From Paraburkholderia hospita (lineage in GTDB: Bacteria > Pseudomonadota > Gammaproteobacteria > Burkholderiales > Burkholderiaceae): a DNA stretch of 64,000 bases. The notes under the pieces were generated by a model. It ran no database searches and was not told the DNA's origin. It saw only the letters and a list, made by a program, of their open reading frames with translations. Shown here in pieces: positions 1-64,000 of this stretch. Each line of letters begins with the position of its first letter. Position 1 is the stretch's first letter. The stretch spans positions 1,798,001 to 1,862,000 of the forward strand of contig NZ_CP026106.1 of assembly GCF_002902965.1 (NCBI RefSeq). Reading direction: 5' to 3'. The position numbers were made by a program, and so were the translations under genes.

Positions 1-70
1 GACACGCAGTTTAGCAAGTTGCCCGCGCGGCGCGGCTTGGATTGACTCACCCGCCACCTTCCCGCATCGG

Positions 71-376
71 TCAAACGCGAAACACGTTGCCATCCGGACC
101 GATCTTGCGCGGAATGCTCCGGTTGCCGGGCCGCTTTGTCGCCACCACCGACGAAGCGCCGTGATCCGCCTGTACGTTGCCCGGTTCGGTAACCTTCCTC
201 GCAAGCCGTGGCGCCGCCGGCTTTTGCGCATGCGGACGCAGCGGCTTTTGCACGGCCGGGGCGGCAGAATGGCCACGCGCTTCCGGCGGATTCCAGAATT
301 CGACGTACTTTTCCGCGTGCGCCGCAGAAGTCAAAGCCAGCGCAATCAGCCCGACGCACAGACGACCTGCCTTCAT
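71..376 (-). CDS. small secreted hypothetical protein, second gene of a LexA-box operon
   Basis: A 101-residue protein with a clear Sec signal peptide (MKAGRLCVGLIALALTSAAHA, cleavage after AHA, about residue 21). The mature part is Pro/Ala/Lys-rich and has no domain I recognise. Its ATG overlaps the stop of the upstream 89-residue gene (ATGA), so the two are probably translationally coupled and share the LexA-controlled promoter further upstream. The mature protein would be periplasmic or exported and basic. Function unknown. Confidence 0.7.
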   Translation of the reverse strand: MKAGRLCVGLIALALTSAAHAEKYVEFWNPPEARGHSAAPAVQKPLRPHAQKPAAPRLARKVTEPGNVQADHGASSVVATKRPGNRSIPRKIGPDGNVFRV

Positions 377-642
377 CGCTCACTCTCCTTGGCTGGAACT
401 TCCTGACGGGCTTCGCTTGCCGGGGCGTGCGCAGGATCGTGCGCGAAAGCGTCTGTCACTGCCGGGCGCGCCGTACCGACTGACCGGCCATTCTCGCATG
501 CATAGAACGTCGGCTCCCCCGCCTTGCCGCGCCGGATCGCCTCGTCGATTTCCCACTCGCCGAACGCCGACTTCAGGTCCGCGACAAACGCCGCGATCTC
601 CGGCATCGGATGACCGGCGGGTTGATGCACACGCATTTCCAT
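373..642 (-). CDS. hypothetical 89-residue protein, first gene of a LexA-box operon
   Basis: I chose the start at 642 because GAGGAG stands about eight bases upstream. A longer reading from 702 would run through the promoter and operator. The protein has no signal peptide. It contains a short acidic/aromatic region (AFVADLKSAFGEWEIDEA) and a hydrophilic, probably disordered C-terminus rich in Ala, Pro and Glu. I recognise no family. A near-consensus SOS box lies 33-48 bases upstream of the start, so induction by DNA damage is the best functional hint. It overlaps the next gene by ATGA. Confidence 0.7.
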   Translation of the reverse strand: MEMRVHQPAGHPMPEIAAFVADLKSAFGEWEIDEAIRRGKAGEPTFYACENGRSVGTARPAVTDAFAHDPAHAPASEARQEVPAKESER

Positions 643-673
643 GACGCACGCTCCTCTTGAATCGCACGCCGAT

Positions 674-702
674 ACTGTATATTCATACAGGTTTTTGTGC
701 AA
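674..702 (-). promoter_or_regulatory. LexA (SOS) box overlapping a sigma70-type promoter
   Basis: Positions 675-690 read CTGTATATTCATACAG, which fits the CTGT-N8-ACAG LexA operator and is nearly the E. coli consensus. On the minus strand a -35 hexamer TTGCAC (697-702) stands 17 bases from a -10-like TACAGT (674-679). The operator therefore covers the spacer and the -10 element, as in typical SOS promoters. It drives the two-gene operon at 71-642. Confidence 0.75.
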
Positions 703-857
703 TTGGTATGAAGGGGTGTTGCGTGAATCGCTGAGACACGGAATTACCGGGAACTGGGCAGGTCGAGTGAATGGCCGCGAGTTCCGGGCACAATGCGGCC
801 CGGTTGTTCTTCGTCATCGTTGTCGATCCTATGTGCCCGGGCGAGCCGGCATGCGCG

Positions 858-1000
858 TCAAATGCGTCTGATGATACCAGGCGTCAGGTGCGCCTTCTCC
901 GATGGCGAAATGAAATGCTGCAGCCCGTCGCCCGGATAGACGTGACCGTCCTTGACGCTGTCGAACGTGGGATTGAACCGTACGCATCCCTTCGCGCGTG
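858..1000 (-). pseudogene. possible C-terminal gene remnant
   Basis: Read on the minus strand from about 1000 down to the TGA at 858-860, one frame gives a protein-like sequence (VRFNPTFDSVKDGHVYPGDG, then a short tail) with the GC-rich third positions of local genes. It has no start codon, no ribosome site and no recognised family, and it lies just past the porin terminator. It may be the tail of a decayed gene. The rest of 703-1021 shows nothing else I can support. Confidence 0.22.
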
Positions 1001-1021
1001 TCCAAACAGCGGGACAAGGAA

Positions 1022-1057
1022 ACGCCGGGCCGTCGCAATGTCGCGACGGCCCGGCGT
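1022..1057 (-). terminator. rho-independent terminator of the porin gene
   Basis: A perfect 15-bp GC-rich stem (1022-1036 with 1043-1057) and a six-base loop are followed on the minus strand by TTTCCTTG. It lies 53 bases beyond the porin stop codon. Confidence 0.75.
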
Positions 1058-1109
1058 CAAGTCGTGATGAATCGCGGCAAATCGCTTGCCGCGTTCAATG
1101 ACGACGTGG

Positions 1110-2294
1110 TCAGAACGAGTGGCGAATGCCCACCATGCCAACGAACTGCGACGGTCCCGACGACGGCGTCGTATTCTGCGAATCCCCAACCACAGCCACT
1201 GCGTCCGCGATCGTCACGCCCGAACCCGACGCGATCAGCGACTTGCCGCGCGCCAGTTGATACGCCTCGAGCGCGTAGAACGTGGTGCGCTTCGACAGGC
1301 TGTAGGTCTGCTCCAGCGAAATCTGGTGATACTGCGCCGGATCGTCGATACCGTTCGCCTTGCTGGCGCGCGTGTAGCTATAGCCGATCCCCGCGATCAC
1401 CGACGGCGTGAACCGGTAAGTCGCGATCGCGCCGTACGTGTTGAACACCGCCTCGCTCGCGAACAGCGAGCGCGAACCCGGCGCGTACTGCACGTTCGAG
1501 TAATTTACGCCGACCATCAGGTCGCTGATGTTGTAGCGGGCGGCCGCAGCGATCATCTGCGTGCTACTGGCGCTCGCGTAGCCGTTGTTGACGGGTGAGT
1601 TGATCGCGAAGCTGCCGAGCGACTGGCTCGTCGTGATGTCCTTCAGCTTCACGTAGCCTGCCGCGGCCGAGAACGACTGGTAGTCATAACGCAGCGCCGC
1701 GCTCAGATTGCTGCCGTTCGTCACGCTGCCCGGCACGCCGCCAAGCCCGTACTGCGCGGCGAATGTAAGACCCGCGATATTCGGCGATGCATAAGTAATC
1801 GAGTTGTTGAAACGCAGCGTCGTGTCGAGCGCGTCGAGATCGCCCGGGTGCGCGCCCGTAGCGCCCGTCAGCACGCCCGTCGGGCCGAGCGCGCCGACCA
1901 TGTTGAAGTAAGGCGTGTACTGGCGGCCGAGCGTCACCGTGCCGTACTTGTCGTTGCTCAGGCCGACGTACGCCTGCCGGTTGAAGAGGTTGCCCGCGCT
2001 GCTTTGCGCGCCCGTCAATGAATTGAAGCCGCTTTCCAGCCGAAAGATCGCCTTCGTGCCGCCGCCCAGTTCCTCTGCGCCTAGCAGGCCGAATTTGCTC
2101 GCCTGCAGGTTGCCCTGGCTCATATAGAAGTTCGAATGGCCGCGCTGATTGCTGACGTAGCTGAATGCGTTATCGACGACGCCGTACAACGTGACGCTGC
2201 TTTGCGCGAAAACGCATGTCGACAGTACCGCACCCGCGAGCGGCAGGCATGAGAGGGCCATTGCACGCTTGCGCGTGCATTTCAAAGTCTTCAT
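1110..2294 (-). CDS. outer-membrane general porin (Gram-negative porin family)
   Basis: A 394-residue protein with a signal peptide ending near residue 30 (AVLSTCVFA, then QSSVTLYGVVDNAF). The N-terminal SSVTLYGVVD strand and the C-terminal Phe after GIRHSF are hallmarks of the Burkholderia OmpC-like trimeric 16-strand porins, and the length is usual for the family. AGGAG stands nine bases before the ATG. It lies 110 bases downstream of the family 31 hydrolase gene on the same strand and probably supplies outer-membrane passage for that gene's substrate, although general porins are often unspecific. A strong terminator follows. Confidence 0.9.
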   Translation of the reverse strand: MKTLKCTRKRAMALSCLPLAGAVLSTCVFAQSSVTLYGVVDNAFSYVSNQRGHSNFYMSQGNLQASKFGLLGAEELGGGTKAIFRLESGFNSLTGAQSSAGNLFNRQAYVGLSNDKYGTVTLGRQYTPYFNMVGALGPTGVLTGATGAHPGDLDALDTTLRFNNSITYASPNIAGLTFAAQYGLGGVPGSVTNGSNLSAALRYDYQSFSAAAGYVKLKDITTSQSLGSFAINSPVNNGYASASSTQMIAAAARYNISDLMVGVNYSNVQYAPGSRSLFASEAVFNTYGAIATYRFTPSVIAGIGYSYTRASKANGIDDPAQYHQISLEQTYSLSKRTTFYALEAYQLARGKSLIASGSGVTIADAVAVVGDSQNTTPSSGPSQFVGMVGIRHSF

Positions 2295-2404
2295 TGCTTG
2301 TAGTCTCCTTGCGACGGAGCAGGCGCTTCAACGCCCTGCTCTCGTCCCATGCAACATGGTGGTGGATTGGAAACGCGAACTGTTGCTCGTGTCGTGTGTT
2401 GAAT

Positions 2405-4846
2405 TTATGGATGCGCGAGGCGCAGCGTCAGACGGCGCCAGCCGTTCACGACTTCATCGCTGGTCACTTCGCCGTTCGTGCAGATGGCGGCGCGGGTCTC
2501 GGATGAAGGCACGCTGAGTTGCACATCGTGTTGCTCGAACGGCATCTGCCCTTCACGGTCGATAGCGATACGCAGCGTGGTTGCGTCGCTTGCGATTGCG
2601 ACATTCCAGCGCCCTTGCACGCCATCGCGCCACGCTTCCGTTTCACCGTCGTCTTCGACGCAACCGCCTTGCGCCGTGCCGGCTCCTTCGAATGGCAGCG
2701 CAATGAACGCGCGCTCGTCAGCGGGTTGCGCGAAGTGCTGCTCTGCGACGTTCAACGGAACGACACTGCCTTCGCGCAGCAGCATCACGGGTTGCTCGAA
2801 CGGCGCCGGCAGCGTCACGCTCTGCCCGCCCTCGAACACCTCGCCGCTCCAGTACGACGCCCAGCGCGCGCCATCAGGCAGATACACTTCGCGCTCGCTC
2901 TGCCCTTGCTCCACCACAGGCGCAACGAGCAGCGACGAACCGAGCATCATGTTGTCGCCATCTGCGAGGCAGCGCGGATCGTTCGGAAACTCCGCGAACA
3001 GCGGCCGCAGTACAGGCTCGTACGAACGATGCGATTGCCACAGCAGTTCGTACAGGTACGGAATCAGCCGATACCGCAGCTTGATGAGGCCAGCGATCTG
3101 CGCAGTCGCTTCGGGATACATCCAGGGTTCGTTGACGGTGCCGTCGTCGTTCCACGAATGGATGCTGAAACGCGGCAGGAAAATACCGAACGCGACCCAG
3201 CGCAGCAGCAGTTCCGGCTCGGGCGCCGGACCGGAAAATCCGCCGATGTCATGACCACTGTTCGACACGCCCGACATCGCCAGGCCGAGGCCCATTTTCA
3301 GGTTGTAGCGCAGCGTTTCCCACGACGTGTAGTTGTCGCCGGACCACGTTTGCACATAGCGATGCATGCCGACTCCGCCCGAGCGCGACACGAGAAATGG
3401 CCGCGTGCGGGGCGCGTGCTCGCGCTGCGCGTCGCGTGATGCGCGCATCATCAACTGCGTCTGCAGCACCTTTGCCTGATGTGCCGGGAACGGCTCGCCG
3501 AAGCCTTGCGCGATGGCGTCGGGCGTCCAGATTTCGAACTCGTTGTTGTCGTTCCACGTCGATGCAATGCCGTAGCGCAGCAGACTGTCCTTCACGCGCG
3601 CTTTCCACCAGTCGATGGTGGCGGGATTGGTGAAGTCGAGATACGCGCCCACTTCGTCCCAGAACTGCACCCATGCGGGCTCGCCGTCGCGGGATTCGAT
3701 GAGCAGACCCGCCTTCGCGGCTTCGTCGAATGCCGGGTGATCCTGCAACAGACACGGCTTGATGTTCGCGCACAGCTTCACGCCCTCGCGCAGATAGCCG
3801 TGCACGAAACCTTCGATGTCCGGAAATTTCTCGTGATTCCAGTTGAACACGTAACGCTTCGCGCCAATCGACGTGTAGCCCGACGACAGGTGAAACGAAT
3901 CGCACAGCACGTCATGCTCGCGGCAGCGCTCGATGAATTCGCCCATCCTGTGTTGGGCGTCGGGCGCGTCGGTGTAGCTCATCGTCGAGCCGGAATAGCC
4001 GAGGCCCCACTTGGGCATCAACGCGGGCCGGCCCGTGAGCCAGGTGAAGCGACGCACCGCATGCAACGGCGTATCCGCCGACGCGATGAAGTAGTAGTCC
4101 AGATCGCCATGCTCGGCGACGAAATGACGGTAGTGGCCGTGATAGTTGTCCAGCTCGCGGCCCATGTCGAAGCGGCAGTCGGCGAGCGTGTCGTAGAACA
4201 GGCCGAAGCCCATCGAGGTTTGCGGCTGCCACGTCACATAGAACGGGATGTGCTTGTAGAGCGGGTCCGTGCTACGCGCGCTATAGCCCATCGCGTCGAT
4301 GTTGCGCATCTCGTAGCTCTGGTTCGCGCGATCCAGCGTGCCGGCGCGCTCGCCGAGGCCCACATACATTTCGCCGCGCTGCCGCTCGACGTAGTGATAG
4401 ACGCGCTCGTCCCACCAGCCGAAGTTGTACGCCTGTGTCTTGCGGTCGTTCATCACGTCGTGCCACGCGCCGTCGCGTGCGATAGCCCACGAACAGAAGC
4501 CGCCGTCCAGCGCGACCGTCAGACGGACCTGCGCGGTTTCGACGACGAGCCGGCCTGCGTCGCTCGTCGCACTGAACACCGTTTCGCCGAAGCCGCTCGT
4601 GTCGCGCCGGTCGCGGCCATCGAGCGGTACGTCTTCCAGACCCGGCGCAATCGACCAGGTGCGCGGTCCGCGAAGCTCGCCCGTCGGCAACACGAGCACG
4701 CGGATGATGTCGTCCGACAGAACGAACAGTTCGATCCGCGCGCCACTGGCGTCGGACAACACGATCGGATTGCCGGGTTGTCCGGCAGTCGGTTCGGAAA
4801 GCGGTTCGGAGACGGAAAACCGCGGTCGATTCTTCAACGTAGCCAT
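2405..4846 (-). CDS. glycoside hydrolase family 31 (alpha-glucosidase/alpha-xylosidase type)
   Basis: An 813-residue intracellular enzyme without a signal peptide. The GH31 nucleophile motif appears as WNDNNE with Asp433, and the acid/base as WSGDN with Asp504. A long N-terminal beta-sandwich comes before the (beta/alpha)8 barrel, followed by C-terminal beta domains. GH31 enzymes cleave non-reducing alpha-linked glucose or xylose. The substrate here cannot be read with certainty; WNDNNE differs from the WNDMNEP of classical alpha-glucosidases. It lies between a hexuronate-type MFS transporter gene (23 bases upstream) and a porin gene, which suggests uptake and hydrolysis of a plant-derived oligosaccharide or glycoside. 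Confidence 0.88.
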   Translation of the reverse strand: MATLKNRPRFSVSEPLSEPTAGQPGNPIVLSDASGARIELFVLSDDIIRVLVLPTGELRGPRTWSIAPGLEDVPLDGRDRRDTSGFGETVFSATSDAGRLVVETAQVRLTVALDGGFCSWAIARDGAWHDVMNDRKTQAYNFGWWDERVYHYVERQRGEMYVGLGERAGTLDRANQSYEMRNIDAMGYSARSTDPLYKHIPFYVTWQPQTSMGFGLFYDTLADCRFDMGRELDNYHGHYRHFVAEHGDLDYYFIASADTPLHAVRRFTWLTGRPALMPKWGLGYSGSTMSYTDAPDAQHRMGEFIERCREHDVLCDSFHLSSGYTSIGAKRYVFNWNHEKFPDIEGFVHGYLREGVKLCANIKPCLLQDHPAFDEAAKAGLLIESRDGEPAWVQFWDEVGAYLDFTNPATIDWWKARVKDSLLRYGIASTWNDNNEFEIWTPDAIAQGFGEPFPAHQAKVLQTQLMMRASRDAQREHAPRTRPFLVSRSGGVGMHRYVQTWSGDNYTSWETLRYNLKMGLGLAMSGVSNSGHDIGGFSGPAPEPELLLRWVAFGIFLPRFSIHSWNDDGTVNEPWMYPEATAQIAGLIKLRYRLIPYLYELLWQSHRSYEPVLRPLFAEFPNDPRCLADGDNMMLGSSLLVAPVVEQGQSEREVYLPDGARWASYWSGEVFEGGQSVTLPAPFEQPVMLLREGSVVPLNVAEQHFAQPADERAFIALPFEGAGTAQGGCVEDDGETEAWRDGVQGRWNVAIASDATTLRIAIDREGQMPFEQHDVQLSVPSSETRAAICTNGEVTSDEVVNGWRRLTLRLAHP

Positions 4847-4869
4847 GATGTATTTCCAGGTCAGTCAGT

Positions 4870-6177
4870 TCAGGCCGCGCTGCCCGCGCCGTTTTCGACG
4901 CGTTGCAGACGGGCGTCGCGCGACACGCCGCGCATCAGGATCACCAGCAGCGTCGCGCCGATCAGGTCGAACGCGCCGAGCGCGCCAAACAGCGGCGTGT
5001 AGCCGATCTTGTCGGCCAGCGCGCCCACCATCAGCGAAAATCCAAGCCCGCCGATCCACGCCGCCATGCCCGCAAAGCCCGCCGCGGTGCCGACTTCGCC
5101 GGGCTCGAACACGTCGGCGGCCAGTGTGTTGACGAGCGCGGAAATCATCTGGTGCGCGAAGCCGCCGACGCAGAAGAGCGCAATGGCTTCGTACGGCGAA
5201 GCAACCAGCCCGATGCACGCCGGACCGATCATCATGAATGCGCCCAGCACGACGCCCGCGATGCGCGACCAGATGAGCGGCACGCGCAGCCGCTTCATCA
5301 GGAACGGAGACAGATAACCGCCGAACAGACCGCCGAGATCCGCCGCGAGGAACGGCAGCCACGCGAACATCGCGATCTGCTTCAGGTCCATGTGGCGCTC
5401 AGTGGCGAGATAGAGCGGAATCCAGAAGCTGAAGGTCTGCCAGGCCGGCTCGGCGAAAAAGCGCGCCTGCGCGATCGCCCAGAAACGGCGCGTGCCGAGC
5501 ACTTCGCGGATGCGGCGCTTGTCTTGGCCCTGCGCGGCGGGCGGCGTCTGCCCTTCGACGATGGCCGTGCGTTCTTTCTCGCTGATCCGCCTGTGGTCGG
5601 CCGGCGCGCGATAGAACACGTACCAGAGCGCCGCCCACACGAAACCCAGCGCGCCCGTCACGGCAAACGCACTCTGCCAGCCGTAGCGCAATGACAGAAA
5701 CACGACGAGCGGCGGCGCGAACAGCGAGCCGAGCGACGTGCCCGCGTTGAAATAGCCGACAGCCACCGACTTCTCGCGATTCGGAAACCACTCGGCGACC
5801 ACCTTCATGCCGGCAGGAATCGCGACGGCTTCCGACAAACCCATCAGGCCGCGCATTGCAGCGAGCGACAGCCAGCCGCTGGCGAGACCGTGCAGCATGC
5901 CCGTTGCCGACCACAGGCAGGCGAACAGCGCGAAGCCCAGACGCAGCCCGATCAGATCGATGATCAGCCCGCAGACCGGCTGCATGATCGTGTAGCCGAT
6001 CTGGAACGCGCCGACGACGTACGAGTACTGCTGCGTGTTCATGTGCAGCAACGTCTTCAGCTCCGGCGCCATGACGCCGAGCGCGTTGCGCGACAGATAG
6101 TTGACGATGGTCCCGAGGCACACGAGCGCGATGATCCACCAGCGCAGGCCAATGATTGTTCTCAAGTCTGTCTCCAT
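4870..6177 (-). CDS. MFS transporter, ACS family (hexuronate/phthalate-type)
   Basis: The frame is open up to 6408, but I place the start at the ATG of METDLRTIIGLRWWIIALVC, giving 435 residues, the usual size of the anion:cation symporter family. Residues before it have no membrane character. Twelve hydrophobic segments are visible, the first at residues 11-30. It probably imports a sugar acid, oligosaccharide or aromatic acid across the inner membrane by proton symport. It is the promoter-proximal gene of the unit MFS - GH31 - porin. A perfect 7-bp inverted repeat lies about 240 bases upstream of the start. Confidence 0.85.
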   Translation of the reverse strand: METDLRTIIGLRWWIIALVCLGTIVNYLSRNALGVMAPELKTLLHMNTQQYSYVVGAFQIGYTIMQPVCGLIIDLIGLRLGFALFACLWSATGMLHGLASGWLSLAAMRGLMGLSEAVAIPAGMKVVAEWFPNREKSVAVGYFNAGTSLGSLFAPPLVVFLSLRYGWQSAFAVTGALGFVWAALWYVFYRAPADHRRISEKERTAIVEGQTPPAAQGQDKRRIREVLGTRRFWAIAQARFFAEPAWQTFSFWIPLYLATERHMDLKQIAMFAWLPFLAADLGGLFGGYLSPFLMKRLRVPLIWSRIAGVVLGAFMMIGPACIGLVASPYEAIALFCVGGFAHQMISALVNTLAADVFEPGEVGTAAGFAGMAAWIGGLGFSLMVGALADKIGYTPLFGALGAFDLIGATLLVILMRGVSRDARLQRVENGAGSAA

Positions 6178-6412
6178 TTCCTTGTGCAGACCGGGCCCGA
6201 GGTTGCCCGGCGGTATCGCGGGTGGATGCGCGAATTCGAACATACACCAGCGTTTATCGTCGGTCATCGTATCACTGAAACGTCTGTAGGATACCAGGGA
6301 AAACCACGTAGTACGCGAGGCAGACAGGGCGAAAGGCCTGTCAGATGGCCGCTCTGCGCAATTTGCGGGCGGCTGTGTTGCGAAAGGACAAAAACGTGGA
6401 TGGAACACGCAT

Positions 6413-6430
6413 GATGTTCATTCGAACATC
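6413..6430. promoter_or_regulatory. candidate operator palindrome upstream of the MFS-GH31-porin unit
   Basis: GATGTTC and GAACATC are perfect inverted arms separated by ATTC, a form typical of dimeric helix-turn-helix repressors such as the GntR or LacI types. It is the only strong symmetric site I see in the gene-free stretch 6178-6701, which otherwise holds only an AT-rich tract at 6540-6680. No regulator gene lies beside it in this window. Confidence 0.4.
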
Positions 6431-6722
6431 GGATTGTTCTCTTACGCGCCAAAAGGAAGATTGGAATACTGAGGAAGCTGCCCGCAGACAGGCCGAAAGG
6501 AGTCCAATCGTCCGTAGCGTCTCGTGAAATGGGAAAGAGGTCGAAGAAATAGCTGTGTGGCGAGAAAATTCTTTGAGATACGTCGTCGTACAAGTTAAGA
6601 CGCGCACATATCGGCAAAAATTTCGCCAATACTTTCTTTTACCTTTCTTGTTTCTTTCGATTTAGACTGGCGCCACCACCCAGAACACTACGGAGCGCTA
6701 TATGGGGAATTTAGGAGGTTTC

Positions 6723-6803
6723 ATGCAAGGTGCGGTCGCATTGGGCGGCTGCATCGGACTGTTCACGACGGTCGTCTGTCTCGTCGAACTGTTCAGCGGC
6801 TAA
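6723..6803 (+). CDS. 26-residue single-pass membrane miniprotein
   Basis: An excellent ribosome site, AGGAGG, stands four bases before the ATG at 6723. An in-frame ATG at 6702 would give a 33-residue version but would bury the Shine-Dalgarno site. The product begins MQGAVALGGCIGLFTTVVCL and ends in VELFSG. It is almost entirely hydrophobic with Gly, two Cys and a single acidic residue near the C-terminus, as expected of a small transmembrane peptide. A strong rho-independent terminator starts 36 bases after the stop, so the transcript would be a short dedicated mRNA. Too short for standard gene callers; I recognise no family. Confidence 0.55.
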   Translation: MQGAVALGGCIGLFTTVVCLVELFSG

Positions 6804-6839
6804 TCGCCAGATCAAGCGCTGGAGACCACATAGCGCCAA

Positions 6840-6870
6840 AGAGCCGTCGCAAACCGACGGCTCTTTTTTT
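6840..6870 (+). terminator. rho-independent terminator between two convergent small genes
   Basis: The stem AGAGCCGTCG / CGACGGCTCT (6840-6849 and 6855-6864) with loop CAAAC is followed by seven T residues. It ends the plus-strand miniprotein transcript and overlaps the end of the convergent 56-residue gene, where it may also work in reverse with a weaker U tract. Confidence 0.85.
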
Positions 6871-7040
6871 CACTCATGCTCGACGGCTTGGGTTTCTTCC
6901 ATCGTCGACGCCCTCACCCGCTCTGCGAAGCTTTGCAGCGCCGCCAGCGATCCATGCACACTGTGATATTCCTGTCGACCGATCCGTGCTTCAAGCACGA
7001 CGGTCATGCCTGCTTGTCGCGCTACGTCCAGGATGTCCAT
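6870..7040 (-). CDS. conserved-looking 56-residue cytoplasmic protein
   Basis: The minus-strand ORF begins MDILDVARQAGMTVVLEARI and ends in an acidic tail. GGAG stands about six bases before the ATG, and codon third positions are GC-rich as in neighbouring genes. There is no signal peptide or membrane segment. The arrangement DVARQAGMTVVLEARIG followed by an amphipathic helix (SLAALQSFAERVRAS) looks like a small folded alpha/beta unit. I cannot name a function. It converges on the membrane miniprotein and shares its terminator. Confidence 0.6.
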   Translation of the reverse strand: MDILDVARQAGMTVVLEARIGRQEYHSVHGSLAALQSFAERVRASTMEETQAVEHE

Positions 7041-7315
7041 TTCAATCTCCGCTATTCGTCCGAACTCTTGAATCGCCTGGCGCCCTCAAAAACCCGCGCG
7101 CCTTGATATCTATTCTATGAATCCATCGTCAAGCATCAATCGCATGCGCGGGGAATCTATGTTTGCGTGGCGACAACAATCCACGCATCGCGCTGGCACG
7201 AAAATCAGTGCACGCTGAACTGGCCGGATTCACCGCGCGCCCGCGAGCCTGTAGGATCCCGGGTGCCAGCCACGCGCGGCGCACGCAGCAGGACAACGGC
7301 GTATGAGAGGACGTC

Positions 7316-8074
7316 ATGATCGTGTACAAGTTCGGCGACGGTTCCGGCGCGATGCCGCCCGATCTCAGTCCATTCGTCGTCAAGCTCGAAACGTGGCTGA
7401 GACTCTCGGGCATTCCGTACGAAGGACGCATCGGCAATCTCAACGCGATGCCGAAAAAGAAGCTGCCCGTCGCGGAGATCGACGGCGTGACGATCTGCGA
7501 TTCGTCCGCGATCATTGCCTACCTGCAACGCCGTTATCCGAATGCGCTCAACGACGCGCGGCTCGATCCACAGCAACGCGCGCAATCGGCCGCGATCAAG
7601 GCGCTCTTCGAAACGCATCTGTATTTCGTGACCGTGTATTTCCGTTGGGCCGTCGAGCGCAACATGGGAATCTATAAACCGATTCTGACCGAATACGCGC
7701 GGCTCACCGCGCCGCCGTCCGTCCGGTCGCTGGTGGGCGCGCTCGCGCCGCTGCTGATGCCCGTAATTCGCCGCAAGGTGCTGCGCCAGGCGTGGGAGCA
7801 AGGCACAGGACGGCACAGCTACGACGAAGTCGCGCAGATGGGCATCGAAGGCTGGCAGGCCGTCGCCGATCTGCTCGGCGACCAGCGCTTCCTGCTCGGC
7901 GACGAGCCGACGACGATCGACGCAACCGGCTTCGCGTGGGTCCACACGACGGTCGCGCATCCGTTCGAAAGTCCGGTGCGCGATTTCGTCTCGCGGCATC
8001 CTGCCTTGATGGCGTATCACGAGCGGATCGCCGAACGCTGCTGGCCAGACCTGACGCGAGCGGCGCGACGCTGA
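7316..8074 (+). CDS. glutathione S-transferase family protein (metaxin/FAXC-like)
   Basis: A 252-residue protein. Residues 1-75 form a thioredoxin-like GST N-domain (MIVYKFGDGSG, then LPVAEIDGVTICDSSAIIAY, matching the loop that binds the gamma-glutamyl part of glutathione). The rest is an all-helical C-domain with the GST motif LGDEPTTIDATGFAWVH near residues 197-213. The Pro/Asp-rich N-terminus and long C-domain resemble the Tom37/failed-axon-connections branch rather than classical detoxifying GSTs. AGAGGA precedes the start. Monocistronic; substrate unknown. Confidence 0.82.
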   Translation: MIVYKFGDGSGAMPPDLSPFVVKLETWLRLSGIPYEGRIGNLNAMPKKKLPVAEIDGVTICDSSAIIAYLQRRYPNALNDARLDPQQRAQSAAIKALFETHLYFVTVYFRWAVERNMGIYKPILTEYARLTAPPSVRSLVGALAPLLMPVIRRKVLRQAWEQGTGRHSYDEVAQMGIEGWQAVADLLGDQRFLLGDEPTTIDATGFAWVHTTVAHPFESPVRDFVSRHPALMAYHERIAERCWPDLTRAARR

Positions 8075-8202
8075 ATCCCCCGCATGCACTGTCATGAAAC
8101 GTCAGTGCCGCTGGCCTGCCTCGCGAACCGCGAATTGTCTATTCCGCGCGACGCGCGCGCCGGTGACAATCTCCACTCGCCTCATTCTTCCGCGCCCATC
8201 CC

Positions 8203-8841
8203 ATGACAAGCCTTCCGATCCTTTCCGCGAACGTCCTGTTCGCCTACTCCGCGTATTTCGTCGGCACGGCGAGTCCCGGGCCGAGCAATCTGGCCATCAT
8301 GTCGATCGCGTCCACGGACGGGCGTAAGGCCGCGTTCGCGTTCGCCGCGGGCGTCGTGTGCGGCTCGTGCTTCTGGGCGATGCTGGCGGCGCTCGGGCTG
8401 TCGGCGGCGCTGCTGGCGTTCTCGGGAGCGATGGTCGGGCTGAAGATTTTCGGCGGCTGCTATCTGCTGTGGCTCGCGTTCAAGTCGGGCCGCGCGGCAT
8501 TGCAGCCGCGTGCTGCCCGCACGCAAGCGGCGGGGACGCATCTGCCGTTGCGCCGCATCTACGCGCGCGGCTTGCTGCTGCATCTGACGAACCCGAAGGC
8601 GATTCTCGTGTGGATTTCGGTGGTGGCGCTCGCGTCGCCTGCAAACGGCGGCGCGCCGCACATGCTGACCATCGTCGCCGGATGCCTCGCGATCGGCATG
8701 CTGGTGTTCGGCAGCTATGCGGCGCTGTTCTCGACACCGCTCGCGCGCCGCGTGTACCTGTCGATTCGCCGCTGGCTCGACGGCGGCCTCGCGATCGTCT
8801 TCGGCCTGGCGGGTTTGAAGCTGTTGACGTCGCGCGCGTGA
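8203..8841 (+). CDS. LysE/RhtB family amino-acid exporter
   Basis: A 212-residue inner-membrane protein with about six hydrophobic segments. The family signature GTASPGPSNLAIMSIASTDG lies at residues 20-39 and the second-half motif LLLHLTNPKAILVW near residues 125-138. Members export amino acids such as lysine, homoserine or threonine by proton antiport. The substrate cannot be predicted here. It stands alone, 128 bases after the GST-like gene. Confidence 0.88.
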   Translation: MTSLPILSANVLFAYSAYFVGTASPGPSNLAIMSIASTDGRKAAFAFAAGVVCGSCFWAMLAALGLSAALLAFSGAMVGLKIFGGCYLLWLAFKSGRAALQPRAARTQAAGTHLPLRRIYARGLLLHLTNPKAILVWISVVALASPANGGAPHMLTIVAGCLAIGMLVFGSYAALFSTPLARRVYLSIRRWLDGGLAIVFGLAGLKLLTSRA

Positions 8842-8865
8842 TTGTTCAGACCGCGTGCGCGCCCA

Positions 8866-9867
8866 TTATTTTTCCCAGTAACACACGACGCCCTGCTTCG
8901 CGCTGCTGTCCGACGCATACGGCACGAAACCTTTGGCACGGCTGCGCGCGAACACACGGCGCGCTTTCGCGGCCGCATCGCAACCGCCGACATAGTCGAG
9001 CGTCGCGATCCAGAACGCGTGTCCGTTTGGCCTGAGCGCCAACGCTTTCCACGCGCCCAGTTCCGCTTCCGCCGCAGCGTCGTACTTCGGCGCATACACC
9101 TCTTCGTGCGCGACGCCATCGAGCAGTGATGCGAACGCGATGCCGCCCGTCATGCCTTCGCGCGTCGTGCGGCCGGTGGCGTTCTGCATCACGAAGACGA
9201 GTGCCGGGTATTTCTCGCGCAGCTTGCGCACGAGATCGAGGCCGCCCTGCGCACACGCGGCGTCGCAAGGGCCGTTGCGCGTCGCCGTACCGTGCTCGAC
9301 GATTTCGAGGTTGTCGAGGTAGAAGCCGTCCGCGCCCTGCGCGACCAGACGCGGCGCGACGTAATCGACGATAAGCCGCTGGTAATCGGCATTCGACAGA
9401 TTCATCCACGTCTCCTGCCGGTAGCCGCGGTACGTGCCCGCGTGCGCCGCCTTGTTCGCCTTGCACGATACGAAGCCTTCCGGCACGTCGCGCCAGTACG
9501 AGCGATACGTCTCGCACGATCCGAGATTCAGGTAGCTCAGCACGATGTTGCCGCCGTCGTTCTTGAGCGCAGCGACTTCGGCGGGCGTGAAGTTGTCCGC
9601 GTCGGGATCGAGATCGACGTCGATGACACGAAAAGTCGACGCCGCGCGTGTCATGCTGCCTAGCGCCGCTGCATCGCCGTAGTACGACATCCACGGCGAC
9701 GCGTCGAACGCGCGGGTCTGCACGAGGTCAATGGGTTGATCCGCAGACTGCGATGGCGGCGCAGCGACGCTTGCGCCAGCCAGCGACAACGCCAACGTCA
9801 ACGCCGCAACCAGCCCGGCACAAAACCGCTGTGCGCCATCAAACGCGCACTTCAACTCTCCGTCCAC
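8866..9867 (-). CDS. secreted GH114-type endo-alpha-1,4-polygalactosaminidase-like protein
   Basis: A 333-residue protein with a signal peptide (hydrophobic stretch LVAALTLALSLAGASVA at about residues 19-35). The remainder is a TIM-barrel of the GH114/TM1410 family, with IDVDLDPD, NIVLSYLNLGSCE, GADGFYLDNLE and HEEVYAPKYD as the conserved acidic strand ends. Relatives hydrolyse galactosamine-rich polysaccharides, and the family also includes hydrolase domains linked to Pel polysaccharide. It could trim an exopolysaccharide. The neighbouring c-di-GMP enzyme gene, 72 bases upstream on the same strand, is suggestive only. Confidence 0.75.
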   Translation of the reverse strand: MDGELKCAFDGAQRFCAGLVAALTLALSLAGASVAAPPSQSADQPIDLVQTRAFDASPWMSYYGDAAALGSMTRAASTFRVIDVDLDPDADNFTPAEVAALKNDGGNIVLSYLNLGSCETYRSYWRDVPEGFVSCKANKAAHAGTYRGYRQETWMNLSNADYQRLIVDYVAPRLVAQGADGFYLDNLEIVEHGTATRNGPCDAACAQGGLDLVRKLREKYPALVFVMQNATGRTTREGMTGGIAFASLLDGVAHEEVYAPKYDAAAEAELGAWKALALRPNGHAFWIATLDYVGGCDAAAKARRVFARSRAKGFVPYASDSSAKQGVVCYWEK

Positions 9868-9938
9868 GCATCGCTCGCAAGGGAAGAAACGAGCGCCAGT
9901 GTAACCGCCTCGCGTGAACGAACTGCAAGCAGCATCGA

Positions 9939-12257
9939 TCAGTTGCCCGCCTGCAGCCGCTGCGCCTCGCGCGCGAACTCGCCCGGCACGACGGGCCGGC
10001 CGAACAGGTAGCCCTGCTGCCGCTCACAGCCGATCGAGCGCAGAAACGCCGCCTGCTCGCTCGTTTCGACGCCCTCCGCCGTCACGTTCATCCCGAGCGA
10101 ATGCGCCATTGCAACGACGGCATGCGTGATCGCCACGGCATCGCGATGCTCGGGCAAGCCCGCGACGAACGAACGGTCGACCTTCAGGCTATGCAACGGA
10201 AAACGCTTCAGATACGACAGCGACGAATAGCCGGTGCCGAAATCGTCGACGGAAATGCGCACGCCCATGCGCGCGAGCGTCGTCAGGAGCGGCATGACGG
10301 TGTCGCTGTCGCTCATCAGCACGCCTTCCGTGATCTCCAGTTCGAGCGCCGACGCCGCCAGCCCCGCGCGCTCCAGACTCAGCGCCACATGCTCGATCAG
10401 CTCGCCGTTGATCTGACGCGGCGACAGGTTCACGGCCATCATCAGATGCGGCGTGATCGTTCTGCGCCATTCGACGGCCTGCAGGCACGCGTTCTCCAGC
10501 ACCCAGCGGCCGATGTCGATGATGAGGCCGGTGTCTTCGGCGACGGGAATGAATTCCGCGGGCGACACATGGCCCAGCTCGCCGTTATGCCAGCGCAACA
10601 GCGCCTCGGCGCCGACGATGCGCCCCGTCGCCCCCTCGACGATCGGCTGATACGCGAGGCTCAGTTCGTCGGCGACGAGCGCGCGCCGCAGCGACTGTTC
10701 GATCGCGAAGCGCCGTTGCAAACGCTCGCTCAACTCGGCTGTGAAGAACTGGAAGTTGTTGCGGCCGCGCTGCTTCGCGTTGTACATCGCGGAGTCGGCG
10801 TTGCGCATCAGCGTCTGCGCGTCGCGTCCGTCGTTGGGAAACAGGCTGATGCCGATCGACGCGCCAAGGTAATACTCGTTGCCGCCGACCGCGAACGGCA
10901 TCGCGATCGTATCGAGCACGCGCTGCGCGAGCGAAGTCAGGAACGATTCGTCGCCGTAGTCGCCCGTCGCGATCACGAACTCGTCGCCGCCGACGCGCGC
11001 GAGCGTGTCCTCGCTGCGCACGCAGGTCGCGAGCCGCGCGGCGACGCTGCATAACAGCGCATCGCCCGCTTCGTGGCCGGCGATGTCGTTGACTTTCTTG
11101 AAGCCGTCGAGATCGACGAACAGCACGGCCAGTCTCGTCACGGCGGGTTGAGACGCATCGGCTTCATGCCCTTCGACGCCCGCATGCGGCGCGAGCAGCG
11201 CGCTCATCCGGTCGGCGAGAAACGCGCGGTTGTAGAGCCCTGTCAGCGAATCGCGCGTCGCGAGGTGCTGCAGTTGCGCACGCGCCGAGCGCACCGCGCT
11301 GATGTCGTTGAACGATACGAGCACGGCGTTCGGTTCGGTCTCGCCCGGCCTGACGATGGGTACGACGTTCTCGGTGATCCAGATCGATTCGCCACACGTC
11401 AGCTCGAGCCGCAGCGTCATGCCGACCACGGGTTTGCCCGTGCGCAGCACGCGCTGCGTCGGCTGCTCGCCTGACTCGACGGGCGAGCCGTCTTCCCAGT
11501 ACGCGGCGCGAATCACCTTGTAGATATCCTGGCCGATCACTTCGCCCGTCGCGCGCAGCATGCGCCGCGCGCTCGGATTGCAGGCGAGCACGATGCCTTC
11601 GCGCGTCTGCACGACGATGCCTTCGTTCAGATGATCGACGACGAGCCGGTGATGCTCCTCGCTTTCCGCGAGGCGCTTGCGCATCAGCTCCTGATGGACG
11701 GCAAGGCCTACGCTGTGGCCGATCTCGTGCAGCAAGGCGTGTTCATCTTCGTCCGGACGCCGGCGCCTGTCGTAGTAGACGCCGAACGCGCCCAGCACCT
11801 GACCCGCGTCGTCCTCGAACGGCACCGACCAGCAGGCGCGCAGCCCGAGCGGCAGCGCGAGATGCCGGTAGTCGGCCCATAGCGGATCGCTTTCGATGTC
11901 CTCGACGATCACCAGCCGCCGGTCGTGCATTGCCGTGCCGCAGGAACCGGCGCACGGGCCGATCGACATGCCGTCGATGGCCGCGCTGTAATGCGCCGGC
12001 AGCGACGGCGACGCGCCGACGCGCACGGTGACGCCATCGGTATCGAGCACAAGGATCGAGCACCGCGAGCCCTCGCCTAGCAGCGTTTCGGCGCGGCGGC
12101 ACACTTCCGCCAGCAGCTCGGGCAACGGCGTGCTGCGCGTGAGCAGGCGCAATACGCTCTGCTCCGATGCCAGCACCTCGGCGGCCAGATCGGACCGGTG
12201 GCGAGTGCTTTCGGATGGCTTATCAGTCGCGATGTCTGCAGTCACTGGACGACTCAT
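9939..12257 (-). CDS. GAF-PAS-GGDEF-EAL cyclic di-GMP signalling protein
   Basis: I start at MSRPVTAD (12257), which has GGGAG seven bases upstream; an ATG 24 bases earlier lacks a site. Domain order over 772 residues is GAF (about 35-185), PAS (about 200-320), GGDEF (about 335-500) and EAL (about 520-765). The cyclase motif is intact (RVGGDEF) and preceded at the usual five-residue spacing by RSED, an RxxD inhibitory site. The phosphodiesterase motif is also intact (EALLRW, NLSPRQ, DDFGTGYSSL, and Glu in TAEGVET). There are no membrane segments, so it is a cytosolic sensor able in principle both to make and to degrade c-di-GMP. Confidence 0.92.
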   Translation of the reverse strand: MSRPVTADIATDKPSESTRHRSDLAAEVLASEQSVLRLLTRSTPLPELLAEVCRRAETLLGEGSRCSILVLDTDGVTVRVGASPSLPAHYSAAIDGMSIGPCAGSCGTAMHDRRLVIVEDIESDPLWADYRHLALPLGLRACWSVPFEDDAGQVLGAFGVYYDRRRRPDEDEHALLHEIGHSVGLAVHQELMRKRLAESEEHHRLVVDHLNEGIVVQTREGIVLACNPSARRMLRATGEVIGQDIYKVIRAAYWEDGSPVESGEQPTQRVLRTGKPVVGMTLRLELTCGESIWITENVVPIVRPGETEPNAVLVSFNDISAVRSARAQLQHLATRDSLTGLYNRAFLADRMSALLAPHAGVEGHEADASQPAVTRLAVLFVDLDGFKKVNDIAGHEAGDALLCSVAARLATCVRSEDTLARVGGDEFVIATGDYGDESFLTSLAQRVLDTIAMPFAVGGNEYYLGASIGISLFPNDGRDAQTLMRNADSAMYNAKQRGRNNFQFFTAELSERLQRRFAIEQSLRRALVADELSLAYQPIVEGATGRIVGAEALLRWHNGELGHVSPAEFIPVAEDTGLIIDIGRWVLENACLQAVEWRRTITPHLMMAVNLSPRQINGELIEHVALSLERAGLAASALELEITEGVLMSDSDTVMPLLTTLARMGVRISVDDFGTGYSSLSYLKRFPLHSLKVDRSFVAGLPEHRDAVAITHAVVAMAHSLGMNVTAEGVETSEQAAFLRSIGCERQQGYLFGRPVVPGEFAREAQRLQAGN

Positions 12258-12348
12258 GGTTGCACTCCCTTCATGCAACAACGGCAGACGGACGTGCGCC
12301 GCGTATCAGGGTTTATACGGAGCGCGTGGCCGTGGACGTGCAACGCTG

Positions 12349-13182
12349 CTACTTTACATGCGGATCGAATGGCCTCGCCTCGATCCCGCCGCGCTTCGCG
12401 ACGATCGCCGTCGATTCCGGTATTTCCTGCCACCAGCCTTCCAGGTCGACGAGCGGCTCCGACAGCACGAGGAACGCGTCTGCGCCGACGGCGGCCAGAC
12501 GTGGATCATCAGGATACAACTCCATCAGATGTCGGATCGACGTGCTGTGGTAGAGCGAGCGCGACTGCCGCTCGCTCGAATAGCGCGCCGACACGATCTG
12601 CTCGCCGTCCGTCGCGCAGACGGTCATGTTCAGCGGCGCCTCGATGCCGTGCCGCCGCCCCGTCTCCTCGACGAAACCCGCCATGCGCTCCAGTGCGAGC
12701 ACGGGGTCGATTTCGAGCCCGAACGTGAGCGCGAGAAAGAACATGACTTCGGAATCCGTCGAGCCTTCGATCGATGCGAACAGGTCCGGGTCGATCCCGA
12801 GCATCAGGTCGCGCCGCACTTTAGGATAGTCCCGCACGAGGCCGTTGTGCATGAAGAGCCAGCGGCCGTGGCGAAACGGATGGCAGTTGGTTTCCTGCGA
12901 AGGGGTATCCGTCGCCGCGCGGATATGCGCGACGAACAGCGACGCGCGCACGGCCCGCGCGGCGTCGCGCAGATTGCGGTCGCTCCACGCGGGATGCGCG
13001 CAGCGGTAGCGGAACGGGATGTCAGTTGGATGGCCGTACCAGCCGACGCCGAAGCCGTCGCCGTTGGTGGTGGTCTGCCCGAGCCGCGAATGCAGGCTCT
13101 GGTCGATCAGCGAATGCTTGGCCCGGAACAGCACGGCTTCGAGCTGAATCGGGTTTCCTGTGTAAGCCAGCCAGCGGCACAT
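12349..13182 (-). CDS. class II glutamine amidotransferase domain protein (YafJ type)
   Basis: A 277-residue protein beginning MCRWLAYTG. Cys2 becomes the N-terminal nucleophile after Met removal, as in Ntn-type glutamine amidotransferases. Other family motifs seen are NGDGFGVGWYG near residue 40, FVAHIRAAT near 84, NCHPFRHGRWLFMHNG near 98 and STDSEVMFFLAL near 140. The family releases ammonia from glutamine. The acceptor for YafJ-like stand-alone proteins is unknown. Monocistronic. Confidence 0.88.
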   Translation of the reverse strand: MCRWLAYTGNPIQLEAVLFRAKHSLIDQSLHSRLGQTTTNGDGFGVGWYGHPTDIPFRYRCAHPAWSDRNLRDAARAVRASLFVAHIRAATDTPSQETNCHPFRHGRWLFMHNGLVRDYPKVRRDLMLGIDPDLFASIEGSTDSEVMFFLALTFGLEIDPVLALERMAGFVEETGRRHGIEAPLNMTVCATDGEQIVSARYSSERQSRSLYHSTSIRHLMELYPDDPRLAAVGADAFLVLSEPLVDLEGWWQEIPESTAIVAKRGGIEARPFDPHVK

Positions 13183-13276
13183 GATCGCTCTCCTCGATGA
13201 AAAACGCCTACGCCCGCGCCGGTTTCAAACGGTTCACATCCGGGTCACGTCCGCTTCGTATCCGGTGCTCATTCGT

Positions 13277-13948
13277 TCAGCCGCCCGCCCGGCCACTGGC
13301 GATCGGCGTAAGAAACTCGGCCAGCCCCGTCAAGATGATCTGCACGCCAATGCAGAGCAGCAAAAATGCGGACACGCGCAGCGCCACCTTGGTGCCTTCC
13401 TTGCCCAGATAGCGGCCGAGGGTCGCGGCGTGGTTGTACGTGAACCAGACTGCGAGCATGACAAGAATCGAAATCGTCACGGACGCGATCGACGACATCA
13501 CGAACTCCGACAGCTTGTGGCTGCGGTTCGCGTTCAGCGCGATGGCCGTCGCCATCGTGCCGGGGCCCGTCGTGAGCGGCACCGTCAGCGGAAAGAATGC
13601 CTTCGACATCGCGTTGTCGGGATCGACGGGCTTCACGGCCGCCTCGTTCGGCTGACGTTCCGGCGCATTGAGCATATTCCACGCGCTGACGGCCACGGCA
13701 AGACCGCCGCCGATGCGCAGCGCTTCCATTGAAATGCCGAAGAAATGCAGGATCGGCGTGCCGACAAAGAATACGACCAGCAGCACGAAGAACGCATTGA
13801 GGGAAACCCGCTTGGCGAGCGCGGCGCGTTCCGCGTCCGTCAGCGAATCCGTTCGGTCGAGAAACACGAAGGCGATCGCGATCGGATTGATGATGCTGAT
13901 CAACCCGGTGAAGCCAAACAGAATCTCCGAAATCAGGCTCGAAATCAT
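13277..13948 (-). CDS. MarC family integral membrane protein
   Basis: I choose the start at MISSLISEILFGFTGLISII (223 residues); the open frame upstream is charged and unlike the family. Six hydrophobic segments and the MarC motifs (INPIAIAFVFLDRTD and FFPLTVPLTTGPGTMATAIA) are present. The central part is long, with a Pro/Glu-rich loop (ERQPNEAAVKPVD) between membrane segments. MarC proteins were once linked to multiple antibiotic resistance but have no proven substrate. The ribosome site is weak. Confidence 0.85.
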   Translation of the reverse strand: MISSLISEILFGFTGLISIINPIAIAFVFLDRTDSLTDAERAALAKRVSLNAFFVLLVVFFVGTPILHFFGISMEALRIGGGLAVAVSAWNMLNAPERQPNEAAVKPVDPDNAMSKAFFPLTVPLTTGPGTMATAIALNANRSHKLSEFVMSSIASVTISILVMLAVWFTYNHAATLGRYLGKEGTKVALRVSAFLLLCIGVQIILTGLAEFLTPIASGRAGG

Positions 13949-14261
13949 CGATGAATTTGCTCTTTGATGGTTTTGATTTTTGCGCCGCGCAACGGAGCAT
14001 GAGGGCCGACCAGTGTATATGCAACGAATTCCACACGCCACGCGGGAGGCACCTTCTTCATGCAATGCAGCACGCCTGCGATGCATGCCGATGCCCACAG
14101 GCACTGCGTTTGCGCACGTTCCTTTCAATATACCTGCATATTTTTGGCGACCTTTACCGGAATGTGGCAAGAGGCATACAGTCGGTGCGCGGTATCCCAG
14201 TCGTTACTTCAGGAATTGACGTTCATCGAGACCGGCTCATTCTCATTCGAGGAGTTGTCCC

Positions 14262-14474
14262 ATGTCATTTCGTCTGCTCGCCGTGCTGCCGTTCATCGGC
14301 ATTCTGCTCGGCGTTCCGTTCGTCAACCGCGTCGAGCCGCTCGTGCTCGGCATGCCGTTCGTGCTTGCGTGGATCGTCATGTGGGTGGTGCTCAGTTCGG
14401 TCATTATGGCCATCATCTACCGGCTCGATCCTGTGAACCGGCAGGCTTCGTCCGGCGAGGAGGTGCGTTCATGA
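14262..14474 (+). CDS. DUF3311 small membrane subunit paired with an SSS symporter
   Basis: A 70-residue protein with two transmembrane segments (LLAVLPFIGILLGVPFVN and VLAWIVMWVVLSSVIMAIIY). GAGGAG precedes its start. Its stop overlaps the start of the symporter gene by ATGA. DUF3311 proteins are regularly encoded immediately before sodium:solute symporters and are thought to be accessory subunits. Confidence 0.88.
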   Translation: MSFRLLAVLPFIGILLGVPFVNRVEPLVLGMPFVLAWIVMWVVLSSVIMAIIYRLDPVNRQASSGEEVRS

Positions 14475-15949
14475 GCAGCGCCCTCGCAATCATCGTCGCC
14501 GTCACGCTGTTCGCGCTCTATCTCGGCGTGCGTGCCCGCCATGGGCATGACATGAGCCTCGAGCAATGGACGGTGGGCGGCCGCAGCTTCGGCACCGCGT
14601 TCGTGTTCCTGTTGATGGCGGGTGAGATCTACACGACGTTCACCTTCCTTGGCGGCAGCGGTTTTGCATATGGCAAGGGGGCGCCCGTCTATTACATCCT
14701 CGCGTATGGGACGCTGGCGTATGTGCTGTCGTACTGGATGCTGCCGCCTGTCTGGCGATTTGCGAAGACGCATCGCGTCGTGTCGCAGCCGCATTTCTTT
14801 ACGCGCAAGTACGATAGCGCGTCGCTTGGGGTGCTGGTTGCCGTCGTTGACGTTGCCGCGCTGATTCCGTATCTCGTGCTGCAACTCAAGGGGCTGGGCA
14901 TTATTGTGTCGACGGCTTCCTATGGCGCGATTTCGTCGTCGGCGGCGATCTGGATCGGCGCGGGCGTGGTGACGGTCTATGTCATTGTGTCGGGCGTGCG
15001 CGGCTCGGCGTGGAACTCGGTCGTCAAGGACATGCTGATACTTGGCATCGTGCTGTTTCTCGGGATCTATCTGCCGATGCATTACTACGGTGGCCTCGGG
15101 CAGATGTTTCATGCGATCGATGTGGCGCGGCCTGGTTTTCTCACGTTCCCTGAGAAAGGTTCGAGCGTTACGTGGTTTCAGTCGACTGTGCTGCTCACGG
15201 CGCTTGGGTTTTTCATGTGGCCGCATACGTTCGGGTCTGTTTTTACCGCGAAGGATGAACGCATCTTTCGGCGTAATGCGATTGTGCTGCCGCTTTATCA
15301 GTTGATCTTGCTGTTTGTGTTTTTTGTCGGGTTTGCTGCGGCGTTGAAGGTGCCAGGGCTTAAGGGCGGCGATATCGATCTTTCGCTGTTCAAGCTGTCG
15401 TTGCAGACTTTTGATCCGTGGTTCGTTGGGGTGATTGGTGCAGCAGGCGTGCTGACGGCGCTCGTGCCCGGTTCGATGATCCTCACTACGGCTTCGACGC
15501 TGCTCGCCAATGATATTTATCGTGGGCTCGTGCAGCGGAATGCTTCTGATGAGACTGTTGCGAAGCTTGCGCGGGTTTGCGTGCCGGTGGTCGCGGTTGT
15601 TGCTGTTCTGTTTACGCTGCATGGCGGCGAGACCATTGTTGCGCTGCTTTTGATGGGGTATAGCTTTGTTACGCAACTGTTTCCTGCCGTTATTTGCAGT
15701 CTCGCGCCGCGGAATCGGGCGACGAAACAAGGGGCGTTTTGTGGGATTCTGGTCGGGGTCGCTGTCGTTGCTGTGACGACTATCTTCAAGTTGAGTGTCG
15801 GGCAGTTGATGCCGTTTTTGCCAGATGCCTTGAAGGACGTCAATATTGGGTTTGTTGCGCTGGCGGTGAACCTTGTCGTGTTTGTTGTTGTTAGTGCGGT
15901 TACGCAGCCGCAAGCTGAAACAGATCAGTCTCGCGTGCAGACGCGTTAG
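14471..15949 (+). CDS. sodium:solute symporter (SSS family, monocarboxylate/MctP-like)
   Basis: A 492-residue inner-membrane transporter with about 13 hydrophobic segments. The start at 14471 is set by overlap with the DUF3311 gene. SSS features include WTVGGRSFGTAFVFLLMAGE near the N-terminus, the GxxxYG-like loop after it, and the LVPGSMILTTASTLLANDIY motif in the second half. The partnership with DUF3311 is typical of MctP-like carriers of pyruvate, lactate or other short monocarboxylates. From about 15100 on, codon use shifts towards T-ending codons compared with the start of the gene. Confidence 0.87.
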   Translation: MSSALAIIVAVTLFALYLGVRARHGHDMSLEQWTVGGRSFGTAFVFLLMAGEIYTTFTFLGGSGFAYGKGAPVYYILAYGTLAYVLSYWMLPPVWRFAKTHRVVSQPHFFTRKYDSASLGVLVAVVDVAALIPYLVLQLKGLGIIVSTASYGAISSSAAIWIGAGVVTVYVIVSGVRGSAWNSVVKDMLILGIVLFLGIYLPMHYYGGLGQMFHAIDVARPGFLTFPEKGSSVTWFQSTVLLTALGFFMWPHTFGSVFTAKDERIFRRNAIVLPLYQLILLFVFFVGFAAALKVPGLKGGDIDLSLFKLSLQTFDPWFVGVIGAAGVLTALVPGSMILTTASTLLANDIYRGLVQRNASDETVAKLARVCVPVVAVVAVLFTLHGGETIVALLLMGYSFVTQLFPAVICSLAPRNRATKQGAFCGILVGVAVVAVTTIFKLSVGQLMPFLPDALKDVNIGFVALAVNLVVFVVVSAVTQPQAETDQSRVQTR

Positions 15950-15969
15950 GTTTTTGTGTGTTGCTGGCG

Positions 15970-16800
15970 GCGCATTTTGTTGTGGTTTGCCTGGTGCGGC
16001 GCTGGCATCCGGGTTTTGTCTTCGTGGCTCGGCCGGTTTGGTTTTTTGGGGTTTTCGCCGGCATCCGCGTATTGCCTTCGTGCTTCAAGCGTCGCCCCTG
16101 TGCGGGGCGGCACCTACTTTTCTTTGCCGCCGCAAAGAAAAGTAGGCAAAAGAAAGCGGCTAACACCGCCAGTTCTAGTTCTTGCCTGAGGGCCCCCAAA
16201 GGGTCCTATGCTTCACACGGCAACGTATCTGTCCGCCTGCGTTGCCAACGCTTTGTATGAGCGCCTCACCCGCTTCAAATACCCCTGCACGGGCAAGCGG
16301 CAGCGAATGGTATGTGCCGCCCAGGTGGCAAACTGTGTGTAGGTTGTCGGGTCGTATAGCTTGGCGCTCTTACAGGGCGGAACGCGTGCGCTATCAGTCC
16401 GAAGTGAGGCGTGTGAGGTGCTACGGCCTACACACAGTTTGCCACCTGGGCGGCAGCGGAATATCTGGCACGGTGTGCCGTGACGCGGGTGCGTGAAGTG
16501 GGTGAGGCGCACCCCAAGAGCGTTGGCAACGAACATGGGTCACGTGATTGCCGTGTGAAGCGTAAGACCCTTTGGGGGCCCTCAGGCAGGAAGAAGATCT
16601 AGCCGTGTTAGCCGCTTTCTTTTGCCTACTTTTATTTGCGGCGGCAAAGAAAAGTAGGTGCCGCCCCGCACAGGGGCGACGCTTGAAGCACGAAGGCATA
16701 ACGCGGATGCCCGCGAAAACCCCAAAAAAACCAAACCGACCGAGCCACGAAGGCATAACGCTGGATGCCAGCGCAAACCACAAACAAACCATCCAGCCCG
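15970..16800. repeat. about 830-bp imperfect palindromic intergenic element
   Basis: The two halves are reverse complements centred near 16386. The outer arms 16020-16200 and 16570-16752 match almost perfectly, including a block around CCCCTGTGCGGGGCGGCACC (left) and its complement near 16660. The inner arms at about 16313-16340 and 16427-16456 match again, with diverged sequence between. Only about 80 central bases are unpaired. It fills the gap between two convergent genes (symporter and cobM). Several spurious ORFs cross it, but none has a ribosome site. It looks like a repeated Burkholderia-group intergenic element, not a gene or an insertion sequence; no transposase is present. Confidence 0.75.
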
Positions 16801-16820
16801 CGCCGCGAAAAAAAACCTTT

Positions 16821-17543
16821 CTACTTCGAATACAAAGTCGAATCCGCAAAATGCTCCGCATCGAGCACCCGCCCAACCAGTATCAACGCGGTACGCTGAA
16901 TATCCATCCCCTGCAACCTCTCAACAATATCAGCAAGCGTACCAACAACCTTCTCCTCATCCGGCCAGCTAGCCCGATAAACCACCGCGACGGGACAGTC
17001 GCCACCGTAGTGAGGCGTCAGCTCATCGACAATACTAGCAATATGCCGCACCCCAAGATGAATCGCCATCGACGCGCGATGCCGCGCAAGATCCGCAAGC
17101 TGCTCCCCTTCAGGCATCGAAGTCTTCCGCGCATATCTCGTGAGAATCAACGTCTGCGACACATCCGGCAACGTCAACTCAACCCCAAGCGCGGCCGCGC
17201 AGGCCGCCGTAGCTGTCACACCCGGCACGATCTCATACGGAATCCCAAGCGCCCGCAAGCGGCGAATCTGCTCCCCAATCGCGCCATACAACGACGGGTC
17301 GCCCGAATGCACACGCGCGACGTCCTGCCCCTTCGCATGCGCGTCGGCAAGCAGACCAACGATCCCATCCAGATCGAGCTCGGCCGTATTCACCACCTTT
17401 TCGGCGACATTACCGCTCAACACGGCTTCAGGCACAAGCGAACCGGCATACAGAATCACCGGACACGTGCGCACCAGGCGCTGCCCCTTCACCGTGATCA
17501 GTTCAGGATCACCCGGTCCCGCGCCGATAAAAAACACCGTCAT
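16821..17543 (-). CDS. cobM: precorrin-4 C(11)-methyltransferase
   Basis: A 240-residue SAM-dependent tetrapyrrole methylase. It starts [20 protein letters not shown], the family's P-loop-like motif, and carries YAGSLVPEAVL and VHSGDPSLYGAIGEQ. It methylates C11 of precorrin-4 to give precorrin-5. The start overlaps the cobK stop (ATGA), making it the last gene of cobL-cbiD-cobK-cobM. The large palindrome follows immediately. Confidence 0.93.
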   Translation of the reverse strand: MTVFFIGAGPGDPELITVKGQRLVRTCPVILYAGSLVPEAVLSGNVAEKVVNTAELDLDGIVGLLADAHAKGQDVARVHSGDPSLYGAIGEQIRRLRALGIPYEIVPGVTATAACAAALGVELTLPDVSQTLILTRYARKTSMPEGEQLADLARHRASMAIHLGVRHIASIVDELTPHYGGDCPVAVVYRASWPDEEKVVGTLADIVERLQGMDIQRTALILVGRVLDAEHFADSTLYSK

Positions 17544-18277
17544 TTCACAGCACTCCAATCTTCTTCGTTCAATGCGCGCAGCAGTTGCGCCGGACTGTCG
17601 AACTCGCGATCGACCTCAGGCAGCGAAGGACGCCGCATCATCACCACGGGCACCTTCAGTTCGCGCGCGACCTCGAGCTTCGGCTGCGTCGCCGCTCCGC
17701 CACTGTTCTTCGTCACCAGCACATCGATGTGATTCAGCGCGAACAGCGCCCGCTCGCCGTCGATATCGAACGGGCCGCGCGCGTCGATGATGTGTGCACG
17801 CCCGTTGCCCGGATGCGCGTCGAGACAGCGCACGATCCAGTATTGATGCACAGGTATTTCGTCCAGATGCGCAAGCGGTTCGCGGCCCGACGTGAACAGC
17901 ACTCGACGAAACGGACGGATCGCATCGACCAACTGATCCCAGCCGTCGACCATGCGCCAGTCGTCGCCCGCTTGCGGGGTCCAGCCCGCGCGGCGCAGCG
18001 CCCAGCACGGCACCTTGGCCTCGCGGCACGCCGCGGCCGCATTCGCGCTCATTTGCGCGGCATACGGATGCGTCGCGTCGATCACGAGCGCAATGCCTTC
18101 GCTTTCGATAAAACGCGCAAGCCCGTCGCTGCCGCCAAACCCACCGACGCGCACTTCGCACGCCAGCCCTTCCGGCACACGTCCAAGTCCCGCCAGGCTA
18201 TAGATATGCCGCGGCCCGACTTGCCGCGCGATCTGCAATGCGTCGCCCGTGCCGCCGAGCAATAACACGCGCTTCAT
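17540..18277 (-). CDS. cobK: precorrin-6A reductase
   Basis: A 245-residue protein starting [20 protein letters not shown], a Rossmann-type nucleotide loop. It also shows [20 protein letters not shown] and [20 protein letters not shown], both CobK/CbiJ signatures. It reduces precorrin-6A to dihydro-precorrin-6 with a nicotinamide cofactor. It overlaps cbiD upstream and cobM downstream by ATGA on both sides, indicating tight translational coupling. Confidence 0.92.
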
Positions 18278-19374
18278 CGCGCCACTCCGATGATGTTGCC
18301 CTGCCGGTCGATCGCGAACATCTCGACTTCGACCGACGCGGGCACGATGTCGCGCGCCACATCGCGCGCAAGTGCGCAGACGATATCGCCGAGCGGCACG
18401 CCTTTTTCCCGTGCCATCGCGAGCGCTTCCTGGCTCGTGTTCGCGCCGACGATAGCGGCTTGCAACGCGGCGTCGCTCGCGGCATGTCCGGCCGACCACG
18501 CGGCGAGTTGCGGCAAGTCGATGCTCGAATTGCGGCTATGCAGATCGAGATGCCCCGCCGCGAGTTTGCTCAGCTTGCCGAAGCCGCCGCACATGCTGAG
18601 CTTGTCGACGGGCGCGCGCTTCAGATGCTTGAGCACCGCGCCCGCGAAGTCGCCCATCTCGATCAGCGCGATATCGGGCAACCGGTAGTAAGCGCGCATC
18701 GCGTCTTCGCTCGCATTGCCCGTACACGCGGCGATATGCCGATAGCCGTTCGCGCGCGCGACGTCGATGCCCTGATGGATCGACGCGATATACGCCGAGC
18801 ACGAAAACGGCCGCACGATACCCGTCGTGCCGAGTATCGACAGCCCGCCGACAATGCCCAGGCGCGGATTCATCGTCTTCTGCGCCAGCGCTTCGCCGTT
18901 CTCGACACCAATCGTCACTTCGAAGCCGCCCGCGTAGCCATGCTCGGCGGCCAGTTCGGCGAGATGCGCGGTCATCATCTGACGCGGCACCGGGTTGATG
19001 GCCGGCTCGCCGACGGGCAGCGTGAGGCCCGCGCGCGTCACCGTGCCGACGCCCGGCCCCGCATGAAAACGCACGCCGGGTTCATCGGCGAGACGCACGC
19101 GCGCGAACACCACGGCGCCGTGCGTGACGTCGGGATCGTCGCCCGCGTCCTTGACGGTGCCCGCTTCGGCGCCGTCCTTACCGCCGTCGATCAGGCGGCA
19201 GAACACGAGTTGCATCGGCACATGCTGGCCTTTCGGCAGCACGATTTCCGCGACATCGCTCGCGATACCCGACAGCAGCAGACGCGCCGCCGCCAGCGAC
19301 GTCGCCGTCGCGCAGCTTCCCGTCGTGTAGCCGCTGCGCAGCGGCGCGGGTTGTTCGGGCGTTTCGTCGCGCAT
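18274..19374 (-). CDS. cbiD: cobalt-precorrin-5B C(1)-methyltransferase
   Basis: A 366-residue protein. The start [11 protein letters not shown] shares its A with the cobL stop (TGATG). The family signature [20 protein letters not shown] is near residue 12, and a Gly-rich motif [19 protein letters not shown] is in the middle. CbiD methylates C1 and belongs to the cobalt-first (anaerobic-type) route, where it does the job of the unrelated CobF. No cobF is seen in this window, so CbiD probably fills that step although CobG and CobN indicate the oxygen-dependent route. Confidence 0.92.
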
Positions 19375-20582
19375 CACGGTTTGCGGGTGTCGAGTAGCGT
19401 GATCGGCAGCGCGGAGCGCCACGTTTCGAAGCCGCCGAGCGCCTGCGCCTCGGCAAGCGCGATACGTGTCAGCGTGCCGCCGTGCTGCGCGCGCCACGCG
19501 ACGAGCGCCGCCTCGCCTTCGAGCGTGACGGCGTTCGCAATCAGCCGCCCGCCTTGTTTCAACGCGCGCCAGCAGGCGTCGAGCACACCATGCGCGGTCA
19601 CGCCGCCGCCGATGAAAATCGCGTCGGGCGCGGGCAGGCCTTGCAATGCGTCAGGCGCCTTGCCTGCGATCAGTTGCAGTCCGGGCACGCCGAGCGCGTC
19701 GCGATTGTGCTCGATGAAGCGCTGACGTTCGCCGTTCGCTTCGATCGCTATCGCGCGGCAACTGGCGTGCGCGCGCATCCATTCGATACCGATCGACCCG
19801 CAGCCTGCGCCGACGTCCCACAGCAGTTCGCCGGGCGCGGGCGCAAGGCGTCCGAGCGTCAGCGCGCGCACGTCGCGCTTCGTCAACTGGCCGTCGTGAC
19901 GATAGGCGTCGTCGGGCAGTCCCGGTGTCAACGCGAGCCGTGGCGCATCGGACGACGCATCGCGCCGGCAATCGAGCGCGATCACGTTCAACGACGCCGT
20001 CTCGGCGATCGACCAGTCGTGCGCGCGAGCGTCGATCAGGCGTTCGGATGCGCTGCCCAGATGCTCCATCACGATCATGCGCGTCGCGCCGAAGCCGCGT
20101 TCGACGAGCCATGCGGCGACGGCGGCAGGCGTCGCGCCGTCCGCGCTCAGCACGAATACGCGCGCACCATCATGCAGATGCATCTGCAACGCGGCAAGCG
20201 GCCGCCCGACCAGCGACACGGTCGCCACATCCTGCAACGCCCAGCCAAGACGCGCCGCCGCAAGCGACACCGACGACGGCGCGGGCAGCACGCGTAATTG
20301 ATCGGCGGCAACGTAGCGCGCGAGCGTCGCGCCGACGCCGTAGAACATCGGATCGCCGCTCGCCAGCACGCACACGGGCGTGTCGCGCCGCGCGAGCACG
20401 GGTGCGATGTCGAACGGATGCGGCCAAGGCTCGCGCGCGGCGGACAGGCACACGGGCAGCATCGCCAGATGCCGTTCGCCGCCATAGATCACGGACGCGT
20501 CGATCAGCGCGCGCCGCGCCGTTTTCCCCAGGCCGGCAAAACCGTCATCGCCCATTCCCACCACGGTCAGCCACGCCGACAT
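19374..20582 (-). CDS. cobL: precorrin-6Y C5,15-methyltransferase, decarboxylating (CbiE-CbiT fusion)
   Basis: A 402-residue bifunctional enzyme. The start at [19 protein letters not shown] is preceded by GAGG. Residues 1-200 form the CbiE-type tetrapyrrole methylase ([20 protein letters not shown]). Residues 230-402 are the CbiT-type Rossmann methyltransferase ([20 protein letters not shown]). It methylates C5 and C15 and removes the C12 acetate carboxyl. It is the first gene of the leftward unit; its promoter must lie in the roughly 100 bases shared with the divergent riboswitch-controlled unit. Confidence 0.94.
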
Positions 20583-20683
20583 GCGTCGATCCTCATCTGC
20601 TTGCTGTACTGAAAACGCTGCTGCGGGCCGTGTTTCAAGGCTGCGGCATCGTTGTGCTGTTCGAAAAAAGGCATAATACCCGT

Positions 20684-20942
20684 TCGCCGGTGCCTTTCGG
20701 GGCCTAAGAGGGAACACACATCACTGCGATGACCGTGACTGCCCCCGCAACTGTATGCAGCGAGTCCACGCCAACGCGCGCCACTGGAAAACCCGGGAAG
20801 GCCCGGCATGGACGACCTGTGAGTGCTTTGCATGGGACCAGAGTAAGACGCTAAAGCGTCAACTCTGGTCGACAGCTTTGCATGGGACCAGAGTAAGACG
20901 CTAAAGCGTCAACTCTGGTCGACACAGGACACCTGCCGGCCA
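20684..20942 (+). promoter_or_regulatory. cobalamin riboswitch upstream of cobG, with insertion
   Basis: Conserved blocks are in order: GCCGGTGCC (P1/P2 side), TAAGAGGGAA, GACTGCCCCCGCAACTGT (near 20740), CCACTGG, CGGGAAGG and finally CAGGACACCTGCCGGC, whose CCGGC closes P1. Between GTGAGT (about 20824) and CAGGACACC (20925) sit exactly two 50-bp repeat units that are absent from the riboswitch consensus. A possible -10 element CATAAT lies at 20672-20677. The element should lower expression of cobGHI-cbiG/cobJ when adenosylcobalamin is plentiful, unless the insertion has changed it. Confidence 0.9.
20825..20924. repeat. two perfect tandem 50-bp hairpin units inside the riboswitch
   Basis: The copies 20825-20874 and 20875-20924 are identical. 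Each contains nested inverted repeats: outer arms GACCAGAGT/ACTCTGGTC and inner arms GACGCT/AGCGTC around AA. Each can therefore fold into one long hairpin of about 34 nucleotides. I see no other copy in the window. The form is REP- or MITE-like, but no transposase is linked. Confidence 0.85.
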
Positions 20943-21040
20943 ACAGTTCGTGCCAGCCAACATCGGGCGGGGTGTACCGATGCCGAGCCGCTCTCCTTCG
21001 AGATGCCCGGGCCGTCGCGCGACGTTAACCCGGTGATGTC

Positions 21041-22429
21041 TTGAGCCACGCTTTCCATTCGTCCGACGCTTCCGCCTTGCGCCCTTCGGCTTGTCCGGGG
21101 CTGTTGCGCATCGTGCCCGCGCTCGACGGCGGCATCTGCCGCGTGAAGCTGGCAGGAGGCGAGTTGAGCGCAACGCAGGCGCTCGCCATTGCTGGGGCGA
21201 TCGACGAACACGCGTCGGGTATCGTCGACATCACGAATCGCGCGAACCTGCAATTGCGCGGCGTGAAGCGCGGCCATGAAGACGCCCTCGTTGCAGCGCT
21301 GCTCGACGCGGGCCTCGGCCCGCAGAACATTGAGCACGCATTCGCCGACGACGTGCGCAACGTAATGATCAGCCCAGCGACGGGCCGCGATGCGAACGCC
21401 TTATTCGACACAACCACGCTCGCTGGCGATCTGCTGACACTGCTGCAAAGCGACACGCGTTTCGCCGCGCTGTCGCCGAAATTTTCGCTGATGCTCGATG
21501 GCGGCGAACGTCTGATGATGCTCGATCATCCGCACGACATCTGGTTTTCGGCGATGCCGCATCCCGCGCGTTCGGTTGTGTTGTTCGCATTCGGCCTCGC
21601 TGGCTGTCCGCCCGTTGCTGCGGAACATGAGAGCGCATTAGCCACCGTTACGGCTTCGGATCTTGCAACGTTCACGCGAGCGCTCGTGCACACGTTCCTC
21701 GACCTCGCCGCGCCGGACGATACCCGCATGCGCGATCTGCTCACCGCGCATTCCATCGAAAGCATCATCAAGCACGCCGAACGCAAAAGCGGCGTACAGG
21801 CGTTGCGCGACGCGTCCATCGAACGCTGGCGCCGCGAACCGGCTGATGCATCGCGAAGGCTCGGCGCGCATCGACAAAACGACGGACAACGCTGGCATGT
21901 CGGCGCCCAGCCCGCGTTGGGCCGTATAAACAGCGCGACATTGCGCGGCCTCGCCGAACTCGCACGCGGCAACGAACGCGCGACGCTGCGCATGACGCCA
22001 TGGCAAAGCGTGATACTCACCGACATCGACACAGCGAACCTCGACGCCACATTGCAAACGCTCGAAGCGCTCGGCCTCGCCACCACCGCTGACAATCCGC
22101 TAACCCGCGTGATCGCGTGCACCGGCTCGACAGGCTGCGCGAAGAGCCACGCCGACACCAAAGCCGATGCCCTGAAGCTCGCCGCACACGTGCCCGAACA
22201 TACGCAAGTGCATCTCAGCGGCTGCCCGCGTTCATGCGCGGCCGCGCACCGCGCGCCCTACACGCTGCTCGCAGTGGCCGACGGCCGCTACGACCTGTAC
22301 CAGACACACGACCCGCGCGACGCCAACGGCTTCGGCCGATGCATCGCGCGCGGTCTGACGATCGACGAAGCCGCGGAAGTGCTACAAGCGTCCGCCCTTC
22401 CCCCAACTGATGAGCCATTCGATGCTTGA
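21041..22429 (+). CDS. cobG: precorrin-3B synthase (siroheme/Fe-S monooxygenase)
   Basis: A 462-residue protein of the nitrite/sulfite reductase fold. The only plausible start is TTG at 21041, because a TAA lies a few codons upstream in frame; initiation is probably weak. Two half-domains are visible, and cluster ligands appear as CTGSTGCAKS near residue 363 and SGCPRSC near residue 395. CobG uses O2 to hydroxylate C20 of precorrin-3A, the diagnostic step of the aerobic pathway. First gene of the rightward unit, about 100 bases after the riboswitch. Confidence 0.92.
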   Translation: MSHAFHSSDASALRPSACPGLLRIVPALDGGICRVKLAGGELSATQALAIAGAIDEHASGIVDITNRANLQLRGVKRGHEDALVAALLDAGLGPQNIEHAFADDVRNVMISPATGRDANALFDTTTLAGDLLTLLQSDTRFAALSPKFSLMLDGGERLMMLDHPHDIWFSAMPHPARSVVLFAFGLAGCPPVAAEHESALATVTASDLATFTRALVHTFLDLAAPDDTRMRDLLTAHSIESIIKHAERKSGVQALRDASIERWRREPADASRRLGAHRQNDGQRWHVGAQPALGRINSATLRGLAELARGNERATLRMTPWQSVILTDIDTANLDATLQTLEALGLATTADNPLTRVIACTGSTGCAKSHADTKADALKLAAHVPEHTQVHLSGCPRSCAAAHRAPYTLLAVADGRYDLYQTHDPRDANGFGRCIARGLTIDEAAEVLQASALPPTDEPFDA

Positions 22430-23048
22430 CTACATCCGCGACGGACAGGAAATTTATCGCCAGTCGTTCGCGACGATACGCGCGGAAGCCGACCTCACGC
22501 GCATTCCCGCCGACCTCGAAAAACTCGCCGTGCGCGTGATCCATGCGTGCGGGATGGTCGATATCGTCGGCGATCTGCGCTTTTCGGAGGGCGCGGGCCG
22601 TGCGGGGCGCCAGGCGCTCGCCAACGGCGCGCCGATACTCTGCGACGCACGCATGGTCGCCGAAGGCATCACGCGCGCGCGGCTGCCCGCGCACAACGAA
22701 GTGATCTGCACGCTGGCCGATCCGTCCGTGCCCGCCCTCGCGCGCGAGATGAACAACACGCGTTCGGCGGCGGCGCTCGAATTGTGGCGGCCACATCTGC
22801 CTGGCAGCGTCGTCGTGATCGGCAATGCGCCGACCTCGCTCTTTCATCTGCTCGACATGCTCGATAGCGGCGCGCCGCGCCCCGCGCTAATTCTCGGCTT
22901 CCCGGTCGGCTTCATCGGCGCGGCGGAGTCGAAGGCGATGCTCGCCGCCAATAGCCGTGGCGTGCCGTTCGTCGCCGTGCAAGGCCGGCGCGGCGGCAGC
23001 GCGATGGCGGCGGCCGCCGTGAACGCGCTAGCATCGGAGGACGAATAA
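22410..23048 (+). CDS. cobH: precorrin-8X methylmutase
   Basis: A 212-residue protein. An alternative in-frame ATG lies four codons later at 22422; both overlap the cobG stop. Family motifs are [32 protein letters not shown] (His44 region, the proton-transfer histidine), [10 protein letters not shown] and [10 protein letters not shown]. It moves the C11 methyl to C12, giving hydrogenobyrinic acid. Its stop overlaps the cobI start (TAATG). Confidence 0.94.
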
Positions 23049-23806
23049 TGGCCGATCAGGCGAACAGCACGCGCGGGCGTCTCTATGGTCTCGGTGTCGG
23101 TCCCGGCGACCCGGAGCTGATCACGGTGAAAGCGCTGCGGCTGCTGAAGTCGGCGCACGTGGTCGCGTACTTCGTCGCGAAGGGCAAGAAAGGCAACGCG
23201 TTTTCGATCATCGAGTCGCATCTGTCGAGCGAGCAGGAACAGTTGCCGCTCGTCTATCCCGTGACGACGGAAGCGCTCGAGCCGCCGCTATCGTACGAAG
23301 CGATCATCGCCGACTTCTACGACACGGCCGCCGAAGTGGTCGCGAAGCACCTCGATGCGGGACGCGACGTGGCCGTGATTTGCGAAGGCGATCCGTTCTT
23401 CTACGGCTCGTACATGTACCTGCACGACCGGCTCGCCAACCGCCTCGCGCCACGCTTCGAAGGCGAAGTGGTGCCCGGCGTGTGCTCGATGCTCGGTGGC
23501 GTCGCCGTGCTCGGCCAGCCCCTCGTGTATCGCAACCAGACCTTGTCGGTGCTGTCGGGCGTGCTGCCCGAAGACGAACTCAAGCGCCGTCTCGCCGCCG
23601 CCGATGCCGCCGTCGTGATGAAGCTCGGCCGCAATTTCGACAAGGTGCGCCGCGTGCTCGACGAACTGGGACTCGCGGAGCGCGCGCTGTACGTCGAACG
23701 GGCGACGATGGCGAACCAGCGCATCGTGCCGCTCGCCGAAGTCGATCCGATGGCGTCGCCCTACTTCTCGCTGCTCGTCGTGCCGGGGGAAAAATGGCAA
23801 GGCTGA
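23048..23806 (+). CDS. cobI: precorrin-2 C(20)-methyltransferase
   Basis: A 252-residue tetrapyrrole methylase with [20 protein letters not shown] at residues 9-28 and [18 protein letters not shown] near residues 110-127. It transfers the second SAM methyl to C20 of precorrin-2. The start overlaps the cobH stop, and the 3' end overlaps the cbiG/cobJ start by 13 bases. Confidence 0.94.
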
Positions 23807-25530
23807 CGACGCCACCCGCAATCGTGATACTCGGCGTCGGCGCGCAGGACACGGCGCGGCGCGTGCAATCCCTTTATGACGGCGCGCAGGTGCATGGCCT
23901 GCAAGGCCGCGTCGCCGACGCCGATGTCGCGTACACGGAACTCAACGCGCATCTGCGCGCACTGTATGCGAGCGGCACGCCGATCATCGCGTTGTGCGCG
24001 GCGGGCATCGTGATCCGCTGCATCGCGCCGCTGCTCGCGGACAAAGGCGTCGAGCCGCCCGTGCTGGCCGTCGCCGAGGATGGCAGCGCCGTCGTGCCGC
24101 TGCTCGGCGGGCTGTCGGGCGTCAACGTGATGGCGCGCGAAATCGCCGCCGCCCTCGACGTGCCGCCCGCGATCACGACGAGCGGCGAACTGCGCTTCGG
24201 CGCGTGCGTTCTGAATCCGCCCGACGGCTACACGCTCGCGAGCATCGACCAGGGCAAGCGCTTCGTGTCCGATCTGCTCGCGGGCGAAGCGACGCGCATC
24301 GAAGGCGACGCGCCGTGGCTCGACAGCGTGCAACTGCCGCGCGCCGACGACGCTCGACGCGCGATCCGCGTCACGCCGCTGGCGTGGAATGGCGCGACGG
24401 ACGAACTGGTGATTCATCCACGCAATGTCGTCGTCGCCGTCCATGCAACGGGACCGGATGCCGGCTCGTTGCCTCAACGGATACTCGAAGCGGCGCAGAC
24501 GCATGGGCTGGCGGCGCAATCGCTGGCGGTGCTGCTCGCGCCTGCTTCGCTGACGGGCGATCCCGCGCTTCAGCAGGCTGCCGATGCGTTGCAGGTCGCA
24601 TTGCGCTTCGCCGTCGGCAGCGGTGAAGACAACGACACGGCAGAGATGCTTCGCCAAACCTTACGCGTCCCCCACAAAGCGCTCGATGCAAACGCCGACG
24701 CGCCCATCGCCTTCGCCGTCACGCACGCGCCGCTCGATCCCGCGACAGTCGGCCGCGCGCGCGGCAAGCTGAGCGTGGTCGGCCTCGGGCCCGGCGACGC
24801 GTCGTTGATGGTGCCCGCCGCACGCACAGCGCTGACGCAGGCCACCGACATCCTCGGCTACGAAACCTACGTGAAGATGGCGGGCCCGTTCCGCGCGGAC
24901 CAGCGCGTGCACGGCACCGACAATCGCGAGGAAATGCAGCGCGCCCGCCATGCATTCGAACTGGCAAGCACGGGACGGCACGTGGCGATGGTGTCGTCCG
25001 GAGATCCAGGCGTGTTCGCGATGGCAGCCGCCGTACTGGAAGCGCTCGACGAAGTGGGCGAAGACGGGCGATACGCGGCGTGGGCCGGAGTCGAACTGGA
25101 AATCGTGCCGGGCGTATCCGCCGCGCTGGCGACAGCCGCGCAGGCTGGCGCGCCGCTCGGCCACGATTTCTGCATGCTGTCGCTGTCGGACAATCTGAAA
25201 CCGTGGTCGATCATCGAAAAGCGGCTGCGGCACGCGGCCGAAGCCGATCTGGTCATGGCGTTCTATAACCCAATTTCGCGCGCCCGACCGTGGCAACTCG
25301 ACAAGGCGCTCGATATCGTGCGCGAATGCCGCGCGCCCTCGACGACCGTCGTGCTCGGCCGCGATATTGGCCGTCCCGGCGCGACATTGAAAACGACAAC
25401 GCTCGCCGAGCTGAAATCCGCCGATGTCGATATGCGGACAATGGTAATAATCGGCTCGTCGACGACCCGCGTGTTCCGCCCCGCCAGGCGCGGCCGGGAA
25501 TGGGTTTACACACCGCGCTGGTACGAATAG
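23794..25530 (+). CDS. cobJ: CbiG-CobJ fusion: cobalamin biosynthesis CbiG and precorrin-3B C17-methyltransferase
   Basis: A 578-residue fusion. I start at ATG 23794, inside the cobI end; the longer open frame is only cobI read out of frame. Residues about 1-160 are CbiG N/central domains ([40 protein letters not shown]). Residues about 200-320 occupy the place of CbiG-C but lack its usual GCRRG and acidic motifs. Residues about 325-578 are CobJ ([57 protein letters not shown]). CobJ methylates C17 with ring contraction. CbiG opens the lactone in the cobalt-first route. Last gene of the unit. Confidence 0.92.
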
Positions 25531-25627
25531 GAGCCGCTTAAACGTTTGCATCGATTTAGACCGGCCATTTATTGAAATTGAATAAAGCCGGCGAAAGGTG
25601 AATTACGGCCGCGCAAGAAAAATAAAC

Positions 25628-25654
25628 TAAAGTTTTTTCATAACGCGACGTATA
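25628..25654 (+). promoter_or_regulatory. possible FliA (sigma28) promoter before the flagellar brake gene
   Basis: TAAAGTTT (25628-25635) matches the sigma28 -35 box. Eleven bases later comes GACGTATA, only a partial match to GCCGATAA. The downstream YcgR-type gene fits flagellar-regulon control. The same AT-rich leader (25531-25691) holds an imperfect inverted repeat at about 25561-25592 that may end the cob transcript. Confidence 0.3.
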
Positions 25655-25691
25655 CAACGATTATCTCCGGCCACCGCTTCATTCGCCCATC

Positions 25692-26645
25692 ATGCAAACC
25701 AGTGAAGACACTGTCGACATAGACGCGAGCGCGCCTGTCACCGCTGCGCGTCAGCTTTCGCCCGATGCCGTACCCGTAGGCACACCGCTCGAGTTTCCGA
25801 TTATCGACAGCGATGGCGCGCTGCTCTTCGATCGCGGCGCGATCGTAATCGGCGCGGATGAGCACCGCTTCCTGTTCCAGCATTTCAAGCCGCAGCGCGG
25901 CGACCTGGACACCGCGTACGACGACGGCACGCCCGCCGCGCAGGCGGCAGCCAAGCCAGGCGACGCCGAAGCGCTCGCGCTCAAGGACATGCATCTGACG
26001 ATCGGCGCGCTGATCGGCGTGCGCTCTCAGGTCGGCATGGGCGCGCCGATGCATCCGTCGCGCATCATCGGCTTTGCGCCGAACGAGTCGCTGTTCGTCA
26101 CCCCGCCGCTCGTCGATGGGAAGCCGATGGCGCTGTCCGTCGGCGAGAACGTCGAGATCGTCGCGATTGCGAGCCAGGCGGTGTTCCGCTTCGTGTGCAC
26201 CGTCGATTCCGTCTGCCAGGTGCCGTTCCACTATCTCGTGCTGTCGAAGCCGGGCGTGGTCCGCCGGCTGCGCGAGCGCAAGTCGGTGCGCGTGCGCGCG
26301 AGCCTGCCGCTGCGCTTCAGCGTCGAAGCGCAAGGCACGGGCTACGAAAGCCTCGGCCTCGTGCAGAGCGTGAGCGCGCTGGGCATGTCGTTTTCCGCCG
26401 CGTGGACGGTCGGCGAAATCGGCAAGCGCATCCGCGTGGCGTTCACGCTGCGCTCCAAAGACATGGAGACGCCGATCGAAACCACGGCGATCATCCGCAA
26501 CGTGCAGCCCGGCTCAAAACCCGGCGATCCCGCCACGCACGGCATCGAGTTCGACCAGCTCAACCAGGTCGAGCAGATGGCGCTGAAAGTCTATGTATTC
26601 GACCGGATCGACGATGTGATCTTCTGGACGAGCGGACCAAAGTAA
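25692..26645 (+). CDS. YcgR-type flagellar brake protein with PilZ domain
   Basis: A 317-residue cytosolic protein with an N-terminal YcgR-like beta-barrel (about 100-185) followed by a PilZ domain (about 190-310). The c-di-GMP motif RxxxR appears as RKSVR at residues 196-200. The second motif reads SVSALG at 226-231, with Ser in place of the usual Asp/Asn of (D/N)xSxxG. YcgR proteins slow the flagellar motor when c-di-GMP is high. It stands alone beside the adhesin locus, on the opposite strand. Binding affinity may be altered by the motif change. Confidence 0.83.
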   Translation: MQTSEDTVDIDASAPVTAARQLSPDAVPVGTPLEFPIIDSDGALLFDRGAIVIGADEHRFLFQHFKPQRGDLDTAYDDGTPAAQAAAKPGDAEALALKDMHLTIGALIGVRSQVGMGAPMHPSRIIGFAPNESLFVTPPLVDGKPMALSVGENVEIVAIASQAVFRFVCTVDSVCQVPFHYLVLSKPGVVRRLRERKSVRVRASLPLRFSVEAQGTGYESLGLVQSVSALGMSFSAAWTVGEIGKRIRVAFTLRSKDMETPIETTAIIRNVQPGSKPGDPATHGIEFDQLNQVEQMALKVYVFDRIDDVIFWTSGPK

Positions 26646-26667
26646 CGCCTGACATTGCGCTCGCGCA

Positions 26668-26706
26668 TGAAAAAAACGGCCCGGTGATTTGCGTGACCGG
26701 GCCGTT
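26668..26706 (-). terminator. bidirectional terminator between ycgR-like and ompA-like genes
   Basis: The stem AACGGCCCGGT / ACCGGGCCGTT (26675-26685 with 26696-26706) is followed on the minus strand by a run of seven T, so it is a strong terminator for the adhesin-OmpA unit. On the plus strand it lacks a T run but can still fold after the brake gene. Confidence 0.8.
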
Positions 26707-26750
26707 TGGCTTGTGGGCCGCCTCGACGTCGGCGGCCCGTGTGAGCGCTG

Positions 26751-27893
26751 TTACTGCGCGGGTGGCTTTTGCAGCGATTGCGGCATCTGCCACTGTTGTC
26801 GCTGCGGCGGCTGTTGCAGCTGCTGCAACTGGAGCTGTTGCGCTTGCGGCTGTGCTTGCTCCTGTTTCATCTGCTGCGGCCGTGGTGACTGCGGCGCGGC
26901 GGGTGCTGCGGGTGCGGCGGGTGCAGTCGGCACTGCTGAAACAGACTGCCCGCTCACGCGAATCTCGACGCGTCGATTCGGCGCCAGACACGCGATCACA
27001 GCAGCGGACTTCCGTCCCGGGCAGGTTGCGATCGGCGCAGTCGATCCCGCACCACGCACGTCGAAGCGCGCGGGGTTCAGCCCGCGTTCCTTCAGCGCGT
27101 CCGCCACGGCCTGCGCACGACGCCGCGACAGGTCGCGGTTGTGCGCGACCGAGCCGAAGCGGTCCGTGTAGCCGATCACCGTGACGACATCGATCGATTG
27201 CGCGCGCTTCAGATCCGTTGCGAGCGCGTCGATCGCGGTGGTGCCATCCGCCTTGAGCTTCGCGCTGTCGAAATCGAACAGCGCGTCGGCGGACAACGAG
27301 ATCGGCGTGGCGGCCTCGACGACAGGCGGCGGTGGCGGAGGCGGCGGAGGCGCACAGTGATCGAGCTCCTGATTCACCTGCACGCTCAGCTGCTGCGCGC
27401 GCTCGATCGCTTCCCAGCCGTGCACCCAGCGCGTGCCGTGCGTTTCGTCCTGCTCCTTCCAGACTTCGTCGGTGAGGGCAAGCAAGCGGCCCGCCGACTC
27501 GCCCTTGCACGTCGATGCCGACACCCGCGCGTTGGTTGCTTCGATCGCGCGGATCGCCTGCACCCACTTGTCGCGTGTGGGCCAGTTCTTTGCCGTGTAT
27601 AGCGGCTCCCACGGCACGCTCTGGTCGATCAGGTAGCGCGCGTTGCCCAATGCCCGTTGCGCGGCATTGTTATGGACGCGCGATACGAGCACGTGGCTGT
27701 CCTGACGCTCAGCGATTTCGAGGAAGCCTTCCGCCACACCTCGACGGTAGGGATCTGCGATCTTTTGCGCGGCAGGCATGAGCGCCTCGGCCTGGCTCTT
27801 GATGCCGGCCGCGAACGCAGGCGCTGTCAGCGCAGCGGCGAGCGTCGCAGCAAACGTGAAGCGCGCGGTTCCGCGTAATGTTGGTTTTCTCAT
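26751..27893 (-). CDS. OmpA-family peptidoglycan-binding outer-membrane/periplasmic protein
   Basis: A 380-residue protein; the start MRKPTLRG has GGAGA five bases upstream. Signal peptide through ALTAPAFA (about residue 28). Residues 30-195 are a helical region, then a nine-proline hinge. An OmpA C-terminal domain follows (about 215-330: VTVIGYTDRFGSVAHNRDLS and RRAQAVADALKERGLNPARF, then NRRVEIRV). The tail of about 55 residues is extremely Gln/Pro/Ala-rich. It has no lipobox. It lies 50 bases downstream of the adhesin gene on the same strand and probably anchors or assists the adhesin at the cell wall. Confidence 0.85.
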   Translation of the reverse strand: MRKPTLRGTARFTFAATLAAALTAPAFAAGIKSQAEALMPAAQKIADPYRRGVAEGFLEIAERQDSHVLVSRVHNNAAQRALGNARYLIDQSVPWEPLYTAKNWPTRDKWVQAIRAIEATNARVSASTCKGESAGRLLALTDEVWKEQDETHGTRWVHGWEAIERAQQLSVQVNQELDHCAPPPPPPPPPVVEAATPISLSADALFDFDSAKLKADGTTAIDALATDLKRAQSIDVVTVIGYTDRFGSVAHNRDLSRRRAQAVADALKERGLNPARFDVRGAGSTAPIATCPGRKSAAVIACLAPNRRVEIRVSGQSVSAVPTAPAAPAAPAAPQSPRPQQMKQEQAQPQAQQLQLQQLQQPPQRQQWQMPQSLQKPPAQ

Positions 27894-27943
27894 AGATTTC
27901 TCCACGTCCGCCGCGCTCATCGCGCGGCGGACGTATCAGGCCA

Positions 27944-30900
27944 TCAGAAGCCGATCGTCACGCCTGCCGACGCGCCCGTGTTGGCACCATTGCCCGTGGC
28001 GCGCGTCACGTGTGCGTTCACGAGGACGCGATCGTTGACCCAGTAGTTCGCGCCGATGGCGACGGCTGCCGCCCCGCCATACGTGCCGGCTGCCGCCGAC
28101 ATCTGGAAGTTGCCTTCCGCGCGCGCATTCGGGATCAACGAGGTCGCTGCCATCGCCGCTGCACCCAGCGAGTTCATCTTGTCGTTCATCTTGTTGAACT
28201 GGCTGTCGGTGTACGAGTTCGCCTGGTTCACCGTGTTGTTGCTGGCGTTCGTAATCGCGTCGTTCAACTGGCCGACGTTGACTGCGTCGGTGGTTGCCGT
28301 GCCCGCTGCGACGTTCGTGACGCGACGCTGCTGGCTTGCGGAACCGACGGACACGGTGTTGTCTTCCGACGCCACCGAGCCTGCGCCGAGCGCGACCGAG
28401 TTGTTGCCGCTCGCTGTCGAGTTCGCGCCGATTGCGACGGCGTTGCTGCCCGTTGCATTCGATGCATAACCCGTCGCGACCGATTGCAGACCGTTCGCAA
28501 CCGACAGCGCGCCCATTGCTGTAGCGTGCGTGCCGCCTGCCTTCGCCTGTTCCGTGTTGCGGTCGCCATCGCCGACGAACAACGTATCGACACCCGTGCC
28601 CGCGTTGCTGATGCTGTTGACCTTCGACACCAGGTCCGCGTACTGCGAGTAGTTCACCGCGTCGGTGTCCTTCTCGCCCGCTGCAACGTTGTGGATCCCC
28701 ACCGGCTTGGACGTCGGCGTACCGTCACCCAGCGTGATGTTGCTGAAGTCGGTGACTTCCTTGCCGCTGTCGTCCTTCACGGTGTTGTACGTCACAGCCT
28801 TCTTCATCGAACCATCGCCGTTGATGATGCCTGCCGCCTTCAACTGCGCGTTGTTGACAGCGTCGTTGTCACCCGTACCGGCTGCGACGCCCGAGAGAAC
28901 ACGAGCACCGTCCTTGCCCGTAAAGTCGACGATCGAACCATCCGTCTGCGATGCAACGAGAATGTTCTTGCTCGTCGCGTTCTGCGTCACGAGACCAATA
29001 CCGCCTTCATTGATCTGCGTTTGCAGGTTCGTGATGTCGGTGCTGTTCGCGTACACGCGGGCGTCGAGGTTCGTGATCGCTCCGCCGATCGTCGTGACCG
29101 TCGAGCCGCCCACGATGTACGTCGGGTTGCTGATCGTGCCGTCGGTCTTCACCGTCGAACCGCCGCCGATCACACTGGCCGTCGATGCCGCCACGTTATA
29201 CAACTGCGTGCCGTTCACCGCGTCGAAGCTCGATGCGTTCACGTTGCCCGCCGCCACGCCCGTGAGCCTGCGAGCACCCTTCGTGCCCGCGAAGTCGACG
29301 ATCGAACCGTCCGTCTGCGATGCCACGAGAATGTTCTTGCTCGTTGAGTCCTGCGTCACGAGTCCGATGCCGCCTTCGTTGATCTGCGTTTGCAGGTTCG
29401 TGATGTCGGTCGCGTTCGCATACACGCGGTTGTCGAGGTTCGTGATCGCGCCGGCGATGTTCGTGATCGTCGCGCCGCCGATGTTGAACGTCGGGTTCGT
29501 GATCTTGCCCGTCGAAGGATCGAACGACGAACCGCCGCCGATTGCATCAGCCGTCGATGCCGCCACGTTGTACAGCTGCGTGCCGTTCATCGCGTCGAGG
29601 CTCGATGCGTTCACGTCGCCTGCTGCCACCTTGGTGATCTTCGTGCCCGTTGAGCCTGCCAGCGTGATCTGGGTCTTGTCCTGGTCGTCGTATACGACAC
29701 CCAGTGCATTACCCGAACCCGCAGCGTTGTTCAGCGCCGTCAAGGCGTCGGCAACGTTGGTGTACGTTCCGCCTCCGAACGTGTACGCCGGCGCCGTGAT
29801 CTCGCCCGTCGCCGTGTTGATCGATGCGCCACCGCCGAGTGCCTTGGCCATCGACGTGCCCTGCGCGTACAACTGCGAACCGTTGATGGCGTCCGTGCTT
29901 GACGCGTTTAGCGCACCTGCCGTCAGACCTGTGATCTTCGTTCCGGTCGCGCCCTTCAGCGAGATTACGTCCTTTGTTGAACTGTCGTAATCGACGGCGA
30001 GCGGGTCGCCACCCGAAGCGATGCGCGTATCCAGCGAAGTCAGCGCAGCGGCCACGTTGACGTATGTGTTGCCCGCCAGCGTGTACGCTGGTGCAACGAC
30101 TGCGCCTGTTGTCGGGTTGACGGAAGCACCGCCGCCGAGGGCGCCTGCGATGCCTGAGAGCTGCGAAACGTTTACGGCATCGTTGTTCTGCGTACCGGCT
30201 GCGACGTTGATGATCTGGCGTTGGCCGCCGGACTTGGCATTGCCGACCGAAACGATGTTGGAGCGGCCGCCGTCTGCGCTGGCGTAGCCGAGCGTAACGC
30301 TGTTCGAACCCGACGCCAAAATGTTCGTACCGATCGCCAGCGTGTTTACGCCGCCAACCTGCACGTTGTTACCGATTGCAATGCCACCGTTTGCTCCCGG
30401 TACCACCGTCGAACTGTTGTTGCCGATAACAATCGCATTGTCAGCGGCTGCCGTAACGTTCGTACCCATCACCACAGTGTTCAGGCCGTCGATTGCAATC
30501 TGCTGCCCGATACCAACCGATCCATCCCCCAGCGTCCGAACATTGACACCAACGGAGACTGCATTGTCAGCCGTCACCTTCGAATTCAGGCCGATCGCCA
30601 TCGAGTCCGTACCCGTAGCCTCGATTTGACCGGCCTTGTCGGTCGGTCCCGACACGATCAGTTCTTCCGGCGGCAAGCTTGACGTAGGAGAAGCTCCGAG
30701 CAGTGAAGTCGAATGCACCGCCGACTTCAGCAGGCCAGAGTTGCTCGTCCCGTGCAGACTCAGATTTGCGATAGCTGCTTGAATGTCCGAATTCACCTGG
30801 CCAACGGTCGCTGCGTCCGTGTCGTCGATACCGTTCGCGACGTTCACGATACGTCGCTGGGTGAACGAATTACCCACCGCGAACGTGTTGGCCACGTTGG

Positions 30901-33900
30901 CCTGAGAGCCATAACCGATTGCTACAGCATTCGCCGCCGTGGCGAAAGCCGAGCGACCAATGGCGAGCGCGTAGTTTTGGTTAGCAACTGCATTCCCGCC
31001 GATTGCGATCGAATCGGTACCCCCTGCCTGTGCCGCCACCGCCGTGCTCGGGCCAAACTTGATGTACTTCAGGCTATTCAGGAAGCCGTCAGAGCTCGTG
31101 AGGCCTGCCAGTGCGCTACCCACGTCCGAGTACGTCTTACCGAGCACGTTATACGCCGGCGCCACGATCGAACCATTCGTCGCCACCGATGCGCCTGCAC
31201 CCAATGCAGCCGTCACGCCCGCGAGCTGCGAAACGTTGACTGCATCGTTGCTTTGCTGACCAGCCGCCAGGTTCACGATCTGACGTTGCGCGCCCGCGGA
31301 ACCCACTGATACCGTGTTATCGCGATCCGCGACCGATTTCGCACCCAGTGCCACGGCGTTCGATGCCGTCGCCACTGCCGCCGGACCTGCCGCGACACTG
31401 TCAGTACCCGTTGCCGATGCAGCCGCCAGTGACGAGCTCACACTGAAGTACTTCATGTTCGCGCCGCCGTTCGCGATGTTGTTGACGGTGTTGCTCAGGT
31501 TATTGACCTTCACATCCTCCGCCATCAACTGGCTCACGTTCACCGCGTCCGTGCCTGCATAACCCGCGGCAACATTCGTGATGCGACGCTCCTTACCCTG
31601 CGCGCCCACCGACACTTCGCCGAAAGCCGTCATACCCGACAGCGTCGCGCCACCCGGTGCAAAGCCAGCCGAGCCCAGCGTCGACGAGTTCGCCAGCGAG
31701 TTCGAGCCCAATGCCACAGAGTTCGCAGTCGACGCCGTTGCCGCACCGCCGATCGCCACGCTGTCCTTGCCCGATGCCGACGAGTCACCCAGCGTCGAAT
31801 TGGCGTGGAAATACTTGATGCCGTCGCCGTTGATGATGTTGTTGCCGAAGTTCTGTACCAGGTTGTTCAGGTACGTAACGTTGTTCGAAACGTTATTGAC
31901 CTTACCATCTTCAGCCATCAACTGGCTCACGTTCACCGCGTCCGTGCCGGCATAACCCGCTGCCACGTTCGTGATACGGCGATTGAAGCTTCCATTGCCC
32001 ACCGAGACTTCGCCTGCCGCCGTCGTGCCCGAGAGTGTTGCGTTGCCCGGGTTGTACGCCGTTGCCGACAGATTGGCCGACGTCGTCGAATTCGAGCCGA
32101 GAGCGACCGATTCAGCGGAGGTTGCGCTCGCGTTGTAGCCAACCGCGATCGCGTTCGTGCCCGCTGCCGTCGCTTGCGGCCCCACGGCGATTGCATTCGC
32201 ACCCGATGCCGTCGAGTCAACCAGCGACGAATTCGTGTGGAAATACTTCATCGAGACGTTGGCGCCGATGTTGTTGACGACGTTACTCAGGTTGCTGAGG
32301 TTATTGCTGACGTTGTTGACCTTTACATCTTCGGCCATCAACTGGCTGACGTTCACTGCGTCGGTTGCGTTATAGCCTGCTGCAACGTTCGTGATGCGAC
32401 GCTCCTTGCCCGATGTGCCAATCGACAATTCACCGAAGGCCGTTCCGGCCGTCAGCGCTGCGTTGTCCGGTGCGAAACCCTTCACGCCCAGCGAGCCCGA
32501 GCTTGCGACCGAACCCGAACCCAGTGCGACCGAGTTCGCGCCCGATGCGATTGCACCACCGCCGATCGCCACCGATTCCGCGCCCGACGCAGACGAATCT
32601 GCCAGCGTCGAACTGGCGTGGAAGTACTTGATACCACCACCGTTCACGACATTGTTGAAATTCTGGGTGAGGTTCGTGACGTTGTTGCTGACGTTCGACA
32701 CTGCGCCGTCGAGCTTCGAGATCGCCGTGCCGACATCAGTTGCCGTCGTGCCTTGCACGGTGTATGTCGGCTTCTTGATCGAGCCGTCGGCGTTCACCGT
32801 TGCGCCGCCGCCGAGTGCAGCCGTCACGCCGGATAGCTGCGAGACGTTGACTGCGTCGGTGTTTTGCGTGCCTGCTGCGACGTTGATGATGCGGCGTTGC
32901 AGCTTGCTGCTGCCCACAGATACGACGTTCGCCATGCCACCGTCAGCACTTGCGTAGCCGAGCGTAACGCTGTTCGAACCCGACGCCAAAATGTTGGTAC
33001 CGATCGCCAGCGTATTGACGCCGCCAACCTGCACGTTGTTACCAATCGCAATGCCGCCATTCGCTCCCGGCACGACCGTCGAACTGTTGTTGCCGATAAC
33101 GAGTGCATTGTCTGCAGCCGCCGTTACGTTCGTGCCGATCACCACGGTATTCTGACCGTCGATGGCAATCTGTTGCCCGACGCCAACCGATCCAGTCCCC
33201 AGCGTACGGACATTGACGCCTGTGGCAAGTGCATAATCAGCATCAGCCTTAGAGTTCAGGCCAATCGCCATCGAGTCCGTACCCGAAGCCTCGATTTGAC
33301 CGCCCTTGTCGGTCGGTCCTGACACGATCAGTTGTTCTGGCGGCAAGCTTGAAGTTGGGGTAGCACCAAGGAGTGAAGTCGAATGCACCGCCGACTTGAG
33401 CAGACCAGCATTGGTCGTCCCGTTCAGATTCAGATTCGCGATTGCTGCCTGAATGTCAGAACTCACCTGGCCAACGGTCGCTGCATCCGTGTCGTTGATA
33501 CCGGCAGCGACGTTGACGATACGGCGTTCTGCGCCCGCACTGCTCACCGCAAACGTATTAGCCACGGTTGCTGCCGAACCGTAACCGATCGCCACTGCGT
33601 TCAGAGCCATCGCTCTTGCGCCGTTACCGATCGCGACAGAGTTGGTACCTGTCGCATAAGCATTGCCAGCGATCGCTACCGAATTGGAACCAGAGGCCTG
33701 GGCATAACCGGGCATGCTCGGCCCAAATCCAATCTTGTCCGTGGATTGTGTGATATTGGCGACCGCATCACCAACGTTCGAGTAGGTCGAACCGCGCACC
33801 ACGTATGCAGGCGCAGAGACGGAACCATCCGCGGCGACGGTTGCGCCGCCGCCCAGCGCATTCGTCATGCTCTTCATTTGCGCCACGGTAGCCGGATCGG

Positions 33901-35677
33901 TGTCGATCGCCACGCCCGACAATGCCGACGATTTCAGAACCGTCGTCGGCTTGATCACATTCGCGATTTGGGTCTCAAGATCAGAACCCATCTGGTTCAT
34001 CTGCCCGACCGTAGCCGCATCCGTGTCGCTTACGCCATCAGCAACGTTGACGATGCGACGCCGCGTGAACGAATTGCCCACCGCGAACGTGTTAGCCACA
34101 CCGGTCTGAGAACCATAACCGATTGCAACAGAGTTCAAGCCGGTAGCAAAAGCAGCACGTCCAATAGCAACTGAACCGTTCGCGCTTGCGACCGCGTTGC
34201 CGCCCAACGCAATCGAATCATTACCGCCTGCCTGCGCTTGATCCGCCGTACTTGGGCCAAATTTGATGTACTTCAAACTCTCAACAATATTGCCCGTGGC
34301 ACTCGAAATATTCCCGAGCGCATCACCCACGTTCGAATACGTATTGCCATAAACGTTGTACGTCGGCTGAGCGATAGAACCATCGGCCTTCACCGATGCC
34401 CCACCGCCCAACGCCGCCGTCACGCCGCTCAGCTGCGACACGTTGACCGCATCGGCGGGCGCCGTACCGGCAGCCAGGTTCGTGATCTTCGTCGCGCCGC
34501 CCGCGCCCTGCAGCGTGATCTGGTTCTTCGACGCATCGTCGTAGGCAACAGCGAGGGGACTATCTCCGCCCTTCGACTTGTCGATCGCCGTCAGCGCTGC
34601 GCCAACGTTGTTAAAGGTGCCATCGGCGACGACGTACGTCGGGTTCGTGATCGCGCCCGTCGTCGAATTGAAGCTCGCGTTGCCGCCCAGCAGCGCGGCC
34701 GTGTTCGCGCCCATCTGGTTGACCTTCGCGTTCGCCGACATCAGTTGGCTGACGTTCACCGCATCCGTTGCGCTATAGCCGGCGGCCACGTTGGTGATCC
34801 GGCGCTCCGATCCGACGCCGCCGATCGACAGTTCGCCGCTCGCGGTTCCCGCGGACAAAGCGGCGTTGCCTGCGTTGAAGCCGGCCGATCCAAGCGTGGA
34901 CGAGTTCGCGACGGAACCCGAACCCAGCGCGACCGACTTCGGACCCGTCGCGCTTGCACCTGTGCCAAGCGCGACCGAATTATTACCCGATGCGCTCGCC
35001 AAGACGCCCTGTGCAATCGACGAGGCACCCGAGGATACGGCCGCCACGCCCACCGCAATACTCTCCGAGCCCGATGCTGCCGAGTCAGTTTGCGTCGAGT
35101 TGGCGTGGAAGTATTTGACGCCGCTCAGGGTGTTGATCGCGTTGAACAACTGCGAACCATTGACCGCATCCGTGCTGGCAGCCGAGATCGCGCCTGCGGC
35201 GACGCCATTCAAGAGCACGTTGCTGCCCGAGGCCTTCATCCACAGCTTGGACGTCCCGTCCGGGGAAAACAGGATCGTCTTGTTGGCACTATTCATGTCG
35301 ATCTGCGTGTTGGCGGCATACAACTGCAGAGCGTTCGTAGTGTTTGGATTTGTGCCGTCTAGCCAGGTCGTCTCCGACGCGATCGCTGGGCAACCCGTAG
35401 CGAAGTTGGAGCCGCTTTGAGCGCCGCCGCGGCTGTCGTACGCCTTCGTCCCATCGCTGTTCGTCACGCAGATACCCGACGCCATGGCGAAATCCGGCGT
35501 GAATGCACCAAAGCCCACACACAGCGGCGCAACGACAGCTGCAAGCGCGAACTTGCCGGTAGCGATAGCCGCTCCGGTGCCCGAGGAGGACCTTTTGCCC
35601 CGTCCTTTAGCGTTCTCCTGCGCCGCAACCCATGTTCCCGTCGATTCGTTCCAAACTGAACGATATGTCTTATTCAT
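27944..35677 (-). CDS. giant trimeric autotransporter adhesin (YadA/Hia family)
   Basis: 2577 residues. The start at MNKTYRSVWNESTGTWVAAQ opens an extended signal peptide region (ESPR), and AGGA stands six bases upstream. After the signal sequence (about residue 65) come many YadA-head repeats of the form S-x-A-[IL]-G-x-x-[AS]. They alternate with neck/connector motifs (DAVNVSQL, DAATVGQ, AAGxxxTDAV). A stalk rich in SSxDAxNGSQLY repeats occupies residues about 1950-2350. The C-terminal 75-90 residues are the YadA membrane anchor, ending GASAGVTIGF. It would form a trimeric surface fibre for adhesion, autoaggregation or serum resistance. It is co-directional with the OmpA-like gene. Confidence 0.95.
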   Translation of the reverse strand: MNKTYRSVWNESTGTWVAAQENAKGRGKRSSSGTGAAIATGKFALAAVVAPLCVGFGAFTPDFAMASGICVTNSDGTKAYDSRGGAQSGSNFATGCPAIASETTWLDGTNPNTTNALQLYAANTQIDMNSANKTILFSPDGTSKLWMKASGSNVLLNGVAAGAISAASTDAVNGSQLFNAINTLSGVKYFHANSTQTDSAASGSESIAVGVAAVSSGASSIAQGVLASASGNNSVALGTGASATGPKSVALGSGSVANSSTLGSAGFNAGNAALSAGTASGELSIGGVGSERRITNVAAGYSATDAVNVSQLMSANAKVNQMGANTAALLGGNASFNSTTGAITNPTYVVADGTFNNVGAALTAIDKSKGGDSPLAVAYDDASKNQITLQGAGGATKITNLAAGTAPADAVNVSQLSGVTAALGGGASVKADGSIAQPTYNVYGNTYSNVGDALGNISSATGNIVESLKYIKFGPSTADQAQAGGNDSIALGGNAVASANGSVAIGRAAFATGLNSVAIGYGSQTGVANTFAVGNSFTRRRIVNVADGVSDTDAATVGQMNQMGSDLETQIANVIKPTTVLKSSALSGVAIDTDPATVAQMKSMTNALGGGATVAADGSVSAPAYVVRGSTYSNVGDAVANITQSTDKIGFGPSMPGYAQASGSNSVAIAGNAYATGTNSVAIGNGARAMALNAVAIGYGSAATVANTFAVSSAGAERRIVNVAAGINDTDAATVGQVSSDIQAAIANLNLNGTTNAGLLKSAVHSTSLLGATPTSSLPPEQLIVSGPTDKGGQIEASGTDSMAIGLNSKADADYALATGVNVRTLGTGSVGVGQQIAIDGQNTVVIGTNVTAAADNALVIGNNSSTVVPGANGGIAIGNNVQVGGVNTLAIGTNILASGSNSVTLGYASADGGMANVVSVGSSKLQRRIINVAAGTQNTDAVNVSQLSGVTAALGGGATVNADGSIKKPTYTVQGTTATDVGTAISKLDGAVSNVSNNVTNLTQNFNNVVNGGGIKYFHASSTLADSSASGAESVAIGGGAIASGANSVALGSGSVASSGSLGVKGFAPDNAALTAGTAFGELSIGTSGKERRITNVAAGYNATDAVNVSQLMAEDVKVNNVSNNLSNLSNVVNNIGANVSMKYFHTNSSLVDSTASGANAIAVGPQATAAGTNAIAVGYNASATSAESVALGSNSTTSANLSATAYNPGNATLSGTTAAGEVSVGNGSFNRRITNVAAGYAGTDAVNVSQLMAEDGKVNNVSNNVTYLNNLVQNFGNNIINGDGIKYFHANSTLGDSSASGKDSVAIGGAATASTANSVALGSNSLANSSTLGSAGFAPGGATLSGMTAFGEVSVGAQGKERRITNVAAGYAGTDAVNVSQLMAEDVKVNNLSNTVNNIANGGANMKYFSVSSSLAAASATGTDSVAAGPAAVATASNAVALGAKSVADRDNTVSVGSAGAQRQIVNLAAGQQSNDAVNVSQLAGVTAALGAGASVATNGSIVAPAYNVLGKTYSDVGSALAGLTSSDGFLNSLKYIKFGPSTAVAAQAGGTDSIAIGGNAVANQNYALAIGRSAFATAANAVAIGYGSQANVANTFAVGNSFTQRRIVNVANGIDDTDAATVGQVNSDIQAAIANLSLHGTSNSGLLKSAVHSTSLLGASPTSSLPPEELIVSGPTDKAGQIEATGTDSMAIGLNSKVTADNAVSVGVNVRTLGDGSVGIGQQIAIDGLNTVVMGTNVTAAADNAIVIGNNSSTVVPGANGGIAIGNNVQVGGVNTLAIGTNILASGSNSVTLGYASADGGRSNIVSVGNAKSGGQRQIINVAAGTQNNDAVNVSQLSGIAGALGGGASVNPTTGAVVAPAYTLAGNTYVNVAAALTSLDTRIASGGDPLAVDYDSSTKDVISLKGATGTKITGLTAGALNASSTDAINGSQLYAQGTSMAKALGGGASINTATGEITAPAYTFGGGTYTNVADALTALNNAAGSGNALGVVYDDQDKTQITLAGSTGTKITKVAAGDVNASSLDAMNGTQLYNVAASTADAIGGGSSFDPSTGKITNPTFNIGGATITNIAGAITNLDNRVYANATDITNLQTQINEGGIGLVTQDSTSKNILVASQTDGSIVDFAGTKGARRLTGVAAGNVNASSFDAVNGTQLYNVAASTASVIGGGSTVKTDGTISNPTYIVGGSTVTTIGGAITNLDARVYANSTDITNLQTQINEGGIGLVTQNATSKNILVASQTDGSIVDFTGKDGARVLSGVAAGTGDNDAVNNAQLKAAGIINGDGSMKKAVTYNTVKDDSGKEVTDFSNITLGDGTPTSKPVGIHNVAAGEKDTDAVNYSQYADLVSKVNSISNAGTGVDTLFVGDGDRNTEQAKAGGTHATAMGALSVANGLQSVATGYASNATGSNAVAIGANSTASGNNSVALGAGSVASEDNTVSVGSASQQRRVTNVAAGTATTDAVNVGQLNDAITNASNNTVNQANSYTDSQFNKMNDKMNSLGAAAMAATSLIPNARAEGNFQMSAAAGTYGGAAAVAIGANYWVNDRVLVNAHVTRATGNGANTGASAGVTIGF
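30260..30778 (-). repeat. internal duplication, copy 2, of the adhesin head
   Basis: This 519-bp stretch (adhesin residues about 1634-1806) is close to identical, without net insertion or deletion, to 32930-33448. The shared protein core includes LLKSAVHSTSLLGA, SSLPPE and VPGANGGIAIGNNVQVGGVN. Confidence 0.85.
32930..33448 (-). repeat. internal duplication, copy 1, of the adhesin head
   Basis: Partner of 30260-30778 at a constant offset of 2670 bp (890 codons); adhesin residues about 744-916. Such long near-identical segments in frame could recombine and shorten or lengthen the fibre without breaking the frame. Confidence 0.85.
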
Positions 35678-35900
35678 TTGCAATCCTATATAAGGCAAGC
35701 CGATTTTTATTCTGCTCAATCCCACGTCAGCAACTTGCTGTTTGTTCCACCGGCCATACGAATCGCCGGTTCCGTCATGCCCGAATTGCGCAAACCTCCG
35801 CACCCCCGAGACGCTTGGGCTTCGAACCGACAACGGACAAGAAGATCAAATAGCAGGCAAACCTGGCGGATAAAAGATATGAAAATGCTTCGGCTAGCTG

Positions 35901-35977
35901 AATAGGAGCAGTCCTATTGGTCTGTGGAAACTCTATATTTCGAAATACTCCTACAAGACCCAATCGAATTTTGTAGG
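35901..35977. promoter_or_regulatory. cluster of inverted repeats upstream of the adhesin gene
   Basis: Three symmetric sites lie in the AT-richer 450-bp gap between the adhesin and chlD-like genes (35678-36131): AATAGGA-gcag-TCCTATT (35901-35918), TATTTCGAAATA (about 35936-35947) and CCTACAA-N14-TTGTAGG (35950-35977). They resemble regulator binding sites. No regulator gene lies next to them. I see no gene in the rest of the gap. Confidence 0.4.
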
Positions 35978-36131
35978 CGATATCCGTCAGAATTCAACGA
36001 GACACCGTATGCGCAAGATGTTCCGTGCGAGATCGTGATCCAGGCTCGTTCGTCAGCCAGAGGGCCAGGAAAAATTGAATAAGGTTGCGGTTGGCGACTC
36101 AGTCGCTTTCAACGATCAACCTTGAAGCGAG

Positions 36132-36773
36132 CTACATGCTGCCAAACGCATCACGCGGGAAATAGTCGCCGCCCCACTCGCGCGCAAGCTCGGCACATCG
36201 CCCGACTCGCAGCGGTCCTTCCTCGAAATCGATGAACAGGACACGGTCGGCCGCCGCTGGTCGAACGGGCGCGCCGCTGCTGCGGCCATCCGAGAAAACC
36301 CATAGACAGCGTTGCTGTGCCGGATGCTTGCGCGCCGCCCGGTCGAGCAACGCAGACGCGGTTTGAACACCTGACGTCAAAGGCGTGCCGCCACCGCCAC
36401 CGATAGTCGCAATCCACCGTTCATTCCACCACCGCGGCACGGCAGGGCCGAAGCGCACATCCGCGCCGACACCACCGAAACACACCAGCGCCACCTCCGA
36501 CCGCGTCGCGCGCGCCTGATCGAACAACGCGACGAGCAGCCCTTTGGCGAGCGCCAATCGTTGGCCGGACAGCATCGAATGGGAGCAATCGAGCACGAAG
36601 CAATGCAACACGCCGCCGCGCGCCTCTTCGTGTAGGAAACGCAGGTGCTCGGGAAGCAATGCGGCATTGCGTTTCGCCGCGAGCGTGCGCGGCCATGCAA
36701 TGCGTCGCGCGCCGGCCGAACCGCCTCGCGTTGCATCGCCCGCGCCTTGCCGCCATCGAAAACCGCTGCGCAT
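36132..36773 (-). CDS. von Willebrand factor A domain chelatase subunit (ChlD/CobT-like)
   Basis: A 213-residue protein that is essentially one VWA domain. The metal-ion-dependent adhesion site is intact: DCSHS in LHCFVLDCSHSML, Thr in GGGGTPLTSG, and Asp in WVFSDGRS. A short basic, disordered N-terminus comes before it. Full-length ChlD/BchD proteins of about 600 residues carry an AAA domain and an acidic linker as well; this is the short stand-alone form. It follows the AAA+ subunit gene by about 30 bases and probably works with it and CobN in ATP-driven cobalt insertion. Confidence 0.8.
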   Translation of the reverse strand: MRSGFRWRQGAGDATRGGSAGARRIAWPRTLAAKRNAALLPEHLRFLHEEARGGVLHCFVLDCSHSMLSGQRLALAKGLLVALFDQARATRSEVALVCFGGVGADVRFGPAVPRWWNERWIATIGGGGGTPLTSGVQTASALLDRAARKHPAQQRCLWVFSDGRSSGAPVRPAAADRVLFIDFEEGPLRVGRCAELAREWGGDYFPRDAFGSM

Positions 36774-36802
36774 CGCGCGCGCGGCCGCGCTCTTTCGATG
36801 GC

Positions 36803-37843
36803 TCAGCGTTTTTTTGCGTTGAGTGGGATGACGCCCTTCACGCGCGTCAAGCCTGTAGGTTCTGGGGGAAGATAACCGTAGTCGGCTTCTGCGGAAGCGC
36901 TCGCGGTATCGGTTGAAGCATGCTGCGCAGAGGAAGACGACGGTGCAGACGAACCGTCCTGCTGTTGCGAGGCGGGCTCATCGTGCCGACGCCGATGCCG
37001 CAGCACCGATTCAGCTACACGGTCGACATGCGCGATCGTCACTGCATCGGCCTGTTCGAACGCGGCCAGCGCACGCGCCGCGCGCAGCATCACGAGATCG
37101 GCGCGCATCCCATCGACGCCGGCCGCAATGCACAGCGTGCTGACATGCGCGAGCACGGCATCGTCGAACGACAAACGCGCCAAAGCCGCACGCGCATCGC
37201 GAAGCCTCGAGGCGTGCGCGTCCTGCTGGGCCTCGTATCCCCCGCGAAAGCCACGAGGATCGAGATCGAACGCAAGCCGCGCCTTAACGATCGCCTGACG
37301 TATCTGCGGTTCGTAGCAGTTCTCCAGTTCGACCATCAACCCAAACCGATCCGTCAGTTGCGGACGCAGTTCACCCTCTTCCGGGTTCATCGTGCCGATC
37401 AGCACGAAGCTCGCATCGTGCGTATGCGAAACGCTGTCGCGCTCGACAGTGTTCACACCGCTCGCCGCCGCATCGAGCAGCGCATCGACGAGCCCATCGG
37501 GCAACAGGTTCACTTCATCGACATACAGCACGCCGCGATGCGCCTTCGCCAGCAGCCCCGGCGAAAAGCGCACCGACGCATCGCGCAACGCCGACTCGAT
37601 ATCGAGCGTGCCGATCAAACGGTCTTCGCTCGCACCGAGCGGCAGCGTGACGAACTGCCCTTCGGGCAACAACTCGGCCAACGCGCGCGCCGCCGTCGAT
37701 TTCGCCGTCCCGCGCGGCCCGCTGACCAGCACGCCGCCAATGCCGGGATCGACGGCGGCCAGCAACAGCGCCTGTTGAAGCGGCGCCTGGCCGATCAACG
37801 CAGAAAACGGAAAGGCCGCCCGCCGCGCGCTGGCTTCGCTCAT
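36803..37843 (-). CDS. AAA+ chelatase subunit (ChlI/BchI-like) for cobalt insertion
   Basis: A 346-residue AAA+ ATPase with Walker A GPRGTAKST (about residues 43-51), Walker B VLYVDEVNLL near residues 107-116, sensor segment LIGTMNPEEGELRPQLTDRF, and a C-terminal lid domain ending in a Ser/Ala/Gln-rich linker. ChlI-like subunits form hexameric motors for class I chelatases. The start overlaps the cobN stop (ATGA), placing it as motor for CobN in place of CobS. Confidence 0.88.
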   Translation of the reverse strand: MSEASARRAAFPFSALIGQAPLQQALLLAAVDPGIGGVLVSGPRGTAKSTAARALAELLPEGQFVTLPLGASEDRLIGTLDIESALRDASVRFSPGLLAKAHRGVLYVDEVNLLPDGLVDALLDAAASGVNTVERDSVSHTHDASFVLIGTMNPEEGELRPQLTDRFGLMVELENCYEPQIRQAIVKARLAFDLDPRGFRGGYEAQQDAHASRLRDARAALARLSFDDAVLAHVSTLCIAAGVDGMRADLVMLRAARALAAFEQADAVTIAHVDRVAESVLRHRRRHDEPASQQQDGSSAPSSSSAQHASTDTASASAEADYGYLPPEPTGLTRVKGVIPLNAKKR

Positions 37844-40800
37844 GATCGTGATCCTTCGATGTGCTGTTCGCTATCCAGCAGATGCTGTTCGACCTGCGCG
37901 CGATACTCGCCCGGTTGTTGCCATAGCCCGCGCTGCATCGCTTCGAGCAGCCGCTCGCAGACGCCATGCAGCGCGTGCGGATTGTGCTTGCGCATGAACT
38001 CGCGCGTATCGGCGTCGTTCAGATACGCATCGGCGACGAGCGCGTATTGATGATCGGCGACCACGCGCGTCGTCGCGTCGTAGCCGTACAGATAATCGAC
38101 AGTTGCCGCGATTTCCGCCGCGCCTTTATATCCGTGACGCTTCACGCCATCCAGCCACTTCGGATTCACCACGCGCGAACGGATCACGCGCGCGATCTCT
38201 TCGTGCAGCGTGCGCACGCGCGGTGTGTCCGGGTTGCTGTGATCGGCGTGATACACATGCGGCTGATTGCCCGCGAGATGCCGCACGGCCGCCGTCATGC
38301 CGCCTTGAAACTGGTAGTAATCGTTCGAGTCGAGCACGTCGTGCTCGCGGTTGTCCTGGTTCTGCAACACCACATCCATCGCGGCGAGCCGCGTGCCGAA
38401 TGCGTGCCGCGCCTCTTCGCCGGCGCTTTTCTGGGTGTACGCATAGCCGCCCCACGACAGATACGCGTTCGCGAGATCGGCATCCGTCTGCCATTGCTGC
38501 GTGTCGATCATCTGCTGCAAACCTGCGCCATAGGCACCCGGACGCGCGCTGAACACGCGAAAGCCCGCACGCCTGCGCGCTTCTTCGGGCGCGACGCCGC
38601 GCGCGATCCACGCATCGCGCTCACGCAGCACGCGCGCGCGGATGGGATTGACGTCTTCGGGCTCGTCGAGTTCGGCAACGGCCTGCACGGCCGCATCGAA
38701 CAGATGCATCACGTTCGCAAATGCATCGCGGAAGAAACCCGACACGCGCAATGTGACATCGATACGCGGACGATCGAACGCGGCAATCGGCATGATTTCG
38801 AAGTCCGTCACGCGATGACTGCCCGGCGCCCACTTTGGCCGCACGCCGATCAGCGCGAGCGCCTGAGCGATATCGTCACCGCCTGTGCGCATCGTCGCCG
38901 TGCCCCACACGGAAAGACCAATCGCGCGCGGATAGTCGCCATGTTCCTGCAAGTGTCGCTCGATCAGCGTCTGTGCGGATTTGAGTCCCAGCGACCACGC
39001 GGCTTGCGTCGGAATGGCGCGGGTATCGACGGAATAGAAGTTGCGGCCCGTAGGCAGCACGTCGGGACGTCCGCGCGACGGCGAGCCGCTCGGGCCGGGC
39101 GGGACGAAGCGCCCTTCGAGTCCGCGCTTCAGGTGCATCAGTTCGTGTGGGCCGCATGCGTCGAGACGCGGCAGGATATCGTCGCGCAATCGTTCGAGCA
39201 CGCGCGCCGCTTGTGGCAGTTCACTTACGGTCGCGATTGCGGCGGGCGTAGCGCCTGGCGACATCCCGCACATATCATCGAGCAAGGACGCCGCGAGCAG
39301 TTCGAGCCTTTCGCGCGTATCGCCGTTATGACGCCACGGCGCGTCGCTGACGTGTTGCAACAGAGCAGGACGCGGGCCGTTCCACTCAGCCGACCAATCC
39401 GCCGACAACGGATCGAACAAATGATCCACACGGAGATCGCGCGCCAGCGCATCGATAATGCCCGCCTTTGCGCCGTGTCCATCGCCAACCGGAAAGCGCC
39501 CAAGCGCGAGCAACGTATCGCGCCGCTGCGTGCCCTCCGGCGATTGCCCGAACGTGTGCAAGCCGTCACGAATCTGCGCTTCCTTCAGCTCGCACAGCCA
39601 TGCATCGACGCGCGTCAACAACGAGTCTTCGGCATCGACATCATTTGGTGCTTCGAGACTCAGCTCTTCGTGCAACCGATGCGTGACGATCGTGTCGAGA
39701 ATAGTCCGGCGCAACAGCTTCGCGCGCCGTGGATCGACCATCAACGCGTCGTAGTATTCGTCGACCTGGCGTTCGAGGTCCTGCAAAGGCCCGTAGTTCT
39801 CCGCGCGCGTGAGCGGCGGCATCAGGTGATCGATGATCACGGCCTGTGTGCGCCGCTTTGCCTGGCTGCCCTCGCCCGGATCGTTGACGATGAACGGATA
39901 CAGATGCGGCAACGGCCCGAGTATCGCATCGGGCCAGCATGCATCGCTCAGCGCCACACTCTTGCCGGGCAGCCATTCGAGATTGCCGTGCTTGCCGACA
40001 TGCACGACGGCATCGATATTGAACTGATGACGCAGCCAGAAATAGAACGCGAGATACGCATGCGGCGGCACCAACTCGGCGTCGTGATAGCTCGCGTAGT
40101 CGTTCTGTTCGCGAGAACGCGGCGGCTGAATGCCGATGAACACATGCCCGCATCGCCAGCCCGCGATCATGAAGCGACCGCGCCGCAAAGTAGGATCTTG
40201 CTCTGGCGCGCCCCACTTCGCATTCAACGCGTCGCGCATGGACTGCGGCAGACGCGCGAAGTGCGTCATGTAGTCGCTCAACGCAAGGCTTTGCAAAGCC
40301 GGCCGCAGATCGCGGACGACGGGATCGTTGGTCACGCCTTGCGTCAAAGCATCCATCAACGCATCGCCGTTCGAAGGCACGTCTTCGATACGATAGCCTT
40401 CGTCGCGCAGCATCGTCAGAATGTTCACCACGGACGCAGGCGTATCGAGTCCGACGCCATTGCCGATGCGCCCTTCGCTCATCGGATAGTTTGCGAGGAT
40501 CAGCGCGAGCTTCTTGTCCGCATTCTCCTTGATCCGCAACCTGCACCAGCGCTCGCTCAACTCCGCGACAAACGCAACGCGTTCGTGATCCGGCTGATAG
40601 CGGACCACGTCCACTTCCGTATGCGGGCAGCGATACGCTAGCCCCTTGAAACTGATCGCGCGCGTGATGATGCGGCCATCCACTTCGGGGAGCGCGACGT
40701 GCATCGCGATGTCGCGCGAATTGAGGCCGTGATTGTCGTTCACCCAGTCTTCGCGATTGCCGCCGCTCAGGATCACCTGCATCACGGGCGCGTCGCCCGC

Positions 40801-41649
40801 CAGCGCGAGCGGCTCGGGATCGTCGATGGCGGAAGCAGCGAATGCCGTCGTGTTCAGCACGAGCGCGATACGATGCTGCGCGGCGAGTTGCTGCACGACA
40901 TCGCGGCTGATCGCGTCTTTCAACGATGTGATCGCGACGGGCAACGGATTCATCCCGCGGGCTTCGAGGGCATCGATCAGCGCATCGAATACGGCCGTAT
41001 TGGCCGCCTGCAAATGCGCCTTGTAGAACAGAATCGCGACCACGGGCGCATCGGGCTTCCACCGCGCCTGCCAGTCGTCGATGGTCGCCACGTCGCGCGC
41101 GGGGTGATACAGCGCAGCAGCAGGCAGCGGACTCGGCGGCGCCGGCTCCTTGCCCCAGCCGAAGCCGCGCCACGCAATGCAGCGCATGAACGATTCGGCG
41201 TTATGCGCGCCGCCCTCGCGCAGATAGCGCCACAACTGATGGCACAGGTCCGCGTCAGCCGTGCTGCGCGCGAGCAGGTTCGGGTCTTCCTGCAAGTCGC
41301 CGGAAAACATCGCGAGCGTCTGCTGCTTGCGCTGCGCCAGCGCGACGACCTGTTCGATCCCATACGGCCAGTACGCCTCGCCGCCCAGATGATCAACGAC
41401 GACGACGCGTGCATGCTGCAACACATCGTCGAGATAGAAGTCCACCGAAGCCGGCTGCCGCAGATACGTGACATTCGCCAGGCGCACGCTCGGAAAACCG
41501 TCGCCCAGACGCGGCACGACGCTCGCGAGCAGCGACAGCGTCGTGTCGGCGGAACTGAGAATCACGATATCGGCGGGCTTCTGGTCGATACGGATGACGC
41601 CCTTCGTATCGTCGACGAAGCCGCCGGGGACGGTGCGCAGCAGATGCAT
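37840..41649 (-). CDS. cobN: cobaltochelatase large subunit
   Basis: A 1269-residue protein of the CobN/BchH family, the usual length. It begins MHLLRTVPGGFVDDTKGVI, and family segments such as VVHVGKHGNLEWLPGKSVAL and VWGTATMRTGGDDIAQALAL are evident. It binds hydrogenobyrinic acid a,c-diamide and inserts Co2+ in the late-cobalt (aerobic) route, powered by the ChlI/ChlD-like partners encoded just downstream. It begins nine bases after the cobW stop. Confidence 0.95.
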   Translation of the reverse strand: MHLLRTVPGGFVDDTKGVIRIDQKPADIVILSSADTTLSLLASVVPRLGDGFPSVRLANVTYLRQPASVDFYLDDVLQHARVVVVDHLGGEAYWPYGIEQVVALAQRKQQTLAMFSGDLQEDPNLLARSTADADLCHQLWRYLREGGAHNAESFMRCIAWRGFGWGKEPAPPSPLPAAALYHPARDVATIDDWQARWKPDAPVVAILFYKAHLQAANTAVFDALIDALEARGMNPLPVAITSLKDAISRDVVQQLAAQHRIALVLNTTAFAASAIDDPEPLALAGDAPVMQVILSGGNREDWVNDNHGLNSRDIAMHVALPEVDGRIITRAISFKGLAYRCPHTEVDVVRYQPDHERVAFVAELSERWCRLRIKENADKKLALILANYPMSEGRIGNGVGLDTPASVVNILTMLRDEGYRIEDVPSNGDALMDALTQGVTNDPVVRDLRPALQSLALSDYMTHFARLPQSMRDALNAKWGAPEQDPTLRRGRFMIAGWRCGHVFIGIQPPRSREQNDYASYHDAELVPPHAYLAFYFWLRHQFNIDAVVHVGKHGNLEWLPGKSVALSDACWPDAILGPLPHLYPFIVNDPGEGSQAKRRTQAVIIDHLMPPLTRAENYGPLQDLERQVDEYYDALMVDPRRAKLLRRTILDTIVTHRLHEELSLEAPNDVDAEDSLLTRVDAWLCELKEAQIRDGLHTFGQSPEGTQRRDTLLALGRFPVGDGHGAKAGIIDALARDLRVDHLFDPLSADWSAEWNGPRPALLQHVSDAPWRHNGDTRERLELLAASLLDDMCGMSPGATPAAIATVSELPQAARVLERLRDDILPRLDACGPHELMHLKRGLEGRFVPPGPSGSPSRGRPDVLPTGRNFYSVDTRAIPTQAAWSLGLKSAQTLIERHLQEHGDYPRAIGLSVWGTATMRTGGDDIAQALALIGVRPKWAPGSHRVTDFEIMPIAAFDRPRIDVTLRVSGFFRDAFANVMHLFDAAVQAVAELDEPEDVNPIRARVLRERDAWIARGVAPEEARRRAGFRVFSARPGAYGAGLQQMIDTQQWQTDADLANAYLSWGGYAYTQKSAGEEARHAFGTRLAAMDVVLQNQDNREHDVLDSNDYYQFQGGMTAAVRHLAGNQPHVYHADHSNPDTPRVRTLHEEIARVIRSRVVNPKWLDGVKRHGYKGAAEIAATVDYLYGYDATTRVVADHQYALVADAYLNDADTREFMRKHNPHALHGVCERLLEAMQRGLWQQPGEYRAQVEQHLLDSEQHIEGSRS

Positions 41650-41658
41650 CGCAGTGCC

Positions 41659-42756
41659 TTAGACCTGTTGTTCCTGAGCGCTCAGCGCTTCGTCGAGCGC
41701 GCGTTGCAGCACAGGCTGATCGAGGTCTTCGCCGATCAGCACGAAGCGGCTCAGCGACGACGCATCGAGTTCGCCCGCCTGCCAGCGCCGGTCGAAATAG
41801 CTGTCGAAGCGCCGGCCCACGCCTTGAATCACAAGACGCATCGGCGCGCCCTGCAAGGCGGCAAAGCCTTTCACGCGATAGATCGTGTGGCCTTCGACGA
41901 CCCGCTGCAACGCCGCGATCATCGCCTCGCGCGACGGCGCACGCGCCGACACAACGACGGAGTCGAATTCATCGTGATGATGATCGGCATGTTCGGGATC
42001 ATCCGCGGAGCCGTGATGGTCGTGACGCAGATGAATCGTTTCTTCCGAAGCGGATTCAAGCCCGAGCAACGCGTGCAGATCGAGCTGCCCCATGTGCGCG
42101 CGCACCACCTTGACCTGCGGCGGAATCTCTCCGCGAATGACGGCTTCGACGCTCGTCTGCTGCGCTTCGTCGAGCAGATCGGTCTTGTTGAGGATCACGA
42201 GATCCGCTGCCGACAACTGGTCTTCGAACAGCTCATGCAGCGGCGATTCGTGATCGAGATTCGGATCGGCCTTGCGCAACTGATCGACGGCAACGGGGTC
42301 TTCGGCGAACTGACCGCTCGCGACGGCCGGACCATCGACCACCGTCACGACGGCATCGACGGTGAAGCTGTTCTTGATCGACGGCCAGTTGAACGCCTGC
42401 ACGAGCGGCTTCGGCAACGCGAGGCCCGACGTTTCGATCAGCACGTGGTCGATCTGGCCGCGCCGCTCCACGAGCTGTTCCATCACGGGGAAGAATTCTT
42501 CCTGCACGGTGCAGCACAGGCAGCCGTTGGCAAGCTCGTACAACTGGCCTTCCGTCTCGTTGCCGTTTTCATCGCAACCGATGCCGCAGCCCTTGAGAAT
42601 CTCGCCGTCGATGCCAAGCTCGCCGAACTCGTTGACGATCACCGCGATGCGCAAGCCGCCCGCATGCTGAAGAATGTGACGCATCAACGTCGTTTTGCCG
42701 CTGCCGAGAAAACCCGTGACGATCGTCACCGGAATCTTGCGCATCTGTGTCTGCAT
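41659..42756 (-). CDS. cobW: CobW-type metallochaperone GTPase
   Basis: A 365-residue G3E GTPase. I start at MQTQMRKIPVTIVTGF, which has GGAG five bases upstream; the longer frame runs into the riboswitch. P-loop GFLGSGKTT near residue 15, the metal-binding Cys motif NGCLCC near residue 80, and the NKTD guanine motif near residue 190. A His/Asp-rich stretch (HLRHDHHG, then HADHHHDEF) around residues 245-265 is a likely metal-buffering loop. It is thought to deliver cobalt to CobN. First gene of the riboswitch-controlled cobW-cobN-chlI-chlD unit. Confidence 0.92.
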   Translation of the reverse strand: MQTQMRKIPVTIVTGFLGSGKTTLMRHILQHAGGLRIAVIVNEFGELGIDGEILKGCGIGCDENGNETEGQLYELANGCLCCTVQEEFFPVMEQLVERRGQIDHVLIETSGLALPKPLVQAFNWPSIKNSFTVDAVVTVVDGPAVASGQFAEDPVAVDQLRKADPNLDHESPLHELFEDQLSAADLVILNKTDLLDEAQQTSVEAVIRGEIPPQVKVVRAHMGQLDLHALLGLESASEETIHLRHDHHGSADDPEHADHHHDEFDSVVVSARAPSREAMIAALQRVVEGHTIYRVKGFAALQGAPMRLVIQGVGRRFDSYFDRRWQAGELDASSLSRFVLIGEDLDQPVLQRALDEALSAQEQQV

Positions 42757-42963
42757 GGTGGCTCCGTAGCTCGAAATGCGTTCGAGTGACCTCGAAGTCG
42801 CGCGCCGTCCGTACGGCAAGCGATGCAAGGTCATAAGTGATACACGGGGACGAAAACGGCGCCGCATGGGCTTCGCAGCCCGATCGATCCGGGCGCGAAA
42901 CCGCGCTGCGACGCATGAGGAACAGTGAACGCAGTGCCGCATCCCCGCAGCATGGCGTCGTTT

Positions 42964-43206
42964 TCTCGGGCCGGTATCCGGGCTGATGAAAGCGCCGCCT
43001 CTCCTTCCCGCGCGAGCGTTTTCGCGCAGTGGATTGTCTGCATGGGCCGCTATTGGACGCACATGCAGCGAGGCCGGCTCTGCATCGTCTACGCGATGCC
43101 TTCACCTACCGTTGCGGGGAGCAGCATAGTTTGGCCGGCGCCTGTGCGCACAGCCTGCTATTTCCCGTTTAACTGCGCGCGCAGAGAGCGCGCGCGAGCA
43201 CCAGAG
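42964..43206 (-). promoter_or_regulatory. cobalamin riboswitch upstream of cobW-cobN
   Basis: Read on the minus strand the blocks are CTGGTGCTCGCG, GTTAAACGGGAA, CTGCTCCCCGCAACGGT, CCACTGCGCG, CGCGGGAAGG and AGCCCGGATACCGGCC, all in the canonical order. About 200 further bases lead to the cobW start and contain GC-rich complementary segments that could form the expression platform. There is no insertion like that in the cobG riboswitch. Confidence 0.93.
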
Positions 43207-43249
43207 TGCGTGCGAGTTTAGGCCCGCCGGCAGGTAGCGTCAAGGAGAG

Positions 43250-43281
43250 ACGACGGCATGAGGCGTGCCTCATGCCGTCGT
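43250..43281 (-). terminator. hairpin terminator after the 193-residue gene
   Basis: A 15-bp perfect stem (43250-43264 with 43267-43281) and a very tight loop. On the minus strand it is followed by CTCTCCTTG. It separates the 43366-43947 gene from the cobW riboswitch, which begins 44 bases further on. Confidence 0.6.
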
Positions 43282-43365
43282 TCATTGCGTGGGGTTCGCT
43301 AAAGGGGAAGTCCACCGGCTGCCGCCCTGCGACGGCCGTGGACATGCGTAACTCAGTGCACAGCG

Positions 43366-43947
43366 TCAGTGCACAGCGCCTTGCGGCGTGACTTCGATAG
43401 CCGTCGCCGAGACGAAAACCGCGTGGATCGTGTCGCCGACGTGCAGGTCCTTCAGGTCGAAATCCGGCGTGACCCTGATGATCTGCGTCTCGTAGACACC
43501 GCGCAGCGTGAGCAGGCGTTTGGCGGGATCGATCTTCTGCACGGTGGACAGCGTTTCGACCTGATGCACCGAATCCCGGCCGTCCGGACCTTTCAGGGTC
43601 ACCTGAGCATCGACGCGCTCACGGATGCCCTTGCCGGCGGGGTCCACCTTTTCGGCCTGCACGAGCAGTGCATTCTTGTACAGCACATCGACCTTATCGC
43701 CCACGCGCAGCTTGTCGAACCCGGCCATTTTTCCATCCACCTGCATCGTGACCTCGATGCCGTCTTCGCCCTTCAGCGTGACCGTGCGAGCACCGGCGTC
43801 GATCGCGATGATGCGCGCCTTCAGGTGGATGGGCGGCGCAGCTTCCACGAGGCTATCCGCAGCCTTTGCGAGCGAGTCCGCTGCCTGCACCGAGGTCGCC
43901 GCCAGCGCGGCTGCCAGCATGACCGACGCGATCGTTGCCAATTTCAT
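43366..43947 (-). CDS. periplasmic protein with two tandem small beta domains, unknown function
   Basis: A 193-residue protein with signal peptide MKLATIASVMLAAALAATSV (cleavage after QAA, about residue 22). Two similar units follow, about residues 45-100 and 130-190. Each has the pattern ARIIAIDAGARTVTLKGEDG / STVQKIDPAKRLLTLRGVYE, then LRVGDKVDVLY / LHVGDTIHAVF. This looks like a duplicated five-stranded OB- or CusF-like barrel, but no Met/Trp copper ligands are evident. It has its own terminator and an AT-rich leader. Its place between two B12 riboswitches may be coincidental. Confidence 0.7.
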   Translation of the reverse strand: MKLATIASVMLAAALAATSVQAADSLAKAADSLVEAAPPIHLKARIIAIDAGARTVTLKGEDGIEVTMQVDGKMAGFDKLRVGDKVDVLYKNALLVQAEKVDPAGKGIRERVDAQVTLKGPDGRDSVHQVETLSTVQKIDPAKRLLTLRGVYETQIIRVTPDFDLKDLHVGDTIHAVFVSATAIEVTPQGAVH

Positions 43948-44077
43948 TTTAATGTTATCCCTAAAGGTTAATCTGCCTGTTCACGGGCAGACGCAGTCGA
44001 AAAGGCGGCGACCCGCACCACCAATCCGAATTGAGGTGAAATTTTGTTAGTTATCCGATATTTAACACCGGAAAAAA

Positions 44078-44105
44078 CTGACGTCTCACTTCCGGCCACT
44101 ATAAA
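44078..44105 (+). promoter_or_regulatory. candidate sigma70 promoter for the cobA unit
   Basis: CTGACG (44078-44083) and TATAAA (44100-44105) are spaced by 16 bases in an AT-rich stretch. They lie about 140 bases upstream of the riboswitch and on its strand. Only the sequence match supports it. Confidence 0.4.
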
Positions 44106-44247
44106 TGACCACCCTTGGGCTTTACCACCAATACTGCTTGAAAACAGTTTTCGAATTTGTCGAAACACGGCGAGAACCACCATCGGGCAGGCACGCCGGA
44201 AAACCCCGCGCCGCCCGCCCTCAGGGGCCGGTGTGCTATCGTATTGG

Positions 44248-44498
44248 CGCATCTGGTGCCCCGCCGGCTCGACGGCTGGCGGGGTTAAACGGGAAACAGG
44301 GAAGCGTCTTCACATCGCGCTCGCAAAACGAGCGAACCACGCGAAACATGAAGCCGCCTGGCCTGTGCTGTCCCCGCAACGGTCACGCGGCGAGCGGAAT
44401 GAAGCATGTTCCGCGCAGTGCGTTCAAGGCCACTGCCTGCAACCCGCAGGTGGGAAGGCGAACGCGATGAGCCGTCAGCCCGGATACCGGCCAGGTGC
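44248..44498 (+). promoter_or_regulatory. cobalamin riboswitch upstream of cobA
   Basis: Blocks in order: CTGGTGCCCCGCC, GGTTAAACGGGAAACAGGG, an enlarged peripheral stem-loop around GCTCGCAAAACGAGC, then CTGTCCCCGCAACGGT, CCACTGCC, GTGGGAAGGC, GCGATGAGCCGTCAGCC and CGGATACCGGCCAG. About 160 bases separate it from the cobA start. It should control the cobA-cobE-cobO-cobB-bluB unit. Confidence 0.93.
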
Positions 44499-44656
44499 AA
44501 GGGGGCGAGAACCTGATCGCCATTCGCTGGAACCGCGGGAAACGGATACCAGCGCCCACGCGCGGCGCCGGCTCAAGCAGCCGTCGCGCGTCACACGCAA
44601 CATCGCATGACCTGTCACACACAAGCGCCCGCCCGTGCAGCGGCGCTCTCCTTGCC

Positions 44657-45394
44657 ATGAGCCGCGCCTGGCTGATCGGCGCCGGCCCCGGCGACGTCGA
44701 ACTGCTGACGCTCAAAGCCGCGCGCACGCTCGCGCTGGCCGACGTCGTGCTGGTCGACGATCTCGTCAATCCCGAGGTCTTGCAATTCGCGCGCGACGAC
44801 GCGCAGATCGTCCACGTCGGCAAGCGCGGCGGGCAGCAATCCACACCGCAACCCGAAATCGTCGCGATGATGCTCGATCATCTGCGCGCGGGCCGCAGCG
44901 TCGCGCGGCTCAAAGGCGGCGACCCGTTCGTGTTCGGCCGCGGCGGCGAAGAGCAACAGGCGTTGCAGGCCGCGGGCATTCACGTCGAAATCATCAGCGG
45001 AATCACGGCGGGCATCGCCGCGCCCGCTGCGATCGGCATTCCCGTCACACATCGCGATCACGCGCAGGGCGTGATCTTCGTCACCGGCCACGGCGCGGGC
45101 GAGCATGAAGCGGACTGGCGCGCGCTCGCCGCCACGCACATGACGCTCGTCATTTACATGGGCATGCGGCGGCTCAACGAAATCGTCGACGCGCTGCTGC
45201 GCGCCGACATGCCGCCGGACACACCTTGCGCCGCGATCGAATCGGCCACGCGCCCCGAGCAGCGCCATGTCCGCGCGACGTTGAGCGAGTTCGTGCAACG
45301 CGTCGCGCAAGCGCAGCTCGGTTCGCCGTCGATTGTCGTGATCGGCGGCGTCGCATCGCTGGCTGCGCCCGTCGATGCCATGCTCAAGCCATGA
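44657..45394 (+). CDS. cobA: uroporphyrinogen-III C-methyltransferase
   Basis: A 245-residue tetrapyrrole methylase with AWLIGAGPGDVELLTLKAAR at the N-terminus, VARLKGGDPFVFGRGGEEQQ near residues 80-99 and PVTHRD near 130. I start at ATG 44657; the upstream open frame is riboswitch. It makes precorrin-2 from uroporphyrinogen III, the branch point to B12 and siroheme. It is the stand-alone form rather than a CysG fusion, and overlaps cobE by ATGA. Confidence 0.94.
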   Translation: MSRAWLIGAGPGDVELLTLKAARTLALADVVLVDDLVNPEVLQFARDDAQIVHVGKRGGQQSTPQPEIVAMMLDHLRAGRSVARLKGGDPFVFGRGGEEQQALQAAGIHVEIISGITAGIAAPAAIGIPVTHRDHAQGVIFVTGHGAGEHEADWRALAATHMTLVIYMGMRRLNEIVDALLRADMPPDTPCAAIESATRPEQRHVRATLSEFVQRVAQAQLGSPSIVVIGGVASLAAPVDAMLKP

Positions 45395-45810
45395 CGGCGC
45401 TGATCGCGGGCATCGGTTGCCGGCGCGGCGTATCGGCCGAACAGATCGAAGCCGCCGTGCGCGACGCGCTTGGTGGCGCGCTGCCGTTTTCGGCACTGAT
45501 CGCGGTTGCGTCGATCGATACGAAAGCCGATGAGCCGGGACTCGTCGTATTCTGCGCACGGCATGCGCTGCCGCTGCGAACCTTCACGCGCGCAGCGATC
45601 GCCGCGCTCGATACACCGATCGACACATCGCCGCACGTGCGCGCGCATCTCGGCATCGACGGCGTTTGCGAGCCGTGCGCGCTGCTCGCGGCGCAAGGCG
45701 GCGAACTGCTAGTGCGCAAACAGGCGCGAGACGGCGTTACCGTCGCCATCGCGTGCGCTGCCGCACACCCTCATTCCACCGACACAACCAGAATCAAGGA
45801 ACATCGATGA
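45391..45810 (+). CDS. cobE: CobE / CbiG C-terminal domain protein
   Basis: A 139-residue protein equal to a single CbiG-C domain: ALIAGIGCRRGVSAEQIEAA at residues 3-22, VASIDTKADEPGLVVFCA near residues 43-60, and LPLRTFTRAAIAALD. This is the pattern the CbiG/CobJ fusion lacks. CobE is needed for efficient aerobic cobalamin synthesis, but its exact chemistry is unsettled. Start and stop overlap cobA and cobO, both by ATGA. Confidence 0.88.
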   Translation: MTALIAGIGCRRGVSAEQIEAAVRDALGGALPFSALIAVASIDTKADEPGLVVFCARHALPLRTFTRAAIAALDTPIDTSPHVRAHLGIDGVCEPCALLAAQGGELLVRKQARDGVTVAIACAAAHPHSTDTTRIKEHR

Positions 45811-46409
45811 AGACCGATCCCGAATCGCATGCACGCATGACGCAGCGCCGCCGCGAAGGCCACGAGAAGAAGCAGGCGCAGGCCAACGTCGAAAAGGGGC
45901 TGCTGATCGTCAACACGGGCACGGGCAAGGGCAAGTCGACGGCGGCGTTCGGCATGGCCGTGCGCGTGCTCGGCCACGGCATGAAACTCGGCGTCGTGCA
46001 GTTCATCAAGGGCGCGCTGCATACGTCCGAGCGTGATTTTCTCGGCGCGCAGGCGAATTGCGATTTCGTCACGATGGGCGACGGCTACACCTGGAACACG
46101 CAGGACCGCGAGGCCGACATGGCGACGGCGCGCAAGGGCTGGAACGAGGCACGCCGCATGATCGAAAGCGGCGAATACCAGATGGTGATTCTCGACGAGT
46201 TGAATACCGTGCTGAAGTACGAATATCTTCCGCTCGAAGAAGTGCTCAATGTGGTGAACGCGCGGCCTGAGATGCTGCACGTCGTCATCACGGGCCGCCA
46301 CGCGCCCGACGCGCTGATCGACGCCGCCGATCTCGTCACCGAGATGCGCATCGTCAAGCATCCGTACCGCGAGCAGCATGTGAAAGCGCAACGCGGCGTG
46401 GAGTTCTGA
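45807..46409 (+). CDS. cobO: cob(I)yrinic acid a,c-diamide adenosyltransferase
   Basis: A 200-residue CobO/BtuR protein. AGGA precedes the ATG at 45807. P-loop GTGKGKSTAAFGMAVR at about residues 38-53, the FIKG segment, MGDGYTWNTQDREAD near residue 91 and ILDELNTVLKY near 130. It transfers the adenosyl group of ATP to the corrinoid cobalt. Between cobE and cobB in the riboswitch-controlled unit. Confidence 0.94.
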   Translation: MKTDPESHARMTQRRREGHEKKQAQANVEKGLLIVNTGTGKGKSTAAFGMAVRVLGHGMKLGVVQFIKGALHTSERDFLGAQANCDFVTMGDGYTWNTQDREADMATARKGWNEARRMIESGEYQMVILDELNTVLKYEYLPLEEVLNVVNARPEMLHVVITGRHAPDALIDAADLVTEMRIVKHPYREQHVKAQRGVEF

Positions 46410-46412
46410 ACG

Positions 46413-47717
46413 ATGCCCGCGTGCCCCGCTCTCTTCATCAGCGCGCCGGCGTCGGGCCAGGGCAAGACGACGGTCACGGCCGCGCTTGCGCGGCATCATC
46501 GGCGGATGGGGCGTGAGGTGCGCGTGTTCAAGACGGGCCCGGATTTTCTGGACCCGATGATTCTCGCGCGCGCGAGCGGCGCACCCGTTTTGTCGCTCGA
46601 CCTGTGGATGGTCGGCGAACGCGCGTGCCGTGCGTTGCTCGCGCAGGCCGCGCGCGAAGCGGATCTGATTCTGATCGAAGGCGTGATGGGTCTGTTCGAC
46701 GGCACGCCGAGCAGCGCCGACCTCGCGGCGAAGTTCAACGTGCCCGTTGCCGCCGTAATTTCTGCGAAGGCGATGGCGCAGACCTTCGGAGCGATCGCCT
46801 TCGGCCTCGCGCGCTTTCGTGACGACGTGCCGTTTCATGGCGTGTTCGCGAATCGCGTTGGCTCGGCGCGTCACGCGCAGATGCTCGAAGAAGTGTTGCC
46901 GCACGATCTGCCCATGCTCGGTCATCTGTCGAGCACCGATGCGATCGAATTGCCCGATCGTCATCTCGGTCTGCTGCAAGCCGCGGAGATCGACGACCTC
47001 GATGCGCGCCTCGATCGCGCGGCAGATGCGCTCGCGTCGACCGCGCTCGCGCAGTTGCCGCCTGCCGTCACGTTCGAAGACGAGGCCGACGCAGCGACGT
47101 TGCCGCGCCTGCTCGACAGCCTGCACATCACGATTGCGCGCGACGCCGCGTTTTCGTTCATCTATCCGGCGAACGTGCAACTGCTCGAAGCGCTCGGCGC
47201 GCGTCTCACATATTTCTCGCCGCTCGCAGATGAAGCCGTTCCCGACGATGCAAACGCGCTCTATCTGCCCGGCGGCTATCCCGAGTTGCACGCAAACGCG
47301 CTTGCGGCCAACGCGCGCGCTGCGGCATCGATTCGCGCGCATGCGACAGCCGACAAAACCATCGTCGCGGAATGCGGCGGCATGCTTTACCTGCTCGACA
47401 GCGTCACCGACACGCAAGGCGGCACCACGCCGATGCTCGGCCTGCTGCCCGGCAGCGCGGCCATGCAAACGCGCTTTACGGCGCTCGGCATGCAGCAGAT
47501 GGACGACGGCGTGCACGGCATGCTGACGGGCCACACGTTCCACTATTCGCGCGTGAGCACGCCGCTCGCCCCCGTCGGCCATGCGACGCGCGCCCAGTCC
47601 GACGCACCCGGCGAAGCGATCTATCGCCGGGGTTCGATCGTCGCCACTTACATGCACGGCTACTGGCCGTCCAATCCAGCCTTCGCGGCTGCCCTCTTCC
47701 ATGGCCGAGCCTTTTGA
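46413..47717 (+). CDS. cobB: cobyrinic/hydrogenobyrinic acid a,c-diamide synthase
   Basis: A 434-residue amidotransferase. The N-terminal P-loop ATPase domain (FISAPASGQGKTTVTAALAR, FKTGPDFLDPMIL, LIEGVMGLFDG) is followed by a class I glutaminase-like domain with the catalytic Cys in VAECGGMLYLLDS and a C-terminal His in TYMHGYW. It amidates the a and c acetate side chains. Four bases after cobO; its end overlaps bluB. Confidence 0.94.
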   Translation: MPACPALFISAPASGQGKTTVTAALARHHRRMGREVRVFKTGPDFLDPMILARASGAPVLSLDLWMVGERACRALLAQAAREADLILIEGVMGLFDGTPSSADLAAKFNVPVAAVISAKAMAQTFGAIAFGLARFRDDVPFHGVFANRVGSARHAQMLEEVLPHDLPMLGHLSSTDAIELPDRHLGLLQAAEIDDLDARLDRAADALASTALAQLPPAVTFEDEADAATLPRLLDSLHITIARDAAFSFIYPANVQLLEALGARLTYFSPLADEAVPDDANALYLPGGYPELHANALAANARAAASIRAHATADKTIVAECGGMLYLLDSVTDTQGGTTPMLGLLPGSAAMQTRFTALGMQQMDDGVHGMLTGHTFHYSRVSTPLAPVGHATRAQSDAPGEAIYRRGSIVATYMHGYWPSNPAFAAALFHGRAF

Positions 47718-48396
47718 CGACGCCGAGCGCGCCGCCGTTTACCGCGCGATCTACGAACGGCGCGACATGCGTCACTTCGTGCCCGCGCCCGTCGATCCCG
47801 CCGTGCTGGCGCGTCTCATCGACGCCGCGCATCACGCGCCGAGCGTCGGCTATATGCAGCCGTGGCGGATCGGGCGCATCACCGATCCCGCGCTGCGCAC
47901 GCAACTGCATGCCGCCGTCGACCGCGAAAGGCTGTTGACGGCGGACGCGCTCGGCAAGCGGCGCGACGAGTTCATGAAGCTCAAGGTGGAAGGCATGCTC
48001 GAGTGCGGCGAGCTGCTGGTGATGGCGCTGATGGACGGCCGCGAGAAACACGTCTTCGGACGGCGCACACTGCCGGAGATGGATCTCGCGTCGGTTGCGT
48101 GCGCGATCCAGAACATGTGGCTCGCCGCGCGCGCGGAAGGTCTCGGCATGGGCTGGGTGTCGCTGTTCGATGCCGACGAAGTGCGCGCGATGCTCGGCAT
48201 GCCGCCAGGCGCGCGGCCCGTCGCGCTGCTGTGCCTCGGGCATGTGGAGCGGTTCTATCCCGAGCCGATGCTCGAATCGGAAGGCTGGGCGACGCGCAAG
48301 CCGCTCAGCGCGTGCGTGTTCGAAAACACGTGGCCCGACGAACTGTCCGCCTGCAAGGAGGCGCAACCGGAAGGCGGCGCAAGCCAGATGGTCTAG
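47701..48396 (+). CDS. bluB: 5,6-dimethylbenzimidazole synthase
   Basis: A 231-residue flavin-destroying nitroreductase-fold enzyme. I start at MAEPFDDAER, inside the last codons of cobB; the longer frame is cobB out of phase. Family features are YRAIYERRDMRHFVP, HAPSVGYMQPWRI and GLGMGWVSLFD. It converts FMNH2 with O2 into the lower ligand of B12, consistent with an oxygen-using lifestyle. Last gene of the unit. Confidence 0.93.
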   Translation: MAEPFDDAERAAVYRAIYERRDMRHFVPAPVDPAVLARLIDAAHHAPSVGYMQPWRIGRITDPALRTQLHAAVDRERLLTADALGKRRDEFMKLKVEGMLECGELLVMALMDGREKHVFGRRTLPEMDLASVACAIQNMWLAARAEGLGMGWVSLFDADEVRAMLGMPPGARPVALLCLGHVERFYPEPMLESEGWATRKPLSACVFENTWPDELSACKEAQPEGGASQMV

Positions 48397-48407
48397 CGCG
48401 CCATCAA

Positions 48408-48448
48408 TGCCGTTTTAAACGGCAGTTTCGACGCCTTCTCAGGCGTCG
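48408..48448. terminator. two adjacent hairpins between convergent bluB and response-regulator genes
   Basis: TGCCGTTT/AAACGGCA (48408-48424) is followed by GTTT on the plus strand. CGACGCCT/AGGCGTCG (48429-48448) includes the stop codon of the minus-strand regulator. Together they probably end both transcripts. Confidence 0.55.
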
Positions 48449-49125
48449 CCCTTCTCGATCCGTTCAAGCCGGTAGCCATAGCCGTAAATCGGCATCAGAC
48501 GATAACCGTTCTCGGGCCGCAGACCGAGCTTCGAGCGCAGCATCGACACGTGCGTGTCCATCGTGCGCGACGGAATCGCGGCAGCCTGCTTCCAGATCGC
48601 GTCGAGGATATGCGAGCGCGACAGCGGCCGGCTCAGATGCTTGAACAGCAGCAGCGCGAGTTCGAACTCCTTGTGCGTCAGCGTGACGGCATTGCCGCGC
48701 ACATGCACGCGCTTCGCACCCGGCTCGAATTCATACTCGCCGAACACTTCCTTCTCGGCCATGGGCTCGCGATGAAACGCGCCGCGCAACAGCACTCCGA
48801 CACGCGCCAGCAGCGCCGCTGCGCTCACCGGCTTGACGAGATGATCGTCGGCGTCGATGTCGCGATGCGCGGCATCGCTTGCGCGGGTCATGAACAGCAC
48901 GGGCAGACGCTCCGTGAGATTCTGACGGATCCAGCGCAGCACCTCGTCACCCGACAATCCCGGCGTGTGGCGATCCAGCACGAGCAGATCGAATGGCTGG
49001 CTGCGCAACTGTCCGACGAGTGCCCGGCCGTCATCGAATGCATGACATGTGTGTCCCGCCGCCGACAAGATTCTGCACACAAAGTCGGCTTGCGCCTGAG
49101 TCTCCTCCAGAACTGCAATTCTCAT
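48439..49125 (-). CDS. orphan OmpR/PhoB-type response regulator
   Basis: A 228-residue protein; start at MRIAVLEETQAQ. Receiver domain at residues 1-118 with phospho-acceptor Asp in LLVLDRHTPG, conserved Thr in LFMTRA and Lys in HLVKP. The usual acidic pair reads EE, and the alpha4 region is shortened. Winged-helix DNA-binding domain at about 135-225 (LTHKEFELALLLF, TMDTHVSMLRSKLG, GYGYRL). No histidine kinase gene is adjacent. Convergent with bluB. The target is unknown; nothing ties it to B12 control except position. Confidence 0.88.
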   Translation of the reverse strand: MRIAVLEETQAQADFVCRILSAAGHTCHAFDDGRALVGQLRSQPFDLLVLDRHTPGLSGDEVLRWIRQNLTERLPVLFMTRASDAAHRDIDADDHLVKPVSAAALLARVGVLLRGAFHREPMAEKEVFGEYEFEPGAKRVHVRGNAVTLTHKEFELALLLFKHLSRPLSRSHILDAIWKQAAAIPSRTMDTHVSMLRSKLGLRPENGYRLMPIYGYGYRLERIEKGDA

Positions 49126-49968
49126 AAAACCCCGCAACGCTAATTCGTTGTTTCCGTCCGACCGGGTAATCGTCGATGAAGGGATGACGACTCGCGAATA
49201 TGAAATTTCAAATCCACATACGCTTTGTTCTTCAAGCCCTACACCGAATGCCGGCAAATTGCTTCAGATTGCCAGACAACACCTCGATAGCCCGATATTG
49301 CTTTAATGCCTGCGCGCCTCATTGCGACAATGGAACAGCCACAATTAAACAGGCGCACAATCCACTTCTTTTGACCGCGCAGTACAAGCGGATTTTTTTC
49401 TTGCATTTTGCTGCCCGCATCGCCCGCCGGGCGGTATTGAGCGCCACGCTGCAAGAGCATGACGCCACGCGCCTGCGGGACGTGCCCGGCACTTCTTTTT
49501 GCGGCTGGAAATGACTGGCGTACGACTGAAAGCTGATCGACAGATCATGCTGCCGATACACGAGGCGCTACAACACAAACACCCGATTTGTGTGTCCTAT
49601 TCCACACATTGGAATAAAAGTTCGTGCCAGTATTCGTGCGATTTAACAATTCAAGCGTCGCCGCTGACGCATTCGATTTAAATCGGGGTGAAGATTATTA
49701 GAACGAATTGAATCAGTCAATTAATCTTGCCATTTTTATGTGGCAACGCAGGCATTTCGTTAAATCGGCCCGATGATACCGATAACGGACTTATCGGTGC
49801 CATATGCGCTATAGGCTGTCAAAGGCACTGCACTCAATTCGGTTAGCGGCTTTTGCCGCACTGCACTTTAGGGTTGCGAGCAATCTCGCGAGCGCCGCAC
49901 TTCGGACGGAGCGGCCTTGCATCGCCCTGCGTCATCAATGGCGGGCGACGCAAGTCTTTAACGCGCGA
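49126..49968. other. gene-free AT-rich stretch with several inverted repeats
   Basis: I find no supportable gene here. Base composition is clearly lower in GC than the flanks, above all at 49540-49800. Inverted repeats include ACACAAA-N7-TTTGTGT (49572-49592), TATTCC-N7-GGAATA (49597-49615), the palindrome CGATTTAAATCG (49674-49685) and ACCGATAA-N5-TTATCGGT (49778-49798). It may hold the promoter of the minus-strand response regulator, a small RNA, or old acquired DNA. Confidence 0.5.
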
Positions 49969-50763
49969 TTAGACGACTTCCTCATTTGTATCGTCCGCAG
50001 CGGGCGACGCGCAGATCACGTCGACACCGGCGCCCGCCAGCACCCTGGACAGTCCCGCTGCCGGCGCCGCATCCGTGACCAGGGTGTCGAGACCATCCGC
50101 GCCGAACACATGCACCAGCGCGCTATGGCCGAACTTCGTGTGATCGGCGGCGACGATGCGGCGCTCGGCTTGCGAGAATGCCGCGCGCGCGAGCGCGGCG
50201 TCGGCGGGCTGGGCGTCCATGAAGCGCCCTTTCGCGTCGATGGCCGTCACCGACACGATCGCGTGGCGCACATGGAATTGCCGGAAGAACGCGAGCGCGC
50301 TTTCGCCGACGGCGGAAGCATCGTCCGCGCGCAACTCACCGCCCGCCATCAGCACGCGGTTCTCATTGCGCGGCGCGAGCAGCCGCGCGACCTCGGCCGA
50401 ATTGGTCACGACCGTGAGACGCGCATGCGACTCGAGCGCCTGCGCGATATGCACGCAGGTCGTGCCGCCGTCGAGCATCAGCGAATCGCCATCGCCGATC
50501 AGTTGCGCGACGCGCGCTGCGATCGCGCGCTTCGCGTCGCGCTGTTCCACCATGCGACGCCTGAACGGCGGTTCGTCCAGTTGCGCAGGCAGCATGATGC
50601 CGCCATGCACCTTGACGAGCAGTCCCTCGGCCACGAGCGGCTTGAGATCGCGCCGGATCGTTTCGTCGGATACCGCGAAGGTGTTGGCCAGATCGGTGAT
50701 CGTGCAGGTCTGTTGCGCGCGGACGAGCCGCAGGATCTCGTTCTGTCGGTGAGTGGCGAACAT
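49969..50763 (-). CDS. DeoR/GlpR-family transcriptional regulator
   Basis: A 264-residue protein. N-terminal winged helix (RQNEILRLVRAQQTCTITDL, then FAVSDETIRRDLKPLVAEGL, the DeoR signature) and a C-terminal sugar-phosphate-isomerase-like effector domain with SLMLDGGTTC. The family usually senses phosphorylated sugars or related metabolites and represses neighbouring catabolic genes. It is divergent from the FAD/GcvT dehydrogenase gene, and the 211-bp gap holds repeated TTCCAC elements, a likely binding region. Confidence 0.9.
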   Translation of the reverse strand: MFATHRQNEILRLVRAQQTCTITDLANTFAVSDETIRRDLKPLVAEGLLVKVHGGIMLPAQLDEPPFRRRMVEQRDAKRAIAARVAQLIGDGDSLMLDGGTTCVHIAQALESHARLTVVTNSAEVARLLAPRNENRVLMAGGELRADDASAVGESALAFFRQFHVRHAIVSVTAIDAKGRFMDAQPADAALARAAFSQAERRIVAADHTKFGHSALVHVFGADGLDTLVTDAAPAAGLSRVLAGAGVDVICASPAADDTNEEVV

Positions 50764-50924
50764 CGTTGGCGGGATCTGGAAATTGGCGCCAGTCTAGCAA
50801 ACCTGTCCGCCCGGCTCCAATACGAATCCATGCAATTCCACATTCATCCTCACCGCCCGCGACCGCATAGTTGTCGGGCAACGTTGCATTTCGGGGATTT
50901 TTGCGGCAAAGTACGCAGCAGCTA

Positions 50925-50960
50925 ATTCCCACATACTTCCACTCATTTCCACACTCTTCC
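50925..50960. promoter_or_regulatory. direct-repeat cluster, candidate DeoR-type operator
   Basis: Four near-copies of TTCC(C)ACT/A occur in phase-like spacing (ATTCCCACAT, CTTCCACT, TTTCCACACT, CTTCC), with another ATTCCACATT at about 50835. Direct repeats in the divergent gap next to a DeoR regulator are typical of this family's sites. Confidence 0.4.
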
Positions 50961-50974
50961 GCGAGCCTCCCCTC

Positions 50975-53458
50975 ATGTCAACCCACCTTCCGACGCAGGC
51001 GCGCGTCGTCATCATCGGCGGCGGCATCATCGGATGCTCGGTCGCGTATCACCTCACGAAGCTCGGATGGACGGATGTCGTGCTGCTCGAACAGGGCCAG
51101 TTGTCATGCGGCACGACATGGCACGCGGCCGGTCTCGTCGGCCAGTTGCGCGCGCAGGAGAGCATGACGAAGCTGATCCGCTACTCGACGGCGCTCTACG
51201 CCGAACTCGAAGCCGACACGGGTCTGGCGACGGGCTGGAAGCAATGCGGCTCGCTGTCGGTCGCGCGCACGGCCGAACGCATGACGCAACTCAAGCGTAC
51301 GGCGGCCGTCGCGCGCGCCTATGGCGTGAGCTGCGAGGTGATCGGCGCGAAGGAAGCCGGCGAACTATGGCCGCCCATGCGCACCGACGACCTGCACGGC
51401 GCAGTCTGGTTGCCCGGCGACGGCAAAGCGAATCCGACCGATCTGACGCAGGCGCTCGCGCGCGGCGCACGTCGGCGTGGCGCGCGCATCGTCGAGAACA
51501 CGCGTGTTACTGCGATCCACACGCGGGCTGTATCGAAGGGCCGCGAAGCGAGCGGCGTCGCATGGCGCGACAAGGAAGGCAACGAAGGCACGATCAATGC
51601 ACAGGTCGTCGTCAATTGCACGGGGCAATGGGCAAAGCACGTCGGCCGTCTGTGCGGCGTCACGGTGCCGCTGCATTCGGCCGAGCACTACTACATCGTC
51701 ACGGAGCGTATTGCGGGCGTGCATCCCGACCTGCCCGTGATGCGCGACCCGGACGGCTACATCTATTTCAAGGAAGAAGTGGGCGGGCTCGTGATGGGCG
51801 GCTTCGAACCAGACGCTAAACCGTGGGGCATGAACGGCATTCCCGAGAACTTCGAGTTCCAGTTGCTGCCCGACGACTGGGATCAATTCCAGATCCCGAT
51901 GGAGAACGCGCTACAACGCGTGCCCGCGCTGGAAACGGCGCAGGTGCGCCAGTTCTACAACGGCCCCGAGTCGTTCACGCCCGACAACAACTTCATGCTG
52001 GGCGAAGCGCCCGAGCTGCGCAACTTCTATATCGGCGCGGGCTTCAACTCGATGGGCATTGCATCGGCGGGCGGCGCGGGCATGGCGCTCGCCGAGTGGA
52101 TCGTCGCGGGCGAACCGACGATGGACCTGTGGCCTGTGGACATTCGCCGCTTCGCGCGCTTCAACGGCAACGATACCTGGCTGCACGACCGCGTGAAGGA
52201 AACGCTCGGCCTGCACTACGCGATGCCCTGGCCGAACCGCGAACTCGATAGCGCGCGGCCCTTCCGCCGCTCGCCGCTCTATGCGCTGCTGCGCGACGAA
52301 GGCGCGTGTTTCGGCAGCAAGATGGGTTGGGAGCGTCCGAATTTCTTCGCGCCTTCGTTAGAAGAGGCACGCATCGAGTATGCGTTCGGCCAGCAGGACT
52401 GGCTCCCGTGGAGTGGAGAAGAACATCGCGCGTGCCGCGAAGGCGTCGCACTGTTCGATATGACGTCGTTCTCCAAATTTCTCGTCAAGGGACGCGACGC
52501 GCAAGCCGTACTGCAACGGATCGTCGCGAACGATGTCGCGGTGCCCGTTGGCACAGCCGTCTATACGGGCATGCTGAACGAGCGCGGCGGCTACGAGTCG
52601 GACTTCACGCTCACACGCGTCGCGGACGATCAATACCTGCTCGTCACGGGCTCCGCGCAAACCACGCGCGATTTCGACACCCTCGACAAGCGCATTCCGC
52701 ACGACAGCCATTGCATGCTCGTCGACGTGACGAGCCAGTACGCGGTGCTCGCCGTGATGGGGCCGCGTGCTCGCGATCTGCTCGCGAGCGTGTCGAAGAC
52801 CGACTGGAGCAACGAGGGCTTTGCGTTCGGACAGAGCCGCGAAGTGGATATCGGCTACGCAACGGTGCGCGCGACGCGCATCTCGTATGTCGGCGAACTG
52901 GGCTGGGAACTGTATGTGCCCGTCGAGTTCGCAGTCGGCGTCTACGAAACGCTGCATGCGGCGGGCAAGCATTTTGGCCTTAAAAACGCGGGATATTACG
53001 CGCTCGAGTCGCTGCGGATCGAAAAAGGTTATCGCGCGTGGGGACGCGAGCTGTCGCCGGATACCAATCCGTTCGAAGCGGGCCTCGCGTTCGCGTGCAA
53101 GCTCGACAAGGACATGCCGTTCATCGGCCGCGATGCACTTGTGAGGCTACGCGACGTGCCGCTGCAACGACGCCTCGTCGTGTTCACCGCCGATGGCGCG
53201 AGCGATCGCATGCTATGGGGCGGCGAAGCAATCCTGCGCGATGGCAAGGCGGTCGGCTTCGTGAGTTCGGCGGCGTTCGGGCATACGCTCGGCTGTCCCG
53301 TCGCAATGGGCTATGTGAAGCGCGACGACGGCGCCGCGCTCAACCAGGCCTGGCTCACGAGTGGCCGCTATCAGATCGACGTCGCCGGCGATCTGCTGCC
53401 CGCGACGCTACATCTGAAAGCGCCCTACGATCCCGCTTCTGCTCGTATCAAAAGCTGA
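50975..53458 (+). CDS. FAD-dependent oxidoreductase with GcvT domain (dimethylglycine/sarcosine dehydrogenase type)
   Basis: An 827-residue two-part enzyme. Residues 1-380 are a DAO-type FAD domain (VVIIGGGIIGCSVAYHLTKL). CGTTWHAAGLVG near residue 48 contains the His used for covalent FAD attachment in this family. Residues about 430-820 are the folate-binding GcvT domain with its C-terminal barrel (GELGWELYVP, LRIEKGYRAWGREL). Such enzymes oxidatively demethylate N-methylglycines and pass the one-carbon unit to tetrahydrofolate. The exact substrate is open. It is probably controlled by the divergent DeoR regulator. Confidence 0.87.
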   Translation: MSTHLPTQARVVIIGGGIIGCSVAYHLTKLGWTDVVLLEQGQLSCGTTWHAAGLVGQLRAQESMTKLIRYSTALYAELEADTGLATGWKQCGSLSVARTAERMTQLKRTAAVARAYGVSCEVIGAKEAGELWPPMRTDDLHGAVWLPGDGKANPTDLTQALARGARRRGARIVENTRVTAIHTRAVSKGREASGVAWRDKEGNEGTINAQVVVNCTGQWAKHVGRLCGVTVPLHSAEHYYIVTERIAGVHPDLPVMRDPDGYIYFKEEVGGLVMGGFEPDAKPWGMNGIPENFEFQLLPDDWDQFQIPMENALQRVPALETAQVRQFYNGPESFTPDNNFMLGEAPELRNFYIGAGFNSMGIASAGGAGMALAEWIVAGEPTMDLWPVDIRRFARFNGNDTWLHDRVKETLGLHYAMPWPNRELDSARPFRRSPLYALLRDEGACFGSKMGWERPNFFAPSLEEARIEYAFGQQDWLPWSGEEHRACREGVALFDMTSFSKFLVKGRDAQAVLQRIVANDVAVPVGTAVYTGMLNERGGYESDFTLTRVADDQYLLVTGSAQTTRDFDTLDKRIPHDSHCMLVDVTSQYAVLAVMGPRARDLLASVSKTDWSNEGFAFGQSREVDIGYATVRATRISYVGELGWELYVPVEFAVGVYETLHAAGKHFGLKNAGYYALESLRIEKGYRAWGRELSPDTNPFEAGLAFACKLDKDMPFIGRDALVRLRDVPLQRRLVVFTADGASDRMLWGGEAILRDGKAVGFVSSAAFGHTLGCPVAMGYVKRDDGAALNQAWLTSGRYQIDVAGDLLPATLHLKAPYDPASARIKS

Positions 53459-53475
53459 CGCACACAACGCGCACG

Positions 53476-54363
53476 TTAGCGCGTAACGATCAGCCGCAGA
53501 GCATCGCTGCGCGCGATATCGCGTGGCGTCACGCCGAGCAGCCGCTTCATCCAGTGCGCCATGTGGCTCTGATGCGAAAAGCCGGCTTCGAGCGCGACCT
53601 GGCTCGCGCTCAGCCGGCCCTGCAGCAACAACACCTTTGCGCGTTCGACGCGCCGCTGCACGACATGCCGATGCACAGGCACGCCCATCGTCTCGCGAAA
53701 CAGCACCTTGAAATGCGGCACGCTCAGCTCGACGAGCGCGGCCAGTTCGCTCAGCGTCAGGCGTTCGTCGAGATGCGCCTCGATATAGTCGATCACGCGC
53801 GCCGCCGCGCGCGGCGACAGCGTGCGTCTTTTGTCGTCGTATGAAATCGAAGCGCCCGCGAGCCGTACGATCATCGCGGTGCACAGGCTTTCGGCGTAGA
53901 GCGGATCGGATGCGTCCTCGGCTTCGAGTTCCGCGCGCATCGCCCACGCCAGATGTTGAAAACGCGCGTCGCGCAACTGGAACTGCGGGCGGATCTGCGC
54001 ATCGGTGGCGCGCAGGCCGAGCTGATCGAAGGTATTGCGCACGAAATCTTCGGCGAACCAGATGCGCAGGATCGTGCAGCTGTCATCGTCGGACCATTCG
54101 CCGTCGAGGCCCGCCGGAATCACGTCGGCATCGCCGTGCGCCTGGATGCGCGCCGCGCGCTGGCCATTGCATCGGCAGACCGCTCGCACGGGCGCGCCGA
54201 CATGCACGCCGACACGATGATGCTCGATCGCCGGAATGCGATGCGCGCCCGCCGCGATCCCGAGCATTTCCGCGCCAAAACCCGACCAGCCGAGCGACGC
54301 GCTCGACAGCAGGCTCGCGCGCCCGCCGGAGTGCGGCACCAACGCAGGGTGGACAGCATTCAT
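53476..54363 (-). CDS. AraC-family transcriptional regulator
   Basis: A 295-residue protein with start MNAVHPALVPHSGG (GAGG eight bases upstream). The N-terminal part is cupin-like without strong motifs. The C-terminal double helix-turn-helix spans about residues 190-290 (LTLSELAALVELSVPHFKVL, then QVALEAGFSHQSHMAHWMKR and LGVTPRD). It is convergent with the dehydrogenase gene and divergent from the NmrA-like gene, which is its most likely target. Confidence 0.87.
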   Translation of the reverse strand: MNAVHPALVPHSGGRASLLSSASLGWSGFGAEMLGIAAGAHRIPAIEHHRVGVHVGAPVRAVCRCNGQRAARIQAHGDADVIPAGLDGEWSDDDSCTILRIWFAEDFVRNTFDQLGLRATDAQIRPQFQLRDARFQHLAWAMRAELEAEDASDPLYAESLCTAMIVRLAGASISYDDKRRTLSPRAAARVIDYIEAHLDERLTLSELAALVELSVPHFKVLFRETMGVPVHRHVVQRRVERAKVLLLQGRLSASQVALEAGFSHQSHMAHWMKRLLGVTPRDIARSDALRLIVTR

Positions 54364-54556
54364 CGCTTGCACCTCGTTCCATCGTCTGATTGCCGCATTG
54401 TGCTGCGTTTTGCGCTTGCGTGCTGGCCTTTGCTCCGAGGCACGGCTTGCCACGCGCAGATCGTCATCCGGATCTGCTGCCCGTCATCCTTCCATGCGCG
54501 TTTCCGGATGCGCCGCCGCGTACGCTTGATTCCCATGAAACCAGTGGAGATAGACG

Positions 54557-55438
54557 ATGTATGTGATTTTTGGCGCAACGGGCAAGGTAGGACGTTCGGC
54601 AGCGGCGGCGCTCAGACATGAAGGGCACGCCGTGCGCGCCGTCGTGCGAAGCCCGGCGCAGCAGGAAACGCTGACGCGCATCGGCTGCGAAGTCGTGATC
54701 GGCGATCTCAACGACGAAGCATCGATTCACCGCGCGCTCGACGGCGCTCACGCCGTGCAGATGCTGTGTCCATTGCCGCATCGAGACCCGGACCCCGCAG
54801 ACGCGATGCGTCGCATGATCGATACGGCCGCGCGTGCGCTGCGCGCGCATGCGCATCTGCATGTCGTCGCGCTGTCGGACTATGGCGCAGAACTCGATGC
54901 AGACACAGGTATCACGATGCTGTTTCATCATCTCGAAGCGGCGTTCAGAGAGGCTGCGCCGCGCCTCACGCTGCTGCGTTCGGCGGAACACGTGCAGAAC
55001 TGGGCGCGCGTGGTGCCTGTCGCGCTCGCAACGGGCCGGCTGCCGAGTCTGCATCACCCTCTCGACAGGTCGTTTCCGACGGTGTCCGCGCATGACGTCG
55101 GCATCGTTGCCGCGCGCTTGCTGATCGACGGGTTCGATGAAGCGGGCGTTCGAATCGTGAGCGTGGAAGGTCCGCGCCGTTACGACGCAAACGATGTAGC
55201 ACGCGCGCTCGGCGACACAAGCGGACGCGATATCGTTGCGCACGCGCTGCCGCGCGACGAATGGACGGCGACGCTGCTGCGCGCGGGCCTCAACGCGAAT
55301 CACGCGAAGCTGATCACCGATCTGTACGACGCGCAGAACACGGGGCGAATCGATGTCGAAGCGGGTACCGGGCGGCGCTTCGGCACGACTGAATTACGCG
55401 ACGTTATTGCGGCGCTCGTGTCGACGATCAACGCGTGA
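54557..55438 (+). CDS. NmrA-like NAD(P)-binding protein
   Basis: A 293-residue atypical short-chain dehydrogenase. MYVIFGATGKVGRSAAAALR gives the glycine-rich dinucleotide loop, and VVIGDLNDEASIHRALDGAH matches the NmrA/TMR family. There is no YxxxK catalytic pair, so it may act as a redox sensor or an isoflavone-reductase-like enzyme. It is probably co-transcribed with the 57-residue gene 13 bases downstream. Confidence 0.82.
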   Translation: MYVIFGATGKVGRSAAAALRHEGHAVRAVVRSPAQQETLTRIGCEVVIGDLNDEASIHRALDGAHAVQMLCPLPHRDPDPADAMRRMIDTAARALRAHAHLHVVALSDYGAELDADTGITMLFHHLEAAFREAAPRLTLLRSAEHVQNWARVVPVALATGRLPSLHHPLDRSFPTVSAHDVGIVAARLLIDGFDEAGVRIVSVEGPRRYDANDVARALGDTSGRDIVAHALPRDEWTATLLRAGLNANHAKLITDLYDAQNTGRIDVEAGTGRRFGTTELRDVIAALVSTINA

Positions 55439-55451
55439 CGGGAGGCATCGC

Positions 55452-55625
55452 ATGCAGTGCTGCCCTTTGATACGCACGATCGGGCATCGTCACGCGCGCC
55501 CTCCAGACCCGACGAGGACGCTATACAGGCTCGCGACAACACTCGCCGCGCGACTCGGCTGGCATCGACTGGAGCGACTGCTGAGCTCGATCCCCGACAG
55601 CAACGACGACTTCATGATCTTCTGA
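55452..55625 (+). CDS. 57-residue basic small protein
   Basis: The start at 55452 has a near-perfect ribosome site, GGGAGG, six bases upstream. A longer frame from 55353 would overlap the NmrA-like gene and lacks such a site. The sequence begins MQCCPLIRTIGHRHARPPDP, then a helix (TRTLYRLATTLAARLGWHRL) and an acidic end (SIPDSNDDFMIF). Helix-forming and amphipathic; no known family. A perfect 11-bp hairpin follows. Confidence 0.5.
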   Translation: MQCCPLIRTIGHRHARPPDPTRTLYRLATTLAARLGWHRLERLLSSIPDSNDDFMIF

Positions 55626-55637
55626 CTCCGTAAAGCA

Positions 55638-55665
55638 AATGGCCTCGCTGTTTCGCGAGGCCATT
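55638..55665 (+). terminator. hairpin after the 57-residue gene
   Basis: Perfect arms AATGGCCTCGC / GCGAGGCCATT around loop TGTTTC. No T run follows, so termination on either strand is plausible but not strong. It also lies just beyond the ribA stop on the other strand. Confidence 0.45.
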
Positions 55666-55706
55666 GCACGTTGCTCACCGTGCTCAGCGAGTCCGGGCGA
55701 CACACG

Positions 55707-56354
55707 TCACTCGTTCTCTTCGAAGTAATGCCCGAATTTCACCTGCTTGGTGCGGATATAGCGCTCGTTCTCTTCGCGCATCGGAATGGCGAGTGCGACA
55801 CGTTCGCAAACGGGGATGCCGTGCTTCGACAGCGAGTCGAACTTCTTCGGGTTGTTGCTCATCAGACGCACCGACGTCACCTTTAGCAGGCGCAGAATGG
55901 CTGCCGCCGAATCATACTCGCGCGAATCGTCGGGCAGGCCGAGATCGAGATTCGCCTCGACGGTGTCGCGGCCCTGCTGCTGCAGCGCATACGCGCGGAT
56001 CTTGTTCGACAGGCCGATGCCGCGCCCTTCGTGACCACGCAGATACAGCAGCACGCCACAGCCCTCCGCCGCGATATAGCGCAGCGCGAGATCCAGTTGC
56101 TCGCCGCAGTCGCAACGGTATGAACCGAGCACGTCGCCCGTCAGACACTCCGAATGCAGGCGCGTGAGCACCGATGGTTGATTCTCGACATCGCCCATTA
56201 CGAGCGCGAAGTGCTCGGCGCCCGAGTCGTTCACCCGGAACACATAGGATTCGAAGGTGCCGTAGCGGGTGGGAAGCGTGGCGCAAGCGTCGAGCGTGAC
56301 GCATTCGCCGGTGATTGCGCCGTCAGCGAGCAACGGATCGTGAGACATGGGCAT
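55707..56354 (-). CDS. ribA: GTP cyclohydrolase II
   Basis: A 215-residue enzyme of riboflavin synthesis, the usual stand-alone length. Zinc ligands are in [20 protein letters not shown], and the catalytic loop is [20 protein letters not shown]. It converts GTP into 2,5-diamino-6-ribosylamino-pyrimidinone phosphate. An alternative start (MSHDP) lies two codons later. Monocistronic. The roughly 355 bases upstream hold no FMN riboswitch that I can see. Confidence 0.93.
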
Positions 56355-56709
56355 GGCGTTAGCGGAATTGCGGACATGAACCCGTGAGCTACCGGGGATA
56401 AAGTACAGAAGCGGAGTTTACCGCTAAACGCCGAATTGTACCTGGCAGTCGCTCCGTGCTGGTGCGCGGCCGGCAATCCGGACCATCGCGGTGCATCACT
56501 GCGCGTAGGCACGACGAGAAACGCAGCCTGCTCATTTCCGCAAATCGCATGACATGCGTGATGGTCCCCACGAAACCAGGCGAAGCGAGCGTCGCCGCGC
56601 GCGGTGTCGACGTCTATACTTGATTGGCGCCTGTTCTGCGCTTGACGTGCCTCTCCTTCACCCCAGCGCGCCGTGGCCAGGCGTGCTGCACTGCAAACGG
56701 AGCCGCTCC

Positions 56710-57144
56710 ATGACTAGCGTTGCACAAGTCCTCAAATCGAAGCCGACTCAAGAGGTCTACACGATCGAGGCATCCGATTCCGTCTACAACGCCATCAAGC
56801 TGATGGCCGACAAACAGATCGGTGCATTGATCGTCAAGGAAAACGGGTCGATCGCGGGGATCGTCACCGAACGCGACTATGCGCGCAAGATCGTGCTGAT
56901 GGACCGCTCGTCGAAGACGACGCCCGTGCGCGACATCATGAGCAGCGCCGTGCGCTTCGTGCGCCCGGACCAGACCACGGACGAATGCATGGCGTTGATG
57001 ACGGAGCGCCGCATGCGTCACCTGCCTGTCCTGGACAACGAACAGTTGATCGGCATGGTGTCGATCGGCGACCTCGTGAAAACCATCATCGCCGAGCAGC
57101 AGTTCACCATCCAGCAGCTCGAACACTACATCCATAGCAGCTGA
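56710..57144 (+). CDS. tandem CBS-domain protein
   Basis: A 144-residue cytosolic protein with two CBS domains (about 8-65 and 75-130). Start MTSVAQVLKSK with GGAG eight bases upstream. Segments DSVYNAIKLMADKQIGALIV, GIVTERDYARKIVL and RHLPVLDNEQLIGMVSIGDL are typical. Stand-alone CBS pairs bind adenosyl ligands and sense energy state. Target unknown. A -10-like TATACT lies at 56615-56620. Confidence 0.88.
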   Translation: MTSVAQVLKSKPTQEVYTIEASDSVYNAIKLMADKQIGALIVKENGSIAGIVTERDYARKIVLMDRSSKTTPVRDIMSSAVRFVRPDQTTDECMALMTERRMRHLPVLDNEQLIGMVSIGDLVKTIIAEQQFTIQQLEHYIHSS

Positions 57145-57225
57145 GCGTCGCGCCGCTGCGATGTCATTTCCGCCGCTGCGACTGCGGCGCGCCCTGCTAC
57201 GCCTGCCGCGCAAGCCAGCAAAAAA

Positions 57226-57248
57226 AGCCCAATCCGCGAGGTTGGGCT
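57226..57248 (-). terminator. terminator of the DUF4148 transcript
   Basis: The stem AGCCCAA/TTGGGCT is followed on the minus strand by TTTTTTT. It lies 167 bases past the DUF4148 stop and touches the stop codon of a possible 28-residue ORF. Confidence 0.75.
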
Positions 57249-57333
57249 AAGCCACCTTTCGGCGGCGGAGGTTCATGCTTTCCTTGACGACGGTGCGGCG
57301 ACCTTCTCCGGTCCAGGCCGCGCCGCCGTTCAT
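57247..57333 (-). CDS. possible 28-residue basic miniprotein
   Basis: The minus-strand ORF starts MNGGAAWTGEGRRTVVKESM and ends in a strongly basic tail. It fills the 3' part of the DUF4148 transcript exactly up to the terminator. No good ribosome site is visible, so coding status is doubtful; the segment may simply be a 3' untranslated region. Confidence 0.25.
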   Translation of the reverse strand: MNGGAAWTGEGRRTVVKESMNLRRRKVA

Positions 57334-57414
57334 ATTCTGGTTGCGCGCTTCATACCTGCATCGAACGCGCGCGCGCCGGACCGTGAACACTGCGGCCCGG
57401 CTTGTACTCCGGAA

Positions 57415-57744
57415 TCAATGACCGAAGTAGACGTCTTGCGCCGGGTTCAGCGTCTTGGCCGCGCCCGATTGCGACGAACCGTTCGTCGATGCGCCGTAGC
57501 CGGTATCGGCAACAGGCGCTTGCGCTACTGCGCCGTTTTGCGCCTGAACGCGCGCTTCGGCAGCCTGGATGTCGGCCGGATAGGTCGAATCGACAGCCGT
57601 TGCCGGGTTGTAGCCTGCCTTTTCCAGCTGGACCAGTTCGGCGCGGACTTGCGCGCGGGTCACGGGCTGGTTCGACTGGGCGAACGAGACGGCGGGGACA
57701 GCGAGAACAGCAGCGATGACAGCAGCCTTGATGAGCGATTTCAT
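57415..57744 (-). CDS. DUF4148 secreted small protein
   Basis: A 109-residue protein starting MKSLIKAAVIAAVLAVPAVS, with GGAGG eight bases before the ATG. Signal peptide to about residue 22 (SFAQ). The body TRAQVRAELVQLEKAGYNPA is the DUF4148 signature, common in multiple paralogues in Burkholderiaceae. Periplasmic, function unknown. Confidence 0.88.
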   Translation of the reverse strand: MKSLIKAAVIAAVLAVPAVSFAQSNQPVTRAQVRAELVQLEKAGYNPATAVDSTYPADIQAAEARVQAQNGAVAQAPVADTGYGASTNGSSQSGAAKTLNPAQDVYFGH

Positions 57745-58034
57745 GATAACTACCTCCGAAAGTTGTTTTGTCAGCCGCTTCACACAACCGTGTGTGAAGC
57801 CAGTGAGATCAGTGTAGCCATCGGCACACCAAGGGAAAACCCCTATTCCGGAGATACTTAATTGCGCTGAATGAAAGAGTCCGGTCGCTTTGCAAGCCGG
57901 ATGTCAACTGGAGCGTGGTAAGACGTAATAATGTCGGGGTGGATCGGCGTATCTCACTATGTGGCAAACGCGATGGATGCCACACGTATGGACGGGTTGG
58001 ACGCGCTGCCCAGGACTCAGGTCAGCATGCAACG

Positions 58035-58685
58035 TTACGTGGACGGCGCCCCCTCACCGGGCGGCAGAGCCTCAGCCGACAGCAGCTTACGTGGCCCGCT
58101 GACAAACGGACTGCCGGGCACATAGAAGCGCAGCAGCCGATGCATCTCCCGCGCGATGCCGATGCGCGTCGTCACCGCGACAGGCGTGCGCGCCTTGCCC
58201 GTCGCGCCAAGCCATAGCCCGCGCCCGGTGCAAAGGTCGGCACCGTCGAAGCTGAGATCGATGCCGAGCGCGAGCGCCAGCCGCCCCGGGCCGCGCGCGA
58301 GATCGCGCAGCTTCGCGTCCGGCCGGCGCGCCTGCATCCATTCGATGCCCTCCACCGGCTCCAGCGCGCGAATCAATACGGCGGCGCCCGTGCCATCGGG
58401 CTCGCTGACCACGTTGATCACGTTGTAGATGCCGTAGGTGAGCCGAACATAAGCATGGCCGTGTTCGAGGAACATCGAGCCGTTGTACGCGCGCCGCCCC
58501 GGATACGCATGATTGGTCGAATCGCCGACGGGATACGCCTCGGTCTCGACGATCCGCCCCGCAACCCGACCTTCGGCCAGGTCGCGGACCAGGTATTTAC
58601 CCAACAGGAAGCGCGCGAGGTCAACCGTATCGATGGGTAGATCGTTGCGGTGTAGAGGAACGAGGGAAAGCGTCGTCTTCGTCAT
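58035..58685 (-). CDS. 3-methyladenine DNA glycosylase (AAG/Mpg type)
   Basis: A 216-residue enzyme; start [11 protein letters not shown]. Catalytic Glu in [31 protein letters not shown] and [11 protein letters not shown] are the AAG signatures, and [15 protein letters not shown] follows near residue 130. It excises alkylated purines in base-excision repair. No LexA or Ada site is obvious upstream. Confidence 0.92.
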
Positions 58686-58865
58686 GCGATGAAGCGCCGG
58701 GATTAGATGCCGTCGTCCGCGTGAGCCACGCAGTTTGCAGCATGATGACGCGCGGCGCGGTTCGATGCACGGCGCAAGTCGAATGGCACCAGCGGCATCG
58801 ATCCGTTGTAGCAATGCCGCATCCGGACGACCCTCATCTTCACCATGGAACCAATTGAGGTATCG

Positions 58866-58955
58866 TTACTGTCCGGCTAGCCGCATCGGCGACTCGGGCA
58901 GGCCCGTCCGGTCGGCCAGCCGCGCGGCGTATGGACAATCCGCAACCGTTTTCAT
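58866..58955 (-). CDS. doubtful 29-residue ORF
   Basis: The minus-strand ORF MKTVADCPYAARLADRTGLP plus nine residues has GC-rich third positions like local genes but no ribosome site. It is the only coding-like signal in the 378-bp gap 58686-59063, which otherwise shows nothing beyond the ribosome site of the BON gene. It may be a fragment of a lost gene. Confidence 0.2.
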   Translation of the reverse strand: MKTVADCPYAARLADRTGLPESPMRLAGQ

Positions 58956-59063
58956 CCAGAAGCAAAGAAGTGGTAGTGCAGTGGTATCACGCGTGAAGCG
59001 TCCGCTTGCCGGGCGCGTTTCAGGCGCGACACCGTCGCAAATCATGACAACAGGAGAAAGTGA

Positions 59064-59420
59064 ATGAAGGCGATTCAGGCAATCAAGATGGCAGCTGGCG
59101 CACTCGTGGTGCTCGCGTCGATCAACGCATACGCGCAGGCAAGCGATGCTGACATGACCGCTCAGCCGAGCGCCAAGCAGACCGCCAAGGCAGCCAAGTC
59201 GGCTGACCGCGCGCTGTCGCGCAAGGTTCGCGGCGCACTGGCGAAGGCAAAGGACCTCAGCGTTTCCAATATCACGGTTCGCGCACGTAGCGGTGCTGTG
59301 ACGCTGCAGGGCTCGGTGCCGGAGCAGCCGCAAGTCGACAAGGCGACGGAAGTCGCGCAAGGCGTGGCAGGCGTGACTTCGGTGAAGAACGCGCTGACGA
59401 TCCGCCCGGTCGGCCAGTAA
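59064..59420 (+). CDS. secreted BON-domain protein
   Basis: A 118-residue protein with GGAG before the ATG. Signal peptide through ASINAYAQA (about residue 25). Lys/Ala-rich linker, then one BON domain (about 48-118: ALSRKVRGALAKAKDLSVSN, GAVTLQGSVPEQPQVDKATE, GVTSVKNALTI). BON domains bind phospholipid, and OsmY-like proteins protect the envelope under osmotic stress. A strong terminator follows. Confidence 0.88.
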   Translation: MKAIQAIKMAAGALVVLASINAYAQASDADMTAQPSAKQTAKAAKSADRALSRKVRGALAKAKDLSVSNITVRARSGAVTLQGSVPEQPQVDKATEVAQGVAGVTSVKNALTIRPVGQ

Positions 59421-59470
59421 ACCTCGCATCGCCTGATGGCGCCCGCATGCGGGCGCCCGATTGCAGAACG

Positions 59471-59502
59471 CACCGCTCTTCGTCGCGAAGAGCGGTGTTT
59501 TT
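59471..59502 (+). terminator. rho-independent terminator of the BON gene
   Basis: The 12-bp stem CACCGCTCTTCG/CGAAGAGCGGTG with loop TCG is followed by TTTTTCTTT. Confidence 0.88.
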
Positions 59503-59644
59503 CTTTGCAGCGCGCATTTTTGTGGTTCCGTCACACCGCCGGCCTGGCAGGCTGGTTTAATCTCACGGCTATGCGAGCCGCCCGTCAGCCGATGTAGCGG
59601 CGTCCTGTCGCGAACTACACACCAACAACAGACGGACTGAACAC

Positions 59645-60733
59645 ATGGCATCGACATCGCCCATATTGCCCCGCTGGACGGTCGCAGCGCCCTTCATCGC
59701 GTGGATCGTGCTGGGCGCCGCCTACGCGCTGCCCGGCAACGGCCTGCTGACGGCCCTCGCCGCGCTCGCGCTGGCGGGCTCGGTGTTCGCGGGCGTGCAT
59801 CACGCGGAAGTGGTCGCGCATCGCGTCGGCGAGCCGTTCGGCACGCTGGTGCTGGCCGTGGCCGTGACGGTGATCGAAGTAGCGCTGATCGTATCGGTGA
59901 TGCTGTCGGCCGGGCCGGAAAAGGCGGGGCTGGCGCGCGACACCGTTTTCGCCGCCGTCATGATCGTATGCAACGGGATCGTCGGGATCTGCCTGCTGGT
60001 GGGCGGATTGCGCCATCGCGAGCAGGACTTCCAGATTCGCGGCGCGAGCGCGGCGCTGGCCGTGCTCGCGTCGCTGTCCGTGCTGTCGCTGGTGATGCCC
60101 AACTACACGAGCATCAAACTCGGCCCGGCGCTCAGCGATTCGCAGCTGGCGTTCGCGGGGGTGTCGTCGCTGGTGCTGTACGGCGTGTTCGTGTTTGTGC
60201 AGACCGTGCGTCACCGCGACTACTTTCTCACCGAAGCCCATGCCGCCAACGAAGACGCGCACGCCGCCCCGCCCAGTTCGCGCGTCGCGCTGACGAGCGG
60301 CGTGTTACTGGTGGTGAGTCTCGTCGCCGTCGTGCTGCTAGCCAAGGTGCTATCGCCCGTCGTCGAGCGCGCGGTGCTCGAAGCGGGCGCGCCAGAAGCC
60401 GTGGTCGGTATCGTGATCGCGGCGCTCGTGCTGCTGCCCGAAGGCCTCGCCGCCGTGCGCGCGGCACGCGCCGACCGTCTGCAGACCAGCCTCAACCTCG
60501 CGCTCGGCTCGGCGCTCGCGAGCATCGGCTTGACCATCCCCACGGTCGCGCTGGTGTTCATCTGGACGGGCCGCCCGCTGGTGCTCGGCATCGACGGTAA
60601 GGACACGGTGCTGCTCATCCTGACGCTTCTGATCAGCACGCTGACGCTCGGCACCGGGCGCACGACGATCCTGCAAGGCGCCGTGCACCTGTCGCTGTTC
60701 GCCGCGTATCTGTTTCTCTCGTTCGCGCCCTGA
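59645..60733 (+). CDS. calcium/proton antiporter-like protein (ChaA / y4hA type)
   Basis: A 362-residue inner-membrane protein with about eleven hydrophobic segments. The two alpha-repeats of cation/Ca2+ exchangers are visible as GTLVLAVAVTVIEVALIVSV (about residues 68-87) and IAALVLLPEGLAAVRAARAD (about 260-279), each with the conserved acidic residue. It likely exports Ca2+ or Na+/K+ in exchange for H+. Monocistronic and convergent with the LysR gene. Confidence 0.85.
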   Translation: MASTSPILPRWTVAAPFIAWIVLGAAYALPGNGLLTALAALALAGSVFAGVHHAEVVAHRVGEPFGTLVLAVAVTVIEVALIVSVMLSAGPEKAGLARDTVFAAVMIVCNGIVGICLLVGGLRHREQDFQIRGASAALAVLASLSVLSLVMPNYTSIKLGPALSDSQLAFAGVSSLVLYGVFVFVQTVRHRDYFLTEAHAANEDAHAAPPSSRVALTSGVLLVVSLVAVVLLAKVLSPVVERAVLEAGAPEAVVGIVIAALVLLPEGLAAVRAARADRLQTSLNLALGSALASIGLTIPTVALVFIWTGRPLVLGIDGKDTVLLILTLLISTLTLGTGRTTILQGAVHLSLFAAYLFLSFAP

Positions 60734-60740
60734 GCGCCGC

Positions 60741-61631
60741 TCACTGCGCCCAGTGCCGGTCGATCCAGTCGCGAAACAGATTGACCTTCTGCTGATGCGC
60801 GACGCTGTCCGGGTACACGAAGTAGTAGCGCGCGCCCGTCGTGAGCACGGTGTCGAACGGCCGCACGAGCCGTTGCGCGGCCACGTCCTCGTCGATCAGC
60901 GCGAGATCGCTGATCGCCACGCCGAAGCCTTGTAGCGCCGCGTTCGTGGCGAGGTCGAGCGTATCGAAGCTCGGACCGTGGTTCGCGTCGACATCGCGTG
61001 CATCCACGTATTCGAGCCACATTTTCCAGTCGCGATGATCGCGCGTCGGGTGCAGCAGCGTGTGGCGCGAGAGATCGGCGGCCTTGCCAAGCGGCTTGTC
61101 GTGCAGCAACTGGGGCGCGCAGACGGGCGTGAGGCGCTCCTCGAAGAGCGGCACCGCCTGCACGTCCGCGCCCGCTGACGTGCCGTAGACGATCGCGGCA
61201 TCGAACGGCTCGACCTGGAAGTCGACGTCGTGCTGCCAGGTCGTCGTGATCTGCACGTGCAGGTCCGGATACTCGGCCTGGAACTGCATGATTTTGGGCA
61301 GTATCCAGCGCATCACGCAGGTCGGCACTTTGAGCGCGAGATCGGTGCGCTGGCGCGTGAGGCGCAGCGAAATCTCTTCGATGCGCGCAAAGCTCTCCTT
61401 GACGGCGGGCAGCAACAGCTCGCCTTCCGCCGTCAGCGTCAGGCCTTTCGCGTGGCGCTTGAAGAGCGGGAACTGATAGTAGTCCTCGAGCGCGAGAATC
61501 TGCCGGCTCACGGCACCTTGGGTCAGGCACAGATGCTCCGCCGCGCGCGTGAAGCTGCGATGGCGCGCCACGGTCTCGAAGATCTGCAAAGCGTTCAGGG
61601 GCGGAAGTCGTCGCATGAGGGTGGATCGCAT
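60741..61631 (-). CDS. LysR-family regulator (GcvA-like)
   Basis: A 296-residue protein; the start could also be the Met at residue 6 (MRRLPPLNAL). N-terminal winged helix HRSFTRAAEHLCLTQGAVSR; the effector domain spans about 95-290. LPPLNALQIFETVARH and the long substrate domain place it near GcvA. It is divergent from the amino-acid ABC transporter across a 247-bp gap, which it probably controls. Confidence 0.9.
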   Translation of the reverse strand: MRSTLMRRLPPLNALQIFETVARHRSFTRAAEHLCLTQGAVSRQILALEDYYQFPLFKRHAKGLTLTAEGELLLPAVKESFARIEEISLRLTRQRTDLALKVPTCVMRWILPKIMQFQAEYPDLHVQITTTWQHDVDFQVEPFDAAIVYGTSAGADVQAVPLFEERLTPVCAPQLLHDKPLGKAADLSRHTLLHPTRDHRDWKMWLEYVDARDVDANHGPSFDTLDLATNAALQGFGVAISDLALIDEDVAAQRLVRPFDTVLTTGARYYFVYPDSVAHQQKVNLFRDWIDRHWAQ

Positions 61632-61878
61632 CAGGAAAATTCATCGCGCGTGCCGCCTGGTTGCGCGGTCACACGCGTGACAATCCCAAAGCATACGCGA
61701 TCCAAAATTCCCCGGATCCTGCCGCCATGCGTTAGGCTCATGCGCGATCGTTGCCGGGAGAACCCTTACGGCATGAGCGTAATGCATGGCTTCCATGCGC
61801 AGATTTCGGTTGTTCCAGGTTTTTTGCATACCTAGAGTGGCTTTCACCATTGTCTCAACATTCAAAAAGGACGCACCG

Positions 61879-62688
61879 ATGACCACCGCCGCTCTCCTTC
61901 GCCGCCGCTTCAGCCATGCGTTCGCCTCGCTCGCCTTCGCGGGCGCCGCGCTGTCGGCGTTCGCGCCGCTCGCGCATGCGGACGCGCTCGACACGATCAC
62001 GAAGGCGGGCGTCGTGCGCGTCGGCGTGTTCATGGACTATCCGCCGTTCGGCTCGATTGGCCCGGACATGAAGCCGCAAGGCTATGACATCGACGTCGCG
62101 AACCTGATCGGCAAGTCGCTTGGCGTCAAGGTGGAGCTGGTGGCCGTGACGGGCGACAACCGCATGGCCTATCTCGCCGACCACAAGGCGGACATGCTGC
62201 TCTCCGTCGGCCAGACGCCCGAGCGCGAGAAGGTAATCGACTTCTCGCAGCCTTACGCGCCCTACTACCTCGCCGTGTTCGGACCGAAGTCGCTGAAGGT
62301 GAAGGACGCGAACGATCTCGCGGGCAAGAGCATTTCGGTTGCGCGCGGCACGCTGGAGGACCTGAGCGTGACGAAGATCGCGCCACCGTCGGCGAACATC
62401 AAACGTTTCGACGATCCGAACGGCGCTATTTCTGCATTTCTTTCTGGTCAGGTACAGTTGATGGTCGTCGGTAACGATGTGGGCGCGACGATACTCGCGC
62501 GCCATCCCGCCAATGACCCGGAGCAGAAGTTCTCGCTGTTCAGTTCGCCCGACCACGTCGGCCTGAACAAGAACGAGCCGCGCCTCTTGAAGAAAGTCGA
62601 CGAGACCATCGCACGTTCCCGCAAGGACGGCACGATGAACGCGATTTCGCAGAAGTGGCTGCGCGCGCCGCTGCCGGAAAACCTCTAA
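61879..62688 (+). CDS. periplasmic amino-acid-binding protein of an ABC transporter
   Basis: A 269-residue family 3 solute-binding protein. Start MTTAALLRRR with AAGGA upstream. Signal peptide to about residue 34 (APLAHA). VRVGVFMDYPPFGSIGPDMK, GYDIDVANLIGKSLGVKVEL and MLLSVGQTPEREKVIDFSQP are the family motifs. It delivers a polar amino acid to the permeases encoded directly downstream. Confidence 0.92.
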   Translation: MTTAALLRRRFSHAFASLAFAGAALSAFAPLAHADALDTITKAGVVRVGVFMDYPPFGSIGPDMKPQGYDIDVANLIGKSLGVKVELVAVTGDNRMAYLADHKADMLLSVGQTPEREKVIDFSQPYAPYYLAVFGPKSLKVKDANDLAGKSISVARGTLEDLSVTKIAPPSANIKRFDDPNGAISAFLSGQVQLMVVGNDVGATILARHPANDPEQKFSLFSSPDHVGLNKNEPRLLKKVDETIARSRKDGTMNAISQKWLRAPLPENL

Positions 62689-62730
62689 GTCTTTCTTTCG
62701 ATCAGCCGATGTCACGATGAGCCGCATGCG

Positions 62731-63486
62731 ATGAGTTATACGTTCGATTTCAGCAGTTTCGACATGTATGCGGGGATGCTCGTGAGTGGCGTCGGCGTGA
62801 CGCTCGGGCTGACGGCAGTATCGACGGTGCTGGGTGGGCTGGTCGGCATTGGTGGCGCGGTGGTGGCCTCGTCCGGGCCGAAATGGGCACGCGGGCTGAT
62901 CGCGGCGTATGTCGAGGTGATCCGCAACACGCCGTTTCTGGTGCAGTTGTTCTTCGTGTTCTTCGGGCTGCCCAGCCTCGGCATTCATATCGACGAAATC
63001 CAGGCCGCCATATTCGCGATGACGGTCAACCTCGGTGCATACGCAATCGAAATCGTGCGCGCCGGCATTGACTCGATTCCGCGTGGACAGATTCAGGCGG
63101 CGCAGGCGCTTGGGCTTCAGCAACGGCAGGTGTTCCGACATGTCGTGTTGCCGCAAGCCGTGGCCAATGTGTTTCCGGCGTTGTTGAGCCAGGTGTTGAT
63201 CGTGATGCTTGGCTCGGCGGTCGTGTCGCAGATCTCGGTGCCCGATCTGACTTACGCGGCGAACTATATCCAGTCGCGCAACTTCCGTTCGTTCGAGGCG
63301 TACTTGATTATTACCGCGACGTATCTGGTGCTGTCGGTCGTGTTGCGGCAAGTGCTGAACCGGCTCGGCAAGGGCCTTTTCGCGGGACGTGCAGCGCGGT
63401 CTTCTGATGCTCCGCGCGGGTTGTTGCGCACGCTCTTCGCCATTCGCGGCGCACGCACCGCATCGACGACGGAGCGCTCGTCATGA
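62731..63486 (+). CDS. amino-acid ABC transporter permease (first subunit)
   Basis: A 251-residue HisM/GlnP-type permease with five to six membrane segments. YVEVIRNTPFLVQLFFVFFG marks the N-terminal family motif, and the EAA loop is SIPRGQIQAAQALGLQQRQV. A hydrophilic Arg/Ser-rich C-terminal tail of about 30 residues is longer than usual. Its stop overlaps the next permease start (ATGA). Confidence 0.92.
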   Translation: MSYTFDFSSFDMYAGMLVSGVGVTLGLTAVSTVLGGLVGIGGAVVASSGPKWARGLIAAYVEVIRNTPFLVQLFFVFFGLPSLGIHIDEIQAAIFAMTVNLGAYAIEIVRAGIDSIPRGQIQAAQALGLQQRQVFRHVVLPQAVANVFPALLSQVLIVMLGSAVVSQISVPDLTYAANYIQSRNFRSFEAYLIITATYLVLSVVLRQVLNRLGKGLFAGRAARSSDAPRGLLRTLFAIRGARTASTTERSS

Positions 63487-64000
63487 TCGAATTTACGCTT
63501 TGGGATATTGCGCGCAATCTGCTGCTCGCGGCGCGGTGGACGGTGTTGTTGTCGTTGATTGCGTTTGTTGGGGGCGGGGTTGTTGGGTTGGTGTTGCTCG
63601 CCATGCGCGTGTCGCCTTTGCCCTGGCTCAGGCGTGTTGTCGTGCTTTATGTGGAGTTGTTTCAGGGCACGCCGTTGCTGATGCAGCTGTTTCTCGCGTT
63701 TTTTGGGTTGCCGTTGATGGGGGTTGATGTGTCGCCCTGGGTCGCGGCTACTGTTACTTTGACGCTTTATACGAGTGCGTATCTTGCGGATATCTGGCGT
63801 GGCTGTGTCGAAGCGGTGCCTCGTGGGCAGTGGGCCGCAGGCGCGAGTCTCGGGATGACGTTTTCTCAGCAGTTGCGGTTTATTGTCTGGCCGCAGGCCT
63901 TGAAGATTGCTGTTGCGCCGACTGTTGGGTTTCTTGTGCAGGTTGTTAAGAGCACGGCTCTGACTTCTATTATCGGGTTCACCGAGTTGACCAAGACCGG
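63483..64000 (+). CDS. amino-acid ABC transporter permease (second subunit), cut by window end
   Basis: Begins MIEFTLWDIARNLLLAARWT at 63483 and stays open to the last base, giving about 172 residues. VELFQGTPLLMQLFLAFFGL and the EAA loop AVPRGQWAAGASLGMTFSQQ identify it as the partner of the preceding permease. The missing 3' part and an ATPase gene are expected beyond the window. T-ending codons are more common here than in the first half of the locus. Confidence 0.9.
   Translation, partial: MIEFTLWDIARNLLLAARWTVLLSLIAFVGGGVVGLVLLAMRVSPLPWLRRVVVLYVELFQGTPLLMQLFLAFFGLPLMGVDVSPWVAATVTLTLYTSAYLADIWRGCVEAVPRGQWAAGASLGMTFSQQLRFIVWPQALKIAVAPTVGFLVQVVKSTALTSIIGFTELTKT

Follow-up and report, generated by a model that had tools for sequence, protein, structure and literature searches.

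A cobalamin riboswitch ahead of cobG in Paraburkholderia hospita is split, inside the conserved 3′ motif of its aptamer, by two identical 50-nt hairpin units. The units belong to a clade-wide repeat of head-to-tail hairpins, the arrays of which mostly adjoin a Shine-Dalgarno sequence in 5′ untranslated regions, and in a relative whose leader is empty AGGA is found solely at the insertion point. An earlier, sequence-only reading of this locus had described a B12 riboswitch interrupted by two perfect 50-bp hairpin repeats, which our analysis upholds; the repeat family and the character of the insertion point go beyond it. We consider it probable that a dispersed hairpin repeat, mobile or recombining, enters 5′ of AGGAG-like sequence and that the B12 motif was hit as a Shine-Dalgarno mimic.

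Results

The window, by which we mean the whole 64,000-nt stretch of P. hospita DNA analyzed, holds the riboswitch in a B12 setting, with cobG and further cob genes downstream. The aptamer agrees with RF00174 in matching the model over its full length, above the gathering score, upstream of such genes. It differs in that its conserved 3′ motif, which we take to be the B12 box, is split by 100 nt of repeat, where 26 of 30 orthologous leaders have the motif whole. One empty leader, L037, serves as reference in the feature list.

20671–20954, + strand: cobalamin riboswitch aptamer with 100-nt insertion (RF00174, cmscan 57.9 bits, gathering score 31.5, model positions 1–189)
20811–20824, + strand: left flank GACGACCTGTGAGT, the 5′ part of the conserved 3′ motif (from the sequence; joins CAGGA directly in L037)
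20825–20874, + strand: hairpin repeat unit 1 (repeat search, fold)
20875–20924, + strand: hairpin repeat unit 2, identical to unit 1 (repeat search)
20925–20937, + strand: right flank CAGGACACCTGCC, the 3′ part of the conserved motif (from the sequence)
21041–22429, + strand: cobG (precorrin-3B synthase), the first gene downstream (TIGR02435, E 8.4e-109; open reading frame)
22410–23048, + strand: precorrin-8X methylmutase gene (NF006136, E 1.5e-111)
23048–23806, + strand: precorrin-2 C(20)-methyltransferase gene (NF004647, E 3.1e-134)
19374–20582, − strand: divergent upstream gene for a CbiE/CbiT-type precorrin-6Y methyltransferase (TIGR02467 and TIGR02469; start codon picked by eye)

The uninterrupted motif AGYCAGGANACC is absent from this riboswitch, in which 100 nt lie between AGT and CAGGA. 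The left flank terminates in GACCTGTGAGT at 20824 and the right flank starts at 20925, placing the insertion exactly between GAGT and CAGGACACCTGCC. L037 has the motif whole: GTGAGT is followed directly by CAGGAAACCTGCC, a base-exact empty site that reads GACCTGTGAGTCAGGAAACCTGCC, and comparison with it reveals no target duplication. The normal contiguity of the two halves and the exact 100-bp insert, both posited earlier, are borne out by this straight read-through. The CAGGA of the right flank resembles the CAGGAGA found 3′ of other arrays.

In a repeat search, the two units are 50-nt direct repeats with 100% identity, and a 46-nt core of the unit matched twice in the window and never in 100 shuffles. 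A single unit folds by itself into a hairpin (−23.2 kcal/mol, z −5.3), as expected from the earlier proposal that each unit closes on itself. Because the unit is nearly palindromic, the two can also pair with each other as one long hairpin (−52.7 kcal/mol). Each is laid out as GCTTTGCATGGGAC, hairpin, GTCGACA. The identity of the copies fits the recent duplication suggested previously but does not prove it, and the copy number of exactly two in the window rests on one assembly. A known Rfam family for the unit was rejected: a lax scan of 20800–20960 returned four matches, all below their own gathering scores.

A 711-base query that took in the leader and the beginning of cobG had matches in 59 of 98 relatives' genomes searched, and 30 loci were fetched (L031–L060, P. 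hospita included). Four leaders carry unit-like sequence and 26 have none. Beside P. hospita itself (L031), L032 from genome G001, whose coordinates are those of Paraburkholderia largidicola PGU16, has one unit identical to the window unit over 50 nt and in the same position. L034 (G021), whose cobG matches that of Paraburkholderia sp. LEh10 across 500 bases, has one diverged unit at the same nucleotide position. L033 (G020) has a truncated remnant, part of the motif missing, of which the first ~20 nt match the P. hospita and G001 units. The empty leaders read as uninterrupted consensus and bear no scars; they include L037, whose cobG matches that of Burkholderia sp. Ac-20365 across 500 bases. 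Two more leaders that could be named, those of sp. Tr-20389 and sp. C35, are empty as well, and in sp. E7m39 the motif of the leader is divergent and no unit was seen.

The exact junction pattern occurs in 4 of 144 same-genus genomes, namely P. hospita, G001, G021, and G117; the G117 match lacks the unit and was set aside as a chance, non-riboswitch match. Family-wide, the pattern occurs in 4 of 398 genomes, and matches at L137, L138, and L140 were discarded, having no unit and looking like coding sequence. A looser genus pattern allowing three mismatches was noisy, with matches in the reversed control as well, and is excluded from these counts. The riboswitch insertion is confined to four related genomes and so amounts to a single event or a few.

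The inserted leaders fail to come together as a single group on a cobG tree of 30 rows: four changes are needed, at least three of them forced by well supported branches, and the window row is sister to an empty row (support 99/98). The insertion label is not clustered on this tree, since shuffled labels average 3.9 changes against the 4 observed, and the tree alone does not separate gains, losses, and recombination. When the G021 unit was searched in eight genomes, it found units at other loci and not the riboswitch units of P. hospita and G001. Its global identity is 43/56 to the unit at an LLM gene and 40/56 to the window unit, a small difference. This suggests a separate origin for the G021 unit, from what seems to be a different subfamily.

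These data bear on whether the riboswitch was entered only once. A single old insertion, made patchy by losses and by recombination among relatives, would leave its position uninformative about target choice. The identical, identically placed P. hospita and G001 units and the matching start of the G020 remnant speak for it; the ungrouped inserted leaders with their forced changes, the scarless empty leaders, and, by its small margin, the affinity of the G021 unit for other loci speak against it. On balance we regard a single insertion as possible, if somewhat doubtful.

The genome search that the sequence-only reading had called for was run with a 71-base query from the window that does not include the Shine-Dalgarno sequence; it gave 38 matches in the P. 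hospita genome, making up 26 separate arrays. At 22 of the 26, GGAG starts 1–4 nt past the final GTCGAC and a start codon follows 4–11 nt after GGAG. Of the other four, one is the riboswitch array itself, L145 has AGGA but no GGAG behind it, and L005 and L018 have neither. Of 26,125 positions in the array flanks, 1.65% have GGAG within 11 nt, and a binomial at this rate gives 9e-36; because that null ignores the placement of arrays in 5′ regions, the value shows an association and not its cause. One further array before a Shine-Dalgarno sequence, at pstS (L221), falls outside the 26. The arrays at an MFS gene and in the riboswitch start in the same phase, GCTTTGC. As a separate observation, L144 (G000:C2:975429–975699 of the P. 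hospita genome) is a five-unit array with longer, near-identical spacers, also before a Shine-Dalgarno sequence.

Only some start codons behind arrays were checked as genes; the ten proteins concerned, seven of them from P. hospita, fall into unrelated NCBIfam families such as MadL, acyl-CoA transferases, ThiC, GlgC, LpxD, and PstS. A cstA-like gene is also among the unrelated downstream genes. At L095 (G100), a TPP riboswitch (RF00059, 61.7 bits) at positions 1676–1794 on the − strand has a hairpin array behind it, outside the TPP aptamer and terminating ahead of the thiC Shine-Dalgarno sequence.

Across the genus, a hairpin-plus-AGGAGA pattern occurs in 121 of 144 genomes, with 0 matches throughout for the reversed-pattern control, and a start codon lies 2–15 nt after AGGAGA in 29 of 30 sampled loci. 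In the family sample the hairpin–Shine-Dalgarno pattern is present in 132 of 398 genomes, from 4 of 25 genera. Without the Shine-Dalgarno demand, the pattern matches in 27 of 30 genomes, the reversed control giving 3 matches in 2 genomes. Among 69 listed rows from six relatives, 27 run on into a further whole or partial unit, and the other 42 are array ends: 32 of these have a GGAG-like motif or AGGAC in the next 11 nt, and 10 have neither, one of the 10 not being unit-like.

The stem is maintained across this diversity. Over 51 distinct units, pairing holds in 95.6% of pair cells, and 8 of 13 pairs change on both sides; 0 of 500 shuffles reach any of five covariation measures, and slid controls pair at 21–38%. 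The ends TGCATGG and TCGAC are invariant in the 51-row alignment.

Filled and empty sites were compared at five loci, the MFS, LLM, madL, acyl-CoA ligase, and aldo/keto reductase genes. At the MFS gene, 2–3 units are present in P. hospita and in three records of the P. largidicola group; the array is missing, and GGAGACAT before the ATG is retained, in PGU19, two P. caribensis records, and P. phymatum. The sites at this gene differ by a few extra bases. At the LLM gene (L128, L129, L130), PGU19 has one unit, P. hospita two, P. caribensis MBA4 about three, and P. caribensis 852011 none, the last having CGGAGA preceded by unrelated sequence. AGGAGAC is retained without an array at madL in Caballeronia grimmiae and at the acyl-CoA ligase gene in Burkholderia stagnalis and Caballeronia sp. 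M1242. At the aldo/keto reductase gene the entire stretch differs in Caballeronia insecticola and C. grimmiae, and B. multivorans has GGAGGA before the ATG. The Shine-Dalgarno sequence is thus present without the array in most, not all, pairs, and array copy number varies between relatives.

RF00174 scores were obtained for 11 loci. Seven leaders without a unit score 113.5, 106.4, 103.4, 98.6, 97.1, 92.2, and 74.5 bits, and those with a unit or remnant 77.2 (one unit), 68.2, 66.3, and 57.9 (two units) bits. A fall of ~20 bits per unit is the expected cost of an insertion that long, and the rest of the aptamer appears to be retained; the motif halves persist on both sides of the insert and the score stays over threshold. 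In the Infernal alignment of the inserted forms, the unit end, instead of the original GAGT, is placed on the strand before CAGG. Forcing the helix that we presume to be P6 costs 5.8 kcal/mol with two units, 2.1 with one (L032), and, for three leaders without a unit, 3.8, 0.0, and 0.0, values that do not clearly set the inserted forms apart. It may be that the aptamer can fold despite the insert, the hairpins projecting from the base of P6 as additional arms, and switching is probably altered.

Discussion

The riboswitch insertion coincides with a sequence that looks like the usual neighbor of the repeat. The 187-nt empty leader L037 contains a single AGGA, located where the insertion falls, and no GGAG, TCCT, or CTCC. 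The window junction, GTCGACA-CAGGA, is among the commonest junctions at Shine-Dalgarno sequences (GTCGACA-CAGGAGA). No ATG, GTG, or TTG lies within 15 nt after the riboswitch CAGGA, and the cobG start is ~100 nt downstream; a role beside a start codon therefore cannot explain the riboswitch copy. In the explanation we favor, a mobile or recombination route would take the repeat into DNA directly 5′ of AGGAG-like sequence, and the motif CAGGA(N)ACC would have been hit as the sole AGGAG-like sequence in the leader.

A tentative extension, which we hold to be conceivable rather than probable, makes the repeat a non-autonomous mobile hairpin whose insertion is cued by the Shine-Dalgarno sequence (TCTCCT on the opposite strand). 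Such an element would place tandem hairpins ahead of unrelated genes, in their 5′ untranslated regions, and would have invaded the B12 riboswitch on at least two occasions, each time at one and the same base, through target mimicry. On that other strand the hairpin would follow TCTCCT, an arrangement that would suit a Y1-type single-strand transposase, possibly of the REP type. IS200/IS605-type Y1 transposition uses hairpin substrates and inserts beside a short fixed motif with no visible target duplication. A hairpin inserted next to a short motif without visible duplication would fit that scheme. A Pfam PF01797 search of the genome gave three Y1 matches, two with an internal stop, and none has a unit within ~1.5 kb (E up to 10), so no transposase is linked to the repeat. 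L143 (1126–1833, − strand) is a solitary Y1-domain open reading frame of 235 aa with no flanking units.

The enrichment beside Shine-Dalgarno sequences could also come from selection for a role there. The hairpin would then be a cis-acting RNA element, a translation enhancer, stability element, or protein site, with no sequence-directed insertion, and the riboswitch copy would reflect chance or functional recruitment. Strong stem covariation, an orientation and position fixed relative to start codons, and the unrelatedness of the downstream genes (glgC, thiC, lpxD, cstA-like, madL, pstS) all agree with this reading. Covariation, however, fits hairpins recognized as DNA too, and the CAGGA of the B12 motif is not a Shine-Dalgarno sequence. 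We prefer target-directed entry to selection alone mainly because the riboswitch copy has no start codon behind it, and rate the cis-element explanation as unlikely.

The remaining two alternatives had been anticipated by the sequence-only reading. Identical tandem copies are a classical place for copy-number error, but the independent assemblies behind L032 and L034 have the unit at the same base and P. hospita has 26 arrays of other sequence, which makes an assembly artefact very improbable. Scarcely any weight attaches to the insert being a normal variable arm of the riboswitch class: other B12 riboswitches in P. hospita and relatives are likewise long (245–285 nt), but we rejected a normal peripheral domain because a relative shows a base-exact empty site, 26 of 30 orthologous cobG leaders have no insert, only 3 of 144 same-genus genomes have the junction (plus the one chance match), and among 30 fetched riboswitch loci only that of G001 has a convincing unit.

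The repeat resembles known elements in part. REP elements and REPINs, as PMC3733652 and PMC2817692 describe them, are short palindromic hairpins scattered outside genes, with compensatory changes in their stems, and to that extent the window repeat shares with the REP/RAYT (TnpA-REP) system a dispersed extragenic palindrome with conserved pairing. It differs in lacking the unpaired GTAG or CGTC tag (in the 51-row alignment GTAG is absent and CGTC arises only by stem chance, its GTC paired), in forming head-to-tail arrays of ~50-nt units that end beside a Shine-Dalgarno sequence, and in flanking none of the three Y1 matches. The TAACTGA direct repeats of marine Beggiatoaceae, as PMC4679880 describes them, are intergenic, tandem, and just upstream of the start codons of unrelated genes, a placement shared by the window repeat; they are heptamers with no hairpin that overlap or replace the ribosome binding site, whereas the window repeat consists of ~50-nt hairpins that leave the Shine-Dalgarno sequence intact. 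The earlier remark that no repeat invasion of a cobalamin riboswitch had been described agrees with our literature search, which covered few subscription papers and found no title or abstract on this repeat or on a repeat-split cobalamin riboswitch; so far as it shows, the repeat's effect on translation and its route of spreading are without prior study.

If these readings hold, closely related species offer a natural experiment in which a riboswitch core carries zero, one, or two added hairpins at a single defined base, and the tolerance of the cobalamin aptamer becomes directly testable. They would also reveal a clade-wide repeat with hundreds of copies beside Shine-Dalgarno sequences, including a copy that separates the thiC Shine-Dalgarno sequence from a TPP riboswitch.

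Elsewhere in the window lie two more cobalamin riboswitches, at 42952–43220 (− strand, 41.1 bits) and 44237–44509 (+ strand, 71.9 bits), which have long variable arms without the repeat unit. Positions 27944–35833 (− strand) encode a 2629-aa open reading frame with repeated motifs that, by eye, are like those of trimeric autotransporter adhesins.
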